NCBI RefSeq assembly: GCF_010537335.1
Contig: NZ_AP019711.1
Coordinates: 1,054,001-1,118,000 of the forward strand
Direction: 5' to 3'
Origin: Amedibacterium intestinale
GTDB taxonomy: Bacteria; Bacillota_I; Bacilli_A; Erysipelotrichales; Erysipelotrichaceae
Length of the DNA stretch: 64,000 bases
The notes under the pieces were generated by a model. It searched no databases. It had not been told where the DNA came from and was given only the letters and a program-made list of their open reading frames with translations. Position numbers and translations under genes: made by a program. Of the stretch, positions 1 through 64,000 are shown piece by piece (position 1 is the first letter of the stretch; each line of letters opens with the position of its first letter).

Positions 1-888
<888 letters not shown>

Positions 889-918
889 TTATTTTAAAGG
901 GCCTTTTCATTCTTTAAT

Positions 919-946
919 ATTTTACCACATATATAAAAGAATACAA
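919..946 (-). promoter_or_regulatory. pyr operon promoter
   Basis: TTGTAT (-35, 941-946) and TAAAAT (-10, 919-924) are separated by 16 bp on the minus strand. They lie just upstream of the attenuator leader, which is where the pyr transcript must start. Confidence 0.6.
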
Positions 947-994
947 GATTTTTTTAAGCATTCCCTTACGAAAATCTAACGTTCGAAAGATATC

Positions 995-1939
995 TTACAT
1001 ATTTGTTCTGCATAGACACAATATATTTTTCAACAAAGTTATTTCTAACTTTTCCCTTACATATTTCTGTTTTTTATTATGCTCAATGATGAATTGTGCT
1101 TCCTCTTTTTTCATATCAATATGAAGAAAAAATTGGCTTTCCTGATAAGGATACAACACTTTATCTATAAGAATTCCTTTTTCTTTTATTTGAAGCGAAA
1201 ACAAATGTTTTTCTTTTACTATATCCAACACATCATCCTGCATATAAACTTTCACAAATGAAGAAAAAACTTGTGGAAACTCTTTATTTATCTGCTCTAT
1301 CAAACGCTTTTTCTGTTTTTGCATAGAGGCTTCCTGTTTTTCTTTTTTACGCAAATATATTTGTTTTACACCTTCATGATGGATTTCATCTTTGTGTAAA
1401 TACGCTTTATGTAAATGCATCAAATCAAGTGCATCACTCAATGCATTATGATCCACTTCCCCTTTTTGTCCATAAGCTAGCTTCATATCATCTAACGACA
1501 AGGTTGCAGATAAAACCTCTCCATTCCATAGTACTTGTTTAGACATCGTTTTCTGCAAATCTTTCATATCTTCAAATAGTTTTGTTTTTACATTGCTGCG
1601 TCGTGCATTTTCCAGTAAAGTCCTTTGATCATCCGGTCCAAACCCATACAATAAAATTCCTTCTTCTTTTCGTCTATGCTGCTCTATCCATAAAAAGAAA
1701 TGTTTCATGACCAAAGAAAATGACTCTGCACTTAAGATTTCTTTATCTGATAGTTTTGTCATTCGTTTCACAACAGGAGTCAAGCGCTTAAAACCTGTCG
1801 GTCTTACCAATTCATAAAAACGATCTATTTCTACCAGTTCACTATCCAGCATTACAGCACCAATACTAATAATTGACTGCACATAACGCCCTTCCTGTTT
1901 AATTGCATCAAATTCTGTATCTACGTATATATGTAACAT
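995..1939 (-). CDS. DnaQ-like DEDDh 3'-5' exonuclease domain protein
   Basis: A 314-residue protein whose N-terminal 180 residues form a DEDDh exonuclease fold. ExoI is DTE at D7/E9, ExoII falls near GPDDQ (D103/D104), and ExoIII is H164-x4-D169 in DHNALSDALDL. The family trims 3' ends of DNA or RNA in the cytoplasm. Residues 180-314 are lysine- and glutamate-rich, partly coiled-coil, and match no domain I recognise. The ATG is preceded by AAGGATGG. It stands alone between the pyr leader and a small surface protein, so the specific substrate cannot be inferred. KapD-like RNases are a related alternative. Confidence 0.8.
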   Translation of the reverse strand: MLHIYVDTEFDAIKQEGRYVQSIISIGAVMLDSELVEIDRFYELVRPTGFKRLTPVVKRMTKLSDKEILSAESFSLVMKHFFLWIEQHRRKEEGILLYGFGPDDQRTLLENARRSNVKTKLFEDMKDLQKTMSKQVLWNGEVLSATLSLDDMKLAYGQKGEVDHNALSDALDLMHLHKAYLHKDEIHHEGVKQIYLRKKEKQEASMQKQKKRLIEQINKEFPQVFSSFVKVYMQDDVLDIVKEKHLFSLQIKEKGILIDKVLYPYQESQFFLHIDMKKEEAQFIIEHNKKQKYVREKLEITLLKNILCLCRTNM

Positions 1940-2013
1940 ATAAAACCATCCTTATACGCTCCATTATAGAAATTTTTTCATAGAAATGCAACAAACTCTT
2001 TTTCATAAACTGC

Positions 2014-2457
2014 TTATTTGATTTTCGTATAAATATAGAAACTTCCTGCACACCCCAGCAAAAATACTACCCATACAATAGTCTGTGAAACAATATCTCT
2101 TATATTTACATCTCTTTTTTTCTCTAATCGTATATGTACTATATTTTGATTATCATCCGTTATATGAAATGTAAATTCTGTTTTGTTCATATTATAAATT
2201 GATAAATTTTCCATCAGTCGAATGGTAAATTCTCCTTTTTCAAGTTCATAAAAATACAATTTTCCCTGCGAATCACTTTTTTCCATTGACAGCAACTTAC
2301 CTTCATCATCATATATACCAAACATCGTATCTTTTATAACATTTCCTTCTTTATCTTCTACATATACGATCATAGAAGTTTCTTCATTACTCTCTGCTGC
2401 GTAAATTGATAAACATGTAAACATCATAATTACTAAAATAAAAAAACATCGTTTCAT
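2014..2457 (-). CDS. small secreted membrane-anchored protein with SpaA/prealbumin-like domain
   Basis: A 147-residue protein with an N-terminal signal peptide (about 1-21, ending near YAAES), one beta-rich domain (about 28-112) and a C-terminal membrane helix (about 124-143) with a short basic end. The repeat of short strands around GNVIKDTMFGIYDDEGKLL and QGKLYFYELEKGEFTIRL resembles SpaA/Cna-B-like stalk domains of Gram-positive surface proteins. There is no LPXTG-type motif, so it is probably held by the helix rather than by sortase. Its role is unknown. Start supported by AAGATGAAACG context and by the signal peptide. Confidence 0.62.
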   Translation of the reverse strand: MKRCFFILVIMMFTCLSIYAAESNEETSMIVYVEDKEGNVIKDTMFGIYDDEGKLLSMEKSDSQGKLYFYELEKGEFTIRLMENLSIYNMNKTEFTFHITDDNQNIVHIRLEKKRDVNIRDIVSQTIVWVVFLLGCAGSFYIYTKIK

Positions 2458-2568
2458 CTTTTCACCTCACATCATTGTATGCGATGAAAAGATTGATTTT
2501 CCCTTTTCTCATAAATTTGTATAACGTTTTCTCCTTCTTTCATATAGTATAAAGAGAGGAGATGAAAT

Positions 2569-3081
2569 ATGATGACAGACTATGTAATCGAAAAAGGAGA
2601 TATTGGAATTGGTGTAAACAAACTTCAGGCTTATTTAAATATGATGCAGGAAAAAGGCTATATTCAAACCAGCAACCTGCAAGATGGTGTATTTGGAAAT
2701 CGCACAGTTGCGGCTGTAAAAGAATGGCAGCAGTATGCAAATCTTCCTATGAGTGGAATCATTGATGAAAAAACATGGGATTCTCTTATTAATAAATTAA
2801 GAGAAATGCAAATTATAACCAATATTCCTTTAGCTTCCAGAAGCTATTTTTTATCAAATGGACAACAGGGTTTATCCGTATTTAAAATGCAGGAATATCT
2901 AAATGAGATTGCTGCTGTGAATAAATGTCTAAGACCAATACCAATTGATGGACTCTATGGTCCAATGACTGTTACTGCAGTACAGCAGTTTCAGTATCTA
3001 TATGATTTAAAAATTGATGGAATCATTGGCAAGGTTACATGGGATTCAATTATTAATGAGCGAAATGCACTTCCTTTTTAA
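2569..3081 (+). CDS. protein of two peptidoglycan-binding (PG_binding_1) domains
   Basis: 170 residues made of two tandem PG_binding_1 repeats (about 8-75 and 96-165). Each has the GxxGxxVxxLQxxLN... DGxFGxxTxxAVxxFQ...GxxxxxTWxxL pattern, for example QDGVFGNRTVAAVKEWQ and IDGLYGPMTVTAVQQFQ. This three-helix module binds cell-wall peptidoglycan. There is no catalytic domain and no signal peptide, so it is either cytosolic, exported by another route, or a phage- or spore-type accessory. A GGAG site lies 7 nt before the first ATG. It is transcribed away from the SpaA-like gene and ends at a bidirectional terminator. Confidence 0.8.
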   Translation: MMTDYVIEKGDIGIGVNKLQAYLNMMQEKGYIQTSNLQDGVFGNRTVAAVKEWQQYANLPMSGIIDEKTWDSLINKLREMQIITNIPLASRSYFLSNGQQGLSVFKMQEYLNEIAAVNKCLRPIPIDGLYGPMTVTAVQQFQYLYDLKIDGIIGKVTWDSIINERNALPF

Positions 3082-3121
3082 AAAATACAGTTATCACAAT
3101 ATGTGGTAACTGTATTTTTTT
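3082..3121. terminator. bidirectional intrinsic terminator
   Basis: ATACAGTTA-CAC and GTG-TAACTGTAT pair around AATAT, with an A-run before and a T-run after. It sits exactly between the convergent peptidoglycan-binding gene and the minus-strand membrane gene. Confidence 0.9.
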
Positions 3122-3720
3122 TATCTTCGATACGGTAAATCAAAATCCAAAAGTTGCTTATCTACATAGGTTTCGATTGCTTTTAGCTGATTTTTTTGAA
3201 ACATATCTGGAATCCTTCTTTTTTCAAAATAATAATTAAATAATGCCAGTAAAAACGCTCCTATAAACGCCATCAAAATCTCAATATGTAAAAACAAAAC
3301 CAAAATAAGAAAAACAATTGCAAATAATCCTGCTGTTAATAAAAAAACTTTCTGATTAATATCCGCATAAATATCTTCTAAAAAATCTGTATATCGATTC
3401 ATAAAGTTTTTCATATCTTCTTCCATTGTGAAATCTTCCATAATTAAATACATTGGCGCTTTTTTTCTTTTCTTAGATAAACATTCCACCATCCACAAGA
3501 TTCGCATAGCACAATAACGTGCAGCATTTTTATTTTCTTCTTTTTCATACTGCATACCTGCAATATACATAATTTTACAATATGTGAAAACATCCATTTC
3601 TTCTTTTGGATTTTCAACAAGCTTTAAAAATGCATCTTTTTCAGATCCACTCATTTCAATCCCTTTTTTTGTATTTTCTAAAAAAACGTGTAATTGTTCC
3701 TCAAACATTACTTGTTCCAT
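3121..3720 (-). CDS. hypothetical membrane protein, two helices
   Basis: 199 residues, family not recognised. Residues 1-130 are charged and mostly helical (lysine/glutamate-rich, with a short cysteine-containing stretch YCKIMYIAGMQYEKEE). Two adjacent hydrophobic helices follow (about 131-148 and 150-166), then a basic amphipathic tail. This suggests a cytoplasmic domain tethered by a helical hairpin. The stop codon overlaps the shared terminator and the gene is monocistronic. No function can be assigned. Confidence 0.6.
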   Translation of the reverse strand: MEQVMFEEQLHVFLENTKKGIEMSGSEKDAFLKLVENPKEEMDVFTYCKIMYIAGMQYEKEENKNAARYCAMRILWMVECLSKKRKKAPMYLIMEDFTMEEDMKNFMNRYTDFLEDIYADINQKVFLLTAGLFAIVFLILVLFLHIEILMAFIGAFLLALFNYYFEKRRIPDMFQKNQLKAIETYVDKQLLDFDLPYRR

Positions 3721-3799
3721 AAACCTCGCCTCATTTCTTCATAAATTATAACATAACTCAAACAATTTCAACGCATCTTTTTAACCTGCATTTTGATAT

Positions 3800-3846
3800 A
3801 AAAAATAGATGCCTTTAAGTTTTTCATCGCTTAAAAGCATCTGTAT
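3800..3846 (-). terminator. intrinsic terminator after the lipoprotein gene
   Basis: On the minus strand the stem AGATGCTTTTAAG / CTTAAAGGCATCT (3807-3842) is followed by ATTTTTTA. It lies about 50 nt downstream of the lipoprotein stop. Confidence 0.88.
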
Positions 3847-3892
3847 TTTCTATTTGTTGTAACTCTTTATAAAATTCAACAAATATTTCTAT

Positions 3893-4582
3893 TTATCTAT
3901 ATGAAGTATTTTCAAACAAATAATATTTCTCATCTTCACTATTTTTCAGAATCATGAATCGATTCTGAAAATCAGCAGCATATAAAATACTATCTTTTGG
4001 TACATTTCCAGTTAGGTTTTCTCCAGCAATGAAAAGATTCTTCTTTATTGTTCCTGCTTTCTGGAAACAGCCAGGTAATTCTATCTCTTCTCCCTGATAG
4101 GTTTGATATCTCATATCATTATAAAAGAAATGTGGTGGAACAGCATAATCTGCAGATTGTGAACCTTCATATCTTTCTATTGGCTCTTGTCTTGCATCCG
4201 TTTCAATATATTGCAAAACATGAATATCTTTTCCTTTTTTTAAGTAGATAGTATCCCTGTACTTATATAATTCAGAACCCTTATATTCTTCCATTGTATC
4301 TGTTCCTGTATAATTTGAAACAGGAAAACAATTAGGTTTTGCAACTTCCTGCAACACTCCTATTTTCTCTCCTTTAACCGATGTGTTTTCTATAGATGTT
4401 TCCCAATATATTTTTCCATCATAATAAATACCTTGTGGAAGGTCCGTATGATAGAGTGTTAGTTCACAGACTTCATTATCTGCATGATAGAGTTTTTTTT
4501 CGTAATCTTCATTATCTGTTGAAGTAGAAGTACATGAGCATAATAAAAAACACGCAAAACATAATATCATTCTTTTTTTCAT
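3893..4582 (-). CDS. hypothetical lipoprotein
   Basis: 229 residues beginning with a type II signal peptide: MKKRMILCFACFLLCSC, a lipobox-like LLCSC with the likely lipidated Cys at 17. The mature protein is acidic, beta-rich and tyrosine-rich, with no recognised domain; it should sit on the outer face of the membrane. GGGAGAAAGA precedes the ATG. It is monocistronic, divergent from the polysaccharide deacetylase gene with about 300 bp between them. A role in envelope function is inferred only from its location. Confidence 0.65.
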   Translation of the reverse strand: MKKRMILCFACFLLCSCTSTSTDNEDYEKKLYHADNEVCELTLYHTDLPQGIYYDGKIYWETSIENTSVKGEKIGVLQEVAKPNCFPVSNYTGTDTMEEYKGSELYKYRDTIYLKKGKDIHVLQYIETDARQEPIERYEGSQSADYAVPPHFFYNDMRYQTYQGEEIELPGCFQKAGTIKKNLFIAGENLTGNVPKDSILYAADFQNRFMILKNSEDEKYYLFENTSYR

Positions 4583-4825
4583 ATTCTTTCTCCCTATTTA
4601 TCCCAAGCGAATAACATATCCTTTCTAATTATTAAAATACCATCATAAATAACAATTGTCATTCATATATTTATAATTTCTTTATTTCTAAATATATTTA
4701 CCTCTAATTACATAATACCTGATAAAACACCTTAATACAAGGCTGTTTGTATCTTCATGCTGATAAAAATTCTAAAGTTTTATAATTCTTTAGATTTTAT
4801 TTACCTCTCTTATATTACAATAAAG

Positions 4826-4854
4826 TTGATAGAAGATATTCTAACTATATATCT
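4826..4854 (+). promoter_or_regulatory. possible promoter of the polysaccharide deacetylase gene
   Basis: TTGATA is followed after 17 bp by ATATCT, about 35 bp before the ribosome site. The rest of the 4583-4887 intergenic stretch is very AT-rich, and I see no other structured element in it. Confidence 0.35.
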
Positions 4855-4887
4855 ATATGAAAAAGATAAGAAAGAAGGGTGTTCATC

Positions 4888-6306
4888 ATGAAACATACGA
4901 AAAATCCAACAAGAAAAGCGTTACTTTTTTCTATTCTCATTCTTTTCTTAATTGTTTTAGGATACAAGCTGTATAAACTGGTTTCTTTCCCTTTGCTTTT
5001 AAAAGATACCCATATAACAATAGAAATTGGAGAACCGTTTCATCCAGAAGAAAATATAAAAGCTGTGCTGTTTGGTGATAAAAACAGTGTAAAAGAAAAG
5101 GGTAAAATTCAAACTGATAAATTAGGAACCTATCCCTTTACTTACGTATATAAAGATAAAGAGTATCTTGTTGAAGTAGAAGTCGTAGATACCACTCCTC
5201 CTGTATTTGAAGTTGTTCCTTTGGATATTGATGCAGGTATGAAGGTTTCCGCAAATAGTGCAGTAAAAAATATCAAAGATAAAACTAAAACAACAGTATC
5301 CTTTAAAGAAGATTACGATTTTAAAGCACCTGGTACGATTGAAGTATGTGTCATAGTTCGAGATGAAGGTGGAAATACAAGCGAGAAAACTACAAAAGCA
5401 ACAATTGTTCTAGATAAAGAAAAACCTGTATTAAAAGGAGTAGAAGATATTACTATATACCCTCAATCATCTTTTGACCTAAAAAAAGGAATTGCAGTAA
5501 CAGATAATCGAGATCCGAATGCAAAGTTAGAAATTGATAAAAACAATTTTGACAGTTCTAAACCTGGAGTATATACCATTGAATATAGTGCACGTGATCG
5601 AAGTGGCAATACAACAATGAAAAAACGTATAATTACAGTAAAATCGAATGAAAATACAAATTCAAATGAACAAAACAAAGAAAAAATCGTCTATTTAACA
5701 TTTGATGACGGACCATCTGTGAACACCGCAAAAATACTAGACATTTTAGATCAATATCATGTGAAGGCAACTTTCTTCGTAATTGGAGGAAACTCCTCTT
5801 ATTATCCATTGATAAAAGAAGCCCATCAAAGAGGTCATACAATTGCTCTTCATAGTTATTCTCATGATTATGGATACATTTACAGTTCTGTAGATGCCTA
5901 TTTTAAGGATTTAGAAAAAATTGGGAATATAGTAAAACAACAGATTGGCTTTGTACCAAAATACATTCGTTTCCCAGGAGGTTCTTCCAATACAATTAGT
6001 AAAAATTATTCATCAGGAATCATGAGTATTTTAAGCGAAGAAGTGCAAAAAAGAGGTTATCAATATTATGACTGGAACTGGGATTCCAGTGACGCAGCTG
6101 GAAACAATCGTCCAGTTAGCTCAATCGTAGCCAGTGCAACAGGTGGACAAAGCAATAAGTTAAACATTTTATTCCATGATGCAGGAGCAAAATCTACAAC
6201 AGTAGAAGCTTTACCACAAATTATAGAGTTCTACCAAAAAAGAGGATACCGATTTGAAGGAATCCATGATGATTCCTATATTCCTCATCACAATATAAAC
6301 AACTGA
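4888..6306 (+). CDS. membrane-anchored polysaccharide deacetylase with Ig-like domains
   Basis: A NodB-family (CE4) deacetylase, expected to remove N-acetyl groups from peptidoglycan or a surface polysaccharide. From the ATG at 4888 it has one N-terminal membrane helix (about 10-30), an extracellular region of two or three Ig-like DUF5011/HYR-type repeats (about 40-250), and a C-terminal NodB domain (about 265-470). TFDDGP carries D273/D274, HSYSH gives the metal histidines H322 and H326, and RFPGG is the third motif. A GTG at 4879 also opens the frame but abuts AGAAGG; the ATG has better spacing. No clear terminator follows, and the insertion element begins directly after its stop. Confidence 0.88.
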   Translation: MKHTKNPTRKALLFSILILFLIVLGYKLYKLVSFPLLLKDTHITIEIGEPFHPEENIKAVLFGDKNSVKEKGKIQTDKLGTYPFTYVYKDKEYLVEVEVVDTTPPVFEVVPLDIDAGMKVSANSAVKNIKDKTKTTVSFKEDYDFKAPGTIEVCVIVRDEGGNTSEKTTKATIVLDKEKPVLKGVEDITIYPQSSFDLKKGIAVTDNRDPNAKLEIDKNNFDSSKPGVYTIEYSARDRSGNTTMKKRIITVKSNENTNSNEQNKEKIVYLTFDDGPSVNTAKILDILDQYHVKATFFVIGGNSSYYPLIKEAHQRGHTIALHSYSHDYGYIYSSVDAYFKDLEKIGNIVKQQIGFVPKYIRFPGGSSNTISKNYSSGIMSILSEEVQKRGYQYYDWNWDSSDAAGNNRPVSSIVASATGGQSNKLNILFHDAGAKSTTVEALPQIIEFYQKRGYRFEGIHDDSYIPHHNINN

Positions 6307-6400
6307 TAAACAAAAAAAGAAGAAGTATATTATGTATTACTACATTTTATGGTAATCTAAAATTACGTGGTGTTTGAAAGGACAACACTTTATGCTGTGG
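6307..6400 (+). repeat. left imperfect inverted repeat of the insertion element
   Basis: It contains, in order, TAAACAAAAA..GAAG..TATA (6307-6328), TAAAATTACGTG (6358-6369), AAAGGACAA (6377-6385) and TGTGG (6396-6400). The same blocks occur in the same order on the opposite strand at 8802-8882. Confidence 0.65.
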
Positions 6401-6433
6401 TCTTAGTGACTGCAGCTTTTTTCATGCTCTCAT

Positions 6434-6447
6434 CATCTTTGGGGTAC
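6434..6447 (+). repeat. 14-bp direct repeat, left copy
   Basis: CATCTTTGGGGTAC is identical to 8782-8795 and in the same orientation. A related inverted form, ACCCAAAGTAGG, lies at 6558-6569. These could be transposase-binding sites; that is an inference. Confidence 0.6.
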
Positions 6448-6486
6448 CTTTTCTGATATTTCCTCATTATTTCGATCATCATTTAT

Positions 6487-6585
6487 GTTATCATATCTTT
6501 AAATCAATATATAAAAAAAGTAAGAACCACAAAGTTTAGCGACCTAGGTTCTTACTTACCCAAAGTAGGCATCTTTATGATAACA
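6487..6585 (+). promoter_or_regulatory. nested inverted repeats covering the start codon of the DUF6431 gene
   Basis: The outer arms TGTTATCATA (6487-6496) and TATGATAACA (6576-6585) pair exactly, and the right arm contains the ATG at 6577. Inside lies a second hairpin AAGTAAGAACC / GGTTCTTACTT (6518-6528 and 6547-6557). If transcribed from outside, the outer stem would hide the start codon. Protection from readthrough expression is a known strategy of insertion sequences, but it is untested here. Confidence 0.5.
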
Positions 6586-7056
6586 TTTAATAACTTTTCT
6601 CTCAAGTACATATCTCAAAAATCTTATGACGACTATATTTCTAAGATCGAACTTTCTTCCATCACATGTCCATGCTGTTCTCATCTTGGATTTCATTTTC
6701 ATGCTTATTATAAAAGATCTTTACTTACACATAATGGTATTATTACCTTAAAGATATGCAGGATTATTTGTCCTCACTGTCACAAGACTCACGCCATCCT
6801 TCCTGTTTCTTTAATTCCTTACACCAGACTCCTGGCTTCTGATGTAATAGAAATCATTCTCGATCACGATACTGATAAAGATCATTCTAACCTTTTTCTT
6901 GATCCAGTTTACTTTTACTCCATCTTTCATCGATATCATTCCTTTTTACTGAATATTTCCTATTTCCCTTCAATTACTGATTTTTTCGTCTTTCATATTC
7001 ATAGATTTCATAGAAATTTTGCTCAGTTGCGCGGCTTTCTTTTCATTCCCACATAG
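6577..7056 (+). CDS. DUF6431-like zinc-binding ORF of the insertion element
   Basis: 159 residues. The N-terminal half has two CxxC pairs (CPCC at about 32-35 and CPHC at about 66-69), the spacing of a zinc ribbon like that of ISL3 N-termini and of DUF6431. The C-terminal half (about 95-159) is rich in Phe, His and Tyr and looks unlike a folded catalytic domain; it has no DDE motif. It may be an accessory DNA-binding protein or a decayed transposase N-terminus. It precedes the transposase by about 120 bp on the same strand and uses no strong ribosome site. The family name is from recall of the motif, not a search. Confidence 0.55.
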   Translation: MITFNNFSLKYISQKSYDDYISKIELSSITCPCCSHLGFHFHAYYKRSLLTHNGIITLKICRIICPHCHKTHAILPVSLIPYTRLLASDVIEIILDHDTDKDHSNLFLDPVYFYSIFHRYHSFLLNISYFPSITDFFVFHIHRFHRNFAQLRGFLFIPT

Positions 7057-7124
7057 GATTCCTTTCCTGCCTTCCATTTTGCCTTCATAATGACACTGTA
7101 ATGATCATTATAGACTGGAGGTTG

Positions 7125-7169
7125 ATGAAAACATCCATTGTATTTTCAGTTCTTGATGTTTTCTTTTGA
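7125..7169 (+). CDS. possible 14-residue leader peptide before the transposase
   Basis: A GGAGG at 7117-7121 is the only strong ribosome site in front of the transposase and lies next to the short ORF MKTSIVFSVLDVFF. Its codons overlap the hairpin GAAAACATC / GATGTTTTC (7127-7135 and 7155-7163). It stops 5 nt before the transposase ATG at 7175, so transposase translation could depend on it. The 3-nt spacing is short, so this remains tentative. Confidence 0.35.
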   Translation: MKTSIVFSVLDVFF

Positions 7170-7174
7170 TTTTT

Positions 7175-8575
7175 ATGAAAAACGATACTACTTCTGCGTC
7201 CATCAGTGACGACTATATCCTTCATCTCTTTCATCTCCAGAAAGAACAGATAGATTCTTTCCAGGTAAATCATCAGGATGATGGTGTTCATGTAAGGATC
7301 AAGCTTACCCCAAAGACTACTTCATGTCCTGTCTGCGGCTTTCCCACTTCCAAGGTAAAAAGCTATGTACATAAACGCATAACACATTCCATGCTGAATA
7401 CGGAAGCCTGCTATATCGATTACCAGGCCAGACGCTATATCTGCCCTGCATGTAATAAGACTTTCTATGAGGACAATCCTTTTACTTTCAAGGGAATGAA
7501 GATCTCTTTATTGACCGTATATAATGTCCTTCGAGATCTGAAAAACCCTGCCGATACATTTAAAAGCGTTGCACAGAGAAATCATATATCCTCTACTTCT
7601 GCCATGTCCATCTTTGACAGGCATGTCCAGATATCCAGAAGAAAACTTCCTGAATATCTGAATATCGACGAAGTCTACAGTTTCAAATCTGAAAACAGTT
7701 CCTATGTATGTGTCCTTCTGGATTTCAACTCCCAAAATGTCATCGATCTTCTTCCAGGCAGGAAAAAGTCCGAACTCATCAATTACTTTTCTTTCATTCC
7801 CCGAGAAGAAAGATGTGCTGTAAAGGCCGTATCTATTGATTTATGGGAAACCTACAGGATCGTCGCAAAGATGATGTTCCCCAATGCCGCCATAGCTGCG
7901 GATAAATTCCATCTCATCCAGGAACTGAACAGAAGAGTAGACAAGGTGCGTCTGCGTACGATGAATCAGTTAAAGAACTATAAGCTCATGGATCTGAAAA
8001 ATGCAGATGCAGCTTCGATAGAAAAAGCTGAAAGAATGCGTAAACAGTATTACCTTTATAAAAAATTCAACTGGCTTCTCTTCACAAACGATCCTGCATA
8101 TACAGATCCAAATAGAGAAAAGAAATATAATAAAGTACTTCAGGGATACTATAACTATAACGATATCCTGCATTATATGTGTTTGTATAACCCTGAACTT
8201 GAAGAAGCCATGAATCTGAAAGACAGGATGATATATTTCTATAAGAACAGTGATCTTGATAATGCAAGAAAAGATATCAATGAACTGATCAGTGCTTTCA
8301 GGGATTGTAAAGTACCTGAAATATCATCCTTTGCGAATACGATGACCAGATGGAAGACTGAAATAATAAATTCTTTTATCGTCACGAATGAACATGGAAG
8401 AAAGATAAACAGCGGGATCATAGAAAACAGAAACAGGACGATCAAATGTATCAAGCACAATTCCAATGGATATACCAATTGGAAACGATTCCGAAACAGA
8501 GTGCTTTATGTACTGAATAAAGATACCACTTATCACTTATACCCTAAGGAAGGAGAAAATGAAAATGAACAATAA
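7175..8575 (+). CDS. ISL3-family transposase
   Basis: 466 residues from the ATG at 7175. The N-terminus has an ISL3 zinc finger (CPVC...CPAC), followed by a helix-turn-helix-like region with LKNPADTFKSVAQRNHISSTSAMSIFDRH. The DDE_Tnp_ISL3 catalytic domain has NIDEVYSFK (first Asp), SIDLWETYR and ADKFHLIQEL around the second Asp, and GIIENRNRTIK with the Glu. The length is usual for complete ISL3 transposases and there are no internal stops, so it may be active. A TTG nine bases upstream also opens the frame. Its 3' end overlaps the small coiled-coil gene. Confidence 0.92.
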   Translation: MKNDTTSASISDDYILHLFHLQKEQIDSFQVNHQDDGVHVRIKLTPKTTSCPVCGFPTSKVKSYVHKRITHSMLNTEACYIDYQARRYICPACNKTFYEDNPFTFKGMKISLLTVYNVLRDLKNPADTFKSVAQRNHISSTSAMSIFDRHVQISRRKLPEYLNIDEVYSFKSENSSYVCVLLDFNSQNVIDLLPGRKKSELINYFSFIPREERCAVKAVSIDLWETYRIVAKMMFPNAAIAADKFHLIQELNRRVDKVRLRTMNQLKNYKLMDLKNADAASIEKAERMRKQYYLYKKFNWLLFTNDPAYTDPNREKKYNKVLQGYYNYNDILHYMCLYNPELEEAMNLKDRMIYFYKNSDLDNARKDINELISAFRDCKVPEISSFANTMTRWKTEIINSFIVTNEHGRKINSGIIENRNRTIKCIKHNSNGYTNWKRFRNRVLYVLNKDTTYHLYPKEGENENEQ

Positions 8576-8723
8576 AATTTATTACCAACGTAAAGAAAGA
8601 TGGCTCAAAAGAGAACTTTACATTAAAAAGCAGCGCCTTATGATGCTGGAGCTGGAAGTAGAAAATCTACGATTGAAACTTCTTTTGGAAAAAGAAAAAA
8701 ACAAAAATATTCTTCCATTCTGA
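8559..8723 (+). CDS. 54-residue coiled-coil protein overlapping the transposase
   Basis: It starts at ATG 8559 with AAGGAG directly upstream, inside the last codons of the transposase in another frame. The sequence is highly charged and heptad-like: RKERWLKRELYIKKQR, then MMLELEVENLRLKLLLEKEK. It ends NILPF. It is predicted to be almost entirely a coiled coil. The strong ribosome site and overlap suggest co-translation with the transposase, as an oligomerisation or regulatory partner. I do not recognise a family. Confidence 0.6.
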   Translation: MKMNNKIYYQRKERWLKRELYIKKQRLMMLELEVENLRLKLLLEKEKNKNILPF

Positions 8724-8733
8724 TATTAAAAAC

Positions 8734-8755
8734 GAGAGAGCTGATCAGCTCTCTC
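8734..8755 (+). terminator. perfect 22-bp palindrome closing the element's transcript
   Basis: Arms GAGAGAGCTGA and its exact complement pair without a loop, 10 nt after the small ORF. The following T-run is poor (CATCCTTTAC), so it may be a weak terminator or a protein-binding site. Confidence 0.5.
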
Positions 8756-8781
8756 ATCCTTTACATCTTGTTTTCAATAAA

Positions 8782-8795
8782 CATCTTTGGGGTAC
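8782..8795 (+). repeat. 14-bp direct repeat, right copy
   Basis: CATCTTTGGGGTAC, identical to 6434-6447 and in the same orientation, just inside the right inverted segment. Confidence 0.6.
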
Positions 8796-8801
8796 TGATG
8801 C

Positions 8802-8882
8802 CCACAAGTTATTTTATTGTCCTTTGTTAGTTTTACCACACGTAATTTTACAAAGCCCATTTTATACTTCTTTTTGTTTATT
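8802..8882 (-). repeat. right imperfect inverted repeat of the insertion element
   Basis: On the minus strand it carries TAAACAAAAAGAAGTATA, TAAAATTACGTG, AAAGGACAA and TGTGG in the same order as 6307-6400. The spacing of the inner blocks is conserved (11 nt between TGTGG and AAAGGACAA on both sides). Confidence 0.65.
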
Positions 8883-8896
8883 AAAACGAAAACCCT

Positions 8897-10528
8897 TTAT
8901 TCTACACCTATGATAAAGCTATATACCGGTTGCATACCATTGTTTACTTCAACTTCTACATCAAATTTATCTTCAATGTACGCAGCTACTTCTTCAGCTT
9001 CTTCTTCATTTATATCTTCACCATAGATAAGCGTAACAATTTCACTTTCATCATCCAGCATACGATCCAGCAACTGACGTGTTGTTTCCATTTTATCTTG
9101 AAGAGATACAATGATATCTTTTTCTAAGATACCCATGTAATCTCCAGATTTGATTTCCATACCTTCAAATGTCGTATCTTTGATTGCATACGTAACCTGT
9201 CCTGTTTTTACCATAGAAACAGCTTCCTTCATTTCAGAAAGGTTTGTTTCAAAGTCAACATCAGGATTAAACATAATACATGCACTCAATCCCTGTGGTA
9301 TTGATTTCGTAGGAATAACTTCAATATTTTGATCTTCACATACAAGAGCTGCCTGCTGTGCTGCCATAACGATGTTAGAGTTATTTGGTAAAATAATGAT
9401 ATGTTCTGCATTTAACTGATGAATTGCCTCTACGAAATCTTCTGTAGAAGGATTCATTGTCTGGCCTCCGCTAATCACATAATCTGCTCTTAGCTCTTTA
9501 AACATATCTTTTAATCCATCACCTGCCGCAACAGTAATAATTGCATATTTCTGTCTAGGTTTTTCTTCCTTAACTTCTTTTTCTACAGATGCATTCATCA
9601 TAATTTCTTCATGCTGTTCCTGCATGTTTTCAACTTTTAATTTCGCAAAACTTCCATAACGAAGCCCCATATTCAATGCATCACCAGGAGTTAGTGTATG
9701 CACGTGAACTTTTACAATATCATCGTCTCGTACACATACAATAGAATTTCCGATTCTTGCTAAAGAATCTCTTAATGTTTCTTCTTCAAAAGTACGCTGT
9801 GCACTTTCACTTAAACGAATAATAAATTCTGTACAATAACCATATTCTTCACTTTCAAGTGCAGCACCAGCTACTTCTTTACTTTCTTTTGCTTCTTCTT
9901 TTTCAATTACAACGCCTTTTAATGCAGATACAAAGCCTTCAAAAATTGTAACTAAACCTGCACCACCGCTATCAACTACACCAACTTCTGCAAGCACTGG
10001 CAATAATTCTGGTGTACGATCCAGTGATTTTTTCGCTTCATCCAGCATTTTTTCCATTACCTGTAAGCATGTGACATCTTCAATAGATGTCGCATAAGCA
10101 TATGTATAGTCCGCAGCTTCTCTAACAACGGTTAGGATCGTTCCTTCTACAGGACGCATAACAGCTTTATAAGCAACTCTTGATCCCATTACCAAAGCAT
10201 TGGCAAGCTGAAAGCCGTTTACTTCCTTCATGCCATCCATACCTTGATACAATCCTCTAAAAATCTGTGATGTGATAACACCAGAGTTTCCACGAGCTCC
10301 CATCAAAAGCCCCTTTGACAACACTTTCGCAATATCACATACATCTTCACTTGAGCAAGCCAAAGCATCTTTTACACCTGCATTAAATGTCAAAGACATA
10401 TTTGTTCCAGTATCACCATCAGGCACTGGAAAAACATTTAATGCATCAATTTCTGTAAATTTATTAGAAAGATTGTTGGCTCCGCTAGCCAGCATATCTT
10501 TGAATATATGTCCATTTATCATTTCCAT
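8897..10528 (-). CDS. fakA: fatty acid kinase ATP-binding subunit (DAK2/DegV-like, YloV)
   Basis: 543 residues. The N-terminal Dak phosphatase/kinase domain (about 8-200) has the diagnostic DALNVFPVPDGDTGTNMSLTF, in which the Asp residues hold Mg-ATP, and an ARGNSGVI segment. The middle and C-terminal parts (about 300-543) match the YloV/FakA organisation, ending in a DegV-like region. With a fatty-acid-loaded FakB partner it phosphorylates exogenous fatty acids for phospholipid synthesis. No fakB is visible in the window. It is 10 bp downstream of the Asp23-family gene, the usual YloU-YloV pairing. The insertion element lies immediately beyond its stop. Confidence 0.93.
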   Translation of the reverse strand: MEMINGHIFKDMLASGANNLSNKFTEIDALNVFPVPDGDTGTNMSLTFNAGVKDALACSSEDVCDIAKVLSKGLLMGARGNSGVITSQIFRGLYQGMDGMKEVNGFQLANALVMGSRVAYKAVMRPVEGTILTVVREAADYTYAYATSIEDVTCLQVMEKMLDEAKKSLDRTPELLPVLAEVGVVDSGGAGLVTIFEGFVSALKGVVIEKEEAKESKEVAGAALESEEYGYCTEFIIRLSESAQRTFEEETLRDSLARIGNSIVCVRDDDIVKVHVHTLTPGDALNMGLRYGSFAKLKVENMQEQHEEIMMNASVEKEVKEEKPRQKYAIITVAAGDGLKDMFKELRADYVISGGQTMNPSTEDFVEAIHQLNAEHIIILPNNSNIVMAAQQAALVCEDQNIEVIPTKSIPQGLSACIMFNPDVDFETNLSEMKEAVSMVKTGQVTYAIKDTTFEGMEIKSGDYMGILEKDIIVSLQDKMETTRQLLDRMLDDESEIVTLIYGEDINEEEAEEVAAYIEDKFDVEVEVNNGMQPVYSFIIGVE

Positions 10529-10538
10529 AATTATCTAC

Positions 10539-10898
10539 CTACTTCATTACCTTAACATCCTGAACATAGACATTTACTTTTTTAAATTCCAGTTCCAGGC
10601 TTTTTTCCAGTACATATTTGATACGAGTCTGTACTTCATGTACGACTTCACTAATTTTCACTCCATAAGAAACAACGATATATACATCTAGTTCCAAAGC
10701 ATCTTCTTTTTTACGGACTACAACACCTTTTGCATAATTCTCTTTTTTCAAAAGTTCCGCAATTCCATCTTTCAGGAATTTCTGTGACGCCATACCAACA
10801 ACACCATAACACTCACTAACTACTCCACCAGCCAAAGATGCAATAGCATCAATAGAAATATTGATATTTCCATACTGTGTACTTTTAGAAATTGACAT
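10539..10898 (-). CDS. Asp23/Gls24 (YloU) family envelope stress protein
   Basis: 119 residues covering a single Asp23 domain. It has the typical opening (NINISIDAIASLAGGVVSECYGVVGMAS) and the central DVYIVVSYGVKISEVVHEVQTRIKYVLE. The family forms membrane-associated cytoplasmic proteins linked to envelope stress. A strong AAGGAGG precedes the ATG. It is the first gene of a two-gene unit with fakA, driven by the promoter at 10924-10953, which lies after the end of the ftsQ gene. Confidence 0.92.
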   Translation of the reverse strand: MSISKSTQYGNINISIDAIASLAGGVVSECYGVVGMASQKFLKDGIAELLKKENYAKGVVVRKKEDALELDVYIVVSYGVKISEVVHEVQTRIKYVLEKSLELEFKKVNVYVQDVKVMK

Positions 10899-10923
10899 AA
10901 TATTCCTCCTTATATCAATACTT

Positions 10924-10953
10924 ATTATATCAAACTTTCTTTCAAAAAGCCAA
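10924..10953 (-). promoter_or_regulatory. promoter of the Asp23-fakA unit
   Basis: TTGGCT (10948-10953) and TATAAT (10924-10929, with TG extension as TGATATAAT) are 18 bp apart, about 30 bp before the Asp23 ribosome site. Confidence 0.75.
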
Positions 10954-10973
10954 GAAATTAAAAAATGATATCT

Positions 10974-11756
10974 TTATTTAAAAGAACTGCAGTTCTCTGT
11001 TGTTAAAGATTCTGTCTGTGCATCCATAAAAACACATACTTTTTTTCCTTTTAAATCTTTTAAAGCACTCTTATAAGCATTTAAAAGTCCTAAAGAGTCA
11101 TAGGAAGCATAAATCGTATTGCCATCCTGCATTACAATTTTTACCATATGTTCATCATAACTCTCTTTATGTGGTAAAATCTCTGAAATCATGGATATCA
11201 TTTCACTTTCAACCTCTTTGCCACTTGTCCGAAAAGCTTTTGCCAGATTTTTCAACTCTTCTTCAGAAAAACCATCTATATACGGAAAATAAATAATAGA
11301 ATTCAAATTTTCTTCTTTTATTTCTTTAGAAGATCCATCTTCCAATAAAAGATAACTCTTATCATTTGCTACATAATAGCCTAAAATTTTCGTTTCTTGT
11401 ATCGCAATACTTACTTCCCCATGAAATGTTTTGTCTACTTTAACATCTTCTATTAAATCATTACGCTTTAATTTCCATTCCAGCAAGAAAGATGGATGAA
11501 GTAAATTTCGGCTTTTCTCTGATACATTTGCCAATTGTTTGATTTGATCTTCCGTATAAAATTGATTTCCTGTAATTTTCAGCACCTTTATTTTAGAAAC
11601 ATCACTGCCAAAATAAACTATACCAGCAACTATCAGGAACGCTAACACCATCATTCGAATTTTTCTATTTCTTCTTTTCCTTTTTTTCTTTTTATTCTCC
11701 AGTTTCAAAAACTTTGCTTCTACATCATCGTATAAAAGATTTTCTACTTCTTCCAA
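10974..11756 (-). CDS. ftsQ: cell division protein FtsQ/DivIB
   Basis: 260 residues. A short basic cytoplasmic segment (1-33) precedes one membrane helix (about 34-51), then a POTRA-type domain starting VLKITGNQFYTEDQIKQLA (about 55-125) and a beta domain (to about 250). FtsQ/DivIB scaffolds the divisome with FtsL and DivIC and couples it to septal wall synthesis. The start is TTG at 11756, with GGAG 8 nt upstream, and overlaps the end of murB by 13 nt; the next in-frame ATG would delete the cytoplasmic tail. Confidence 0.88.
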   Translation of the reverse strand: MEEVENLLYDDVEAKFLKLENKKKKRKRRNRKIRMMVLAFLIVAGIVYFGSDVSKIKVLKITGNQFYTEDQIKQLANVSEKSRNLLHPSFLLEWKLKRNDLIEDVKVDKTFHGEVSIAIQETKILGYYVANDKSYLLLEDGSSKEIKEENLNSIIYFPYIDGFSEEELKNLAKAFRTSGKEVESEMISMISEILPHKESYDEHMVKIVMQDGNTIYASYDSLGLLNAYKSALKDLKGKKVCVFMDAQTESLTTENCSSFK

Positions 11757-12646
11757 TTAAACATCTCCACTTCACAACGCAATTCTATTCCGGTTTGTTC
11801 TTTTACTGTTTTTTGAATTTTTTCAATTAACGCAAGAACATCCTTCGCTGTGGCATTCTCTTCGTTTACGATGAAATTAGAATGTTTCATAGAAACCATA
11901 GCACCTCCGATTCTAGCTCCTCTTAGCTGTGCTTCATCAATAAGCTGCCATGCCTGTTTTTCAACTGGATTACGAAAAGTACTTCCTGCACATGGTTTAT
12001 TTAAAGGCTGTGCATCCATTCTTCGTTTTCTGCGGGAATCCATCAAATCTCGAATTTCTTTTTGATTTCCTTCATTTAATTTGATTCTACATCCCAAAAC
12101 GACCCAATCACTATGCGTTTGAAAAATGGAATGACGATAAGCAAAGTCCAGTTCCTCTTTTTTCATGCATGAAATAGCACCATCTTTATATACATAAACT
12201 TCCTGTAAAACAGCCGCCATATCACTTTTATATGCACCCGCATTCATATAAACTGCACCGCCTACAGTTCCAGGAATACCACTGGCAAATTCTAGTCCGC
12301 TAAAAGAGCGCTTCATGGCTTCATGTGCCAAAAGAATGATGCTGCATCCAGCCTGCGCCATAACACTTCCATCTTCTTCAAAATAAAAATCACTCATATA
12401 ACGGTCTAAACAAATTACAGCGCCATCAAAGTCATCGTCACTGCATAAAATATTACTTCCTTTTCCAAATATCTTCCAAGAAATATTTTCTTCTTTTAAA
12501 ATCTGCAGTATGCGTAAAAAACAGATTTCATTTTTTGGATATATGAAATATCGACAGTTTCCTCCTATACGAAACGTTGTTCGTGTTTTTAAGGACACCT
12601 GCTCTTCCACATCTGCATAAGTATCTAAACGTTTTTTTACTATCAT
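11744..12646 (-). CDS. murB: UDP-N-acetylenolpyruvoylglucosamine reductase
   Basis: 300 residues, the size of type II MurB. The FAD-binding part has TTFRIGG and GKGSNILCSDD; GLEFASGIPGTVGGAVYMNAGAY is the classic substrate/FAD loop; PCAGSTFRNP carries the catalytic serine region; and AQLRGARIGGAMVSMKHSNFIVN is the C-terminal motif. It reduces UDP-GlcNAc-enolpyruvate to UDP-MurNAc in the cytoplasm. It sits 13 bp after murG and overlaps ftsQ, so the four genes ftsW-murG-murB-ftsQ are probably one transcript. Confidence 0.96.
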   Translation of the reverse strand: MIVKKRLDTYADVEEQVSLKTRTTFRIGGNCRYFIYPKNEICFLRILQILKEENISWKIFGKGSNILCSDDDFDGAVICLDRYMSDFYFEEDGSVMAQAGCSIILLAHEAMKRSFSGLEFASGIPGTVGGAVYMNAGAYKSDMAAVLQEVYVYKDGAISCMKKEELDFAYRHSIFQTHSDWVVLGCRIKLNEGNQKEIRDLMDSRRKRRMDAQPLNKPCAGSTFRNPVEKQAWQLIDEAQLRGARIGGAMVSMKHSNFIVNEENATAKDVLALIEKIQKTVKEQTGIELRCEVEMFNWKK

Positions 12647-12659
12647 TGATCCTTCACCT

Positions 12660-13730
12660 TTATTTCATTTTATCAAAAAGATCTAATATATCTTCACTGG
12701 CATTTGGTTTTCCCATTGCCTGCGCATTCTTCTTCATTTCTTTTCTTAAATTTTCATTTGACATAATCAGTTCAATTTTACGACTTAAATTTTCCGCATT
12801 TAAATCTTTTTCTTCAATCATCATGGCTGCTTTTTTATCCACCATGACAGATGCATTATATAACTGATGATTATGTGCAACATACGGACTTGGAATTAAG
12901 ATGCTTGGTGTCCCCAAAGCCGTAATTTCTGCAGCCGTTGTTGCTCCTGCACGACATATAATTAGATCTACTTTCTGTATAATCGAAAGCTGTTTTACAT
13001 AATCTACAACTTTGATGTTATCTTGCTTTATAACATCTTTCATTTCTTTATAATTGTTTTTTCCTGTCACAAACAAAATCTGATAATCCCTATTAATTTT
13101 TGGAAGAACATCTTTCATGATTTTGTTGACACTGCTAGATCCCAAAGATCCCATTACAACTAAAATCAATGGTTTCTCCATTGACAAACCCAAAGAGCGA
13201 TAATATGCCTCATCAAATGTTGCCTGTATTGCGTTTGTGGCTCTTGGATTTCCAAGAAAATATGTTTTTTCTTTTCCAAACTCTTCATAACATTTTTCAT
13301 AACAAATAATAATAGCATCCATATATTTTGCCACCATTTTATTTGATACTCCAACAACGGAATTCTGTTCATGAATCAGTGTTTTTACATGTTTTTTATG
13401 TGCAGCAAGCATAACAGGTGCACTCACATACCCTCCAAAGCCAATCGCAATATCCGGTTTAAATTCATCTATAATTTTCAATGCTTTGCGATACGCATTC
13501 GCCATCAATACCAAAGCTTTCATTTTATTCACTACACTGCCGCATAAACCACTGGCATGCAGTCCTTTAAAGGCGTATCCATGAGCCGGTACTTCACTGG
13601 CTTCCATTCTATCATCATTTCCAACAAATAGAATCTCTATATCCGAATAACGTTTTTTAGCGGCATCTGCCAAAGCAATTGCCGGATAAACATGTCCTCC
13701 GGTTCCTCCAGTTGCTATCAATAATCTCAT
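12660..13730 (-). CDS. murG: UDP-GlcNAc:lipid I N-acetylglucosaminyltransferase
   Basis: 356 residues from the ATG at 13730, chosen because AAGGAG lies 7 nt before it; a longer frame from 13748 has no site. The GT28 hallmarks are ATGGTGGHVYPAIALA at the N-terminus, IGFGGYVSAPVMLAA, HEQNSVVG, VMGSLGSSSVNK, and RAGATTAAEITALGTPSILIPSP in the donor domain. MurG adds GlcNAc to lipid I on the inner face of the membrane to give lipid II. Confidence 0.96.
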   Translation of the reverse strand: MRLLIATGGTGGHVYPAIALADAAKKRYSDIEILFVGNDDRMEASEVPAHGYAFKGLHASGLCGSVVNKMKALVLMANAYRKALKIIDEFKPDIAIGFGGYVSAPVMLAAHKKHVKTLIHEQNSVVGVSNKMVAKYMDAIIICYEKCYEEFGKEKTYFLGNPRATNAIQATFDEAYYRSLGLSMEKPLILVVMGSLGSSSVNKIMKDVLPKINRDYQILFVTGKNNYKEMKDVIKQDNIKVVDYVKQLSIIQKVDLIICRAGATTAAEITALGTPSILIPSPYVAHNHQLYNASVMVDKKAAMMIEEKDLNAENLSRKIELIMSNENLRKEMKKNAQAMGKPNASEDILDLFDKMK

Positions 13731-13796
13731 GTTATCACTCCTTGACATGTATTATACCATGTATCCTCTATATTACGACACATAAAATCTGTTTTT

Positions 13797-14879
13797 TTAC
13801 TCTTCATTTGCAATACTCATCAATAAACCCATAGAACCCATCATAACCATTAAAGAACTTCCTCCATAAGATACTAAAGGCAAGGTAATTCCCGTCACAG
13901 GAAACAAACCTACAACTACACCTAAGTTGATCATAACCTGTATCGCAAACAAGGAAACCAAGCCAATAGCTACATAGCATAAATATGGATCAAACGTATT
14001 TTTAGCTATCTTTACTCCCTGATATATAATGGCAACAAACAATCCCAAAAGCAATACACAGCCTATAAATCCAAACTCTTCTGCAAAAATGGCAAAAATA
14101 AAATCTGTCTGCGGTTCTGGAAGATAAAAATGTTTCTGCATGCTATTATCAAATCCAGCACCTAAAAGACCTCCTGGTGCAATCGCAAAAAGAGATTGAA
14201 TAATTTGAAATCCTGTGCCTAATGGATCTTTCCATGGATCTAAAAAAGAAGTAATTCTTGCTAAACGATAGGGTGCACTTAAAATAAGACCACTAAGACC
14301 AGCTACTCCTAGAAGGCCAATACGAACAAAATAAGAAAGAGGCGCATCAGCTGCAAGCACCATGACAACAACGGAACAAACCATAACCATGCCACTTCCA
14401 AAATCCGGCTGTAAAAGAATGAGTCCAAATCCAAGTCCTACAAGTAAAAAAGGAACAAGCAAATCTTTTTTAAAAGTTTTAATGCGATAACGATTAGAAA
14501 GAAAATCTGCTACATATAAAATGATCGCAATCTTAAAAAATTCAGAAGGCTGAATTAGAAATGATCCTACACCAAACCAGCTTCTGCTTCCATTTCGAAG
14601 TACACCAATTCCCGGTATCAAAACAAGGATTAAAGATGCTGTACAAATCCAGAAAATAACTTTTATATATTTTCGAAGCTTACATAAAGAAATACGACTT
14701 GCTACATACATCACTACAAAACCAAGCAATGCAAAAATTATTTGTCGATTCATGAAATAATGAGCATCTCCAAACTTTGCCTGTGCCCATAAACGAGAAC
14801 TGCTTCCCACCATCGCAATCCCTATACAAAGTAAAATAACAAGCTCTATACATAAGGTTCTGCATTTCTTAGAAAACAT
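13797..14879 (-). CDS. ftsW: SEDS-family septal peptidoglycan polymerase FtsW
   Basis: 360 residues with about ten membrane helices. SEDS signatures are present: LLQPDFGSGMVM with the catalytic-loop Asp, GAGFDNSMQKHFYLPEPQTDFIFAIFAEEFGF, and the C-terminal GITLPLVSYGGSSLM. Adjacency to murG-murB-ftsQ supports FtsW rather than RodA. FtsW polymerises lipid II at the septum with its class B PBP. The gene is the first visible in this dcw segment: the usual mraY and murD do not lie upstream, where a sortase gene sits instead. Confidence 0.92.
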   Translation of the reverse strand: MFSKKCRTLCIELVILLCIGIAMVGSSSRLWAQAKFGDAHYFMNRQIIFALLGFVVMYVASRISLCKLRKYIKVIFWICTASLILVLIPGIGVLRNGSRSWFGVGSFLIQPSEFFKIAIILYVADFLSNRYRIKTFKKDLLVPFLLVGLGFGLILLQPDFGSGMVMVCSVVVMVLAADAPLSYFVRIGLLGVAGLSGLILSAPYRLARITSFLDPWKDPLGTGFQIIQSLFAIAPGGLLGAGFDNSMQKHFYLPEPQTDFIFAIFAEEFGFIGCVLLLGLFVAIIYQGVKIAKNTFDPYLCYVAIGLVSLFAIQVMINLGVVVGLFPVTGITLPLVSYGGSSLMVMMGSMGLLMSIANEE

Positions 14880-14996
14880 ATTCTACACCTCTTTCTTTAC
14901 TGTATGCATATCACTGATACTTCATAACATAAATAAAACTTTCTGTTTAAAAACACCAATATCTCCTGCACTATTCTTCATTTTCTTTCCCATAAC

Positions 14997-15036
14997 AAAA
15001 AAACAAAGAAATACTCTTTTGAATATTCCTTTGTTC
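14997..15036 (-). terminator. intrinsic terminator after sortase B
   Basis: AACAAAGGAATA / TATTTCTTTGTT pair on the minus strand and are followed by a T-run. It lies 14 nt past the sortase stop and separates it from ftsW. Confidence 0.92.
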
Positions 15037-15049
15037 CTAATTTAAACAT

Positions 15050-15832
15050 TTATTTGTTTTTGATTTCATTTAAACGTGCATGCAGCAAATAGCGAAGTTC
15101 ACTAGACTCTCCATTTCTTTCATAAGAACAGGTACTTAAGCTGACAATATGATCCTTGCTGCTGATTTTTACATCTCGCTTAAAATCTGACTGCTTCTGT
15201 ATCATATCCAAATATTTTGCATACTCTTCTTCACTGGCATATTGGGTATCATAGGAAGAAGAAGTACTTGTTGTTGTATGAATACTGAAAATATCACATT
15301 TGTATATTTTATCAGGCGTATAGATATATAAATATGGATGTGTATCAAAAAATTCCTTATCTTTGAATTTTTCAATATGAGTAAACATCGTATCATGCCA
15401 CATATTATGCCCATAAATGATCGTATTCTCATCTTTAAAATCTTTCTGTGCATTCGCATCTATAAAGATTGCACCAGAAGAATATGGCTGTTTATCAGCA
15501 CCATGTGTCAAATAAAAAGAATTATCACTTCCATGTACCACTGGATAATTAATTTTGGTGCCAGGAATTTGAATCCACGCAACAATTTCTTCATTCTTTT
15601 TCTTCAAATCGTTCCAGTTGATATCTAAAAGTCCATCATCTTTTTCATCCACATTCGCAACTTTTGCCAGCTCTGTATTTGCTTTATCTTCTTTATATGC
15701 ACCATAATAAATTGTTACCAACTGATAAGCAGAATACACAAAGACTCCTAATGCAATGATCAATAAAAAATTGTATAGCATACGTTTCCACATCGGAATT
15801 TTTTTCTTTTTCTTGCTTACTTGCCTGCTCAT
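15050..15832 (-). CDS. class B sortase
   Basis: A 260-residue membrane-bound cysteine transpeptidase. A basic N-terminus and one helix (about 15-38) lead to the sortase barrel. The catalytic triad is readable: H142 in IIYGHNMW, C235 in SLSTC, and R247 in SELRYLL. The long segment between the His and Cys (DTMFTHIEKFKDKEFFDTHPYLYIYT) is typical of class B. Such sortases attach haem-uptake, pilus or other proteins carrying NPQTN- or (S/P)PxTG-like signals; the GH101 protein of this window ends in an SIKTG-type signal and is a possible client. The gene is monocistronic and has its own terminator. Confidence 0.92.
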   Translation of the reverse strand: MSRQVSKKKKKIPMWKRMLYNFLLIIALGVFVYSAYQLVTIYYGAYKEDKANTELAKVANVDEKDDGLLDINWNDLKKKNEEIVAWIQIPGTKINYPVVHGSDNSFYLTHGADKQPYSSGAIFIDANAQKDFKDENTIIYGHNMWHDTMFTHIEKFKDKEFFDTHPYLYIYTPDKIYKCDIFSIHTTTSTSSSYDTQYASEEEYAKYLDMIQKQSDFKRDVKISSKDHIVSLSTCSYERNGESSELRYLLHARLNEIKNK

Positions 15833-15900
15833 AATATCCTTCTTTCTGTTTCTTTAAATTTGTGTTCATTTTATCATATTTATATTTCTTTTGCTATATA

Positions 15901-15929
15901 TTGACATTATACTATAAAGGTTTTATACT
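15901..15929 (+). promoter_or_regulatory. promoter of the sdpR-sdpI-ABC operon
   Basis: A consensus TTGACA (15901-15906) and TATACT (15924-15929) with exactly 17 bp between them, followed directly by the palindromic operator. Confidence 0.9.
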
Positions 15930-15930
15930 T

Positions 15931-15952
15931 CATTTAGATAACCATCTAAATG
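15931..15952 (+). promoter_or_regulatory. palindromic operator, probable SdpR/ArsR binding site
   Basis: CATTTAGAT-AACC-ATCTAAATG is a perfect 9-bp inverted repeat that begins one base after the -10 box and spans the expected transcription start, before an ArsR-family gene. This is the expected place for an autorepressor site. Confidence 0.8.
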
Positions 15953-15966
15953 AAAGAGGTGATGCC

Positions 15967-16236
15967 ATGCACATGCAGGATACTTTTAAAGCACTAAGTG
16001 ATCCTACCCGAAGAGAAATTATTGCACTTTTAAAAGATGGCAAGCGAAGTGCCGGAGATATTGTTGCTCATTTTCAAACAACAAATGCTACCATATCTCA
16101 TCATCTATCGATTCTCAAACAGGCAGATCTTATTAGTGATGAAAAAATAGGTAAATATATTTATTATGAATTAAACACAAGTGTACTGGACGATATGATT
16201 GGCTGGTTCACATCATTGAGAGGTGAAAAAAAATGA
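15967..16236 (+). CDS. ArsR-family autorepressor, SdpR-like
   Basis: 89 residues from the ATG at 15967 (GAAAGAGGTG site); an upstream frame to 15862 would run through the promoter and is rejected. It has a winged HTH with DTFKALSDPTRREIIALLKDGKRSAGDIVAHF, then the recognition helix ATISHHLSILKQADLI and the wing DEKIGKYIYYELN. There are no metal-binding cysteines, which fits the SdpR/autorepressor branch rather than a metal sensor. It overlaps sdpI by ATGA. In Bacillus subtilis SdpR is sequestered by SdpI when toxin is present, inducing the operon; the same logic is inferred here. Confidence 0.87.
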   Translation: MHMQDTFKALSDPTRREIIALLKDGKRSAGDIVAHFQTTNATISHHLSILKQADLISDEKIGKYIYYELNTSVLDDMIGWFTSLRGEKK

Positions 16237-16892
16237 AAAAGAAAAACATTATCTTCTTGATTGGATTTATTATGATGCTTCTAATTTGTTTATGGTTTTA
16301 TCCAAAGCTTCCTCAGCAAATACCAACACACTGGAATGCACAGGGGAAAATAGACAGCTATTCTGCCAAGTCCTTTGTATTTATGCCATTAGCTATTTAT
16401 CTTTTAGGATGGGGATTAATTCCTTTTACGGCCAAAATTGATCCTAAAAAAGAAAACTATAAGCGATTTTACAGCGTACAAACGCTAACACAAACGATAT
16501 TATGCTTCTTTTCTGTTGTTATCCTTGCGATGACTTTAATTGCAAGCTATCATCCAAAAGCCATCAATGCGAATTTCATTATGTTCCCCCTGCTGGCTCT
16601 TTTGTTTATCGTCATTGGAAACAGTATGCCAAAAATTAAATTCAATTATACATTCGGCGTAAAAACACCATGGACTTTAGCAAACGAAACCGTATGGTAT
16701 AAAACACATCGTTTTTCTGGAAAGGTATGGGTCATCTGTGGCTTTGTCGTTCTTGCAGGAATGTTTCTTCCTTCAAAATGGATTCTATCCTTTCTTCTTG
16801 GAGTTATTTTAACTTCTGCACTTCTTCCCTTTATCTACTCTTATTTAAGTTTTCAAAATGCCACACAAAAGAAAGGAAATAAAAAATTATGA
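16233..16892 (+). CDS. SdpI-family immunity/signal membrane protein
   Basis: 219 residues with about six membrane helices. The N-terminal DUF1648-like part contains LPQQIPTHWNAQGKIDSYSAK, and the C-terminal SdpI part contains FGVKTPWTLANETVWYKTHRFSGKVWVICG, the family signature. SdpI protects cells against the SDP-type peptide toxin and acts as receptor for its repressor. The gene is translationally coupled on both sides. No sdpABC toxin genes are present nearby, so it may give resistance to a foreign peptide. Confidence 0.88.
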   Translation: MKKKNIIFLIGFIMMLLICLWFYPKLPQQIPTHWNAQGKIDSYSAKSFVFMPLAIYLLGWGLIPFTAKIDPKKENYKRFYSVQTLTQTILCFFSVVILAMTLIASYHPKAINANFIMFPLLALLFIVIGNSMPKIKFNYTFGVKTPWTLANETVWYKTHRFSGKVWVICGFVVLAGMFLPSKWILSFLLGVILTSALLPFIYSYLSFQNATQKKGNKKL

Positions 16893-17614
16893 TTGAACTT
16901 AGACACGTAACAAAAATTTACAGCGGCAGCCATAAAGCCGTAGACAATATCAACTTGACAATTCCTACTGGAGAAATCATTGGATTTATTGGTCCAAATG
17001 GGGCAGGAAAAACTACGACGATCAAAATGATCAGCGGTATTTTGTCTCCAGATGAAGGAGAAATCTTAATTAATGGTAAAAACATTGTAACCCAGCCTTT
17101 AGAAGCGAAAAAAGAATTTGGTATCGTACCAGATAATGCTGATATCTTCCTGCGTTTAAAAGGCATTGAGTATTTAAATTTTATGGCAGATATGTATGAG
17201 GTGGATAACGCCACAAGACAACAGCGTATTCAGGAACTCTCTGAAACCTTTGAGATGCAAAATGCCTTAAATGACAAAATCTTATCCTATTCTCATGGAA
17301 TGCGTCAGAAAATTGTAATTATGGGTGTCTTGATTAGTGATCCAAACGTATGGATTTTAGATGAGCCAATGACAGGATTAGACCCTCAGTCCAGTTACAG
17401 TCTAAAACAGAGAATGAAAGATCATGCCGCAAAAGGAAATACCGTTTTCTTCTCTACCCATGTATTAGAAGTCGCAGAAAAATTATGCGATAAAGTTGCC
17501 ATCATAAACAAAGGAAGTATTCTCTTTTTTGGAACATTAGAAGAATTAAAGGCACAACATCCAAGCTGTGATTCTTTGGAAGCAGTATTTATGGAGGTTA
17601 TTTCTCATGCGTAA
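16889..17614 (+). CDS. ABC transporter ATP-binding protein
   Basis: 241 residues. It has Walker A GPNGAGKTTT (about 37), Q-loop region FGIVPDN, signature LSYSHGMRQK and Walker B VWILDEP followed by the D-loop GLDPQS, and the switch His in STHVLEVAE. The shape is that of drug/peptide exporters with a separate permease. It overlaps sdpI by 4 nt and the permease gene by 8 nt, so it is one translationally coupled unit under the SdpR operator. Confidence 0.93.
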   Translation: MIELRHVTKIYSGSHKAVDNINLTIPTGEIIGFIGPNGAGKTTTIKMISGILSPDEGEILINGKNIVTQPLEAKKEFGIVPDNADIFLRLKGIEYLNFMADMYEVDNATRQQRIQELSETFEMQNALNDKILSYSHGMRQKIVIMGVLISDPNVWILDEPMTGLDPQSSYSLKQRMKDHAAKGNTVFFSTHVLEVAEKLCDKVAIINKGSILFFGTLEELKAQHPSCDSLEAVFMEVISHA

Positions 17615-19247
17615 ATACCTCACATTAACGCATGCGTTATTAAAAAATGTTTCCTTATTCAGTGATGGCAAATCAAACAAAATAAAAATGATAGGTTTAT
17701 ATGGACTTATCGCTCTTTGTTTTCTTCCTACCTTGTTTTTATTTTATATAATGTTTGATACAAGCATACAGGCTCTATCCATTTTACATTTAGAAAGTAC
17801 CGTATTATATCTTGGATTTTTTATCATCAGTATCCTTATATTCCTGTTTTCTATTTTTCTAATTCCAAGTATTTTCTATTTCAGTAAAGATTTAGATACC
17901 TTACTCGTTCTCCCTTTGCCTCCCCAAACCATTCTGGCAGGAAAATTCACAACCTGTATTTTATATGAATATGCATTTACCATTATCGTCAGTATTCCAC
18001 TATTATCTGCCTATGTTTCCAACCTGCATCCTGGTATCTTCTTTTACCTGATGGCACTTGTTGTACTGCTACTGCTGCCAATCTATCCTTTGGTATTATC
18101 CAGTATATTAACGATGCTAATGATGCGTTTTGTTCCTTTTTTTAAAAATCGTGATCGTTTTAATATTATTGGCGGTTTCTTCGTTATCGTGCTGGCAATG
18201 GCATTTAGTTACTTTATGAATTCTCCTATGATGATGGATGAGCAAAGTAATCTGTTTACTACAATTTTAACCGATCCAGATTCTCTTGTATTAAAACTGG
18301 GTACCTGGCTGTTTCCCGCTATTTCTTTCGCCAGTCATGCACTTTCCAATACAAACATCTTGCATTTGCTCGTATTTATCGCAATCAGTATCCTTTCTTT
18401 TCTCATCTTCCTGCTTCTTGGAAAATTTCTATATTTTAAAGGAGCGATTGGCTTCAGCGAAACTACAAGCACAAGAAAGAGATTTACTTCAAGTGAAATG
18501 GAAAAGTTAAACAAACAACAGGGAAAAACATTCGCATACACAAAAAAAGAGTTAAAACTGTTGTTTCGAACACCTGTATATTTTATAAACTGTATTTCTC
18601 CTGTTATTTTGTTTCCAATTCTTTATATTATTTTTTACTTTTCTTCCTCTTCACAAATCAGCCTCTCCATTTTACAACAGCTGGATATGTCCTTTATAAA
18701 ACCTTACCTGCCTGTGATTGGTATAGGAATTGGATTTTTGTTTAGTAATATTAACTGCATAAGCTCTACTTCAATTTCAAGAGAAGGTCAAAATGTTGCC
18801 TTTATGAAATATATTCCTGTTTCTTTAAAGGAACAAATCCAAGGAAAAGTAAACAGTGGAATTCTTATATCTTTTCTAACTGCTTTATGTTCTATTCTTC
18901 CTTTATTTTTCATTTTCCCACTTCATGCTATGGATATGCTCATTGTGATCGTATGCAGTCTTCCTTCTTTATTGTTTGGAAACTATCTAGGAATTCTTTT
19001 AGATATGGCACACCCAAAACTTGTCTGGGAACAGGAAGCAGCTGCGGTTAAACAAAACTTTACCGCAATGATTCCTATGTTTGGCGGAATGCTGATATTA
19101 GCACCTCTAGGATTCTTATTTTACTATCTGCCTAATACCTTTCTTCTTCCTGTATCTATAATCATATTGCTTGCGTTATGTGCAGGAACTATCGTATTCT
19201 ATAGAAAAATGGATAAGATTGCTAACCATTTCTTTAAAAAACTATAG
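17607..19247 (+). CDS. ABC exporter membrane subunit (putative ABC exporter family)
   Basis: 546 residues from the ATG at 17607, chosen because GGAGG is 9 nt before it. It has about 12-14 hydrophobic helices in two groups (roughly 30-290 and 320-535) separated by a polar segment around residues 285-310. There is no ATPase domain; it pairs with the preceding gene. Motifs are too generic to name the substrate. The operon context (SdpR, SdpI) suggests export of, or defence against, a membrane-active peptide. Confidence 0.8.
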   Translation: MRKYLTLTHALLKNVSLFSDGKSNKIKMIGLYGLIALCFLPTLFLFYIMFDTSIQALSILHLESTVLYLGFFIISILIFLFSIFLIPSIFYFSKDLDTLLVLPLPPQTILAGKFTTCILYEYAFTIIVSIPLLSAYVSNLHPGIFFYLMALVVLLLLPIYPLVLSSILTMLMMRFVPFFKNRDRFNIIGGFFVIVLAMAFSYFMNSPMMMDEQSNLFTTILTDPDSLVLKLGTWLFPAISFASHALSNTNILHLLVFIAISILSFLIFLLLGKFLYFKGAIGFSETTSTRKRFTSSEMEKLNKQQGKTFAYTKKELKLLFRTPVYFINCISPVILFPILYIIFYFSSSSQISLSILQQLDMSFIKPYLPVIGIGIGFLFSNINCISSTSISREGQNVAFMKYIPVSLKEQIQGKVNSGILISFLTALCSILPLFFIFPLHAMDMLIVIVCSLPSLLFGNYLGILLDMAHPKLVWEQEAAAVKQNFTAMIPMFGGMLILAPLGFLFYYLPNTFLLPVSIIILLALCAGTIVFYRKMDKIANHFFKKL

Positions 19248-19258
19248 GAGAATACGAT

Positions 19259-19813
19259 ATGAAACATGTACTAATATATTTAGGTGATGAAACACACAAA
19301 AAAGAAATTTTAGAAAAAATCTGCAGTGAGCTAAACCTTCCACATACTTTTTTAGATGATGAAGCACTTAACCAAAGTATTGGATATTTATTTCAAATCA
19401 ATGGCTATCATAAAAAAAGTTCAAAAGAAAGCTATCATATGTCACAGGATCTTATGATTTTCAAAGAGGTAGAAGATGAAGATATTCTTAAATTAAATAA
19501 CGCAATCAAAGAAAATGGGATTGTGATGGAGCGAAAAGCTATGCTTACCATTCATAACCAGAAATGGTCTTTAAAAGACTTGCTTAGTGAAATCATTGAA
19601 GAACATGCATACTTTAAAAATCGTGAAGAATTGAAAGAATATTTAATTCAGGCAAGCCATTTCAAAAAAGATGCCTATCCATTTCTTATATGGAAAGCCT
19701 TTGAAACAAGCTATCAGAAAGCTTATATAACTTACACAGAAGAAAAAGACCCAGATAAACTTGCGAAAAACCTGGAGGATTTCAAGAAAATACTTTCCAA
19801 CATGAAAAAGTAA
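19259..19813 (+). CDS. DUF3783 domain protein
   Basis: 184 residues, no membrane segment or signal peptide. The first 100 residues match the general layout of DUF3783 (VLIYLGDETHKKEILEKICSELNLPHTFLDDE...ALNQSIGYL, then KEVEDEDILKLNNAIKENGI). The family's function is unknown. The C-terminal 80 residues are helical and charged. It starts 11 bp after the ABC permease and ends at a strong terminator, so it closes the sdp-like operon. The family call rests on pattern recall. Confidence 0.6.
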   Translation: MKHVLIYLGDETHKKEILEKICSELNLPHTFLDDEALNQSIGYLFQINGYHKKSSKESYHMSQDLMIFKEVEDEDILKLNNAIKENGIVMERKAMLTIHNQKWSLKDLLSEIIEEHAYFKNREELKEYLIQASHFKKDAYPFLIWKAFETSYQKAYITYTEEKDPDKLAKNLEDFKKILSNMKK

Positions 19814-19901
19814 GCAACATTTAAAAAATCTAAACAAGCTTTATCTTAAACAATATTGATAAAGTACTATCTATTAACAAATCTGCAGAAGACAAACATA
19901 C

Positions 19902-19931
19902 AAAGACGCCCCATTCTTTTGGGGCGTTTTA
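19902..19931 (+). terminator. intrinsic terminator of the sdp-like operon
   Basis: ACGCCCCA / TGGGGCGT hairpin followed by TTTT, about 90 nt after the DUF3783 stop. It is unusually GC-rich for this window. Confidence 0.85.
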
Positions 19932-19974
19932 CTTTAGAAAAAATAGCGATGACTTAGATATGTATTCAAAAACA

Positions 19975-20366
19975 TCAGTTCAAAGCAATTCCAGTAAGTT
20001 TTTTAATCATTTCTTTACTAAAACCTTCTACTTTCATTTTCTTTGCGATATCCATTTTTTCATCAACCTTCCCTTTTTTAACTCCTACCAAAATTCCTTC
20101 TTTACGTCCTTCTACAAGCCCCTCCTTGCGTCCTTCCTTACGTCCCTGCATGATACCTTCTTTGATATACTGACTTAAATTACACATTTCTTCCAGCTCC
20201 TTTCCCAGTTCTTTTTTCTTTGATCCACATCACACTATCCTCTATTTTCTCTTTATCCAGTAATTTCATATATTCACACCACATCAATTTTTCATCTATA
20301 CAAATTCATTGAGGTAAAAGCAATCAAAAGCTCTTCTGCATACTTGATGATTTCTTCATTCTCCAT
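19975..20366 (-). pseudogene. truncated Rpn-family nuclease remnant
   Basis: The 3' part (19975-20187) encodes the C-terminal tail of an Rpn protein: CNLSQYIKEGIMQGRKEGRKEG, then a coiled tail ending LTGIALN. The upstream part opens with MENEEIIKYAEELLIAF but meets a stop (TGA) and changes frame before joining. The PD-(D/E)XK nuclease core is absent. It is a decayed relative of the intact copies at 20500 and 47025; its tail differs from both, so it is not a simple recent duplicate of either. Confidence 0.75.
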
Positions 20367-20450
20367 TATGACTCCTGCTAAGTTTCTAACTACATACATG
20401 TATGTATTTCTTTTTTTTTCGTTATTACTCTACTTATTCTATACCACACT

Positions 20451-20488
20451 AAAAACGAAACCTCTTCATAAGCATACAAAGAGGTTTT
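20451..20488 (-). terminator. intrinsic terminator of Rpn copy A
   Basis: AAACCTCTT / AAGAGGTTT stem on the minus strand followed by CGTTTTT. The same stem follows copy B. Confidence 0.85.
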
Positions 20489-20499
20489 CGTATGTAATT

Positions 20500-21447
20500 C
20501 TAATATAGAAGGATTCCTGTTAATTCTTCTATTTCTTTTGTAGAATATCCTTTTTCCTTCATTTTCTTTGCGATATCCAGTTTTTCATCAGCCTTCCCTT
20601 TTTTAACTCCTACCAAAATTCCTTCTTTGCGTCCTTCCTTACGTCCCTGCAGGATTCCTTCTTCTTTAATATACTGACTTAAATTGCACATTTCTTCCAG
20701 CTCCTTTCCCAGTTCTTTTGTCATTGGTATTCCATAGCTTTTTGTAAGAATTTCCTTTTTCTTCGTTGAATCCATCCCTGATGTAAACAGTATGTACAAA
20801 AGTGTCATGAACGTTCCATCATGGATATCCTCTACTTCTTTTGGTGGATAGATCATGACAATGTTCATCAAATCATAATATTTCTTTGGAAATGCATAGG
20901 CTGTTCCCAAGTGTTCTTCATGCAGGGAATAGCGATTCATTACACCGCTTTTCTTTTTACTGTGTTTCATGCATATCCAGATGGAATATACTTTCTTTAG
21001 ATCCTCATAGTTTGTCTTTTGAAATCCATTGGGTGTATTCTTCTGCCTTACCAGCAAACGACTTCCATAATATATGCTTCTTTTCAATAATGGATATCCC
21101 ATATTGTCTTTTCCCTGTGCTTCAATGTTCATGAACATATCTACTTTTCCTTCATGATTTGGCAAGCCTAGACCACATAATACATCATAGCGAACAAGTC
21201 CACCCTTTCCTGTTATATCCTCTGTATTCATACCGTTAATCTTTTCGCTTTGTTTGATACCTTCCTTTGTATCTGGTTCAAGACAGGTTAAAACTTCCTT
21301 TATGCTCATTCCTTTAAATTCTGTAATGACATGTCTTGAAATATGGGAAAGTACATATTTGTTCATAAGAACCTTCTTGCAGTATTCATCATAGCTTATT
21401 TCTTTGTTTGACAGCTGATCAATAGCCGCTGCAGCTTCTATCTGCAT
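20500..21447 (-). CDS. Rpn-family recombination-promoting nuclease/putative transposase (copy A)
   Basis: 315 residues. The PDDEXK_2-type nuclease core (about 40-200) shows RYDVL (D88) and NIEAQ (E109, Q111), the PD-(D/E)xQ pattern of Rpn proteins. The C-terminus (about 262-290) has tetrapeptide repeats GRKE GRKE GILV GVKK, followed by a short helical tail ending ELTGILLY. In Escherichia coli Rpn proteins are DNA endonucleases linked to RecA-independent recombination and anti-phage effects; they are not true transposases. GGAGG precedes the ATG. It is monocistronic with its own terminator and has a near-identical paralogue 26.6 kb away. Confidence 0.88.
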   Translation of the reverse strand: MQIEAAAAIDQLSNKEISYDEYCKKVLMNKYVLSHISRHVITEFKGMSIKEVLTCLEPDTKEGIKQSEKINGMNTEDITGKGGLVRYDVLCGLGLPNHEGKVDMFMNIEAQGKDNMGYPLLKRSIYYGSRLLVRQKNTPNGFQKTNYEDLKKVYSIWICMKHSKKKSGVMNRYSLHEEHLGTAYAFPKKYYDLMNIVMIYPPKEVEDIHDGTFMTLLYILFTSGMDSTKKKEILTKSYGIPMTKELGKELEEMCNLSQYIKEEGILQGRKEGRKEGILVGVKKGKADEKLDIAKKMKEKGYSTKEIEELTGILLY

Positions 21448-21674
21448 CGTATTTCACCTCCTAAAACTCTCTACATAACTTAATACGAGAGAAAGAAGGA
21501 AAAATATAAAAAATAATGCAAGAATCTTAATTTTTTAAGATAAGATCATTTACAATAGAATGATAATATCTATCACAATCATAATACGCTAATTTTTCAT
21601 AACTTACCATATACATATTGGTATATAGAAAACATCCATGATTTAAATTACAAAAGCTAAAATTTTAATTCATT

Positions 21675-21703
21675 GACATAAAATTTTTACTCTGTTAATT
21701 TAG
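21675..21703 (+). promoter_or_regulatory. promoter of the C45-family hydrolase gene
   Basis: TTGACA (21675-21680), 17 bp, TAATTT (21698-21703). The palindromic operator follows 6 bp after the -10 box. Confidence 0.75.
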
Positions 21704-21709
21704 AAACAG

Positions 21710-21725
21710 GTAAGGCCTTACCTAT
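21710..21725 (+). promoter_or_regulatory. 16-bp palindromic operator
   Basis: AGGTAAGGCCTTACCT is a perfect palindrome over the expected transcription start of the hydrolase gene. TetR- or MarR-type repressors use such sites; no matching regulator lies beside the gene. Confidence 0.65.
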
Positions 21726-21749
21726 TCAAATTAAAAAGGATGTGAAAAA

Positions 21750-22754
21750 ATGTATCACGTAAGATTTAAAAAAAGTCATTATGAAGCAGGTTACCATTGG
21801 GGACAAGCATTAAAAAAGCATGGAATAGAAATTACAAAGCAACCTACTTTTGTCATAAATGAAGAAAGGAAAGAATTTGCAAAGGGCAGTATTCCTGTTT
21901 ACAAAAAATATTATCCAGAAATATTGGAGGAAATAAAAGGAATTGCTGATGGACAAGAGTGTTCTTATGAGAATTTATGCACCTTTTTATTAAGTATGTA
22001 TTGTTTTGAATTCAGTAACCACTGTACTTGCTTCGCATGTAAAGATCATCAAAATCTTATCTTTGGAAGAAACAGTGATTTTTTGGTGGAACTGGAAAAT
22101 CTGTACATGAATTGTGTATATACATTAGATAATGTTTATTCATTCAACGGAAATACAACTGCTTTTGTGCAAATAGAAGATGGTATAAATGAATATGGTT
22201 TAGCTGCTGGTTTAACCTTTATATATCCAAAAGTTAGAAAATATGGATGTAATGCAGGTATACTCATTCGATATATCCTAGAAAAATGCAAAACGACAAG
22301 ACAAGCCATCTCATTCTTAAAAGAAATACCAATTGCTTCTCAGCAAACAATTACATTGCTAGATGGAAATGGCGATATGGCAGTAGTCGAATGCAATCCT
22401 TATGTTGTAGAAGTTATTTACCCTAATGAAAATGATTATGTAGCTGCTGCAAACAGTTTTCATTCAACAAAAATGTCATCATATAATGAAAATCGTATCG
22501 ATGACTGGAATTCAACAAAACGATATAGCGTTGTGAACCATGTATTAAAACAATATCAGGGCGCATATTCTTTAGAACTCGCAAAAGGTATTCTTTCAGG
22601 AAAATATGGTTTTATGTGTCAATATGATAGAAAAGAAGGTGCTGATACCGTCTGGTCTGTAATATATGATGTAAAAAACAAACAAATTTTTAGAGTAGAA
22701 GGAAATCCATCGCGTAAAAAATTCAAAGAAGATACTAGATTTAATATAAGATAA
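21750..22754 (+). CDS. C45-family (acyl-CoA:6-APA acyltransferase-like) Ntn hydrolase
   Basis: A 334-residue cytoplasmic protein of the C45/linear amide C-N hydrolase group. These are activated by self-cleavage before a nucleophilic Cys. The probable nucleophile is C92 in NHCTCFA, followed by the conserved GRNSDF (106-111) and, later, ITLLDGNGDMAVVECNP and AAANSFHS. The region before residue 92 (EILEEIKGIADGQECSYENL) matches the usual propeptide. Reported activities are amide hydrolysis or acyl transfer on acylated amino acids, beta-lactams or bile-type amides; which applies here cannot be read from sequence. It is a single gene with its own promoter, operator and terminator. Confidence 0.82.
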   Translation: MYHVRFKKSHYEAGYHWGQALKKHGIEITKQPTFVINEERKEFAKGSIPVYKKYYPEILEEIKGIADGQECSYENLCTFLLSMYCFEFSNHCTCFACKDHQNLIFGRNSDFLVELENLYMNCVYTLDNVYSFNGNTTAFVQIEDGINEYGLAAGLTFIYPKVRKYGCNAGILIRYILEKCKTTRQAISFLKEIPIASQQTITLLDGNGDMAVVECNPYVVEVIYPNENDYVAAANSFHSTKMSSYNENRIDDWNSTKRYSVVNHVLKQYQGAYSLELAKGILSGKYGFMCQYDRKEGADTVWSVIYDVKNKQIFRVEGNPSRKKFKEDTRFNIR

Positions 22755-22822
22755 ACAGCTAAATATTCATACAGCAATCTCTTCATTTCTTTATCCTTTC
22801 TTACACTTTCAGATTTTATATG

Positions 22823-22870
22823 AAAAAAGGTATTTTAGTGGAAATATCCATCAAAATACCTTTCTTTTTT
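22823..22870. terminator. bidirectional intrinsic terminator
   Basis: AAAGGTATTTT / AAAATACCTTT stem with an inner TGG/CCA pair, flanked by A- and T-runs. It serves the convergent hydrolase and ABC exporter genes. Confidence 0.9.
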
Positions 22871-24725
22871 ATTCTTCTTCAAACTGTGAGTTGTATAACT
22901 GTGTATAGAAACCATTTTCTTTCATTAAGTCTTCATGATTTCCTGCTTCTACAATATCTCCATCTTTCATGACAAGAATTAAATCTGCATCACGAATCGT
23001 AGATAAACGATGGGCAATCACAAAACTTGTACGATTTTCCATTAGTTTTTCCATACCTTTTTGAATCAATACTTCTGTACGAGTATCTACAGAAGATGTT
23101 GCTTCATCAAGAATTAAAATCTTAGGATCTGCCAAGAAAGCTCTGGCAATTGTTAACAGCTGTTTTTGTCCCTGTGAAATATTGCTGGATTCTTCATTGA
23201 TCATTGTATCATAACCATGTTCCAAAGTACGAATGAAATGGTCTACATAAGCCGCATCTGCCGCTTTCATAACTTCTTCATCTGTTGCATCTAATTTTCC
23301 ATAACGAAGATTTTCCATTACCGTTCCATTAAACAGCCATGCATCCTGCAGTACCATACCAAACAAAGAACGCAAATCACTTCTTCGCATATCGGTTGTT
23401 TTAATGCCATCTACATAAATAGCCCCACTGTTTAATTCATAGAAACGCATTAACAATTTAATAATCGTTGTCTTACCAGCACCGGTAGGACCAACAATCG
23501 CAATCTTTTTCCCTGGTTTAATATACATGGAAAAATCATTGATAATTGTTTTTTCAGGAGTATAGCCAAAATGTACATTTTCAAATGTTACCTGTCCTTT
23601 GATCTTTGTTTCACCATGTTCATCAAAGACTTCTACTGGTGTAGATGTTTCTGGAATCTCTTCTGTTTCATCCAAAAATTCGAATACACGTTCTGCAGCT
23701 GCAGCTGTAGACTGCAATACATTCATATTCTGTGCAATAGAAGAAATTGGCTGATTAAAACTTCTTACATACGTAATAAAGGATTGAATATCCCCAATCG
23801 CAATAATACCATTCATTGTTAGATATCCACCTAAGATAACAACACCGACATATCCCAAGTTTCCTACAAAAATACTGATTGGCTGCATCAAACCACTTAA
23901 AAACTGGGATTTCCATGCGGAATTATAAAGTTCATCATTTAACTCATTAAATTCAGAAATACTTCTTTCTTCTCCATTAAATGCTTTCATGATCAAATGC
24001 GCACTGTACATTTCTTCAATATGACCATTTACATTTCCTAAAGAAGCCTGCTGTTTCGCAAAGAATTTTTGAGAGTGTTTTACAACCGTTGTAACCAAAA
24101 TCAAAGACAATGGCACAACAATCAATGCCACTAAAGTCATCTGCCAGCTGATTGACAACATCATAATCAAGAATCCAACAAGCTGTACTGCAGCACTTAA
24201 CAACTGTGCCAAGGCAGTACTCATAGACTGCTGAATCAAATCGGCATCATTTGAGAAACGAGATAAGATATCACCATTAGAGTGCGTATCAAAATAGCTA
24301 AATGGCAAACGATCAACCTTGGCAGCCATTTCATTACGAAGATTATAAGTTACCTTCTGTGCAACACCTGCCATTAACCAGCTTTGTATCAGGTTACATA
24401 ATACAGAAATTAGATACAATCCAATTAACATCATTAAGATTTCCGCAATACGATTGAAATCAATGCCACCAGTTCCACTTAATTTTGCGGATAAGCCATT
24501 TGCAATTTCCGTTGTCGCATTTCCTAAAATTTTAGGTCCTATAACCATAAATACAACAGAAAAGGCAGTAAAGATAAACGCAACAATAATATTTAAATGA
24601 TAAGGTTTTAAATACCCAATCAGTTTTTTCATAGTACCTTTAAAATCTTTTGCTTTTTCAGCTGGTCCCCTGCCTCTCATAGGACCATGTCTCATAGTCT
24701 GAGAAGGACGATTTGTTTTACTCAT
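22869..24725 (-). CDS. heterodimeric multidrug-type ABC exporter, catalytic half
   Basis: 618 residues from the ATG at 24725 (AAGGAGG upstream); a longer frame to 24779 lacks a site. It has six membrane helices (about 40-330) and an ATPase domain with Walker A GPTGAGKTT, a divergent signature ISQGQKQ, Walker B ILILDEATSSVD with the catalytic Glu, and the switch His in IAHRLST. The canonical Glu marks this subunit as providing the catalytic Walker B. It overlaps the partner gene by 8 nt. Exported substrates are usually hydrophobic drugs, peptides or lipids. Confidence 0.93.
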   Translation of the reverse strand: MSKTNRPSQTMRHGPMRGRGPAEKAKDFKGTMKKLIGYLKPYHLNIIVAFIFTAFSVVFMVIGPKILGNATTEIANGLSAKLSGTGGIDFNRIAEILMMLIGLYLISVLCNLIQSWLMAGVAQKVTYNLRNEMAAKVDRLPFSYFDTHSNGDILSRFSNDADLIQQSMSTALAQLLSAAVQLVGFLIMMLSISWQMTLVALIVVPLSLILVTTVVKHSQKFFAKQQASLGNVNGHIEEMYSAHLIMKAFNGEERSISEFNELNDELYNSAWKSQFLSGLMQPISIFVGNLGYVGVVILGGYLTMNGIIAIGDIQSFITYVRSFNQPISSIAQNMNVLQSTAAAAERVFEFLDETEEIPETSTPVEVFDEHGETKIKGQVTFENVHFGYTPEKTIINDFSMYIKPGKKIAIVGPTGAGKTTIIKLLMRFYELNSGAIYVDGIKTTDMRRSDLRSLFGMVLQDAWLFNGTVMENLRYGKLDATDEEVMKAADAAYVDHFIRTLEHGYDTMINEESSNISQGQKQLLTIARAFLADPKILILDEATSSVDTRTEVLIQKGMEKLMENRTSFVIAHRLSTIRDADLILVMKDGDIVEAGNHEDLMKENGFYTQLYNSQFEEE

Positions 24726-26982
24726 TTTCCAATTCCTCCTTTGACAACTGACTATATGCAATTTCTTTATACACATCACATGTTTCCATTAATTCTTTAT
24801 GCGTACCAATACCAACGATTGCCCCTTTATCAAGAACAACGATACGATCCGCATGCATAATAGAAGAAATACGCTGAGCAACCATTAACACTGTGCTTCT
24901 TGTTTCTTCACATAACGCATTAAGTGCTTTACGAAGTTTTGCATCGGTTTTAAAGTCAAGCGCTGAGAATGTATCATCAAAAATAAAGATTTCCGGTTTT
25001 TTCACCAATGCACGTGCGATAGACAAACGCTGTCTTTGTCCACCAGATACATTGGTTCCACCCTGTGCGATTTCTGTATCAAAACCTTCAAGTTTATTAT
25101 CAATAAATTCCATTGCCTGTGCAATTTCACTTGCAGCTTTTAAATCTTCCTCGCTTGCATCCTCTTTCGCATAACGAAGATTTGTCGCAATTGTTCCAGA
25201 GAACAAGAATCCTTTTTGTGGAACATATCCAATCTTATCACGTAAAGCTTTCTGAGAAACATGTTTAATATTCACACCATCAACAAGAATCTCACCTTTT
25301 GTAACATCAAAGAAACGAGGCACCAAATTGACAATGGTTGATTTCCCACTACCTGTACTTCCAATAAACGCTGTTGTTTTTCCTGCTTCGGCAGTGAAAT
25401 TTAAATTATGCAAAACATCTTCTTCTGCACCAGGATAGCGGAAACTTACATTTTTAAACTCAATTTCTCCACGTTTGTCTGCATCGAAGTTTTCTGCTTT
25501 TTCAGGGTCACAAATACTGATTTCCGTATCTAGTACTTCTTTGATACGACCTGCTGCAACAGAAGCTCTTGGTATCATGATAGACATCATCGTTACCATC
25601 ATAAATGCCATAATTATCTGCATTGCATACTGGATAAATGCCATCATATCTCCAACCATCAACACACCATCGTTAATCTGATGAGAACCAACCCATACAA
25701 TTAAGATAGAAGACATATTCATCACAAACATAATGATTGGCAGCAAAAATCCCATAGAACGACTGACAAACAACTGTGTTTTCATAATATCATGATTTGA
25801 TTTATGGAATTTTTGAGATTCGATTTTCTGATTGTTGAAAGCACGAATCACCGGCATACCATCTAACAATTCACGTACAACAGAGTTTAACTTATCCATC
25901 AATTTCTGCTGAATACGGAATTTTGGAAGTACAAAAGCAAAGGCAGTAGCCATAATGCCAATAATAACCGCAACAACAAGTCCGATGATCCATGTCATAT
26001 CTGCATTGGAATTAATCACCTTCAGCAGTGCTCCTATTCCAATAATTGGTGCATAAATAACCATACGAAGTATCATGACCATCACCATCTGTACCTGTTG
26101 AACATCATTTGTAGTACGTGTAATCAAAGTATTCGTAGAGAATTTATTAAATTCTACATTGGAAAAGTTTTCTACTTTCTGGAAAACATCTTTACGTAAA
26201 TTACGTGAGAATCCTGCTGCTACTTTAGAAGCAAGGAAACCAACACAGATAGCAGCTACTGCAGAACCTAAAGCAACCAATAACATCAAACCGCCATTAG
26301 TAAACAGATAACGATACTGAATCGCATCAGTGTCCATTCCCACTTTTTTATATTCTGCTTTCGCATACAGGGCATTGGAACTATCCATCATATCCTGTCC
26401 CATCAAACTACTTTTTTTGGTGATTTCTTTTTGCATATCTGCCAGCTGTTCTTTTGGCATCATTTTCAAAACATTAAATACATCAACACCCTGTGGAAGT
26501 TTTTTCAACATGTCCATCATGTCTTTTTGTTCTTGTGTAAGATTAGCTATATCTTCACTACTTAAATTTGCCTGTGTCTGTTCCAGTACCATGACACAAG
26601 TTTCAGCTTCACTTAATGCAAGTTTTACCTTTTCTCTTGTATCTTTATCAACGTCTTTTAAAAGATATACATTTTCTTTTTCAAGTGCCGGATATTTTTC
26701 TTTCATACCCTTATCGGCATTGGAGGAAGTTTGCAGTTCATAGTTATCTGTAAAAACTTTCTGCTGCTTTTCATCCATAAAGATTTTTAATTTATCATAT
26801 TCACTTTCTCTTACTGCTTCTAAAACACCATCTTCAATACCACCGGACGTAATACCAACATTGACGATATTGGACATATAATCCGGCATTGCAAGCTCAC
26901 ACATTGCCTGTGCAAACAACAATACAATAATTGCCAGTATAGAGGCAATAAATGGCTTCAGATACTTTCTAAGCTTTAACAT
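24718..26982 (-). CDS. heterodimeric multidrug-type ABC exporter, degenerate half with large extracellular insert
   Basis: 754 residues. Helix 1 (about 10-32) and helix 2 (about 225-250) are separated by an insert of about 180 residues (TSGGIEDGVLEAVRE... to ...DTDAIQYRYLF), helical and charged and probably outside the cell. The remaining five helices and an ATPase domain follow: Walker A GSTGSGKST, signature VSGGQRQR, and Walker B FIFDDTFSALD, where Asp replaces the catalytic Glu, as in the degenerate half of TM287/288- or BmrCD-like exporters. It is the first transporter gene, 2 bp after the MarR gene. Confidence 0.92.
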   Translation of the reverse strand: MLKLRKYLKPFIASILAIIVLLFAQAMCELAMPDYMSNIVNVGITSGGIEDGVLEAVRESEYDKLKIFMDEKQQKVFTDNYELQTSSNADKGMKEKYPALEKENVYLLKDVDKDTREKVKLALSEAETCVMVLEQTQANLSSEDIANLTQEQKDMMDMLKKLPQGVDVFNVLKMMPKEQLADMQKEITKKSSLMGQDMMDSSNALYAKAEYKKVGMDTDAIQYRYLFTNGGLMLLVALGSAVAAICVGFLASKVAAGFSRNLRKDVFQKVENFSNVEFNKFSTNTLITRTTNDVQQVQMVMVMILRMVIYAPIIGIGALLKVINSNADMTWIIGLVVAVIIGIMATAFAFVLPKFRIQQKLMDKLNSVVRELLDGMPVIRAFNNQKIESQKFHKSNHDIMKTQLFVSRSMGFLLPIIMFVMNMSSILIVWVGSHQINDGVLMVGDMMAFIQYAMQIIMAFMMVTMMSIMIPRASVAAGRIKEVLDTEISICDPEKAENFDADKRGEIEFKNVSFRYPGAEEDVLHNLNFTAEAGKTTAFIGSTGSGKSTIVNLVPRFFDVTKGEILVDGVNIKHVSQKALRDKIGYVPQKGFLFSGTIATNLRYAKEDASEEDLKAASEIAQAMEFIDNKLEGFDTEIAQGGTNVSGGQRQRLSIARALVKKPEIFIFDDTFSALDFKTDAKLRKALNALCEETRSTVLMVAQRISSIMHADRIVVLDKGAIVGIGTHKELMETCDVYKEIAYSQLSKEELENE

Positions 26983-26984
26983 GC

Positions 26985-27455
26985 CTATTCTCCTTTCTCC
27001 TGTTTGGAAGAATCATGATGTTCTCTGGCAAATGTGATTCCTTTTTCAAGAATACGTAACAGTGCCTGCGCATCTTCTTCTCCAAGTGATGATAGAAATA
27101 CTCCCAAACGCTCTGTAATCCTATTTTCACATTCCTGCATATGATGAATCGCTGAATCGCAAACTTTGATATAAACACTTCTTCGATCATGTTCCAGATG
27201 AACACGTTCGATCCAGCCTTTTTTTTCGTAATTTTTTATCATTTGCGAAACTGCTGCAGGCGTAATACCAAAATAATGAGATAATTCATTCATACGAACC
27301 ATTCCCTCTTTCGGATGAAGTTTTAAAATTGCATCTAGCATCAATACATCACGATGCGTCATAAACACTTCTTTCTGCTGCATACCTGCACTTCTTTCCT
27401 GGCGAAATAAATACGTCATATGCATGATTTTACGAGCTAATTCCATCTCATTCAT
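26985..27455 (-). CDS. MarR-family transcriptional regulator
   Basis: 156 residues with a winged HTH: VRMNELSHYFGITPAAVSQMIKNYEKKGWIERVHLEHDRRSVYIKV. Helical dimerisation segments lie at both ends. It heads the operon with the two exporter genes and its promoter overlaps with repeated TAGTTAA elements, so autorepression relieved by an exported compound is likely, as in other MarR-exporter operons. Confidence 0.92.
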   Translation of the reverse strand: MNEMELARKIMHMTYLFRQERSAGMQQKEVFMTHRDVLMLDAILKLHPKEGMVRMNELSHYFGITPAAVSQMIKNYEKKGWIERVHLEHDRRSVYIKVCDSAIHHMQECENRITERLGVFLSSLGEEDAQALLRILEKGITFAREHHDSSKQEKGE

Positions 27456-27473
27456 ATCATCACCTCAATTTAC

Positions 27474-27532
27474 TTAAGTAGCTTAACTATTAACTACCTT
27501 AACTATTATATGCACTTCTTTTTATATGTCAA
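27474..27532 (-). promoter_or_regulatory. promoter and probable MarR operator of the exporter operon
   Basis: On the minus strand TTGACA (27527-27532) and TATAAT (27505-27510) are 16 bp apart. Directly after the -10, 27474-27502 forms an imperfect palindrome built from TTAAGGTAGTTAA and TTAAGTAGCTTAA, including three TAGTTAA-like half-sites. Confidence 0.78.
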
Positions 27533-27583
27533 CATTCATTTTTCATGAAAGACCTTACAAATATATTTTCCCATAATTTCCCA

Positions 27584-27608
27584 TAAAAAAACCGAGATAA
27601 TTCTCGGT
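27584..27608 (-). terminator. intrinsic terminator of the TPR-like membrane gene
   Basis: CCGAGA / TCTCGG stem followed by a T-run on the minus strand, starting at the stop codon of the gene at 27608. Confidence 0.88.
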
Positions 27609-28867
27609 TATGCTTCTTCTGCTTTTTCTACACGTTCAATAGAACGCATAAATTCTTTTGCCTTATTTACAAAGAACATTGTATTCCCCTGTTCAATAAC
27701 CATTGTAAAATGACGTGCCGCTACATAAATATCTTTTTGAACAAAGGCAATCAAACCTAAATAGTAATTTGCATCCACTTTCTGAAAACGAAAACCTGCA
27801 GAAGATAACAGTCCTTTATAAAACTGTTCTGCTTTATCAAAATCCTGTTCCATTAAAGAAAGTTTATTCTGAATAGCTGTCAATGTTTGCAGGCGAATAA
27901 TTCCAAGAGGCCCATTCATATTACGTATTGGCAGTTTTTCACTTTCATCAAAATGATGCTGAACCATACCTTTATCACCTAACTGATAATACGCATATGC
28001 CATTAAAGAATGATATGCATACTGCAAGCCATTTTTATTTTGCATATTTCCAGAAGCCATAATATCGATCGCAAGATGAGGATCATCAAGATAAATCATA
28101 CATTGTGCCATCTGCTGGATTAATGGAAAGTTTTTCTTTCTATGAGATTTATGAGCTAAAGCAAAAATAGCACTTGCACAGGCAAGAGGATCACATTGAT
28201 CATAAAGCAAAGAAACAATTGGCTGAAGCATCATGCTTTTTCTTTTTGTAATCTGGAAAACGAGCATAAAATATAACATCATGCACAACAATACAACCAT
28301 GGTATTTTTAACATACACAAATACTAAAAGAGAAGCAAGAGCACCTATAATATACAAAACATTCGCAATCAGCATATTTTTCCAGATCTTCCCTGCAATT
28401 TCTTCATATTGTTCATCATATTTATGATGCAAACGGAAAACTCTTTCTATTTCCTTTACACTATTTAATGAATCTTTATTCAGCTGTCGTTTTTTTCCTC
28501 TGTTAGGAACCGTTATCCATCCATATAAATAAATGATTATACATATTGGCAAACCAATCGTACCAGCAACAATTGCAATTTCTCCTCCACCCAGCATCAA
28601 AATCAAAAAAGTTACAAAAAAGCTTAAATTAAAACGCTGCATAACAAGAAAAAACAAGTTGATTCCATTTATGATACCGGCAAATGTAATTGCCCCTGTA
28701 ATATAGGGAATAAGCGCATTATTTATGATTGCAGGATCATCCGTATACACTTTTAGTGTTTCTTTAATCATATCATGTTCATAACCAAGCAATCCAAATA
28801 TAATAGCTCCTGCAACAGCACCTAGCAAGATATAAAACAATTGTTTTTTACATTGATATTTCCACAT
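27608..28867 (-). CDS. membrane protein with C-terminal helical-repeat (TPR-like) domain
   Basis: 419 residues from the ATG at 28867, chosen because AAGGGG lies 7 nt upstream; another ATG at 28873 is too close and a longer frame has no site. The first 240 residues contain about six to seven membrane helices in two groups, split by a cytoplasmic stretch (NSVKEIERVFRLHHKYDEQYEE). The rest is a soluble helical array resembling tetratricopeptide repeats (YHSLMAYAYYQLGDKGMVQHHF, ANYYLGLIAFVQKDIYVAARHF). I do not recognise the family. It is a single gene between two terminators. Confidence 0.62.
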   Translation of the reverse strand: MWKYQCKKQLFYILLGAVAGAIIFGLLGYEHDMIKETLKVYTDDPAIINNALIPYITGAITFAGIINGINLFFLVMQRFNLSFFVTFLILMLGGGEIAIVAGTIGLPICIIIYLYGWITVPNRGKKRQLNKDSLNSVKEIERVFRLHHKYDEQYEEIAGKIWKNMLIANVLYIIGALASLLVFVYVKNTMVVLLCMMLYFMLVFQITKRKSMMLQPIVSLLYDQCDPLACASAIFALAHKSHRKKNFPLIQQMAQCMIYLDDPHLAIDIMASGNMQNKNGLQYAYHSLMAYAYYQLGDKGMVQHHFDESEKLPIRNMNGPLGIIRLQTLTAIQNKLSLMEQDFDKAEQFYKGLLSSAGFRFQKVDANYYLGLIAFVQKDIYVAARHFTMVIEQGNTMFFVNKAKEFMRSIERVEKAEEA

Positions 28868-28954
28868 AAACATACCCCTTTTATTATCGTATAGTAATAT
28901 ACCACAATTATGAAAAAATCGAAAGGGGTCTAGCTTTTTTCTACTATCTTCACA

Positions 28955-28994
28955 TAAAAAACGTTTTTCTTCCCATAAAAAGAAGAAAAACATT
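28955..28994 (-). terminator. intrinsic terminator of the NanE-GRE operon
   Basis: ATGTTTTTCTTC / GAAGAAAAACGT stem followed by TTTTTT on the minus strand, immediately after the activase stop. Confidence 0.88.
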
Positions 28995-28998
28995 TCTA

Positions 28999-29895
28999 TT
29001 ATCCCCCTATTTCAACATCAAATCCAAGATCTTGTGCATATAAACGATAACTTGATAACTCCTCTTCTTTCATCATAGAAGTTTCCATAGTATAAAGTTT
29101 CCCCATTTTTTCATACTTTGGTTTTCCCAATGTATGATATGGCAGAAGATGTAACTTTTTTACTCCTAAATCTTGTAAATAATGAAATGTCTTTTTTAAA
29201 AGTGCTTCTTCAAAATTGAATCCAGGAATAATTGGTATACGAACGATTACTTTATCAGGACAAGTTTTTAACAGCCACGTAAGATTTGCCTTGATTCTTT
29301 TCCCATTTCCAGCAGTAACTTTCTTTAAACGAATATTATCCAAATGTTTAAAATCGTATAAAAACAAATCCAGATAAGGTTCTGCTTCCCTTATTCTTTC
29401 AAAGGGTACATCTCCTGTTGTTTCTACTGCAGTAGATATATTTTTTTGTTTACACATCTTTAACAGATGCAAAAGGGAGGAAAACTGCACAAAAGGCTCT
29501 CCGCCACTAAAAGTAACGCCTCCTCCACTAGCGTCATAATAGTCTTTATCTTTTAGAATTTCCTCTAAAACATCCTCTTCCTTCCAATTTTCACCATTAA
29601 AGCTTATTGCATCCTGCATACATACATTTTCACACGTTCTGCAAAGAATACATTTTGTCTGCTCATAGTGCATATGTCCATTTACAAAAGATAAAGCTTT
29701 AGAAGGACAATGGTTTATACATGCTTTGCATGCAACACATTTAGAAGCTGTATACATAAAAACCGAATGTATACTTTGTGTTTCCGGATTTGCACACCAT
29801 GGACAATGCATTGGACAGCCTTTCAAAAATACCGTTGTTCGAATGCCGGGACCATCATGTGTCGCAAATTTTTCAATATTTGTTATATTAATCAT
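28999..29895 (-). CDS. glycyl radical enzyme activating protein (radical SAM)
   Basis: 298 residues, the activase for the adjacent glycyl radical enzyme. The radical SAM cluster motif is C27-x3-C31-x2-C34 in GCPMHCPWCAN. It is followed by a ferredoxin-like insert with two [4Fe-4S] motifs (CVACKACINHC at 53-63 and CILCRTCENVC at 82-92), as in activases of glycerol, choline or hydroxyproline-type GREs but not of classical PFL. FSGGEPF follows. The gene overlaps the GRE by 8 nt (stop within ATGATTAA), so the pair is co-translated. It uses SAM to make the glycyl radical on G735 of the enzyme numbering given below. Confidence 0.95.
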   Translation of the reverse strand: MINITNIEKFATHDGPGIRTTVFLKGCPMHCPWCANPETQSIHSVFMYTASKCVACKACINHCPSKALSFVNGHMHYEQTKCILCRTCENVCMQDAISFNGENWKEEDVLEEILKDKDYYDASGGGVTFSGGEPFVQFSSLLHLLKMCKQKNISTAVETTGDVPFERIREAEPYLDLFLYDFKHLDNIRLKKVTAGNGKRIKANLTWLLKTCPDKVIVRIPIIPGFNFEEALLKKTFHYLQDLGVKKLHLLPYHTLGKPKYEKMGKLYTMETSMMKEEELSSYRLYAQDLGFDVEIGG

Positions 29896-32158
29896 ACAAT
29901 GTCCTGCTTAACAATTCATCTTGAATATCTTTTGTTAAATTCACAAAAACAGCACTATATCCTGCCACGCGGACTATCAAATCTGGATACTTTTCCGGAT
30001 GCTTTTGTGCATCTTCCAAAACCCCATGATCAACAACGGTTACCATTAGCTGACATCCACCCTTTTTAAAATAAGTGTCAAACAAAATTTTTATTTTATC
30101 TCTATCCTGCTGAAACATACGTGGTGTAAATTTCATGTTCTGTACACTTCCACCATGATATTTAGCCTGAAACGTTGCCAGTGAATTTAAACAGGCAGTC
30201 GGTCCACTTTTGGCTGCTCCTCCTTGCGGATTATTTGCAGGATTCATAAATACTCCACTTTTTCTTCCATCAAGACTTGCGGATGTCTGATGTCCCCAAT
30301 CCGTATTAGTCTGATTATTAGAAATCACAATCAGATAATACCCTAATCCATGATTGATCCCTCTTTGACGTATACCTTTCGCAACATATTCATACAAATC
30401 ATTGGCAAGTGCATCACATTCTTTTTTATCATTTCCATATTTATCCTGTGCCAGTAAATCCTTACGAATATTTTCATATCCTTCAAAGTTATGCAGCATT
30501 GCTTCTACAAGCTGCGATAACGTATATTTCTTTTCTGTATACACAAGCTGTTTGATTGCCCACAAAGCATCGCTTGCATTAATGTTTCCATAAGTTTCAT
30601 TTGTTCCTCCTAATATCTCAACACCGCCATCCAGCAATGCCTTGCCTCTTCCAATACAGTCATCCATTAAAATAGAAGTATACAGAAATGATACACATGC
30701 ATTCATTACTTTATAAGAATGTACTTGTGCCTCCACACTTAAATCAAAATAATAAGCAAGCAGTTCTTTATATTTATCATATAACATTTCAAAAGTAGTA
30801 AACGTAGAACAATCTTCTATAACAACAGGGCCTGCTTTATATTTATGATCCATAGGATCAATTCCTTTATTTAATGTAATATTTAAAAGCTTTAGCAGGT
30901 TCAATAAAGTATTTGGTGTACCAACGCTTTTTCCCTGAATAACAAATTCTCCGCACCCAAAAGGAACATACTGCATAGCAACTTCTCTTGTAATACGCAT
31001 ACCATACATTAGCGCATCAACATTTACATCATCATTATACAAGGTAGGATAGGTTGCTCCACTTCCTATACAGTCATATGCCATATCCATGATATCCTGT
31101 GGGGTATCTTTACTGAAGCGAAGAGTAAACTGTGGTTCTACATAACGTGTATCGCGACATACTTTTAAACAGATTCTCGCAAATGTATCTGCTTCCTTAG
31201 GGTGTTCTCTTCCTACTCCTCCCACAATAATGCGTCCATTGACCGTCGTTCTTCGATTTTCAATCATTTTCCATAAAGAGCGAACATAACGATACGCCTC
31301 CTGCTCACTTATAACTCCTGTATCTAAGTCATGTTGTAAAAAAGGACCCAGTACATCATCCATTCGACCATAATTGATAACCCCTGCACACAAAGCATAT
31401 AGCCAAAACAACTGCAAAGCCTGATGAAAGGTAGATGGTTTATTGGTACATATATATACCAAATCCTTTTCCATCAAATCCAAATCTTTTTTTCTTGTTT
31501 CATCTGCTGTTTTTTTCGCTTCCTGAACAAGAGAAATTTCTTTTTGAATAACTTCCTGCAATAATTCCATTGCTTCATAGCTGCATTTTAAAAATTCATT
31601 TTGCGGTTTACTGGAAATTAATGTCTTTAATCCTTCCAATCCATAGTTCATCAATCTTTTATAATTTAACATCATACCAGATAAACGAGCAGTTGCCATA
31701 AAAGGATATGCACAATCAATGAAACGACCAGTGGTATCTTGTGTCAACACATCCTGACAATAAATAGATTTTGTATCATGATCTTGCCAGTAATCGTATA
31801 AAACATCTACTCTTGCTTTTTCTTCATCTGTAGAAAGAAGTGTCTTAAATGCTCTTAATTTATGAAAGACACAATAATGTCCGACTCCTCCAATACTTGT
31901 CACACTTCCAAAACCGATAGGAAGAAAGTCTAAACGTCCTGCAAGCAAATCATCATTTTCAATAGAACGAAACAATGCAGGAAAAATTGTCTTTAAACAA
32001 TTGATTTCTCTTCTGGCTTTATCCATCCCCTCACTATCTTTATGTGCTTTGGTATAAGCCTCCATAATTTGCAGTTGCTCCTGCGGTGTTTTTTCACATG
32101 GAATGGGTTTGGATACTTCTACATTTTGTTCTCCATCAATATTGATTTTCTTTTTCAT
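29888..32158 (-). CDS. glycyl radical enzyme (PFL-like family), substrate unknown
   Basis: 756 residues from the second of two near ATGs (32158), because GGAAGG abuts the first at 32164. Numbering here counts from the first. The radical site is RVAGYSAVF with G735, and the thiyl cysteine is C404 in PFGCGEF with E406 two residues on. The C-x-E arrangement is that of dehydratase/lyase GREs (CutC, glycerol, propanediol and hydroxyproline dehydratases), whereas PFL has Cys-Cys. The subclass cannot be named by eye. Neighbours are a NanE-like epimerase and an activase with a ferredoxin insert, suggesting anaerobic elimination on a sugar-derived substrate. GREs are cytoplasmic and oxygen-sensitive. 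Confidence 0.93.
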   Translation of the reverse strand: MKKKINIDGEQNVEVSKPIPCEKTPQEQLQIMEAYTKAHKDSEGMDKARREINCLKTIFPALFRSIENDDLLAGRLDFLPIGFGSVTSIGGVGHYCVFHKLRAFKTLLSTDEEKARVDVLYDYWQDHDTKSIYCQDVLTQDTTGRFIDCAYPFMATARLSGMMLNYKRLMNYGLEGLKTLISSKPQNEFLKCSYEAMELLQEVIQKEISLVQEAKKTADETRKKDLDLMEKDLVYICTNKPSTFHQALQLFWLYALCAGVINYGRMDDVLGPFLQHDLDTGVISEQEAYRYVRSLWKMIENRRTTVNGRIIVGGVGREHPKEADTFARICLKVCRDTRYVEPQFTLRFSKDTPQDIMDMAYDCIGSGATYPTLYNDDVNVDALMYGMRITREVAMQYVPFGCGEFVIQGKSVGTPNTLLNLLKLLNITLNKGIDPMDHKYKAGPVVIEDCSTFTTFEMLYDKYKELLAYYFDLSVEAQVHSYKVMNACVSFLYTSILMDDCIGRGKALLDGGVEILGGTNETYGNINASDALWAIKQLVYTEKKYTLSQLVEAMLHNFEGYENIRKDLLAQDKYGNDKKECDALANDLYEYVAKGIRQRGINHGLGYYLIVISNNQTNTDWGHQTSASLDGRKSGVFMNPANNPQGGAAKSGPTACLNSLATFQAKYHGGSVQNMKFTPRMFQQDRDKIKILFDTYFKKGGCQLMVTVVDHGVLEDAQKHPEKYPDLIVRVAGYSAVFVNLTKDIQDELLSRTLYD

Positions 32159-32170
32159 ATACATCCTTCC

Positions 32171-32920
32171 TTAATGTTTTGCTTTTTCTGCATCCCGCCA
32201 ATTATGCTGATATCCGCTTAATAAATCTACAAATCGCTTTGCCGTTAAATGCGGACGTGTAATCGCACTTCCCACTACTACCGCATGTGCCCCTAAATAG
32301 ATGCATTTCATCGCATCTTCTGGTGTATATAAATGCCCTTCCATCATGATATATGCATCCTCTTTAAAATCTCTGCATATTTTCGCAAACATACGATAAT
32401 CGGCTCCTTCAATATTCGCTGTTTCTTTTGTATAGCCATATAATGTCGGTGCAACAATATCAGCACCATGTTCCACTGCATGTTTTGCCTCTTCATAATT
32501 AGAAACATCCGCAAAAATGATTGCTTCCGGAATTTCCTTTTTTACCTGATCCAGTAAATCCCATGCAACTGTTTTTTCATGTGTTATCTGTGCTGTACAA
32601 TCCAAGGCAATAATTTCCGCTCCTGCTTCCCATACTGCTTTTGCCGCATCTAATGTTGGTGTAATAAATACATCGCTGTCTTCATACCATATTTTCCATA
32701 ATCCAATTATTGGCAAATCTACCTTTTCTTTAATTGCTTTGATTTGTTCTGGTGAATTGGCACGAATTCCAACTGCTCCTGCCCATTTTGCAGCTTCTGC
32801 CATTTTGACAACCATATCTTCTGTGTAAATTGGATCATCTTTTTGTACCTGGCAAGAAACAATTAAACCATCTTTCATTCCCTCCAGCAATGCTTTTTTT
32901 CTTTCGTCTGCTGTTTTCAT
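32171..32920 (-). CDS. NanE-like N-acylglucosamine-6-phosphate 2-epimerase
   Basis: About 249 residues; of three consecutive ATGs (32926, 32923, 32920) the last has the best spacing to GGAGG. Numbering here counts from 32926. It is a TIM barrel with the NanE catalytic set: Q26 in VSCQV, R55 in GIRAN, K78, D109 in ALDCT, E196 in MMEG, and R224 in AITRP. NanE interconverts ManNAc-6-P and GlcNAc-6-P in sialic acid use. Here the residues after the catalytic lysine are unusual (LWKIWYED rather than the common VKRDYPD), and no NanA, NanK, NagA or NagB lies nearby. A related sugar phosphate as substrate is therefore possible. It is the first gene of the GRE operon. Confidence 0.85.
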   Translation of the reverse strand: MKTADERKKALLEGMKDGLIVSCQVQKDDPIYTEDMVVKMAEAAKWAGAVGIRANSPEQIKAIKEKVDLPIIGLWKIWYEDSDVFITPTLDAAKAVWEAGAEIIALDCTAQITHEKTVAWDLLDQVKKEIPEAIIFADVSNYEEAKHAVEHGADIVAPTLYGYTKETANIEGADYRMFAKICRDFKEDAYIMMEGHLYTPEDAMKCIYLGAHAVVVGSAITRPHLTAKRFVDLLSGYQHNWRDAEKAKH

Positions 32921-32955
32921 CATCATTCCTCCAATAGGTGTTTCTCTTTACTCTC

Positions 32956-33017
32956 AATATACTTCACACTTCGCTATTTGTCAATCCATTTTGATTCATA
33001 TCGATTCATTTTGAATC
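32956..33017 (-). promoter_or_regulatory. promoter with paired DeoR-type operators for the NanE-GRE operon
   Basis: TTGACA (32979-32984) and TATATT (32956-32961) are 17 bp apart on the minus strand. Upstream and over the -35 lie two 15-bp elements, GATTCATTTTGAATC (33003-33017, a GATTC/GAATC dyad) and AATCCATTTTGATTC (32983-32997, imperfect). Their centres are 20 bp apart, two helical turns, which suits cooperative binding by the adjacent DeoR regulator. Confidence 0.78.
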
Positions 33018-33047
33018 TAAAAAAATAAGAGGGCGTTCCCTCTTATC
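33018..33047 (-). terminator. intrinsic terminator of the DeoR gene
   Basis: ATAAGAGGG / CCCTCTTAT stem with loop AACG, followed by T7 on the minus strand. It insulates the regulator from the operon promoter immediately downstream. Confidence 0.92.
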
Positions 33048-33804
33048 ATTTACATACAATAAAATTATCCGGAAGATTTCCTTCTACTTCCTCATCTGTA
33101 AAAACTAGATCAAACTGTTCCAAATTTGCCCATGTTGCCAGTGCCTGTATAGATAACTTGCTTTTATCTGTCAAAAGATAACATTCTCTACTTCTTCTTA
33201 ATACTTCTTCTTTCACAGCACCTATGGAAAAATCAACACTCATGACTTCTCCATTTGTTAAATCGATTCCACTTGCGGAAAAAAAGGCTTTATCAAAATG
33301 AAATTTACGAATCATTTCCAAAGTATGATAGCCTGTACTCATATCATAACCGATATTGAATTCCCCTCCTACCAGGTATATTTCTCCACGAAAATCCATT
33401 GGAAGTTTCCTTACAATATAGGTACTTGGTGTAACCAGCTTAATATCTTTATGATGCAGATACTCTAAAAGATAGCTGGGAGTCGTTCCACTGTCTACAT
33501 ATATACAATCTCCATTCTGAATTCTTTCTGCTGCACGCTTGCAAATTCTTCTCTTTTCTTCTCTGTGAACATATTCTTTTTCACGAACCGGAATCTCTTT
33601 TAAATTATTAAGTGTTTCTTTCATTTCCACTTTCATAGCGCCTCCACGCTCTCTTTTTACAAGTCCCTGTCGCTCTAATTCAATCAAATCTCGATTGATC
33701 GTAGACTTTGATACCCCAAGCTGCTGTATCAATTCTTGAATCGTCACAAACGAATGCGAATTCAATATATTCATAATTCGAAGCATTCTTTCCTTTGAAA
33801 GCAT
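33046..33804 (-). CDS. DeoR-family transcriptional regulator
   Basis: 252 residues. The N-terminal HTH has ERMLRIMNILNSHSFVTIQELIQQLGVSKSTINRDLIELERQGLVKRERGGAM. The C-terminal DeoRC sensor domain (about 75-240) has DSGTTPSYLLEYL and LVGGEFN, the phosphosugar-binding type. It lies just upstream of the NanE-GRE operon, same strand, separated by a terminator and by two operator-like elements, so it probably represses that operon until a sugar phosphate accumulates. Confidence 0.93.
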   Translation of the reverse strand: MLSKERMLRIMNILNSHSFVTIQELIQQLGVSKSTINRDLIELERQGLVKRERGGAMKVEMKETLNNLKEIPVREKEYVHREEKRRICKRAAERIQNGDCIYVDSGTTPSYLLEYLHHKDIKLVTPSTYIVRKLPMDFRGEIYLVGGEFNIGYDMSTGYHTLEMIRKFHFDKAFFSASGIDLTNGEVMSVDFSIGAVKEEVLRRSRECYLLTDKSKLSIQALATWANLEQFDLVFTDEEVEGNLPDNFIVCK

Positions 33805-33826
33805 CTTATCACCCTACTTTTTTCTT

Positions 33827-33855
33827 ACCTTACCAAATCCTATTCCACTTGTCAA
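33827..33855 (-). promoter_or_regulatory. promoter of the DeoR gene
   Basis: TTGACA (33850-33855), 17 bp, TAAGGT (33827-33832) on the minus strand, about 20 bp before the GGTGAT ribosome site. Confidence 0.65.
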
Positions 33856-33890
33856 ATATTCTTTTCTACAATCTCTATAAAGCTCTGCAT

Positions 33891-34208
33891 CTATCTTTCT
33901 ATAACAACAATATCTTCCAAATCAATCCATGTATTAACGACACGAATTCTTTTTTTATATTCCAAATCTATATCTGCCAACATTCCTTCTATTTTTACAT
34001 AGGCATCTTTATCATAATAAACAATACGTATTATATCCCCTTTTTTCAAAGAATGAAGTTTTCGATCCAGTTCTTCACAAACATCCTCTAACAACAGTTT
34101 TCTTTCCACAACAACTCTTTCTTTTTCTTTCAGATAATCTTTAAATCCCTTCAAAGATTCAAATGGTATAAAAATTTTTGCCCTATCCGCCTTTTTTCTA
34201 TTCTGCAT
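33891..34208 (-). CDS. YolD-like protein
   Basis: 105 residues from the ATG at 34208, overlapping the polymerase stop by 11 nt; an upstream TTG at 34220 also opens the frame. It begins MQNRKKADRAKIFIPFESLKGF, the start typical of YolD-like proteins (normally DRGxxKWxPAxMLPEH), and ends with a beta-rich part (GDIIRIVYYDKDAYVKIEGML...VVNTWIDLEDIVVIE). YolD proteins are encoded next to Y-family polymerases and are thought to act as UmuD-like partners. Here the gene is downstream of the polymerase rather than upstream. Confidence 0.78.
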   Translation of the reverse strand: MQNRKKADRAKIFIPFESLKGFKDYLKEKERVVVERKLLLEDVCEELDRKLHSLKKGDIIRIVYYDKDAYVKIEGMLADIDLEYKKRIRVVNTWIDLEDIVVIER

Positions 34209-35454
34209 TATGCCCACCAACTAACGCATTTCTCTTTCTGGCAGTTGCCTTATCCAGTAAATTCATTCCTTTCAACACGGCATTCTTTCCATATTTCTGT
34301 TTAATTTCAACTAGTGTATTCTGCAGCTTTTTTTCTTCTTCTCTTTCCTCTATATCATCAAAAAGAGTATAGCTTTCCCTGCATTCATCTACTACATCTT
34401 GAAAACCAATCCCTATGCTTCGAATCAGATAGTGTTTATTGACAGCTTCTTTAAACAAAGTTACAAAAGCATCTGTCAGATATGTACAAGACGCTGTCCT
34501 TAAAGAAAACTTTCGAGATTTTCCTGTTGATGGATAACTATCATCGCTATACCCAATACGCAAAGAAATATGATTCGTTACCAAATGCTTTTCGGTAAGC
34601 TCTAAAACAAGCATTTCTACCATCTCTTTCATCACCAGCAAAGCATCTTCATAAGCATAATCTTCAAATAAAATCTGATTGCTGGATAAAGAGGTATGAG
34701 CGGAACGATACTGTTTAATATCTTGCATTGTTGTAGGTTCTCTTCCATACGCATGATCAATCAAATATTCCGCATTCACACCAAATTCTTTATATAATAA
34801 TCTTTCATCTATATGCGCAATATCATACATATCTTCAATTCCATATTTTGCTAAACGACTCTCAATTCCTCTTCCTACCTGCCAAAAATCATGCAAAGGT
34901 TTATGATGCCACAAAGATTTCCTATATAATTCCTCATCCAAATATGCAATATGCTCCTTTGTATGCTTCGCAGTAATATCCAGTGCTACCTTGGCAAGAT
35001 ATAAATTGGTTCCTATCCCCGCTGTTGCACAGATTCCTGTTGTCTCATATATATCCTGTATAATTTTTTCACACAACTCTCTTGATGACATCTTATATAA
35101 CTCCAAATAAGGAGTTACATCTAAAAAAGCTTCATCAATCGAATATACATGAATATCTTCTTTTGCGATATATTTTAAATATACAGCATAAATATCTGCT
35201 GCATACTTCATATACAATTTCATTCTGGGAAGTGCTGTAATATATGGTATATCTTCTGGTATTTCATAAATGCGACATCGATTTTTTATCCCAATCTTTT
35301 TAAGATAAGGTGATATTGCTAAACAAATAGCTCCTTTTCCTCGAGATGGATCTGCCACAACTAAAGCAGTTTGAAAAGGATCTTTATTCCTTTCTACACA
35401 TTCCACTGATGCATAAAAAGTTTTCAAATCAATACATAAATAAATTTTTCCCAT
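34198..35454 (-). CDS. Y-family DNA polymerase, UvrX/UmuC-like
   Basis: 418 residues. The catalytic palm has CIDLKTFYASVECVERN (first metal Asp and steric gate Tyr/Phe region), then VVADPSRGKGAICLAISPYLKKIGIKNRCRIYEIP, and SIDEAFLDVTPYL with the second Asp-Glu pair. A helix-hairpin-helix (about 190-230) and little-finger domain (about 250-390) follow. There is no clear C-terminal beta-clamp motif that I can name. It performs error-prone bypass of DNA lesions. It is paired with a YolD-like gene and preceded by a promoter buried in a large palindrome; I did not see a standard LexA box. Confidence 0.9.
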   Translation of the reverse strand: MGKIYLCIDLKTFYASVECVERNKDPFQTALVVADPSRGKGAICLAISPYLKKIGIKNRCRIYEIPEDIPYITALPRMKLYMKYAADIYAVYLKYIAKEDIHVYSIDEAFLDVTPYLELYKMSSRELCEKIIQDIYETTGICATAGIGTNLYLAKVALDITAKHTKEHIAYLDEELYRKSLWHHKPLHDFWQVGRGIESRLAKYGIEDMYDIAHIDERLLYKEFGVNAEYLIDHAYGREPTTMQDIKQYRSAHTSLSSNQILFEDYAYEDALLVMKEMVEMLVLELTEKHLVTNHISLRIGYSDDSYPSTGKSRKFSLRTASCTYLTDAFVTLFKEAVNKHYLIRSIGIGFQDVVDECRESYTLFDDIEEREEEKKLQNTLVEIKQKYGKNAVLKGMNLLDKATARKRNALVGGHNAE

Positions 35455-35485
35455 TCACATCCCTCCCATCACCATTATATTCTCA

Positions 35486-35539
35486 AAAATATACATAATC
35501 AACATAATTATGTATATTTTAATTTCCATTTTATGTCAA
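35486..35539 (-). promoter_or_regulatory. polymerase promoter overlapped by a 35-bp dyad
   Basis: On the minus strand TTGACA (35534-35539) and TATACA (35511-35516) are 17 bp apart. The -10 lies inside one arm of a perfect inverted repeat, AAAATATACATAAT / ATTATGTATATTTT (35486-35499 and 35507-35520) with a 7-nt centre. A repressor bound here would block transcription. Confidence 0.75.
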
Positions 35540-35580
35540 TATTATAAAAAAGCATTCTTTTTAATAAAAGAATACCTCTA

Positions 35581-35609
35581 TTGACCTATACCTTATATGG
35601 TTTTATACT
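35581..35609 (+). promoter_or_regulatory. promoter of the zinc-ribbon gene
   Basis: TTGACC (35581-35586), 17 bp, TATACT (35604-35609). It is back to back with the polymerase promoter. Confidence 0.75.
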
Positions 35610-35646
35610 ATATACACAGATAAGTAATACGAAAGGAGATGAAAAG

Positions 35647-35859
35647 ATGGAAAAGAAACAGTTTATATGTCCAAAATGTGGATGTCATGAATTTGTCAGC
35701 GATCAGTTTCAGGCAACTGGAGGAAATTTCGCAAAAATATTTGATGTACAAAACAAAAAATTTATTACCATCAGCTGTAAACAATGTGGATTTACAGAAT
35801 TATACCGTTCAGAAACAGATGGAGGATGGAATATTCTGGACTTTTTAATTGGCAGCTAA
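35647..35859 (+). CDS. small zinc-ribbon protein
   Basis: 70 residues from the ATG at 35647 (GAAAGGAG site); the frame upstream runs through the promoter. Two CxxC pairs, CPKCGCHEF at the N-terminus and CKQCGFTELY in the middle, form a zinc ribbon. The pattern matches small 'nucleic-acid-binding Zn ribbon' proteins common in Bacillota, whose role is unknown. It is monocistronic, ending at a strong terminator. Confidence 0.8.
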   Translation: MEKKQFICPKCGCHEFVSDQFQATGGNFAKIFDVQNKKFITISCKQCGFTELYRSETDGGWNILDFLIGS

Positions 35860-35882
35860 TCCGGTACACACCGGATTTTTTA
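35859..35882. terminator. intrinsic terminator of the zinc-ribbon gene
   Basis: ATCCGGT / ACCGGAT stem with loop ACAC, then T6. It also overlaps the end of the convergent membrane-protein gene. Confidence 0.9.
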
Positions 35883-36230
35883 TAATCCACTTTCTTCAAG
35901 AAACTGTGAACGATGACGATACAAAGTAAGCCAGCGAAATGCTGTTGTTAAAAAGCTGATGACAAGCATACCTGTTTCCCATAAGAAAGCATCTATGCTA
36001 AGCCAATGAAAAACAGTTTCTATGCACAAATAAAACAGAACTAAACGAAACAGTTCAAAACCAGCCAGATACAAAATCAAATGTTTTTTCTTTATGCACT
36101 TTATCCAATCTTGAAGTGTATTTTTTCTTTGCCTCTTTTTTCCGATATATGCCATAAGAATCATCAGTAAAGAAGATAAAACAATATCTACCTGAAGCAG
36201 TATGAAACATATAACTACCATTTTTATCAT
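35880..36230 (-). CDS. hypothetical membrane protein
   Basis: 116 residues from the ATG at 36230 (GCAGGTG upstream); a longer frame to 36305 overlaps the neighbouring terminator and lacks a site. There are three hydrophobic helices (about 5-27, 50-70 and 83-100) joined by a basic loop GKKRQRKNTLQDWIKCIKKK. No family recognised and no partner gene on the same transcript. A small integral membrane protein of unknown role. Confidence 0.5.
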   Translation of the reverse strand: MIKMVVICFILLQVDIVLSSLLMILMAYIGKKRQRKNTLQDWIKCIKKKHLILYLAGFELFRLVLFYLCIETVFHWLSIDAFLWETGMLVISFLTTAFRWLTLYRHRSQFLEESGL

Positions 36231-36275
36231 ATAAACACCTGCATTCTCATTTTTTATTGTACCATATCTTAAGAT

Positions 36276-36315
36276 AAAAATAGCGTGTGGAAAATTGCTC
36301 CACACACTATTTTTA
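36276..36315. terminator. intrinsic terminator of the GntR-ABC operon
   Basis: AAAAATAGCGTGTGGA / TCCACACACTATTTTT form a near-perfect 16-bp stem (one mismatch) at the end of the permease gene. A- and T-runs on both sides allow either direction. Confidence 0.9.
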
Positions 36316-36960
36316 AGAATATCGTTTTGTATAAACTTTTAGGCTCACATAATAGCTAATAAACAGAAGAATGATTGCGATAACAGCACCAATCAACATT
36401 AATAAGTGCTTATCAAGTAAAAGAATATTTTCAACCCCAATATTCAAAGCAGAAAATACATATCCAGCACAAAATAAAATCGTAATTGCGATAAATAAAA
36501 TGGTACCTTTTTTTGAACCTAATATCATTAATCCCATGTTACAAATAGAAAGAACAGCAAGAGAAACAATCATTCCTGCTATAAAAATTTCCAATGCCGG
36601 ATATAACGCTATTGTTTTATAAACATATACATATACTAACATAATCAAAAAAGAGAATATCCATGAACCAACAAGAAACAGGAAGCAAGACAAATACTTT
36701 GCCAGCATAATTTTCTTTTTACTTAAAGGGTATGTAAGAAGAATTGAATTAAATCCAGAAATATCGTCCTGCTCCATGGAATACTGCATAGGAGAAGACC
36801 CTATCAATGGTAAAGTTACCCCTACAATCAAGATAAAAGTATACAAATTTTTCATAAAAGCAACAATTAAAACAACGAATGCAAAAGCAGATAAAAATTC
36901 AAACAAGTTCTTTTTAATACAAAATGTTTCATAAAAATCTTTTAAAATAATCCCTTTCAT
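36313..36960 (-). CDS. ABC-2 type transporter permease
   Basis: 215 residues with six hydrophobic helices. The segment SSPMQYSMEQDDISGFNSILLTYPLSKKKIMLAKYLSCFLF is the cytoplasmic loop characteristic of ABC-2 permeases that act with an YtrB-like ATPase. It overlaps the ATPase gene by 4 nt (ATGA) and is the last gene of the GntR-ATPase-permease operon. The substrate is unknown; related operons respond to wall-active antibiotics. Confidence 0.85.
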   Translation of the reverse strand: MKGIILKDFYETFCIKKNLFEFLSAFAFVVLIVAFMKNLYTFILIVGVTLPLIGSSPMQYSMEQDDISGFNSILLTYPLSKKKIMLAKYLSCFLFLVGSWIFSFLIMLVYVYVYKTIALYPALEIFIAGMIVSLAVLSICNMGLMILGSKKGTILFIAITILFCAGYVFSALNIGVENILLLDKHLLMLIGAVIAIILLFISYYVSLKVYTKRYS

Positions 36961-37817
36961 ACCTTTTCACCCTTTACATAAAACAGCATAACATCTTCTA
37001 CAGACGCTCTTTCCATATCTAAATCTCGAATTTTATTTTGTAATTCTAAACGATTTTTTACCATTACCTTATACCCATAAACTTCCTTCTGGATTGCGAC
37101 AATATCATCCTTGTGAAGCATATCCAAAGTTTCTTTGCCGCAGTTGATAATGCCATAGTTTTCACGAATGTCATCATACGTTTTCACAAATAGTAACTTT
37201 CCTTGATGAATAAACGCAATATAATCCGCAATCTTATCTAAATCACTTGTAATATGTGATGACATTAATACCGTATGATTTTCTTCTTCCGTAAACTCAC
37301 GAATAATATCTAAGATTTCATCTCGAAAAATTGGATCTAATCCACTTGTTGCCTCATCAAGAATCAATAACTTTGGATCATGACTAAAGGCGATTGCAAA
37401 CTCTAATTTCATTTTCATCCCCTTAGAAAATTCTTTTAATTTTTTCTTTGGTGGCAAATGAAATTTCTTTAAATAGGATACATAAGATTCCATATTCCAG
37501 TTTACATACACCTTTGACAATAATTTTCCAATAAACATAGGATGGAATTGCAGATTATAATGGGTTGTATCAAAAATAACGGCGATATCTTCCTTGATGC
37601 TTGTTTCCTCACTTTTCATATCTTTTCCTAACAGATTTAAGGTTTCATAATCAGAAGAAAGCAATCCAACAAGAGATTTGATAAAGGTCGATTTTCCTGC
37701 ACCATTTTCTCCAACTAAACCTAATACAGAACCAGCTGGTACATGTAAAGAAATATCTTCCAATGTAAAATCTTTATAATGTTTCGATAAATGTTTTACC
37801 TCAATTGCATTTTCCAT
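36957..37817 (-). CDS. ABC transporter ATP-binding protein (YtrB-like)
   Basis: 286 residues. It has Walker A GENGAGKST, a Q-loop near VIFDTTHYNLQFHP, a degenerate signature LKEFSKGMKMKLE, Walker B LLILDEATSGLDP and the switch SSHITSDLDK. The extra C-terminal 70 residues are probably a regulatory domain. GGAGGAA precedes the ATG, 4 nt after the GntR stop. The weak signature and the GntR partner fit the YtrB/YhcH class. Confidence 0.92.
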   Translation of the reverse strand: MENAIEVKHLSKHYKDFTLEDISLHVPAGSVLGLVGENGAGKSTFIKSLVGLLSSDYETLNLLGKDMKSEETSIKEDIAVIFDTTHYNLQFHPMFIGKLLSKVYVNWNMESYVSYLKKFHLPPKKKLKEFSKGMKMKLEFAIAFSHDPKLLILDEATSGLDPIFRDEILDIIREFTEEENHTVLMSSHITSDLDKIADYIAFIHQGKLLFVKTYDDIRENYGIINCGKETLDMLHKDDIVAIQKEVYGYKVMVKNRLELQNKIRDLDMERASVEDVMLFYVKGEKV

Positions 37818-37820
37818 AGC

Positions 37821-38198
37821 CTATTCCTCCTCGTACAATACTTCAAGTGTTTGCTTCAGCTGTTCCAGTTCTATTCCGTTTTCTTTTCCCATAAGAACTG
37901 CTTCTGTTAAAAGCTTTTCTATTCTTCTTAGATTCTCTTCTCTTATAAAATCCTGATTTTGATTTGAAACAAAGGTTCCTTTTGCTGGAATTGTCACAAT
38001 AAAACCATCTTTTACTAAATCATCATAAGCACGCTGTGTTGTAATAACACTAACATGCAAGTCTTTTGCAAGTTTTCGCATCGATGGCATTGGATCTCCT
38101 GCTTTTAATGTTCCTTTCATAATCATTTCTTTAATTTGAGAAGTAATCTGTTCATAGATAGGTCGAGAACTAGAATTGCTTAAAATAATTTCCATCAT
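37821..38198 (-). CDS. GntR-family regulator, YtrA type
   Basis: 125 residues: a GntR winged HTH (RPIYEQITSQIKEMIMKGTLKAGDPMPSMRKLAKDLHVSVITTQRAYDDLVKDGFIVTIPAKGTFV) followed only by a short helical tail, as in YtrA regulators. The second ATG (38195) has better spacing to AGGAG than the first. It heads the operon with an ABC ATPase and permease and probably represses it through the ACTGTATAT repeats in its own promoter. Confidence 0.93.
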   Translation of the reverse strand: MMEIILSNSSSRPIYEQITSQIKEMIMKGTLKAGDPMPSMRKLAKDLHVSVITTQRAYDDLVKDGFIVTIPAKGTFVSNQNQDFIREENLRRIEKLLTEAVLMGKENGIELEQLKQTLEVLYEEE

Positions 38199-38221
38199 AT
38201 CACTCCTAATATATGCATATA

Positions 38222-38291
38222 TACTGTACTTAAGTTACATATACAGTATACACTGTTCTATATATACTGTCAATATCATATATATACAGTT
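38222..38291 (-). promoter_or_regulatory. promoter with repeated ACTGTATAT-type operators
   Basis: On the minus strand TTGACA (38268-38273) and TATACT (38245-38250) are 17 bp apart. Around them are four ACTGTATAT/ACAGTATAT-like elements: near 38282-38291, overlapping the -35, over the -10 as ACAGTGTATACTGT, and near 38222-38232. This is a typical dyad arrangement for a GntR/YtrA repressor. Confidence 0.72.
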
Positions 38292-38326
38292 GTTTTAAAA
38301 AAGTAATAAAAAAACAGAACTACAAA

Positions 38327-38965
38327 TTATAATTCTGCTTTTTTCTTATCTTTTTTTGTTTTATATATAGGCACACAAATGAAAATCGCAAGCACTCCAG
38401 CTGCCAATCCATCCAAGATAGAATGTTGACGGATAAATAAAGTGGATAATGTAATCAAGATTGCAGATAAAACACCAACGATTTTTCTTGTTTTTTCATA
38501 AGGAAGCACTTTACTTTTCCATAAAGCAGCCGCACAAACAATAGAATTGTACACATGAATGCTGGGAAACACATTCACACAGCGATCTGCTTCATATATA
38601 TTTTGTACCATCCATCCACTTATTCCTTCTAAACTTTGAAGAGGTGGTCTGTGAGAAAAGCTTGTTGGATATATCGTAAATATAATAAGACAAATGGTCA
38701 TACCGATAAATAAAGCTGCACAAATACGATAAAACTCTTTTCGACTTGTGAAAAATAAAAGCAAGCAAGTAACAACTACAAAGATAAACCAGTACACATA
38801 AAACCAAATAAAGAAATCTATAAATGGTATATGTGCATCCACTGCTGTATATACATCATGATAGATGAATTCCTTCTGCTGCAATCCAAAATACCATAAG
38901 AAATAAATTGGCATATAGAGCAGTACAATCCCTATATGATGATACTTTTTCCACAAATTCTTCAT
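38327..38965 (-). CDS. PAP2-family membrane phosphatase (second copy of the operon)
   Basis: About 212 residues from the ATG at 38965, directly after the glycosyltransferase stop. Five or six membrane helices carry the PAP2 active-site motifs in the order RPPLQSLEG, NVFPSIHVYNS (the PSxH motif) and RQHSILDGLAAG (the final His...Asp). The PSIH form is that of the PAP2_3/Aur1-like branch that handles lipid-linked or inositol-phosphate substrates. It probably acts on a lipid phosphate on the outer leaflet. It is the last gene of the PAP2-Glf-GT2-PAP2 operon. Confidence 0.85.
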   Translation of the reverse strand: MKNLWKKYHHIGIVLLYMPIYFLWYFGLQQKEFIYHDVYTAVDAHIPFIDFFIWFYVYWFIFVVVTCLLLFFTSRKEFYRICAALFIGMTICLIIFTIYPTSFSHRPPLQSLEGISGWMVQNIYEADRCVNVFPSIHVYNSIVCAAALWKSKVLPYEKTRKIVGVLSAILITLSTLFIRQHSILDGLAAGVLAIFICVPIYKTKKDKKKAEL

Positions 38966-38966
38966 A

Positions 38967-39986
38967 TTAGTTAAACGCGAAAATCTTTTGTGATATATCA
39001 TACATCACAGATAAAAATTTTCTTCCTGCCCATGTTTTCCTTTGAATTGCTTTTCCTAAAAGTGTGTGGTTTACATTTCGATACAGCCAGGGCTTTTCAA
39101 ATTTTAGATACTGCCATAACTCATCTTTCTTTTTCAAGTGTTCTTTTGTACCTGAACGCACTAATAGAATCGTAGAAACTACTGAAATCATTGTCAAATA
39201 TTTCACCATATATGCATATCGTTTTTTATTTTCTCTTAGACTTAGCTGCATTGTGTCAATCATCAGACGATTGACCAAAAGTTGCTGATCAATTCGCTTC
39301 AACATCGTTTCTTCCTGCACAGACTGGCCTTCTCTTCCAATAAAATAACGATATAGATCAACATCTAAATAATACATTGTATCTACATAAGGAAGCGGCT
39401 GGAAAGCAAACAGATTATCTACATAAAATGTGTGCTTTGGCAAAGAAAGCTGTGACTTCACCAATACTTCTCTTCGATAAATGATAGAATGCATCAGCAA
39501 ATTTTGCTGTGGCATAAAATGTCCAATCTCATCCCATGTAAAAATACGATTTTGAGGGAATACATTTTTATATCGTATAACACTTTGTTTATTTTCACTT
39601 GGTTTTTCATAAACATAGTTTACGACCATCATATCCACTTCTTGTTTATTTTCTTCCAAAGTCTTTAATTGTTCAATTACTTTCTTAAATGCTTTTTTAT
39701 CAAACCAGTCATCACTATCCAATACTTTAAAATATTTCCCGCTGGCATAACGAATTCCTGTATTAACAGCTTCCCCATGTCCTCCATTTTCCTGATGTAA
39801 AGAAATAATAGTCCCTGGATATCTAGAAGCATAAGAATCCCCTATGATTCCTGTGTTATCTTTTGAACCATCATCAACCAGCAATATTTCAATATCTTCT
39901 TTTTCATCTAATAAAGAAGTAATTGCTTTTTCCATATAATCCTGTGAGTTATAACAGGGAATCGCAATACTTAATAATTTTTCCAT
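38967..39986 (-). CDS. family 2 glycosyltransferase
   Basis: 339 residues. The N-terminal GT-A domain (about 1-230) starts LLSIAIPCYNSQDYMEKAITSLL; EILLVDDGSKDNT and KVLDSDDWFD (the DXD) bind the nucleotide sugar. The C-terminal 110 residues are helical without clear membrane spans. Starting one base after the glf stop, it is probably co-translated with it, so UDP-galactofuranose is a plausible donor; the acceptor is unknown. Confidence 0.9.
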   Translation of the reverse strand: MEKLLSIAIPCYNSQDYMEKAITSLLDEKEDIEILLVDDGSKDNTGIIGDSYASRYPGTIISLHQENGGHGEAVNTGIRYASGKYFKVLDSDDWFDKKAFKKVIEQLKTLEENKQEVDMMVVNYVYEKPSENKQSVIRYKNVFPQNRIFTWDEIGHFMPQQNLLMHSIIYRREVLVKSQLSLPKHTFYVDNLFAFQPLPYVDTMYYLDVDLYRYFIGREGQSVQEETMLKRIDQQLLVNRLMIDTMQLSLRENKKRYAYMVKYLTMISVVSTILLVRSGTKEHLKKKDELWQYLKFEKPWLYRNVNHTLLGKAIQRKTWAGRKFLSVMYDISQKIFAFN

Positions 39987-41135
39987 TTATCTTTCACCCT
40001 TTAACTTTTCTGCTAGATCCAACGCTTCTTTCACAATGGCATCCATATCATAATAACGATACTGTGCAAGTCTTCCAAGCAGATAGAAATTACCAAAATC
40101 TGATAATACATCTTCATATTGTTTATGAAGTGCTTTATTCTCTTCGCTTAAAATAGCATAATATGGTTCACTTTCTCCTGCTTTATAAGCACTTGGATAT
40201 TCTTTGATAATTGTTGTAGATGGACACTTCTGTCCAGTCAAATATTTGCATTCCGTTATACGCGTATAGTCTTCACTCACCGTATAATTAACAACACCTT
40301 TGCTTTGATAGTATTCCATATCTTTATGTTCAAAATCAAATTTTAAAGAACGATAAGGAAGATGTCCCAGTTTATAAGCTAACAGTTCATCTACCATACC
40401 AGTATAAATGATATTACCACTAAATTCTTTTTTATCTATATAAATTTTTTTCTTATCGAAATCAAATTCCATAATATCTCGAATATCTTTTCCAAGTTCT
40501 ACTTCAATATTTGGATGATCTAAAAGATTCTCAAATAATTTCGTATAACCTTCTTTAGGCATTCCCTGCCATGGGTCTTGAAAATAGCGATCATCCTCAC
40601 TTATTAACACCGGTACTCTGGCAGTTACACTTTGATCTACTTCTTCTGGTCTTTGATTCCATTGTTTCATCGTATATTTCAAAAATACATTTTCATATAC
40701 ATAATTACCAAGTTCCTGAATTTCTTTATTTTCATGCTGCCTTAACTGTAATATAGGAATACGTGCATTTTCTCCATACTCCTTTAATAAAACTGAGCGC
40801 ATTCGCTGTGCTTTTTCTTTTTCAAACACCATATCAATTGAATGCAGATTAAAAGGAACCGGCACCATATTTCCATGAATATTCGCTACTACTTCATGCT
40901 GGTATGGATACCACTTCGTAAAACGTGATAAATACTCATATACCTCTTTTATCTTTGTATGAAATATATGTGGTCCATACGTATGTACCAAAATTCCATA
41001 AGCATCCATTTCATCATAGCAGTTTCCACCGATATGATTTCTTCTTTCTATAATTCTTACTTTTTCATTTGCTTCTGCCAGCTGTCTTGCTACAACTGCT
41101 CCGCCAAAGCCACAACCTGCAATAATTGTACTCAT
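39987..41135 (-). CDS. glf: UDP-galactopyranose mutase
   Basis: 382 residues. An FAD-binding Rossmann start (IIAGCGFGGAVVARQLAEA), then the family motif RRNHIGGNCYDEMDAYGILVHTYGPHIFHT. Later YNIxxY-type parts follow, including KYTMKQWNQRPEEVD, ARVPVLISEDDRYFQDPWQGMPKEGYTKLFENLL and the C-terminal LLGRLAQYRYYDMDAIVKEAL. It makes UDP-galactofuranose from UDP-galactopyranose in the cytoplasm. Together with the adjacent GT2 it implies a Galf-containing surface glycan or glycolipid. Confidence 0.96.
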   Translation of the reverse strand: MSTIIAGCGFGGAVVARQLAEANEKVRIIERRNHIGGNCYDEMDAYGILVHTYGPHIFHTKIKEVYEYLSRFTKWYPYQHEVVANIHGNMVPVPFNLHSIDMVFEKEKAQRMRSVLLKEYGENARIPILQLRQHENKEIQELGNYVYENVFLKYTMKQWNQRPEEVDQSVTARVPVLISEDDRYFQDPWQGMPKEGYTKLFENLLDHPNIEVELGKDIRDIMEFDFDKKKIYIDKKEFSGNIIYTGMVDELLAYKLGHLPYRSLKFDFEHKDMEYYQSKGVVNYTVSEDYTRITECKYLTGQKCPSTTIIKEYPSAYKAGESEPYYAILSEENKALHKQYEDVLSDFGNFYLLGRLAQYRYYDMDAIVKEALDLAEKLKGER

Positions 41136-41162
41136 AATTCTCCTACTCTCTCTATGGTTTTA

Positions 41163-41867
41163 TTATAACATTCTTTTAATATCATCACTAGCTTGTACTT
41201 CTCTTCTATTTTGCAAATACTCTTTTAGACGCATGTATCGTTTCAGCAAGAAAGAAGTATTGAACAAGATATAGCATAATCCATTCAGCAACATTGCACA
41301 AATAACATCTACAAGGGAATGCTGTTTTAAAAACATGGTAGATAAGACAATCAAAACACTTAACACAAAACAGCCTGTTTTTATTCCTTTATGATTTTTT
41401 AATGTTTTACACTCAAATATCGCAATACATACTGCGATTGAATTAAACACATGAATACTTGGGAATATATTTGTATTCGTATCAACTGCATATAAATTTG
41501 CTACCAAACCAGTCCAAAAACCATTAGTGCCATCTAATACAGGACGAAGCTGCTGCATATTAGGATATAACCATGAAATTATTAAAAATACTGTCATTCC
41601 TACTCCTAAAGTAGCCATTAACTGCCAGTATTCTTTTACATTTTTATTAAATAACGCAAAATACGCAACAACGGCAGCAATATATCCAAACCATAAAAGA
41701 TAAGGAATAATAAAAATTGGCAGAAATGGAATTACATCATCTAATGGTGTATGAATAAGATGAAACTGATTAATATCGCGCTGCTCCAGCCAATAAAAAC
41801 TAACTAAATAAAAAACGGTATATACAGGAATGATCCAGATATGTTTTTCTTTAAAAAATCGTAACAT
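41163..41867 (-). CDS. PAP2-family membrane phosphatase (first copy of the operon)
   Basis: 234 residues from the second ATG (41867), because AAGGAAG abuts the first at 41873. It has about six membrane helices, with LRPVLDGTNG, NIFPSIHVFNS and LKQHSLVDVICAML as active-site segments. It resembles the product of 38327-38965 in length and motifs but is divergent, so it is an old duplication rather than a recent one. It starts the four-gene operon; a phosphatase or phosphotransferase step on a lipid carrier is inferred. Confidence 0.83.
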   Translation of the reverse strand: MLRFFKEKHIWIIPVYTVFYLVSFYWLEQRDINQFHLIHTPLDDVIPFLPIFIIPYLLWFGYIAAVVAYFALFNKNVKEYWQLMATLGVGMTVFLIISWLYPNMQQLRPVLDGTNGFWTGLVANLYAVDTNTNIFPSIHVFNSIAVCIAIFECKTLKNHKGIKTGCFVLSVLIVLSTMFLKQHSLVDVICAMLLNGLCYILFNTSFLLKRYMRLKEYLQNRREVQASDDIKRML

Positions 41868-42021
41868 AGACATTCTTCCTTTCTTCCTCTATATTCTAGA
41901 GAAATTTCCTTAGTATTTTTTGTAAGTATTTCTTATGATTTTCTTAAATCTATGTGCTTTTTAGCTATCATAAGAAAAGACATATTCATTTTTTATTGTA
42001 CCCCACAAAGAAAAGAATGTC

Positions 42022-42051
42022 AAAAAAAGCTGTGAAAACAGCCACAGCTTT
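42022..42051 (-). terminator. intrinsic terminator of the SDR gene
   Basis: AAAGCTGTG / CACAGCTTT stem followed by TTTTTG on the minus strand, at the SDR stop codon. Confidence 0.88.
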
Positions 42052-42811
42052 ATCCTAATACATATGCTCCATCTACGGATAAAACAGCACCACTGATATA
42101 CGATGCCATGTCACTTGCTAAAAACAGAAATGCATTCGCAATATCTTCTGGTTCCCCTAAACGCTGCACAGGAACTCCTTTTGCCATTGCTGAAATCATA
42201 TTTGGATCTAATGCCTTTACCATATCTGTCGCAATGATACCAGGTGCTACCGCATTTACACGAATTCCATCTTTTCCAAGCTCTCTTGCCAATGATTTAG
42301 TCATCCCGTTAACTGCAAATTTACTTGTAGGATAAGCAACTCCGGCAGGCTGTCCATAAATACTTACCATAGAACTTGTATTTAAGATAACCCCTTTTTT
42401 CTGCTTTTTCATGACTTCTGCAGCTGCTTTGCTCATTAAGAATACAGAGCGAAGATTAATATTCATAACACGATCAAAATCAGCATCTTCATAGGAATAG
42501 AAATGTTTGGAGTCAGATACACCTGCATTATTGATCAATACATCAACACTTCCCCATTCTTGTAAAACTTCTTTTAAAAGATCAATACATGCCGATAAAT
42601 CATTTAAATCAATATAGCGTCCCATGATAGTATCCTTATACTCACTTAACTCATGTAATGCTTTATCTACCGTTTCTTTTCTAGAACCCAGCATAACAAC
42701 CTTGCTTCCCTGCTGCAAGAAAGCTTTCACTGTCGCAAAGCCAATTCCTCTAGTTCCACCAGTAACCACGACTACCTTGTTTTTTAAATCATCAAATACA
42801 TTTTTACTCAT
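42050..42811 (-). CDS. short-chain dehydrogenase/reductase (SDR)
   Basis: 253 residues with a full classical SDR set: TGGTRGIG (17-24) for NAD(P), NNAG (94-97), S146/S147, Y160-x3-K164 in YPTSK, and AVAPGIIATDM. The C-terminus SYISGAVLSVDGAYVLG resembles FabG and the BaiA/hydroxysteroid dehydrogenase branch. Both remain possible. No fatty-acid or bile-acid operon surrounds it. It is divergent from a MarR gene, and the large palindrome between them may regulate both. It reduces or oxidises a secondary alcohol/ketone in the cytoplasm. Confidence 0.9.
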   Translation of the reverse strand: MSKNVFDDLKNKVVVVTGGTRGIGFATVKAFLQQGSKVVMLGSRKETVDKALHELSEYKDTIMGRYIDLNDLSACIDLLKEVLQEWGSVDVLINNAGVSDSKHFYSYEDADFDRVMNINLRSVFLMSKAAAEVMKKQKKGVILNTSSMVSIYGQPAGVAYPTSKFAVNGMTKSLARELGKDGIRVNAVAPGIIATDMVKALDPNMISAMAKGVPVQRLGEPEDIANAFLFLASDMASYISGAVLSVDGAYVLG

Positions 42812-42920
42812 CTCAAATACCTCCTTTTATAAGTCTTCTTATCTTGTAATAAGTATAACACGCCCTTTTAAAAAAAAGGATGTAAGTTGCTTTCTTAACC
42901 ACATACATACAATTATGTCT

Positions 42921-42952
42921 AAATAAGATGTTGACATATCAACATCTTATTT
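42921..42952 (+). promoter_or_regulatory. 32-bp palindromic operator in the MarR/SDR intergenic region
   Basis: AAATAAGATGTTGA-CATA-TCAACATCTTATTT has perfect 14-bp arms. A TTGACA-type -35 (42931-42936) lies inside it, with a weak -10 (TTACAC) 17 bp on, so the binding protein, presumably the MarR product, would occlude the promoter. Confidence 0.82.
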
Positions 42953-42985
42953 GTTACACTCTTTAAAGAAAGAGAGGAAAAAACT

Positions 42986-43438
42986 ATGGATCGATTTGAA
43001 CTATTTTTATCTGGCATTCATTCTATCTATCGAAATATACAGCAAATCAAAAGTGCAGAAATGGAAGAACTGGGATTAAAAGGAACCCATTTTCTATGTC
43101 TATATTACCTGCATAAAAGTGAAATACCTTTAACACCTGTACAGTTAAGTAAGAAATGTCTATTAGATAAAGCTGCAATTTCCAGAATTATCAAACAGCT
43201 AATAGAAAAAAATCTTGTTTTTTATGAAGAAACAACAGAAAAACGTCGTTATCGCAATGCATTATCTTTAACTTCAAAAGGAAAACAAATTACAGAAGTT
43301 TTTATGGATCGTATTGATGTTGCCTTGTCAAAAGGTGGAAAAGGATTAACAGAAGAAGAAAGAAGTATATTTTACTCCTGTCTAACAAAGATAAAAAACA
43401 ATCTGCAGGAAATTGTAGATGATGGAGGAGTCTTATGA
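42986..43438 (+). CDS. MarR-family transcriptional regulator
   Basis: 150 residues with a MarR winged HTH: LTPVQLSKKCLLDKAAISRIIKQLIEKNLVFYEETTEKRRYRNALSLTSKGKQI. Helical dimer segments flank it. AGAGAGGAAAAAACT precedes the ATG. It overlaps the alcohol dehydrogenase start by ATGA, so regulator and dehydrogenases form one operon, probably autoregulated through the 32-bp palindrome. Confidence 0.92.
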   Translation: MDRFELFLSGIHSIYRNIQQIKSAEMEELGLKGTHFLCLYYLHKSEIPLTPVQLSKKCLLDKAAISRIIKQLIEKNLVFYEETTEKRRYRNALSLTSKGKQITEVFMDRIDVALSKGGKGLTEEERSIFYSCLTKIKNNLQEIVDDGGVL

Positions 43439-44643
43439 ATCTGATTAAAAAAGTATATTGCAGAACCTATCAAAGCGTATTTCGATGTGCACTTCCGTTG
43501 CTTCCTTATCGAAAGCCAAAGATTTTAAATGATTATGAAGCCTGTATTTCATTATTAAAAGAAAAAAATATTTCTTCTTTACTTTTGGTAAGTGATGAAA
43601 GTATTCGAAGTCTTCATCTGACAAAGTCATTGGAAAATCATCTGAAACAAAACGATATTCAATGTATTATATATGATAAAACCGTTGCCAATCCTACAAG
43701 CGACAATGTAGAAGAAGCAAGAGAACTGTATATTAAAAACAGCTGTCAGGCAATTATTGGCTTTGGCGGAGGTTCTTGTATAGATTGTGCAAAAGCAGTA
43801 GGAGCACGCATCGCAAGACCAAAGAAAAGCCTAGATAAAATGGAAGGTATTTTAAAAGTATTGCGAAAACTGCCTTTGTTGATTGCAATTCCCACAACTG
43901 CCGGAACAGGAAGCGAAACAACCCTTGCAGCCGTCATTACCGATGGCAAGACACGACATAAATACCCAATGAACGACTTCTCCCTGATTCCTCACTATGC
44001 TGTTTTAGATCCTATGGTTACCCTATCCCTTCCTGCACACATAAGTGCTACAACAGGCATGGATGCTCTCACACATGCCATAGAAGCTTATATTGGACGT
44101 TCTACCACAAAAGAAACAAGAAAAGATGCGCTGGAAGCAGTGAAACTGATTTTTTCTAACTTGCCAAAAGTGGTAGAAAACGGAAATGACATAGAAGCAA
44201 GAAAACATATGCTGCATGCCTCTTTTTTAGCAGGAAGTGCCTTTACCAAATCGTATGTGGGCTATGTCCATGCAGTAGCACATTCCCTTGGTGGAAAATA
44301 TAATATAGCACATGGTTTGGCAAATGCAATCTTACTTCCCAATGTATTGGAAGCTTATGAAGAAAGTGCATATAAAAAATTACATAAACTATCCTGTGCA
44401 GCAGGACTAAGCAATGATAAGGAAGATGAAAAAACCAGTGCTTTAAAATTTATACAGGCAATCAAAGATATGCAGAAAAAATTTCATATTCCAAACACGA
44501 TTCCTCAAATCAAAAAAGAAGATATAGAAGAATTAGCTGCTTATGCAGATAAAGAAGCAAACCCTTTATATCCAGTACCAAAATTAATGGATGCAAAACA
44601 GCTAGAAAAATTTTATATACAAGTCATGGAGGAAAACAAATGA
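43435..44643 (+). CDS. iron-containing alcohol dehydrogenase
   Basis: 402 residues of the group III metal-dependent ADH family. The NAD-binding half has IIGFGGGSCIDCAKAVGAR (GGGS) and PTTAGTGSETT. The iron-binding half has D and H ligands in HISATTGMDALTHAIEAYIG and YVGYVHAVAHSLGGKYNIAHGLANAILLP. It interconverts alcohols and aldehydes in anaerobic metabolism. It overlaps both neighbours by 4 nt; the partner downstream is an aldehyde dehydrogenase, so a two-step alcohol/aldehyde/acid route is suggested. Confidence 0.94.
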   Translation: MNLIKKVYCRTYQSVFRCALPLLPYRKPKILNDYEACISLLKEKNISSLLLVSDESIRSLHLTKSLENHLKQNDIQCIIYDKTVANPTSDNVEEARELYIKNSCQAIIGFGGGSCIDCAKAVGARIARPKKSLDKMEGILKVLRKLPLLIAIPTTAGTGSETTLAAVITDGKTRHKYPMNDFSLIPHYAVLDPMVTLSLPAHISATTGMDALTHAIEAYIGRSTTKETRKDALEAVKLIFSNLPKVVENGNDIEARKHMLHASFLAGSAFTKSYVGYVHAVAHSLGGKYNIAHGLANAILLPNVLEAYEESAYKKLHKLSCAAGLSNDKEDEKTSALKFIQAIKDMQKKFHIPNTIPQIKKEDIEELAAYADKEANPLYPVPKLMDAKQLEKFYIQVMEENK

Positions 44644-46018
44644 AAAAAGAAGAAATACAGGCTTTAATTGAAAAGCAGAGATTATATTACTTAAGTGGTG
44701 AAACACTTGATGTGCAATATAGAATCAATGCTTTAAAAACATTGAAAACTGCCATTTTAAAATATGAACAGGAAATAGAAGAAGCTTTAAAAAAAGATCT
44801 AGGTAAAAGTTATTTTGAAAGCTATATGTGTGAAGTAGGACTTTCTTTAAGTGAGATTAGCTACATGATCAAACACACTCACTCTTTTTCAAAAGAAAAA
44901 CGTGTTCGTACACCTTTGGCACAATATGTCTCTCGAAGTTATACAAAACCAAGTCCTTATGGTGTAACCCTCATCATGAGTCCCTGGAACTATCCATTTA
45001 TGTTAACGATAGAACCTCTAGCTGATGCTTTGGCTGCCGGAAATACCGTTATCTTAAAACCAAGTGCATATTCTCCCAATACGACACAAATCATAAAGAA
45101 AATCATTGATGAATGTTTTGATGAAAAATATGTTGCGCTTGTTAGTGGAGGAAGAGCAGAAAACACATCTCTTTTAGAAGGAAAATTTGATAAAATCTTC
45201 TTTACTGGAAGCGTCAGTGTAGGAAAAGAAGTCATGCGCAAAGCAAGTGAGCATTTGACACCTGTTACATTAGAACTAGGTGGAAAAAGCCCTTGCATCA
45301 TTGATTCCAGTGCAAATATAAAGCTGGCAGCTAAGCGTATTGTATTTGGAAAATTTTTAAACTGTGGACAGACTTGTGTTGCCCCAGATTATATTTATTG
45401 TGAAGAATCTTAAAAGATGAGTTTCTTAAGGAAGTAAAACAACAAATCAAAAAACAATATGGTGAAGATCCACTAAAGAATTCAGACTATGGAAAAATTA
45501 TCAATGAGAAACATTTCTTTCGTATTGTTCAGCTGATCAATTCTGATAAAGTTGTATATGGCGGAAATACAAATAAAAACACTTTGCAGATCGAACCTAC
45601 GGTAATGGATCATGTAACATGGGGTGATGCAGTTATGCAGGAAGAAATTTTTGGACCTATTCTGCCAGTATTAACCTATCGTAACCTTGATGAATTGATT
45701 ATGCTTTTACAATCTAAAGAACATCCACTAGCATTCTATGTCTTCTCCAGCAAGAAAGAAACTATTAAAAAACTGACAACAACATGTCAGTTTGGAGGAG
45801 GATGTATAAATGATACGATTATTCACCTTGCCAACTCTCAAATGGGATTTGGCGGTGTAGGTGCAAGTGGAATGGGTTCTTATCATGGAAAAATTGGTTT
45901 TGAAACATTCTCTCATCGAAAAAGTATTGTTGACAAAAAGACATGGCTGGATCTTCCTATGCGTTATCAGCCATATACTTCTCTATACGAAAGAATGGTT
46001 CGTTTTTTCTTAAAATAA
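44640..46018 (+). pseudogene. aldehyde dehydrogenase interrupted by a frameshift
   Basis: A class 3-type ALDH of about 459 residues when rejoined. Codons 1-257 (44640-45413) hold the NAD-binding domain (PWNYPFMLTIEPLADALAAGN), the Glu E212 in LELGGKSP and the catalytic C246 in NCGQTCVAPD. The frame then stops at TAA in GAATCTTAAAAGATGAG. Adding one T (TCTTTAAAAG) or shifting -1 restores a continuous reading through KDEFLKEVKQQ, EEIFGPILPV and the C-terminus. No classic slippery heptamer is seen, so a real 1-nt deletion or a sequence error is likelier than programmed shifting. The truncated form lacks the oligomerisation region. Confidence 0.88.
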
Positions 46019-46021
46019 AGT

Positions 46022-46056
46022 AAGAAGCAGATACTTGTCTGTTTCTTTTTATTTTT
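46022..46056 (+). terminator. intrinsic terminator of the MarR-ADH-ALDH operon
   Basis: AGAAGCAGA / TCTGTTTCT stem (one G-T pair) followed by TTTTATTTTT, a few bases after the ALDH stop. Confidence 0.85.
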
Positions 46057-46132
46057 CCCATATAGAAGTGTGCCTATTAATAGCAGCATGAAAAGTTTCA
46101 TAAAATCTTAGAAGAGCTTTATTCTTTATCGT

Positions 46133-46160
46133 TTGACCTATACATACATATTACTATGAT
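46133..46160 (+). promoter_or_regulatory. promoter of the small haem-type membrane protein
   Basis: TTGACC (46133-46138), 16 bp, TATGAT (46155-46160), about 40 bp before a GGAGG site and the ATG at 46216. Confidence 0.65.
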
Positions 46161-46215
46161 AAAATCTAACGCAATTAACCAATCAAAAGCCTTATAAAAT
46201 GGAGGTAAATATACA

Positions 46216-46572
46216 ATGATTAGTCACTGGTTTGGATGGATATCATTCGCAATATGTATTTTACTTCTTTCAAAAGTAATCGGAAGAATTTCTAAAAATA
46301 AAAAACTTAATCAGATTCTAAGAAACGTTCATAAGCCTTTAGGGATCACTATAATTATTATAGGGTTAATACACGGACTATTGTGTATCACAGATAATTT
46401 TGAATTAAACATTCAAATTATAACAGGAACAATTCTCTGGATTTTTATTATTGCTTTGGCAAGGACTTTTTATGCACGAGTAAAATTAAAAACAAAATGG
46501 TTTCAAATGCACAGACATTTATCCATTGTGCTTGTAATCCTAATGATAATTCATATTATTGTATCTGTATAA
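46216..46572 (+). CDS. small four-helix membrane protein, probable di-haem b type
   Basis: 118 residues with four hydrophobic helices (about 5-22, 38-56, 66-84 and 100-117). Histidines pair at a spacing of 14 within helices 2 and 4: H39 and H53, H99 and H113, with H101 as an alternative. This is the geometry used to hold two b haems across the membrane in ferric-reductase and YedZ-like domains. The length is about the bare transmembrane core, with no flavin domain. GGAGG lies 11 nt before the ATG. A role in transmembrane electron transfer is inferred, with an unknown partner. Confidence 0.62.
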   Translation: MISHWFGWISFAICILLLSKVIGRISKNKKLNQILRNVHKPLGITIIIIGLIHGLLCITDNFELNIQIITGTILWIFIIALARTFYARVKLKTKWFQMHRHLSIVLVILMIIHIIVSV

Positions 46573-46944
46573 GAGGAGTACATTTACAAATCTAATTCCC
46601 TCCATAATTCTACGGAAATATGTCTCTACTACCTTATATCTCATTTATGTTACTATTATCCTCTTGAACTTTTCATACTAAAACAACTTACAAGATCATT
46701 TTCTACCAATATATTTAATAAATGATTATTGATTTTACGCCTTCTTTGTGAAATTAATTTTCTTTTTTTATATTCATTTTCAGAAAAAAGTTAAAACAGA
46801 TTTATTTCAATAATACATACGAACATCATAATTTAAACAAATTCATACATACTTCATAGTAAACTTAATTAAAGAAAACGAGAATAACAAATATTACGTT
46901 TCTAAAACATCAGTTCAAAGTATATATTTCTTTGTTTGTCGTTT
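46573..46944. other. AT-rich intergenic stretch with the tail of another Rpn gene
   Basis: I see no gene in these 370 bp. The only recognisable element is a 17-mer, AAAACATCAGTTCAAAG, at 46904-46920, identical to 19969-19985. At the latter site it forms the last codons and stop of the truncated Rpn gene (minus strand). It therefore looks like a remnant of another Rpn copy directly beside intact copy B. Confidence 0.55.
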
Positions 46945-46969
46945 TTACTCTACTTATTCTATTCCACAC

Positions 46970-47012
46970 TAAAAATGAAACCTCTTCGTATATACGCATA
47001 CAAAGAGGTTTT
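46970..47012 (-). terminator. intrinsic terminator of Rpn copy B
   Basis: AAACCTCTT / AAGAGGTTT stem on the minus strand followed by CATTTTTAG; the equivalent of the copy A terminator, with a longer loop. Confidence 0.82.
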
Positions 47013-47024
47013 CTGTATGTAATT

Positions 47025-48056
47025 CTAATGTAGAAGGATTCCTGTTAGTTTTTCAATCAAAGCATTGTCAAATCCTTCTGCCTTCATTTTCTTTGCGATA
47101 TCCATTTTTTCATCAGCCTTCCCTTTTTTAACTCCTACCAAAATTCCTTCTTTGCGTCCTTTTTCAATTCCTTCTTTACGTCCTTCTACAAGCCCCTCCT
47201 TTCGCCCTTCTCTACGACCTTGTCTACGGCCTTGTTTGCGTCCTTCCTTACGTCCCTGTAGGATTCCTTCTTCTTTAATATACTGACTTAAATTGCACAT
47301 ATCTTCCAGCTCCTTCCCCAGTTCTTTTGTCATTGGTATTCCATAGCTTTTTGTAAGAATTTCCTTTTTCCTTGTTGAATCCATCCCTGATGTAAACAGT
47401 ATGTACAAAAGTGTCATGAACGTTCCATCATGGATATCCTCTACTTCTTTTGGTGGATAGATCATGATAATGTTCATCAAATCATAATGTCTTTTGGGAA
47501 ATGCATAAGCTGTTCCCAAATGTTCTTCATGCAGGGAATAGCGATTCATTACACCGCTTTTCTTTTTACTGTGTTTCATGCATATCCAGATGGAATATAC
47601 TTTCTTTAGATCCTCATAGTTTGTCTTTTGAAATCCATTGGGTGTATTCTTCTGCCTTACCAGCAAACGACTTCCATAATATATGCTTCTTTTCAATAAT
47701 GGATATCCCATATTGTCTTTTCCCTGTGCTTCAATGTTCATGAACATATCTACTTTTCCTTCATGATTTGGCAAGCCTAGACCACATAATACATCATAGC
47801 GAACAAGTCCACCCTTTCCTGTTATATCCTCTGTATTCATACCGTTAATCTTTTCGCTTTGTTTGATACCTTCCTTTGTATCTGGTTCAAGACAGGTTAA
47901 AACTTCCTTTATGCTCATTCCTTTAAATTCTGTAATGACATGTCTTGAAATATGGGAAAGTACATATTTGTTCATAAGAACCTTCTTGCAGTATTCATCA
48001 TAGCTTATTTCTTTGTTTGACAGCTGATCAATAGCCGCTGCAGCTTCTATCTGCAT
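47025..48056 (-). CDS. Rpn-family recombination-promoting nuclease/putative transposase (copy B)
   Basis: 343 residues, identical to copy A over almost the whole nuclease core (D88, E109, Q111 present; only a handful of changes such as KRHYD for KKYYD). The tail differs: seven extra tetrapeptides (GRKQ GRRQ GRRE GRKE GLVE GRKE GIEK group) give a 28-residue longer repeat, and the last helix reads AEGFDNALIEKLTGILLH. GGAGG precedes the ATG. Same-strand placement with copy A makes recombination between them possible. Confidence 0.88.
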   Translation of the reverse strand: MQIEAAAAIDQLSNKEISYDEYCKKVLMNKYVLSHISRHVITEFKGMSIKEVLTCLEPDTKEGIKQSEKINGMNTEDITGKGGLVRYDVLCGLGLPNHEGKVDMFMNIEAQGKDNMGYPLLKRSIYYGSRLLVRQKNTPNGFQKTNYEDLKKVYSIWICMKHSKKKSGVMNRYSLHEEHLGTAYAFPKRHYDLMNIIMIYPPKEVEDIHDGTFMTLLYILFTSGMDSTRKKEILTKSYGIPMTKELGKELEDMCNLSQYIKEEGILQGRKEGRKQGRRQGRREGRKEGLVEGRKEGIEKGRKEGILVGVKKGKADEKMDIAKKMKAEGFDNALIEKLTGILLH

Positions 48057-48229
48057 CGTATTTCACCTCCTAAAACTCTCCACATAACTTAATACGAGAA
48101 AAAGAAGGAAAAATACAAAAAATAATGCAAGAATCTTATTTTTTTAAGATAAGATCATTTACAATAGGATGATAATATCTGTCATAATCATAATACGCTA
48201 ATTTTTCATAACTTACCATATACATATTG

Positions 48230-48547
48230 ATATAAAAGTAATAAGAAGTTTCTCCTGTCAAATCGTATAACAAAAGTTATATCAGACATCAAATTTATCC
48301 TAGCTCTTAAGAACCTTAACGGTTCTATTTTAGATTTCCTTAATTTTCCTTTTATGTTCTTAGCGGCCTTCCTAATCCTAAAGTATCCTGTGATATAAAA
48401 ACCAAAGGAGCAATACATCATTTCTTGATATATCGCTCCTTTTTAACCATCATTTGCTTATAAAATAATTACATTTGCATTATTCCCTTATTGCTCAATC
48501 ATAGCATCATATATATATTCTTCTATTTTCATTATATTTTGGCATCT
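48230..48547. other. intergenic stretch after the GH101 gene
   Basis: No convincing gene. A 71-codon frame (48206-48421, minus) has no ribosome site and overlaps a terminator, so I do not call it. The stretch holds the bidirectional hairpin at 48407-48445 and a short inverted repeat GAACCTTAACGGTTC (48310-48324). A small untranslated RNA ending at the hairpin is possible but unsupported. Confidence 0.45.
48407..48445. terminator. bidirectional intrinsic terminator downstream of GH101
   Basis: GGAGCAATACATCA / TGATATATCGCTCC pair with two mismatches. T-runs lie on both sides (TTTTT on plus, TTTGGTTTTT on minus). It is about 110 nt past the GH101 stop. Confidence 0.7.
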
Positions 48548-51500
48548 TTAATTCTTACGTTTTTTTCTTATAAGCTCTACCATTGCACCTAATGCAGCAA
48601 TTGTAGTTATACCTAAAATAGCAGTATTGCTACGAACGCCTGTTTTAATAGAAGATTCATTTTCTTCCTTATCTGTTTTTTCAGATGTATCCGTTTCGTT
48701 TTGTCCTTCTTCAGGATTTTTAGGTGGTTCTGGTACAACGATTGGTTTTCCAGGTTCAATTGGAGTACTTGGAATCGAACCATCATCTTTCAAGCTATCT
48801 TCTAATGCTTTTCGTGTATCCTGAAGTTGTTTTAAGGCATTATCGACTTCTTCTTGTGTAGCATCCGCTTTACTAAGAACTGTTTTCGCATGATTTAATG
48901 CATTCTGATATGCATCCCAAAGCTGTACAGGATATTTCGAAGCTTGTGAATCATGAATAGCAGAGTCAATTTCCTCTTGTAGTTTACTATAATCTACAGA
49001 TGGCTTATCAACCGGTACCAAATTATTCATTTCTTCAACTAATGCAAGTGCAGCTGATGTCACTTCCTTTTGTGTTACTTCCTTACCATCTTGCATATCC
49101 TTTTGAACATCTAATGCCTCTTTCAATGCAGCTTCAAATGCTTTTGTATCCTTATATTCAGTCAAATCTATTTTCTTAGCTTCTTCAATTGCATTTTCTA
49201 ACATTTGGATATCTGTTCCTGTCGCAAGTAACTCAAGAGAAGTAATTGCCTGTTTCAATTTTCCAGTTATATCATCAATCTTTTTTTGTTCTGTTAATGG
49301 ATTATCTAACATTGCCACTGCTTCATCATATACCTTTTTCACAGCAGTATAGCTTGCAGTTGTATATTGCTTTGGATCTTTTTTCTCAAATTCACTCATT
49401 GCCTTTTGAAGATTTGAGAAATCAGAAGCCTGTTCATAAACTGCTAATTCTGCAGCGGATGCGAAATTTCCTATACCTTCTGTAACTTCAAACATTACAT
49501 ATTGTGCCTGTACAGGTTCAAATTTCACTTTTTGCACTTCATTTACATTTTTAAATGTACCATCCGCAACAATTTTAGTCCAATCATCGCTTTCATTGTT
49601 TTTAACATATAAATTAAATTTCTTTATTTTACCATTATCACCAGTAAGCCGCTGTAAATAAGAGAACTGATTCACAGTATACACATTTTTCATGTCAATC
49701 GTAATTTGTGCGGGATTTTGAGCAGTAACAGGAACTTTTGGTTCATACTTGCTGTGCCATAAAGTGTTTGGATTTTGATCAAAGGCAAGTGCAATTGGTC
49801 CCTCATTTCCCGTTTGCGGCTGTTCATTATTCGATTTTATGTCAAATGCAGAAGAATCAATTTCTATACTTGATGAAATTACTGGACGATTTAATTTATT
49901 GTTTAATGCAGTTTCTAGCTTGTCTAAGACTTCATAATAGTCTGCAACTTTCACATTTGTTTGTGTACTCATTTCCTGCAATGCTGTTTTTGCTTCTGTA
50001 ATGGCTTTCCAATCTTCTTCAAGATAATATTCTTCTTTTACATCTGCTTTTTTAAGTGCTTCATTTACCATTTGATTTTTCATATCTTCTTTTAAAAGAA
50101 TCATATTGTATGCATCTTGTAATTTTTTTGTCGCAGATGCAATTTCTTCTTCTGTTACCCCAGGTTTTATGTCCACAGCTTTCGCATTTTCAATCGCAGA
50201 AAGAAATGTTTGTAATTCAGCTCCATCTACTACCGCATTACGATCCACACGTTCTGCTTTTTTCATAATTTCTTTCAATGCACTGCGATCAACAACTGGA
50301 TTTAATGCGTCTTTCGCATCATTCAAATCACGAATCATATCACTAACCTGTACAGAAGTTGCTTTATCATTTTTATATAATGCTTCTGCTTCTTTGATCA
50401 ATGTCTGTAATTTCATCCATTTATCATCTTGTTTGTAATCGGTTGCATGTAACGATTTCATTGTTGTAACAATTTCCATTAAAGAAGCTTTTTCTTCTGT
50501 AAGCGCATAAGGAACTAGCTGTTCTATAGCTGCTTCCAAACCTTTATAAGCATCACGAATTTCTTCCTTTGAGGCCTGTGCATCATCTAAAACTTTGCTT
50601 GCTTTATTGATTGCTTCCACCACTTTCGCATAACTTTCTGGTGTATATGCACGTTCCTCAAGTTGTTTTGCTTCTTGTATTAACTGTCCTAAAGTTTCTC
50701 TATTTATTGGACGTGCAGCCTGTACATAGAAGTTATCCAAGTAATATTCCGATCCTGCTTTTTTCGTAATATCAATATAGTAGTCATCATAATTTCCAGT
50801 TGTAAATTTTAATTCCAGATTTCCTTCTTTATCTATCGCATCAATACTTGCAATCACAGCATGTGCTTCATCATTTGCTTCCTTTGCTTTATCCGATTTT
50901 ACCGCAAAAATAAATGCATTTGCTGCTGGTGATTTATAAGAAATACCAATCTTATATTCCGTTTCCGGTTCTAAACGAACAGTGGAAGGAATCGTACGCA
51001 TATAATCTCCAGCACGTACTTTTAAAGAATAATTTCCATCAATCACATCATCTGTTACTTCTGGATTTACAGGATTTTTCTGTGATAGATGAGATTGATC
51101 AGATTCCGTAGATATAAATGCACCCCATCCCTGATCTGTATTTTCAAAATCTTCCCAATACGTATATTTTTTTGGATCTGGATTTGTACTTGGATCTACT
51201 TTTACAACACGAACATCATCAAAATCAACAATAGATTGTGCATCTTTTCCTTTTGCAGCAGATAATGTTAAAGTAGCACTATCAGATAGTGCTGTAAATC
51301 TAACCTGCATACGCTGTGCTTTTGTTTTATATTTATCATTATGGTGTACTCCATAAGTTACATTGCTTCGATTCATATAATTCACTGCAACCTCATCACC
51401 ATTTTGAACTTCAATACTTGCTTTTCTTCCATCATCTGTGATGCACCAAACAGAAGCAGCATACGTTTGTCCTGGAATTAATCCTGTCAAAGTCTGTGTA

Positions 51501-54500
51501 ACTTTTCCATCGTTTTCTCCTTTGATATATAAGTGAGAATTTCCAATTTCATTATTTTCTATTGTTATATGATCTGTATTTTCTGCACTGGAGGATGGCT
51601 TCCATTCATCGAAATTATGAGAATCAAAGCCCATATCTTTTACCGGTGAACCACTAGACCACTCCATTGTATCTGCAGTTTTCATATCCTTTTGTGCAAC
51701 TTTATCTTTGTACAGTACATATCCTGTTTTCGCTTTCGCATTTATCGTTACACGATTTCCATCTTTTTGAATCACTTCTGAAGTTACTTCTTTTTTCCCT
51801 TCATCACTTAATTCATACAATTTAACAGTTGTTACATTTGACCAGGAATCTGGAAGTTCCCATGTAGTTGTTCCACCTTCCGGATTCCAATGATAAATCT
51901 TTCCTTCTTTTTCTTTATCTTCATTTTCCCAAGGAATAAAGATTTGATTTCCTTTCGCAACCGCTTTTTCATTCAGCGTAATGATATTTTTACCATTTTC
52001 CATTTTTGTGACAACTTCATTTTTGTTACCTAATACAGCTTTCTCATCACTGCTATACTGCATAATTGGATATTGTGCTAAAAATTTATTTGGAAGAATT
52101 TTTTCATAGAATGACTGGATTGCTTTATTCATATCTTTCGCTCCCTGCCATCCATCAATTCCTATATCCTCATTTGCACGACTTGCTGCACCTCTAAATA
52201 GCTGATGATTAGCAAATATATCTGCCTGGCTATTATCCACAATTCTAACTAGATTTCCTGCTCCGCCAAAATTTGATCCAATATGATGTGCAAATACACT
52301 GTGAGATACCATTTCATCAACATATTCAGTACCTAGTGCCATATCTCTGCTGTTGATATTATCAACCAATTTGTACATTGGCCAGCGTGTACCGAAAAAT
52401 ACATCAACATAAACAGTATCTAACATATTTTCTGTATCTTTATCAAATAACTGCTCAAGTCTTCCATCAAGCCCCTGAGATGTTTTATCTAAATCATCAT
52501 TTTCTCGAACGATTTGTTTTGCGGAATCATACCATGACCATGCTCCTAATTCTGTTTTTATTTTTTCGTATTGTGGAGCTTCTGGGTAAACATCTGTATG
52601 ATTAATATGAACTCCTACTTTTGTATTATAATTTTGTGATTCTTCCAATAATGTTTTAAAATCCTCTAAACCTCCAGCACGTTTGTTATAGTTCGCAAAA
52701 TCTGGATGAGATGCATCATGTCCCTCACTTTGATATCCTTTGATAATAATATTTTGACTAAAGTTATCGGTTGCTAAAGACATTTTCTTCGCATTATCAA
52801 GAATACGCAGGAATGGATATTGTGCTTCCGAACCTACATTCATCGCAATCATATTCCAGCTATCTGTTACGGTATCAGCACCAGTTTTACGTTCCATACA
52901 ATCATCACGTAACACAATGGCACCATCTTGATAATCCACTTTACTATCTTTGTTACAATCTGTCGTAATTGCCACTCTTGCCCATGGTTCATTTTTTTGT
53001 TCATCACTGTAATGCTTGCGATACAATTCTCCATCAAGTCCTCGATATGTGTATTCATTTACCCATATACCAGTTGAAGTATGATCTCCTAGCGCAAATG
53101 TTTGATATGCCATTTCATGACGATTTTTGTATGATTCTCCACTAATTGCGGCTGCCACGTTATCATTGCTTAAGACAGTCAGCGTTGTTTCATTGTAATG
53201 TTCAAAGGGTTTTGCATCTTTAAGATTGATCCGCTTTTCTTCCTTATAATTGTTCACACGAAGCTGTGCACTTGGATCTTTGCTGGACATGGAAATCAAA
53301 CTATGTCTTGGAAAATTCAGCGTATATAATTTCGTATCACTTTCCTTGATATTTTCTACATCCATAGAAAGCACATTTTTTTCAACCGTAAAAATAACAT
53401 CAAAAGATAACTTAAGCTCATCTATATTCATATGATACATCGCTTTATTTCCATTTATTTCAGATGTTACCTTTGGTGTATACAATTTATTATTAATTTC
53501 TACTTGATGTAAAGCAATTTTTTGCCCTTTTACTTTTTCACCTGTAGTTAATGTATATTCTTCTACACGAGGAAATGCGGTATCCATTTTTACACTCATT
53601 TCATTCGATTGGATTTGTTTTGAAGTAACATTTGCTGCTTTTTTATATTTTACAGCGGTTTCCTGAGTAAAGCCTTGTATCGTCATTCCTGCGTTATTTG
53701 TTGTACGAAACCCTGTTTTCCCTGGTTTCATTGTAATTCCATCAATTGTCCCATTCCATATTTCTTCTTTATCCACATAGATAGTAATAATATTATCCAC
53801 TAGACGTACTTTTACATTATAAGGTACTTCTCGTCCCTCTAATATGAAACCACTATCTTCGATTTCCTGAATCAATCCATTTGGTCCATAGATTCCCCAT
53901 TTTGTATAATGCTGTGCATTTTGTCCTGATGGACCTACATAAATATATTCACTAGGAGATGTATACCTCAAAATCACACCATAGTTACAATTGTTATTTA
54001 TAGGATCATATGTAAATTCTACTTCTTGATTTTTTAAAATCTTTGAATTTTTATCAACAAATACTCCATCTCCCTGTATTGTCACAGAATCTTTATTTAC
54101 CTGTAATGAACCACTTCCTAAAACCTTTTCAAAGCCATCTTTTCCTTCTTTGAAATTTCTTATATAGCTTACAACTTCCTCTTGTTTTTCAATGAATAAA
54201 TGGCATGTTTTTTCCTGTTCATCTTCAAAAACAAATGTTAAGTCTGTTACTGCTGTTTCTTTCAATGATTCCACATACGTTTTTGAAAGAATAACATTGG
54301 TACCATCAATTGTATAATCCTTTCCCTGTATAAGAGAAACATCACCATTTTTAATCATTTTTAGATTTGGACTTACCTCTGTCATCGTAAAGACTACATC
54401 TTCTTTTCCTGCTTCCTCATAGGGAATGGTAACGTTATCTGGGCTAATTCCTGCTTCTACTTGTAAATCTCCTGTAGTTACATTATCTACCTGGAAGGCA

Positions 54501-55126
54501 CAATGTCCATCAAAATTTTCCTGTATATCGCCCCAAAGCCTTATACCAATATTTCCTTCTTTTGCACCATTTAATTCTTTAATATCTTGATTTATTACCT
54601 GTTCACCATCTACAAAAACTTTCAGGTTACTTCCTCGATATTCAACACGCAAATGATGTTTTTCCCCAACTGAAGTAAAGATTTTCTTTGTTGAAGAAAC
54701 TGAACCCCATTTATCAGATCCTTTAAGCCATGTCCAGTCGCCATGATCAATACCTATTCCTTCCCAATCAGTTGGACTATTATAGCGGAAAATAATCGCC
54801 ATTCTTGCCCCTGTTGGAGCTTCTGTCATCTTCATATCCATTTCGACAAAACCATCTGCACGTTTTGTTGTACTGGTATCTGCGAAAATAGTATCTCCAT
54901 TCGATTTTACTGTCATAAACCCATTATCACCTTGACCATCCTGAAAAGAGATGGAACCATTTCCACTTGTTTTATCCCATTTACCTCGATCTGTTTTATC
55001 AGTAAACTCCACTAAATCATCAATCGCAAAAACTTGAGATGAAATAGCAGACACTGGTAAAGCGCTTACATTCATGCATACAGTCAGCACTGCCGCCATA
55101 CCAGATATGAACTTCTGTTTTTTCAT
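48548..55126 (-). CDS. cell-wall-anchored endo-alpha-N-acetylgalactosaminidase (GH101)
   Basis: 2192 residues, secreted (signal peptide about 1-28). Lectin-like/LamG-type domains occupy roughly 40-215 and 320-490. The GH101 catalytic region (about 530-1130) includes KVGVHINHTDVYPEAP, TVYVDVFFG with probable nucleophile D908, and ALGTEYVDE with probable acid/base E934. A galactose-binding module (about 1165-1420), FIVAR-type helical repeats (about 1430-1740), an F5/8C CBM32 (about 1750-1890) and more FIVAR repeats (to about 2110) follow. It ends with SSIKTG, a hydrophobic helix and RKKRKN, a sorting signal. The family releases the core-1 disaccharide from mucin O-glycans outside the cell. TAAGGAGG precedes the ATG. 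Confidence 0.93.
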   Translation of the reverse strand: MKKQKFISGMAAVLTVCMNVSALPVSAISSQVFAIDDLVEFTDKTDRGKWDKTSGNGSISFQDGQGDNGFMTVKSNGDTIFADTSTTKRADGFVEMDMKMTEAPTGARMAIIFRYNSPTDWEGIGIDHGDWTWLKGSDKWGSVSSTKKIFTSVGEKHHLRVEYRGSNLKVFVDGEQVINQDIKELNGAKEGNIGIRLWGDIQENFDGHCAFQVDNVTTGDLQVEAGISPDNVTIPYEEAGKEDVVFTMTEVSPNLKMIKNGDVSLIQGKDYTIDGTNVILSKTYVESLKETAVTDLTFVFEDEQEKTCHLFIEKQEEVVSYIRNFKEGKDGFEKVLGSGSLQVNKDSVTIQGDGVFVDKNSKILKNQEVEFTYDPINNNCNYGVILRYTSPSEYIYVGPSGQNAQHYTKWGIYGPNGLIQEIEDSGFILEGREVPYNVKVRLVDNIITIYVDKEEIWNGTIDGITMKPGKTGFRTTNNAGMTIQGFTQETAVKYKKAANVTSKQIQSNEMSVKMDTAFPRVEEYTLTTGEKVKGQKIALHQVEINNKLYTPKVTSEINGNKAMYHMNIDELKLSFDVIFTVEKNVLSMDVENIKESDTKLYTLNFPRHSLISMSSKDPSAQLRVNNYKEEKRINLKDAKPFEHYNETTLTVLSNDNVAAAISGESYKNRHEMAYQTFALGDHTSTGIWVNEYTYRGLDGELYRKHYSDEQKNEPWARVAITTDCNKDSKVDYQDGAIVLRDDCMERKTGADTVTDSWNMIAMNVGSEAQYPFLRILDNAKKMSLATDNFSQNIIIKGYQSEGHDASHPDFANYNKRAGGLEDFKTLLEESQNYNTKVGVHINHTDVYPEAPQYEKIKTELGAWSWYDSAKQIVRENDDLDKTSQGLDGRLEQLFDKDTENMLDTVYVDVFFGTRWPMYKLVDNINSRDMALGTEYVDEMVSHSVFAHHIGSNFGGAGNLVRIVDNSQADIFANHQLFRGAASRANEDIGIDGWQGAKDMNKAIQSFYEKILPNKFLAQYPIMQYSSDEKAVLGNKNEVVTKMENGKNIITLNEKAVAKGNQIFIPWENEDKEKEGKIYHWNPEGGTTTWELPDSWSNVTTVKLYELSDEGKKEVTSEVIQKDGNRVTINAKAKTGYVLYKDKVAQKDMKTADTMEWSSGSPVKDMGFDSHNFDEWKPSSSAENTDHITIENNEIGNSHLYIKGENDGKVTQTLTGLIPGQTYAASVWCITDDGRKASIEVQNGDEVAVNYMNRSNVTYGVHHNDKYKTKAQRMQVRFTALSDSATLTLSAAKGKDAQSIVDFDDVRVVKVDPSTNPDPKKYTYWEDFENTDQGWGAFISTESDQSHLSQKNPVNPEVTDDVIDGNYSLKVRAGDYMRTIPSTVRLEPETEYKIGISYKSPAANAFIFAVKSDKAKEANDEAHAVIASIDAIDKEGNLELKFTTGNYDDYYIDITKKAGSEYYLDNFYVQAARPINRETLGQLIQEAKQLEERAYTPESYAKVVEAINKASKVLDDAQASKEEIRDAYKGLEAAIEQLVPYALTEEKASLMEIVTTMKSLHATDYKQDDKWMKLQTLIKEAEALYKNDKATSVQVSDMIRDLNDAKDALNPVVDRSALKEIMKKAERVDRNAVVDGAELQTFLSAIENAKAVDIKPGVTEEEIASATKKLQDAYNMILLKEDMKNQMVNEALKKADVKEEYYLEEDWKAITEAKTALQEMSTQTNVKVADYYEVLDKLETALNNKLNRPVISSSIEIDSSAFDIKSNNEQPQTGNEGPIALAFDQNPNTLWHSKYEPKVPVTAQNPAQITIDMKNVYTVNQFSYLQRLTGDNGKIKKFNLYVKNNESDDWTKIVADGTFKNVNEVQKVKFEPVQAQYVMFEVTEGIGNFASAAELAVYEQASDFSNLQKAMSEFEKKDPKQYTTASYTAVKKVYDEAVAMLDNPLTEQKKIDDITGKLKQAITSLELLATGTDIQMLENAIEEAKKIDLTEYKDTKAFEAALKEALDVQKDMQDGKEVTQKEVTSAALALVEEMNNLVPVDKPSVDYSKLQEEIDSAIHDSQASKYPVQLWDAYQNALNHAKTVLSKADATQEEVDNALKQLQDTRKALEDSLKDDGSIPSTPIEPGKPIVVPEPPKNPEEGQNETDTSEKTDKEENESSIKTGVRSNTAILGITTIAALGAMVELIRKKRKN

Positions 55127-55172
55127 TGTTTTCCTCCTTAAGATTTACTTGATGTTGTTCATCATGTTTCTG

Positions 55173-55201
55173 ATTATAACTAATTATTTGTACAACAACA
55201 A
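55173..55201 (-). promoter_or_regulatory. promoter of the GH101 gene
   Basis: TTGTTG (55196-55201), 17 bp, TATAAT (55173-55178) on the minus strand, about 35 bp before the ribosome site. Confidence 0.7.
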
Positions 55202-55330
55202 GAAACTTACATTCTATAACCAATATTCGCAATATAAATAAAAATAACTTTATTCTCTTTCCTTAGTGTTCAATATCTATAATAAAATAAACACAATATC
55301 CTGTACTTTTTTAGTAAACCTCCAATTGAA

Positions 55331-55380
55331 ATAAAAATCGCATAGAAGTTATTTATTAAACTTCTATACGATTTTTATTC
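55331..55380 (-). terminator. intrinsic terminator after the Na+/Ca2+ exchanger gene
   Basis: AAAATCGTATAGAAGTT / AACTTCTATGCGATTTTT form a long stem followed by TATTTC on the minus strand; it ends the recG-rnc-exchanger transcript. Confidence 0.9.
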
Positions 55381-55391
55381 TCTATTCTTTC

Positions 55392-56348
55392 CTACATTGA
55401 CAACACAATACTTGTCACATAGGAAGCAAGTACCAAAATACTGCAAAGCAACACTGCTGCTCTATTCTTTTTAAAACGTATAATTCCTAATGTCATAAAC
55501 ATCGAGAACACCCCAAACAAAAGAAGATTTAACACGCTTCCTTCTTTTACATAAATACCGCCTTTTACATATAAAATATCTGCAAATGAAAGAATAATAA
55601 AGTTAAACAAATTACTTCCTACAATGTTTCCAAAAGAGGCATTGAAATTCCCAATACGCACCAGATTGATAGATGCACTTAATTCTGGCAAAGATGTCGC
55701 AACACCTAAGAAAATAGCCCCTGCTACGGTAGCTCCTAGCTGCAGCTCTTCCGCAATTCGATCAGTTACCTGTGTTAATAAAATACTTACTGCAACAAGT
55801 GCAATCGCAAACAATACAAATCGTACCATGATTTGTCCTGTTGTTAAACGAATATCCTCATCATCTTCACTTTGTGCACTTTCATCATGTTTCATAAATT
55901 TCACATTCAAAAGATATACAGCAAGAATCAATATGGATGCAAAATTCACATTTATGATTCCAAGTCCAATTTCTTTTGGAATAAAGATTCCCAAGAATAT
56001 GATAACATACATCAAAATTCCATATATCAATGTTGTACGATGTGATTTCGCCAAAACTGCATTCTGGTATTTTTTGCTCGCAAACAATAAAATTCCCGCA
56101 ATCACACAAAGATTAAAGATATTACTTCCAAGTACATTCCCCTGTACTAAATTTGGCTGATCCAACGCCAATACAGCCGTTAAAGATGTAAACAATTCTG
56201 GCAAAGAAGTAACAGCAGCCAGCATGACTCCTCCAATAAATGCACCAGATAAGTTTGTTTTCTTATCTAAACAATCCACATAATACGATAGACGTACAGA
56301 TAGAAAAACAACCAATACTGCTAAAACAAGATATAAAGCATAAATCAT
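55392..56348 (-). CDS. sodium/calcium exchanger family protein (YrbG/CaxA type)
   Basis: 318 residues with ten helices in two homologous halves. The alpha-repeats are clear: GGVMLAAVTSLPELFTSL with GNVLGSNIFNL, and GAIFLGVATSLPELSASI with GNIVGSNLFNF; the Glu in each SLPEL binds the cation. The acidic linker between halves (DESAQSEDDEDIR) is typical. It exchanges Na+ or H+ for Ca2+ at the membrane. It is 13 bp after rnc and ends at a strong terminator. A P-type Ca2+ pump is encoded 4 kb upstream on the same strand. Confidence 0.93.
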   Translation of the reverse strand: MIYALYLVLAVLVVFLSVRLSYYVDCLDKKTNLSGAFIGGVMLAAVTSLPELFTSLTAVLALDQPNLVQGNVLGSNIFNLCVIAGILLFASKKYQNAVLAKSHRTTLIYGILMYVIIFLGIFIPKEIGLGIINVNFASILILAVYLLNVKFMKHDESAQSEDDEDIRLTTGQIMVRFVLFAIALVAVSILLTQVTDRIAEELQLGATVAGAIFLGVATSLPELSASINLVRIGNFNASFGNIVGSNLFNFIILSFADILYVKGGIYVKEGSVLNLLLFGVFSMFMTLGIIRFKKNRAAVLLCSILVLASYVTSIVLSM

Positions 56349-56361
56349 AATATTTCTCCTT

Positions 56362-57045
56362 TTATTTTACCATTTTTTCAAATGCATCTTTTGCGGCCAT
56401 TTGTTCTGCTCTTTTTTTAGACAAGCCTTTTCCTCTTCCAAGAATAATATCATCCAGCAAAACAATGACTTCAAATTCAGGCTTATTGCTAGGACCGCTA
56501 ATATGAACTGTTTCATAATGTACATTTTTTCGTGTATCACCCTGCACATATTCCTGTAATTTTGTTTTATAATCGATTACTTTTTCACTTTTTGGTCGTG
56601 AAATCGCAGGTGTCAAGACTTCTTCCAGTATTACATCTACAGCATCCATACCCTGATCCAAATACATTGCCCCTAGAAAAGCTTCAAACATATCTGCCAA
56701 AATGGAATCTCGATGTCTTCCTCCTGTTTTCTCTTCTCCAACACCTAAGCGAAGATAATGCCACAACCCCAGCTGTCGATTATATGCAGCCAATGCTTCC
56801 TCACAAACTAGCTGTGCACGTAAGGTTGTCATCTGTCCTTCACTTAACGCTGGTTCTAGCGAGAAAAGTTTTCGTGTGGACCAAAGCTGTAAGACAGCAT
56901 CTCCCATAAATTCCAAACGTTCATTATCGTGTTTATATAGTTTGTTTTCATTTACATAAGAAGAGTGTATGAACGCTTCTTCTATCAATTTTTTATCGTT
57001 ATATTTTAGATGTTTTTTATCTAACCAATCAAATATTGTATCCAT
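56362..57045 (-). CDS. rnc: ribonuclease III
   Basis: 227 residues from the ATG at 57045 (AAAGGAGC site); a longer frame would overlap recG further and has no site. The catalytic RNase III domain (about 5-140) contains ERLEFMGDAVLQL, with the conserved Glu/Asp cluster, and DMFEAFLGAMYLDQG. A double-strand RNA-binding domain (about 150-225) begins YKTKLQEYVQG and ends GKGLSKKRAEQMAAKDAFEKMV. It processes rRNA precursors and other structured RNA. It lies 10 bp after recG. Confidence 0.96.
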   Translation of the reverse strand: MDTIFDWLDKKHLKYNDKKLIEEAFIHSSYVNENKLYKHDNERLEFMGDAVLQLWSTRKLFSLEPALSEGQMTTLRAQLVCEEALAAYNRQLGLWHYLRLGVGEEKTGGRHRDSILADMFEAFLGAMYLDQGMDAVDVILEEVLTPAISRPKSEKVIDYKTKLQEYVQGDTRKNVHYETVHISGPSNKPEFEVIVLLDDIILGRGKGLSKKRAEQMAAKDAFEKMVK

Positions 57046-57055
57046 AATGCTCCTT

Positions 57056-59065
57056 TCAATCAAAATAACCGGCATGTTCCAGTGTTTCTTCTATATATTC
57101 TTTTATATTTTTATAATGTTCATTCTCAATATTTTTCAAAATAGAAAGTGCATCTTCTCTTGCGACTTCCAAAATATTCGCATCCGCAACGACATCTCCA
57201 AGCAAAAAGCCAGGAACTCCACTTTGTCTGTTTCCCAAAATATCGCCAGGACCTCGAAGCTGCAAATCATAGCGTGCAATCTCAAAACCATCGCTTGTCT
57301 TTTCACAAATCTTTAATCTTTCTAAACTGTTTTTATCTTTTGTATCACTTAACAAGAAACAATACCCTGGTTTTGTTCCTCTTCCAACACGTCCTCGTAA
57401 CTGATGAATCTGACTTAATCCAAAACGATGTGCATCATAAATAACCATCAAATTGGCATTTGCCACATCTACCCCTACTTCAATAACAGTCGTAGAAACA
57501 AGTATATCACTTTTTCCTGCAGAAAACGATGCCATAACTTCATCTTTTTCCTGTGCACTCATCTTTCCATGCAGTAAAGCTATACGATATCTTCTTCCTA
57601 AAGACTGCTTCATTCCCTGATAAATGTCTTCCACATTGCGCATTTCATAGTCTTCATTTTTCTCAATTGCCGGACATACGACATAACATTGGTTTCCTTC
57701 ATCAATCTTTTCCAGTACAAATGGAAGAATATCTTTCATAGAACGTGATTGTACCAGTTTTGTTTCTACACCAGCTCTGCCTTTGGGAAGAGATTGAATA
57801 GTGGAGACATCCATATCCCCATATAAAGAAATAGCCAGTGTTCTTGGAATAGGAGTAGCACTCATCAAAAGAAAGTCTACTTTATCTCCTTTTTCCAGCA
57901 ATCTCCTTCTTTGCATAACTCCAAAGCGATGCTGTTCATCCGCTACTACCATACCTAGATCATAAAATTCCACATCCTCCTGAAAGAGTGCATGTGTTCC
58001 CACAAGGATATCAATTTCATTGTTTCTAAGTCTTTCCAGTATATCTTTTTTTTCTGCTGCTTTTAAAGAAGAATATAAAACTTCTATTTCCACTTCAAAA
58101 TCTTTAAATGTATTTTTTAAATTCTGTGCATGCTGTTTCGCAAGAATTTCTGTTGGTGCCATCATAGCTGCCTGTTTATGACTTAACACACATCCATACA
58201 TTCCAAAAGCCGCAACTAGTGTTTTCCCACATCCTACATCTCCCTGCAACATTCGATACATGATGCTTTCACTTTTTAAATCATCTAATATTTCCTGAAT
58301 CACTTTCTTTTGATCTAGTGTTAAAGAAAATGGCAATGTGTGCTCTAACTCCCACACATCTTCGTTATCAAACTGTTTGGCATGTCCTTGTATTGTTTTC
58401 TTTTCTTTTGCTTTACAAGCGCGCATCACAAGCTGAAAGCGAAGAAATTCTTCATATTTTAGATAGCGAAGACTTTGACGTATCGTTTCTTTTGAAGAAG
58501 GATGATGAATAAAATACAATGCTTCCTTACGTGTAATCAAACGATATTTTTGTCGCAGTTCTTCCGGTAGAAATTCTTTTATATCATTTTGACAAAGCAC
58601 CCAGGCTTTCTCTATATACTTACGTATATCTTTCTGCGTAATTCCATCTTTAAGATTATAAACGGGAAACGTCCCCATTTGTTCCTGCAGTGGCTGGAAA
58701 TTATAGGAAATGGCAGTAATTCGGTTTCCTCCATCATACTTGCCCATGATCGTAATCTTTTTTCCTGGTGTAAACATGGATACCCATGGACGATTAAACA
58801 AAGAAATATCAAACTCTTCTTCCTCATATACGATTTTAAATCGTGTAACACTTTGTTTTCCTTTAAAACGTATGACACGTGCTTTAGAAACGATGACTCC
58901 CTCAACAGCAATACGATCATCTTTCTTCCACGTATCTCTTGAAAGTTCTTCTATACTTTCATAGCGAAAAGGATAATACGTTAAAAGATCCTCCACCTGT
59001 GTAATATGAAGCTGCTGCAGTATTTCTATTTTCTTATCTGAAATCTTCAGTTTTTTTAATTCCAT
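57056..59065 (-). CDS. recG: ATP-dependent DNA helicase RecG
   Basis: 669 residues with an N-terminal OB/wedge region (about 1-220) and the two helicase domains. Motif I is GDVGCGKT, motif II VVADEQHRFGVMQRR (DEQH box), motif III MSATPIPRT, with QLRGRVGRG (motif VI) and a C-terminal TRG segment. RecG reverses stalled forks and resolves branched DNA. It is followed by rnc and the exchanger in one probable transcript; the recG-rnc link is common in Bacillota, where lipid genes often lie between them, but not here. Confidence 0.96.
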   Translation of the reverse strand: MELKKLKISDKKIEILQQLHITQVEDLLTYYPFRYESIEELSRDTWKKDDRIAVEGVIVSKARVIRFKGKQSVTRFKIVYEEEEFDISLFNRPWVSMFTPGKKITIMGKYDGGNRITAISYNFQPLQEQMGTFPVYNLKDGITQKDIRKYIEKAWVLCQNDIKEFLPEELRQKYRLITRKEALYFIHHPSSKETIRQSLRYLKYEEFLRFQLVMRACKAKEKKTIQGHAKQFDNEDVWELEHTLPFSLTLDQKKVIQEILDDLKSESIMYRMLQGDVGCGKTLVAAFGMYGCVLSHKQAAMMAPTEILAKQHAQNLKNTFKDFEVEIEVLYSSLKAAEKKDILERLRNNEIDILVGTHALFQEDVEFYDLGMVVADEQHRFGVMQRRRLLEKGDKVDFLLMSATPIPRTLAISLYGDMDVSTIQSLPKGRAGVETKLVQSRSMKDILPFVLEKIDEGNQCYVVCPAIEKNEDYEMRNVEDIYQGMKQSLGRRYRIALLHGKMSAQEKDEVMASFSAGKSDILVSTTVIEVGVDVANANLMVIYDAHRFGLSQIHQLRGRVGRGTKPGYCFLLSDTKDKNSLERLKICEKTSDGFEIARYDLQLRGPGDILGNRQSGVPGFLLGDVVADANILEVAREDALSILKNIENEHYKNIKEYIEETLEHAGYFD

Positions 59066-59138
59066 GTACCCGCATCCTTTTCGCGTTTCATTATACCATA
59101 CAAAGTTTGATTCCTAATGAAAAAAACAAAGAATTCCA

Positions 59139-59993
59139 TTAGAAACTTTCTTTTCCTTTTGAAAAACGAAGTCGATAGGAACAGTGTTTACAAAGTTCTT
59201 CTTCTATTCGATTTTCATCAAATCCTTTACAAATTGACTTCACTCTTTCACTTTCCAGTAAATCTTTTAATGGTGTTGTAAATACATTTCCCAGATTACA
59301 TTCTTTTTTAGAATCTAAACAGCAGGGAACAAGTGTTCCATCACTTAAAATACCAGCCATTGTTTTCATGCCAAGACATCTTCCTGTATCTGAAACATAA
59401 GGATGTTTCAAAGAAGGCCACTGAAATACTTCTTCAAAATGAAGATGAATATACTTTTCTAAATCAAAACGTTTTAATCTTTTAATTTCCGCTGGCTTTT
59501 CCACTTGAAAATAAGCACATACTTCTTCCAGCAATTTTTTACTTTCTTTTGATAATACCCCATTTTCTAAACTCCACAAGCGAAGATTTATATGAATGTT
59601 ATGCTTAGCCAGCAATCTGCTGTATGTACATACATCATTTAAATAATTCGCCTGTTCATGTTCTGAAAAACTATGCAAAGAAACATTCAGCTGTCGAAGT
59701 GCTGGATGACACAGCTCTTCTCCTTTTTTTCTTAATAAGGTTCCATTTGTTGTAATATTTACTTTTATCTTCGCATCTTTACATATATCTAAAAACGCAA
59801 GAAGATGGGGATGGGATAAAGGTTCCCCTAAAATATGCAAATATACATAGTCTGTGTAAGGTTTTACTTGAGAAATAATATGAGAAAACTCTTCAATTGT
59901 CATACTATGAATAGGCCGATCATTTTTTATACAAAAACTGCAAGATAAATTACAGGCATTTGTAATTTCAATATATACTCTTTTAAATCGCAT
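59139..59993 (-). CDS. radical SAM/SPASM domain protein
   Basis: 284 residues. The cluster motif C14-x3-C18-x2-C21 lies in EITNACNLSCSFCIKN, followed by HILGEPLSHPHL in place of the usual GGEP loop. The C-terminal SPASM-like region has cysteines in CLGMKTMAG, LVPCCLDSKKECNLGN, and LCKHCSYR. SPASM proteins modify peptides or enzymes; no precursor peptide is obvious next to it. AAGGTGATG precedes the ATG. It is a single gene between recG and the Ca2+ pump and could instead be a tungsten-type or general radical SAM oxidoreductase. Confidence 0.85.
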   Translation of the reverse strand: MRFKRVYIEITNACNLSCSFCIKNDRPIHSMTIEEFSHIISQVKPYTDYVYLHILGEPLSHPHLLAFLDICKDAKIKVNITTNGTLLRKKGEELCHPALRQLNVSLHSFSEHEQANYLNDVCTYSRLLAKHNIHINLRLWSLENGVLSKESKKLLEEVCAYFQVEKPAEIKRLKRFDLEKYIHLHFEEVFQWPSLKHPYVSDTGRCLGMKTMAGILSDGTLVPCCLDSKKECNLGNVFTTPLKDLLESERVKSICKGFDENRIEEELCKHCSYRLRFSKGKESF

Positions 59994-60026
59994 AACATCA
60001 CCTTGTCTATCTTACCAAAAGGAAAG

Positions 60027-60056
60027 CAAAAAGAAAAGGTTCAAAAGAAGAACCTT
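60027..60056 (-). terminator. intrinsic terminator of the Ca2+-ATPase gene
   Basis: AAGGTTC / GAACCTT stem with loop TTCTTTT, then TTCTTTTT on the minus strand, overlapping the stop codon. Confidence 0.82.
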
Positions 60057-62622
60057 ATTCTTTCGCAAACCATTTGCTTGCTTCATTAATAACAATTACA
60101 CTCATACTTAATCCAAAAACGATTCCCCATTCCATAAGATTTAACGATACTGTTTTTAACAGCATATGAAAAATGGGAATTTCACAAACCGCAATCTGCA
60201 GGATACAGCCAAACAAAACCGTTAAAATCAGCCATTTATTGTTTAAAACCCCTACTTTAAATATAGAATGTGTACGACTTCTTAAATTTAAAGAATGAAA
60301 CAGCTGTGATAAAGATAATACCATAAATGCCATCGTTTGTGCTTTCGCTCCACTGCTTTGTAATCCATACCGAAAGGCTACCAGCGTAATCGTACCTATA
60401 AACATACCGTTTAATACAGTAAATATCCATCCCCCATGGGCAAACAAACTCTCTTTCGCATCTCTAGGCTTTTCTTTCATAAGATAAGCATCTTTAGGAT
60501 CTACCCCCAGCGCCAAAGCTGGAAATGCATCGGTTACCATATTCACCCATAAGATTTGAATAGCACTTAAGGTGGATACAACATGAGGCATACAAATCAG
60601 TCCTAATGAAAGGGCCATAATTTCCCCTAAATTACAACTTAGCAAATACAAAATAGCTTTTTGTATATTTAAGTAAATACTTCTTCCTGCTTCGATTGCT
60701 TTTACAATGGTCGCAAAATTATCATCAGCCAGTACCATATCCCCTGCTTCTTTACACACATCACTTCCTTTTCCCATCGCAATGCCTATATCCGCCTGTT
60801 TTAATGCCGGTGCATCATTGACACCATCACCACTCATAGAAACAACTTCTCCCTGCTTTTTATATGCAGAAACAAGACGTACCTTGTGCTGTGGTGTTAC
60901 CCTTGCGAAAACACGATAATTGCTAATTTCCTCTTGAAGATCTACATCCTTTATTTTATCTAGTTCACTTCCACTTAAAACTTCTGTTTTTTCTTTCGCA
61001 ATTCCTAATTGTTTTGCGATAGCATAAGCTGTTAAGGGATGATCTCCTGTTATCATCACAACTTTAATGCCCGCATCACGACATACCTGTATTGCCTGTT
61101 TCACTTCTTTTCTAGGGGGATCGATCAATCCTGCAAAACCAATAAAACACATTCCTTCTTCTACATGGACGCATACAGGATGCTGTACAACTTTTCTTGC
61201 TAAAGCTAACACACGCTGTGCATTTTCACTAACACTTCTGCTGGCTTCTAAAATCTTTCTTTTTTCATACTCACTTAAATATACCATGCGATTATCTACG
61301 AATACATGCGTACATAAAGGAAGTACTTTTTCTAATGCCCCTTTGGTGTATGCAATATAAGTTTGTTTATGCTGATGCAAAGTAGTCATGCGTTTACGAA
61401 TCGAATCAAAAGGAATTTCATTAACACGTATATACGATAAGTCTTCATCTGCTTTATGCATTCCCTTGTCTTCACTAAATTGTAACAATGCACTTTCCGT
61501 TGCTTCTCCCAAAATTTCTTCTCCCTGTTTTCTAGCATCGTTACATAAAGCAAACCCTCGTAATAACTCTTCATTATACTGGCCTAATTTTCCATCCGCA
61601 AAACTGCTTTCCACATGCATTTTATTTTGTGTTAATGTTCCTGTTTTATCACTGCAGATAACACTTACTGAACCCAGTGTTTCTACTGCATGAAGTTTTC
61701 TTATGATTGCTTTATTTTTGCTCATAATCTGTACGCCAAGTGCTAAAACAATCGTAACAACTGCAGGCAAACCTTCTGGTATAGCAGCTACTGCTAATGA
61801 AATTGACAATAATAACATATCCAGTATATCTCTTTTCTGTAATACAGAAACAGAAAACATACTCATACAAATTACAATCGAAATGATACCAAGAACTTTG
61901 GAAAGATGTGCCAGACGTTTCTGTAAGGGTGTGCTTTCATCTTCTGTTTTTTCCAGCATCTTCGCAATTTTACCAACTTCTGTATCCATTCCACAACGAA
62001 CAACGATTCCTCTTGCTTTTCCATATGTAACAAATGTAGACATAAACACCATATTTTTTTGATCTGCTATTAAAATCTCTTTATCATATTCCTCTAAAGC
62101 ATCTTTTTCCTGAGCTTCGCTTTCTCCTGTTAAGGCACTTTCTTCTACTTTTAAACTTTTCGATGAAAACAAACGAATATCAGCTGGTATATAGCTTCCT
62201 GTTTCTAGTTCTACAACATCGCCTACAACCAATTCCTTTGAATCAATTTCCTTGATATAGCCATCACGTATGACATAGGCTTTAGGACTTGATAATTCTT
62301 TTAAAGCATCGATTGCTTTTTCTGCTTTATATTCTTGAAATAATCCAATAAGCGCATTCATAAGTATTACCGCAAGAATAATACTTGCATCTATATACTC
62401 TTTTAAAAAAGCTGATAGGAAAGCTCCAAAAATTAAAATAATAACCATAGGATCCTTGAACTGATTTACAAATAATTTCCATATACTATCCGTATGTTTT
62501 TGTAAAAGCTCGTTCTCCCCATTTTCTAACAAACGCTTCTGTGCTTCTTTTTCACTCAATCCATTTACACTATTTGTATGTAACTCCTTTTCTAACTCTC
62601 TAATTGTTTTACGATATGGCAT
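60055..62622 (-). CDS. P2A-type calcium-translocating P-type ATPase
   Basis: 855 residues with about ten membrane helices. The phosphorylation site is D325 in SDKTGTLT; TGES (165-168) is the dephosphorylation motif; PEGLP (282-286) in helix 4 is the SERCA-like ion-binding sequence; TGDHPLTA and MSGDGVNDAPALKQADIG are the hinge motifs. The N-terminal ELHTNSVNGLSEKEAQKRL is the cation-ATPase N domain. It should pump Ca2+ out of the cell. A GGAGG site is 8 nt before the ATG. Monocistronic. Confidence 0.94.
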   Translation of the reverse strand: MPYRKTIRELEKELHTNSVNGLSEKEAQKRLLENGENELLQKHTDSIWKLFVNQFKDPMVIILIFGAFLSAFLKEYIDASIILAVILMNALIGLFQEYKAEKAIDALKELSSPKAYVIRDGYIKEIDSKELVVGDVVELETGSYIPADIRLFSSKSLKVEESALTGESEAQEKDALEEYDKEILIADQKNMVFMSTFVTYGKARGIVVRCGMDTEVGKIAKMLEKTEDESTPLQKRLAHLSKVLGIISIVICMSMFSVSVLQKRDILDMLLLSISLAVAAIPEGLPAVVTIVLALGVQIMSKNKAIIRKLHAVETLGSVSVICSDKTGTLTQNKMHVESSFADGKLGQYNEELLRGFALCNDARKQGEEILGEATESALLQFSEDKGMHKADEDLSYIRVNEIPFDSIRKRMTTLHQHKQTYIAYTKGALEKVLPLCTHVFVDNRMVYLSEYEKRKILEASRSVSENAQRVLALARKVVQHPVCVHVEEGMCFIGFAGLIDPPRKEVKQAIQVCRDAGIKVVMITGDHPLTAYAIAKQLGIAKEKTEVLSGSELDKIKDVDLQEEISNYRVFARVTPQHKVRLVSAYKKQGEVVSMSGDGVNDAPALKQADIGIAMGKGSDVCKEAGDMVLADDNFATIVKAIEAGRSIYLNIQKAILYLLSCNLGEIMALSLGLICMPHVVSTLSAIQILWVNMVTDAFPALALGVDPKDAYLMKEKPRDAKESLFAHGGWIFTVLNGMFIGTITLVAFRYGLQSSGAKAQTMAFMVLSLSQLFHSLNLRSRTHSIFKVGVLNNKWLILTVLFGCILQIAVCEIPIFHMLLKTVSLNLMEWGIVFGLSMSVIVINEASKWFAKE

Positions 62623-62689
62623 TCATATTTCCTCCTTCACATTGTACTTTATGGAATAATGAATACCTTTATGAATCTTTCGACAAAAC

Positions 62690-62723
62690 AATATAAAAGA
62701 TACACAGCAAAGCCATGTATCTT
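62690..62723 (-). terminator. probable terminator after the post-ftsZ gene
   Basis: AAGATACA / TGTATCTT stem (62698-62723) followed by a short T-run TTTTATATTG on the minus strand. The U-tract is weak. Confidence 0.55.
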
Positions 62724-63162
62724 AATGCACTTTATATTTCTTTTTTATTTTTTGAAACTCTTCTTCTAAAAACTCTTTCAGATCTTCTATCTCAAATGCA
62801 GTATCTTCAAAAATCTCATGATTTAAAAACATATCAAGGTAAATTCTTCTACATGTTTTTGTATCTTCATCATATTCTACAACAGAACCTGAATATGGCT
62901 GCATAGATGGAAAACCTTCTACAGAAAGAAATGTGGAATGAAGTTGTCCTCGAATACCATCTATTTCAAATATAGCTGGACTAACAAGAACATTATGATG
63001 ATTTTCTATAAATTCCTGTAAATACTCTGTATGTTTATGACAGGAAGAAATGAAAATCATTTTCGTCTGCTCCTTTTGAAGCAGACTTAGAAATCTCTCT
63101 CTTACCTTATCCTGCATCGGATTTGATAAGAACATTGTATCTTCAATATAATATAATTTCAT
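62722..63162 (-). CDS. hypothetical protein immediately after ftsZ
   Basis: 146 residues, no signal peptide or membrane helix, family not recognised. The first 65 residues look alpha/beta (YYIEDTMFLSN, TKMIFISSCHKHTEYLQEFI), and the C-terminal 40 are acidic and helical (HEIFEDTAFEIEDLKEFLEEEFQKIKKK). It starts 2 nt after the ftsZ stop without its own ribosome site, so translation is probably coupled to ftsZ. The genes usually found here in Bacillota (ylmE, sepF) are missing. A division-related role is only an inference from position. Confidence 0.6.
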   Translation of the reverse strand: MKLYYIEDTMFLSNPMQDKVRERFLSLLQKEQTKMIFISSCHKHTEYLQEFIENHHNVLVSPAIFEIDGIRGQLHSTFLSVEGFPSMQPYSGSVVEYDEDTKTCRRIYLDMFLNHEIFEDTAFEIEDLKEFLEEEFQKIKKKYKVH

Positions 63163-63164
63163 TT

Positions 63165-64000
63165 TTAACGTCTAAAGAAAGAAGGAATACCTTTATCATC
63201 ATCTTCATCTTCGATATAAGTTGAGTGAACTTCCTGAGATCTGGCAGACTTAACAGGCTGTGAAAAAGAAGTCTGTGCAGATGCAATATCTTCATCTTCC
63301 GCATCAAAACCAGTTGCGATAACCGTAACGATGATGGAATCACCAAGTTTTTCGTTAATAGCAACACCAAAAATAACATCTACATCATTTCCAGCAGCTT
63401 CACGAATCAATGCCATAGCATCTTCTGCATCAAACAAAGTAATGCTTTCTCCACCTGTAATATTTACGATTGCATTACGTGCACCTGCAATTTGTACTTC
63501 CAATAAAGGAGACTGAATCGCTTTTTCAGCTGCTACACGTGCTTTATCTTCTCCTTCAGCCATACCGATACCAATTAATGCAGAACCCTGATTTTCCATA
63601 ATTGTACGAACATCCGCAAAGTCAAGGTTGATCATTGCTGGAACTGCAATTAAATCAGTAATTGTCTGAACCCCCTGACGCAATACGTTATCAGCTGCCT
63701 GGAAAGCCTCTGTCAATGGACGTCTTCCAATTACTTCAATCAGATTATTGTTAGATACAATAATCAAAGAATCAACATATTGTTTCAATTCTGCAAGTCC
63801 TGCTTCTGCAGCCTGCATACGTTTTTTACCTTCAAAAGTAAATGGCTTTGTAACGATACCTACCGTTAAAGCACCTTCTTCTTTCGCAATTTTCGCAAAC
63901 AATGGTGCAGCACCTGTACCTGTTCCTCCACCTAAACCTGTTGTTACAAATACCATATCGCTGCCTTTGATTGCTTCACGAATTTCATTTTCACTTTCCT
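63165..64000 (-). CDS. ftsZ: cell division protein FtsZ, 5' end outside window
   Basis: The tubulin-like GTPase that forms the division ring. The visible part reads leftward from the right edge ([17 protein letters not shown]), so roughly the first quarter, including the N-terminal nucleotide-binding strands, is missing. The GTP loop [12 protein letters not shown] and the T7-loop region [11 protein letters not shown] are present. The disordered linker ([16 protein letters not shown]) ends in the C-terminal peptide [10 protein letters not shown], which binds FtsA/SepF-type partners. It is followed directly by the unrecognised gene at 62722. Confidence 0.96.

What the first reader, a model, noticed from the sequence alone, without database searches (positions are those of the whole stretch)
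32171..32920. NanE-like enzyme with an altered loop next to the catalytic lysine
All catalytic residues known for NanE are present (Q26, R55, K78, D109, E196, R224), but the common VKRDYPD after the lysine is LWKIWYED, and the segment after the catalytic Glu reads GHLYTP rather than G(K/R)INTP. Changes so close to the active site, in a gene tied to a GRE, suggest a different sugar phosphate than ManNAc-6-P.
Basis: partly seen in the sequence, partly recalled or inferred. Interest (0 to 1): 0.55.

Follow-up and report, generated by a model that had tools for sequence, protein, structure and literature searches.

The report
NanE-like epimerase tied to radical enzyme
A gene labelled as a sialic-acid-pathway sugar epimerase belongs to a separate branch of that family that travels with an uncharacterised oxygen-sensitive radical enzyme in bacteria of several phyla, which points to an undescribed route for using some sugar phosphate whose identity is still unknown.

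Summary
The gene is a NanE-fold protein: its AlphaFold model matches solved NanE at Z 26-29. All six SaNanE catalytic residues are present, but the catalytic Asp is D140, not D109. The loop after K78 is not a quirk of one protein: among 54 NanE at loci of the partner enzyme, position 80 is Trp in 53 and position 79 is never basic. I76L, M138F, T160P, A195M, H198 and Y200 change with it, and a C-terminal tail (WRxAE) is added.

This branch is co-inherited with one uncharacterised glycyl radical enzyme (GRE) family. The GRE is in 33 of 34 genomes of the order that carry the variant NanE and in 0 of 42 tested that do not. Conversely, variant NanE is in 73 of 81 genomes found through the GRE, over four phyla. 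The host also has an ordinary NanE with the KRNYPD loop.

Partners include a ROK kinase (18 of 81 loci) or a PTS, so the pair probably works on a hexose 6-phosphate. I read NanE as a gluco-to-manno C2 epimerase feeding the GRE. The sugar is not identified, and ManNAc-6-P is not excluded. New variant of a known kind.

The parts
32171..32920 (-). NanE-like C2 epimerase (249 aa from the third Met; 251 aa ORF to 32926)
   Evidence: PF04131 174 bits, NF002231 250 bits; AF2 pLDDT 87.5, NanE structures Z 26.0-28.9
32678..32701 (-). codons of loop LWKIWYED (residues 76-83, catalytic K78)
32321..32341 (-). codons of EGHLYTP (residues 196-202, catalytic E196)
32174..32221 (-). codons of the C-terminal tail (residues 236-251, NWRDAEKAKH) typical of the GRE-linked branch
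   Evidence: Q240, W243, R244, E247, H251 invariant in 31 rows; WRxxE then His in 52 of 53 GRE-locus NanE, the 53rd (L137) has WRTAE with the His further on; lacking in 8 of 8 full-length NanE outside the GRE-linked branch that were compared
29888..32164 (-). glycyl radical enzyme, 758 aa (C404, E406, G735), starts 6 nt after the NanE stop
   Evidence: PF02901 394 bits, PF01228 92.5 bits; below the curated cut-off of all 12 NCBIfam models that it matched; GRE fold, best Z 34.1
28999..29895 (-). radical-SAM GRE-activating enzyme, overlaps the GRE by 8 nt
   Evidence: TIGR02494 318 bits over cut-off 174
33046..33804 (-). DeoR/GlpR-family regulator
   Evidence: PF00455 133 bits, PF08220 53.5 bits; a DeoR of the same cluster in 34 of 81 loci
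32956..32984 (-). promoter-like TTGACA-17-TATATT before NanE (11 of 12)
   Evidence: a consensus match only, in a region with fewer such sites than its shuffles (21 against a mean of 29.5)
32981..33017 (-). two 17-nt near-repeats, 20 nt apart, touching the -35 box: candidate operator
   Evidence: motif 7.6-fold denser upstream of module genes, but 2 or more copies in only 3 of 34 DeoR loci
33024..33047 (-). terminator-like hairpin after the DeoR gene

Best explanation
The gene encodes an aldohexose-6-phosphate C2 epimerase of the NanE fold. It works with the GRE and activase encoded in the same operon. Proposed mechanism: a kinase (ROK) or a PTS delivers a sugar 6-phosphate. The NanE-like enzyme uses K78 as the base at C2, R55/Q26/D140 around the C1 enolate, and E196 with the C5 hydroxyl to reprotonate, which interconverts the gluco and manno forms. 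The manno form, with an axial C2 substituent, is the substrate of the GRE. The activase makes the glycyl radical at G735, C404 becomes a thiyl radical, E406 acts as base, and a group next to the abstracted hydrogen is eliminated. The bulkier residues at W80, F138, P160, Y163 and M195 suggest a C2 substituent other than acetamide, possibly just OH. Shown here: fold, conserved catalytic residues, gene order, co-inheritance, kinase/PTS partners. Inferred: the reaction, its direction, and the order of the two enzymes. The sugar itself is unknown.
For: Catalytic residues and fold. Co-inheritance with one GRE family: 33/34 versus 0/42 genomes; 64/81 loci plus 9 genomes elsewhere, 73/81. Distances of the two proteins correlate over 50 loci (Mantel r 0.64, 0 of 2000 permutations), and 47/50 pairs are on the same strand. 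ROK kinase in 18 of 81 loci, in 7 of them exactly as ROK-NanE-GRE-activase. The three ROKs scanned score best on a glucokinase model, at 254-255 bits under its cut-off of 260. Mannose-family PTS genes beside NanE-GRE in Listeria immobilis, two Enterococcus and a Clostridiales MAG (by clustering) and in L055; families were scanned for L091 and L055 and lie below the curated cut-offs. Of 8 GRE genomes without the variant, three loci (L087, L113, L117) have a fructose-family PTS beside the GRE. In Epulonipiscium (L117) the order is EIIA-EIIB-EIIC-GH38-GRE-activase; the GH38 is mannosylglycerate-hydrolase-like (596 bits, under the cut-off of 1138). GH38 at 46% or more, L117's own included, occurs in 3/8 of these and in 0/17 NanE-bearing genomes tested. 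That fits a manno-configured GRE substrate. A mannose-6-P isomerase gene lies between GRE and activase in L119. Precedent for GREs on hexose-6-P analogues: 8id0 and 8id7 are PflD and YbiW with anhydromannitol-6-P and anhydroglucitol-6-P (titles).
Against: No activity is known for either protein. Acetamide-contact residues are kept (Y165, F87). A gene of the glucosamine-6-P isomerase/6-phosphogluconolactonase family (PF01182) lies beside the module on the other strand in 2 of 81 loci (L142, L143), which could mean amino-sugar use. No phosphate site was shown in the GRE. The manno argument rests on few NanE-less genomes, two of them Epulopiscium relatives, and several of the eight are MAGs that may be incomplete. 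The pocket-size argument is from sequence, with no ligand model. In 4 of the 33 co-occurring genomes (G114, G125, G136, G167) the GRE is divergent (44-49%); in G167 and G125 it lies by a 46-48% NanE without the tail, not by the variant. If the substrate were plain Glc-6-P/Man-6-P, a 2-epimerase would duplicate PMI plus GPI, so some unusual sugar is needed and I cannot name it.
Confidence: 0.4

Rival explanations
1. It is still a ManNAc-6-P/GlcNAc-6-P epimerase, with an altered loop only because it docks to the GRE or has a different dimer contact; the GRE then acts on an N-acetylhexosamine 6-phosphate.
For: All six catalytic residues plus the acetamide-contacting Tyr are kept; passes the NanE subfamily cut-off, 250 over 189 bits; the C-terminal tail goes with the GRE-linked branch, as a docking element would; a PF01182 gene (glucosamine-6-P isomerase/6-phosphogluconolactonase) lies beside the module in L142 and L143.
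Against: The host already has an ordinary NanE of the C. perfringens type; several positions conserved in each set switch together. PF01182 is near the module in only 2 of 81 loci by similarity to these two genes; nagA and nanA were not searched for.
Confidence: 0.24
2. It epimerises an N-substituted 2-amino-2-deoxyhexose 6-phosphate (Heyns-type sugar-amine adduct), and the GRE is a C-N lyase that releases the amine.
For: A row on the same side of the tree (L056, 54% identity) sits with PTS genes (read by eye) and two SIS proteins, one scoring on GlmS and fructoselysine-6-P deglycase models, the layout that I recall from the gfr operon. GREs that cut C-N bonds exist (CutC, HplG).
Against: I saw no SIS deglycase in the GRE operons (neighbours were clustered and read by eye, only some scanned). 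Several GRE loci carry glycoside-cleaving genes (GH94-like, GH31, GH38, 3-keto hydrolase) that such adducts would not need.
Confidence: 0.15
3. The order is reversed: the GRE first makes an aldose 6-phosphate or related carbonyl compound, and the NanE-like enzyme then corrects C2 so that PMI or an aldolase can use it.
For: A PMI gene between GRE and activase in L119; DeoC beside some modules.
Against: Variant NanE was not found in 8 of 81 GRE genomes, easier to explain if NanE is an upstream adaptor. The six residues fit a C1 aldehyde with the phosphate at C6, and a GRE elimination that leaves such a product with a C2 stereocentre is hard to write.
Confidence: 0.12

Closest known systems
[quoted passage not shown] aureus 6vva/7mfs, C. 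perfringens 4utt/4utw, F. nucleatum 5zkn)
   Same: Fold (12 NanE entries, Z 26.0-28.9, 31-38% identity; e.g. 1yxy Z 28.7, rmsd 1.9 over 214 residues), six catalytic residues, VGSAITR motif, Tyr149 equivalent
   Different: Loop after the lysine lacks the basic residue; L76, W80, F138, P160, Y163, M195, H198, Y200; C-terminal tail; sits with a GRE
PflD and YbiW, GREs on 1,5-anhydromannitol-6-P and 1,5-anhydroglucitol-6-P (8id0, 8id7; pathway recalled from a 2024 JACS paper not held here)
   Same: GRE fold, Cys-x-Glu, glycyl loop; work on hexitol 6-phosphates
   Different: 24-26% identity, tied with many other GREs in fold score; the partner I recall there is an Fsa-type aldolase, here a NanE-type epimerase. 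GCGE/GCTE and GTPN replace GCVE and GLHD of 8id0
Glycerol dehydratase, propanediol dehydratase, CutC, HypD
   Same: Z 33-34 to the GRE model, rmsd 2.6-3.0 over about 700 residues; Cys and Glu kept
   Different: 24-26% identity; no His in the stretches aligned with GDH His164 and His281, and Asn aligns with Asp447 (GDH numbers recalled)
Anhydroglycolysis-like cluster in the same genome (GRE, AE, Fsa-like, Fe-alcohol-dehydrogenase-like by eye; L033)
   Same: Same genome, GRE-based
   Different: Different GRE (28% identity), no NanE among those four genes

Membership tests
NanE (PF04131 / NF002231) | Score over curated cut-off | tested here: met
   PF04131 174.3 over 27; NF002231 250 over 189
NanE (PF04131 / NF002231) | Six active-site residues Q11 R40 K63 D124 E180 R208 (SaNanE) | tested here: met
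   31 of 31 rows
[quoted passage not shown]
   Leu instead of Ile at 76 in 31/31; Z is I22/V8/Q1, basic in 0/31. 7 of 21 other NanE of the order also lack a basic Z
NanE (PF04131 / NF002231) | Signature Val-Gly-(Ser/Gly)-Ala-X-Thr-Arg | tested here: met
   VGSAITR invariant in 31 rows
NanE (PF04131 / NF002231) | TIM-barrel fold of NanE | tested here: met
   Best 12 rows are all NanE, Z 26.0-28.9, next family 21.4
NanE (PF04131 / NF002231) | ManNAc-6-P epimerase activity | not testable with these tools
   needs enzyme assay
Glycyl radical enzymes (PF02901 + PF01228) | Domains, glycyl loop, catalytic Cys and Glu, activase nearby | tested here: met
   C404, E406, G735 invariant in 25 rows
Characterised GRE equivalogs in NCBIfam (HypD, CutC, HpfG/HpsG, PRK09983, IAD, HPAD, PFL) | Score over equivalog cut-off | tested here: not met
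   HypD 275 of 1100, CutC 246 of 1050, PRK09983 227 of 1109 and so on
Anhydroglycolysis (PflD/YbiW type) | Fsa-type aldolase next to the GRE (recalled feature) | tested here: not met
   none seen among the window ORFs around the operon; Fsa-like genes seen in L033, L035 and L037 sit with a different GRE

The most novel reading that the evidence does not exclude
NanE-like epimerase plus GRE form an undescribed anaerobic route for a hexose derivative. The NanE fold has been re-tuned from an N-acetylamino sugar to another C2-epimerisable hexose 6-phosphate, and sets the C2 stereochemistry so that a GRE can eliminate a neighbouring group. The C-terminal tail couples the two enzymes or closes the active site. 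The route is spread over Bacillota, Bacteroidota, Spirochaetota and Actinomycetota and is annotated as sialic-acid metabolism plus pyruvate formate lyase.
Probability: 0.37. Interest if true: 0.78.

Novelty: new variant of a known kind. Interest (0 to 1): 0.58.

Why it matters
A public Parabacteroides distasonis record names this protein N-acetylmannosamine-6-phosphate 2-epimerase and its partner a pyruvate formate lyase family protein. If the reading holds, both labels mislead maps of sialic-acid use and fermentation in gut bacteria. It would also add a case, besides YbiW/PflD, of GRE chemistry on a hexose 6-phosphate, in cultured bacteria where it can be tested. The tight pairing means each enzyme's substrate constrains the other's.

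Tried and rejected
Substrate search from gene neighbours gave no single answer. Seen: GH94-like 733 aa protein (7 loci), AraC regulators, 3-keto-disaccharide hydrolase with Gfo/Idh and xylose-isomerase-like genes in Bacteroidales, one PMI, DeoC, HPS/PHI with corrinoid methyltransferases, GH38, two PF01182 genes. Considered and not adopted: O-methyl sugars with methanol as leaving group, mannosylglycerate aglycone as the GRE substrate, 1,5-anhydrosugars (no aldehyde for NanE), plain Glc-6-P/Man-6-P (would duplicate PMI plus GPI).

Three further proteins that I took by eye for PMI-like (L054:8347-9294, L201:13289-15034, L038:5568-6515) gave no Pfam hit, so I do not count them; L042's scored 111.5 under the PMI cut-off of 116.2.

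Loop alone as evidence: rejected, because W before K also occurs in 4 of 21 other NanE.

The 31 GRE-linked rows are not one side of a branch. Three PTS-linked rows (L056, L058, L059) and three deep rows (L054, L055, L063) fall among or beside them; all 37 together are one side of a branch with support 98/96.

The gap in the tail columns of the 21 control NanE is an artefact of fetching only the matched stretch. The tail was compared on full-length ORFs instead. Of the eight full-length NanE without it, two (L049 first copy, L064) lie near a 47-48% GRE, so the tail does not go with every GRE of the wider family.

My simple ORF caller hid NanE under antisense ORFs: 54 loci by ORF, 64 by tblastn.

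The 42 control genomes were picked by me from the 162 without the variant at 57% or more; two of them (G026, G054) carry a 46% PTS-type NanE. Two genomes with 55% copies (G175, G191) were not tested.

Structure models do not give ligand geometry here. The GRE model ties with 26 entries (Z 32.9-34.1), so it names no closest function.

Literature: searches found no paper in the held open-access library that links NanE with a GRE (listings only). The two papers holding both words mention them apart (passages). The library lacks most subscription papers, so this is not proof of absence.

Full report
1. What is there. The ORF at 32171-32926, minus strand, is open, 251 aa, and scores as NanE in Pfam and NCBIfam. 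It lies 6 nt before a 758-aa glycyl radical enzyme (GRE), which overlaps its activase by 8 nt. A DeoR regulator lies upstream, followed by a terminator-like hairpin, two 17-nt near-repeats and a TTGACA-17-TATATT promoter-like site before NanE. The 461-aa ORF after the activase matches no family, and a terminator-like hairpin follows it at 27609-27590.

2. The residues. Using SaNanE as the yardstick (Currie 2021, PMC8482478; abstract and passages), all six active-site residues are present: Q26, R55, K78, D140, E196, R224. Two residues that stand where SaNanE touches the acetamide or its surroundings are kept (Tyr149 = Y165, Phe72 = F87). The loop after K78 is LWKIWYED. S. aureus and C. perfringens NanE read VKRDYDHSD and IKRNYDDSE there.

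3. It is a branch, not a quirk. A search of 196 genomes of the order (a capped list of places) gave a clear split: variant NanE at 57-100% identity in 34 genomes (in G047 as two halves), a few at 46-55%, and ordinary NanE at about 44% or less. The window's genome has one of each; its ordinary NanE (42% identity to the variant) is of the C. perfringens type (314 bits). Against 21 other NanE of the order, 31 family members switch together at I76L, M138F, T160P and A195M, with W80, Y163, H198 and Y200 nearly or fully fixed. Y87F also separates the two sets, but SaNanE itself has Phe there. Position 79 is never basic in the 31, while 14 of 21 others are basic. Over all 54 variant NanE of the GRE loci, position 80 is W in 53. 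53 of 53 NanE ORFs with that end carry WRxxE near the C-terminus, 52 of them followed within a few residues by His; in 41 that His is the last residue. Eight full-length NanE outside the branch lack the tail.

4. Fold. AlphaFold2 on 31 aligned relatives gave pLDDT 87.5; the only segment of three or more residues under 50 is 239-243, in the tail. The twelve best structural matches are all NanE entries (Z 26.0-28.9); the next family is at 21.4. A maximum-likelihood tree puts the 31 GRE-linked rows, three deeper rows and three PTS-linked rows on one side of a branch with support 98/96, and the ordinary NanE plus two other PTS-linked rows on the other.

5. The partner. The GRE keeps C404, E406 and G735 (25 of 25 rows) but falls far under the curated cut-off of all 12 NCBIfam models it matched. 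Its model ties with glycerol dehydratase, propanediol dehydratase, CutC, HypD and PflD (Z 33-34). It has its own conserved stretches (GGVGH, ENRRTTVNGR, VEPQFTLR, PFGC(G/T)E, GTPN). The first two overlap low-confidence loops in the model (86-96, 305-309), which I read as substrate loops; that is inference.

6. Co-inheritance. A scan of GTDB species genomes with the GRE profile found 155 relatives, of which the best 80 were kept. With the window this makes 81 loci. Variant NanE lies within the fetched stretch in 64 of 81. In 9 of the other 17 it is elsewhere in the genome, so 73 of 81 carry it. In the reverse test within the order, the GRE family (44% identity or more) is in 33 of 34 genomes with the variant (G080 is the miss) and in 0 of 42 genomes without it. 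14 of those 42 have other GREs at 36% identity or less. Of the 33, G194 is a 100-aa contig-end fragment, G136 and G047 are in two pieces, and in four (G114, G125, G136, G167) the GRE is divergent at 44-49%. The 42 were picked from the 162 genomes that lack the variant. Over 50 loci with both genes the two distance matrices correlate (Mantel r 0.64, 0 of 2000 permutations), 47 pairs are on one strand and 35 are immediate neighbours by my ORF call. Organism names in the record titles span Bacillota, Bacteroidota, Spirochaetota and Actinomycetota.

7. What the neighbours say. A ROK kinase is in 18 of 81 loci, in 7 exactly as ROK-NanE-GRE-activase. Three were scanned and score best on the glucokinase model, at 254-255 bits under a cut-off of 260. 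Mannose-family PTS genes follow NanE-GRE in Listeria immobilis, two Enterococcus and a Clostridiales MAG (L091, L099, L103, L118), and precede it in L055 (L091 and L055 scanned, below curated cut-offs). Both kinds deliver a sugar 6-phosphate, in line with the kept phosphate site of NanE. Among the eight GRE genomes without the variant, three loci have a fructose-family PTS beside the GRE. In Epulonipiscium viviparus the order is EIIA-EIIB-EIIC-GH38-GRE-activase, the GH38 scoring as mannosylglycerate hydrolase below cut-off. GH38 at 46% or more is in 3 of 8 such genomes and 0 of 17 NanE-bearing ones. This is modest evidence that the GRE takes a manno-configured sugar and that NanE makes it from a gluco-configured one. 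Against it, or at least open: a PF01182 gene (glucosamine-6-P isomerase or 6-phosphogluconolactonase family) stands beside the module in L142 and L143. It could speak for an amino sugar, or for a sugar lactone as the GRE product.

8. Mechanism proposed. NanE: K78 takes the C2 proton of the open-chain 6-phosphate, R55/Q26/D140 hold the enolate, E196 with the C5 hydroxyl reprotonates. This is the SaNanE scheme of Currie 2021, carried over because the residues are kept. GRE: thiyl radical on C404, base E406, loss of a neighbouring group. The steps in the GRE and the identity of the sugar are inference. I put 0.40 on the general reading and cannot name the sugar. Ordinary ManNAc-6-P chemistry stays possible (0.24).

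9. Position. Filed as a NanE-family member with one published signature not met, and as a new variant. The GRE is a member of the GRE superfamily and of no named family tested. No paper in the held library was found that links the two.

Noticed in passing
L033:13421-17427 (own genome C1, about 1669420-1673426), with L033:11526-12677: A second GRE operon (GRE 796 aa, activase, Fsa-like aldolase; an Fe-alcohol-dehydrogenase-like gene follows; named by eye) near the ordinary NanE: looks like the anhydroglycolysis type. One search shows three other GREs besides the window's in this genome.
   Followed up: partly
L056:7006-13920: A NanE on the same side of the tree with mannose-type PTS genes (by eye) and two SIS proteins, one scoring on GlmS and fructoselysine-6-P deglycase models; the layout resembles what I recall of the gfr operon. 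Possible epimerase for sugar-amine adducts.
   Followed up: partly
L049:16481-19901, L052:86-9278, L072:10463-14568, L107:14179-22249: Variant NanE (or, in L107, the GRE) close to 3-hexulose-6-P synthase/isomerase-like genes and/or corrinoid-protein-like, UroD-like methyltransferase and activator-like genes (few of them scanned); recurrent, unexplained.
   Followed up: partly
L142:15239-15961, L143:13210-13923: PF01182 genes (glucosamine-6-P isomerase/6-phosphogluconolactonase family) beside the module on the other strand, 33% identical to each other; which of the two activities they have could tell amino sugar from lactone.
   Followed up: partly
L058:6594-12840 and L059: PTS genes (by eye), NanE-like, DUF3604 protein and an SGSH-type sulfatase in a row (Pfam run on L058 only): perhaps a sulfated amino sugar route.
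   Followed up: no
L063:9484-10212: A NanE copy near the variant (64% identity) that has T and N where the catalytic R55 and D140 stand, and lacks the tail; no GRE among the ORFs called in its stretch.
   Followed up: no
L120, L133, L134, L193 (Bacteroidales): The module beside an AraC regulator and a 3-keto-disaccharide-hydrolase/Gfo/xylose-isomerase-like operon (L120 Gfo at 689 bits to 8tdf). The same AraC cluster also sits at modules without that operon (L130, L138).
   Followed up: partly
L115:13065-15266 and 6 other loci: A 733-aa protein weakly similar to GH94 (33 bits) that recurs beside the module; the Prevotella copy (L138) seems to have a signal peptide. No close solved structure.
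   Followed up: partly
L194 (Persicobacter plasmid pPP4): A 39% identical GRE with activase beside a malectin-domain protein and GH20, and no NanE annotated in the stretch.
   Followed up: no
window 27608-28993: 461-aa membrane-like ORF after the activase with no family match, just before a terminator-like hairpin.
   Followed up: no
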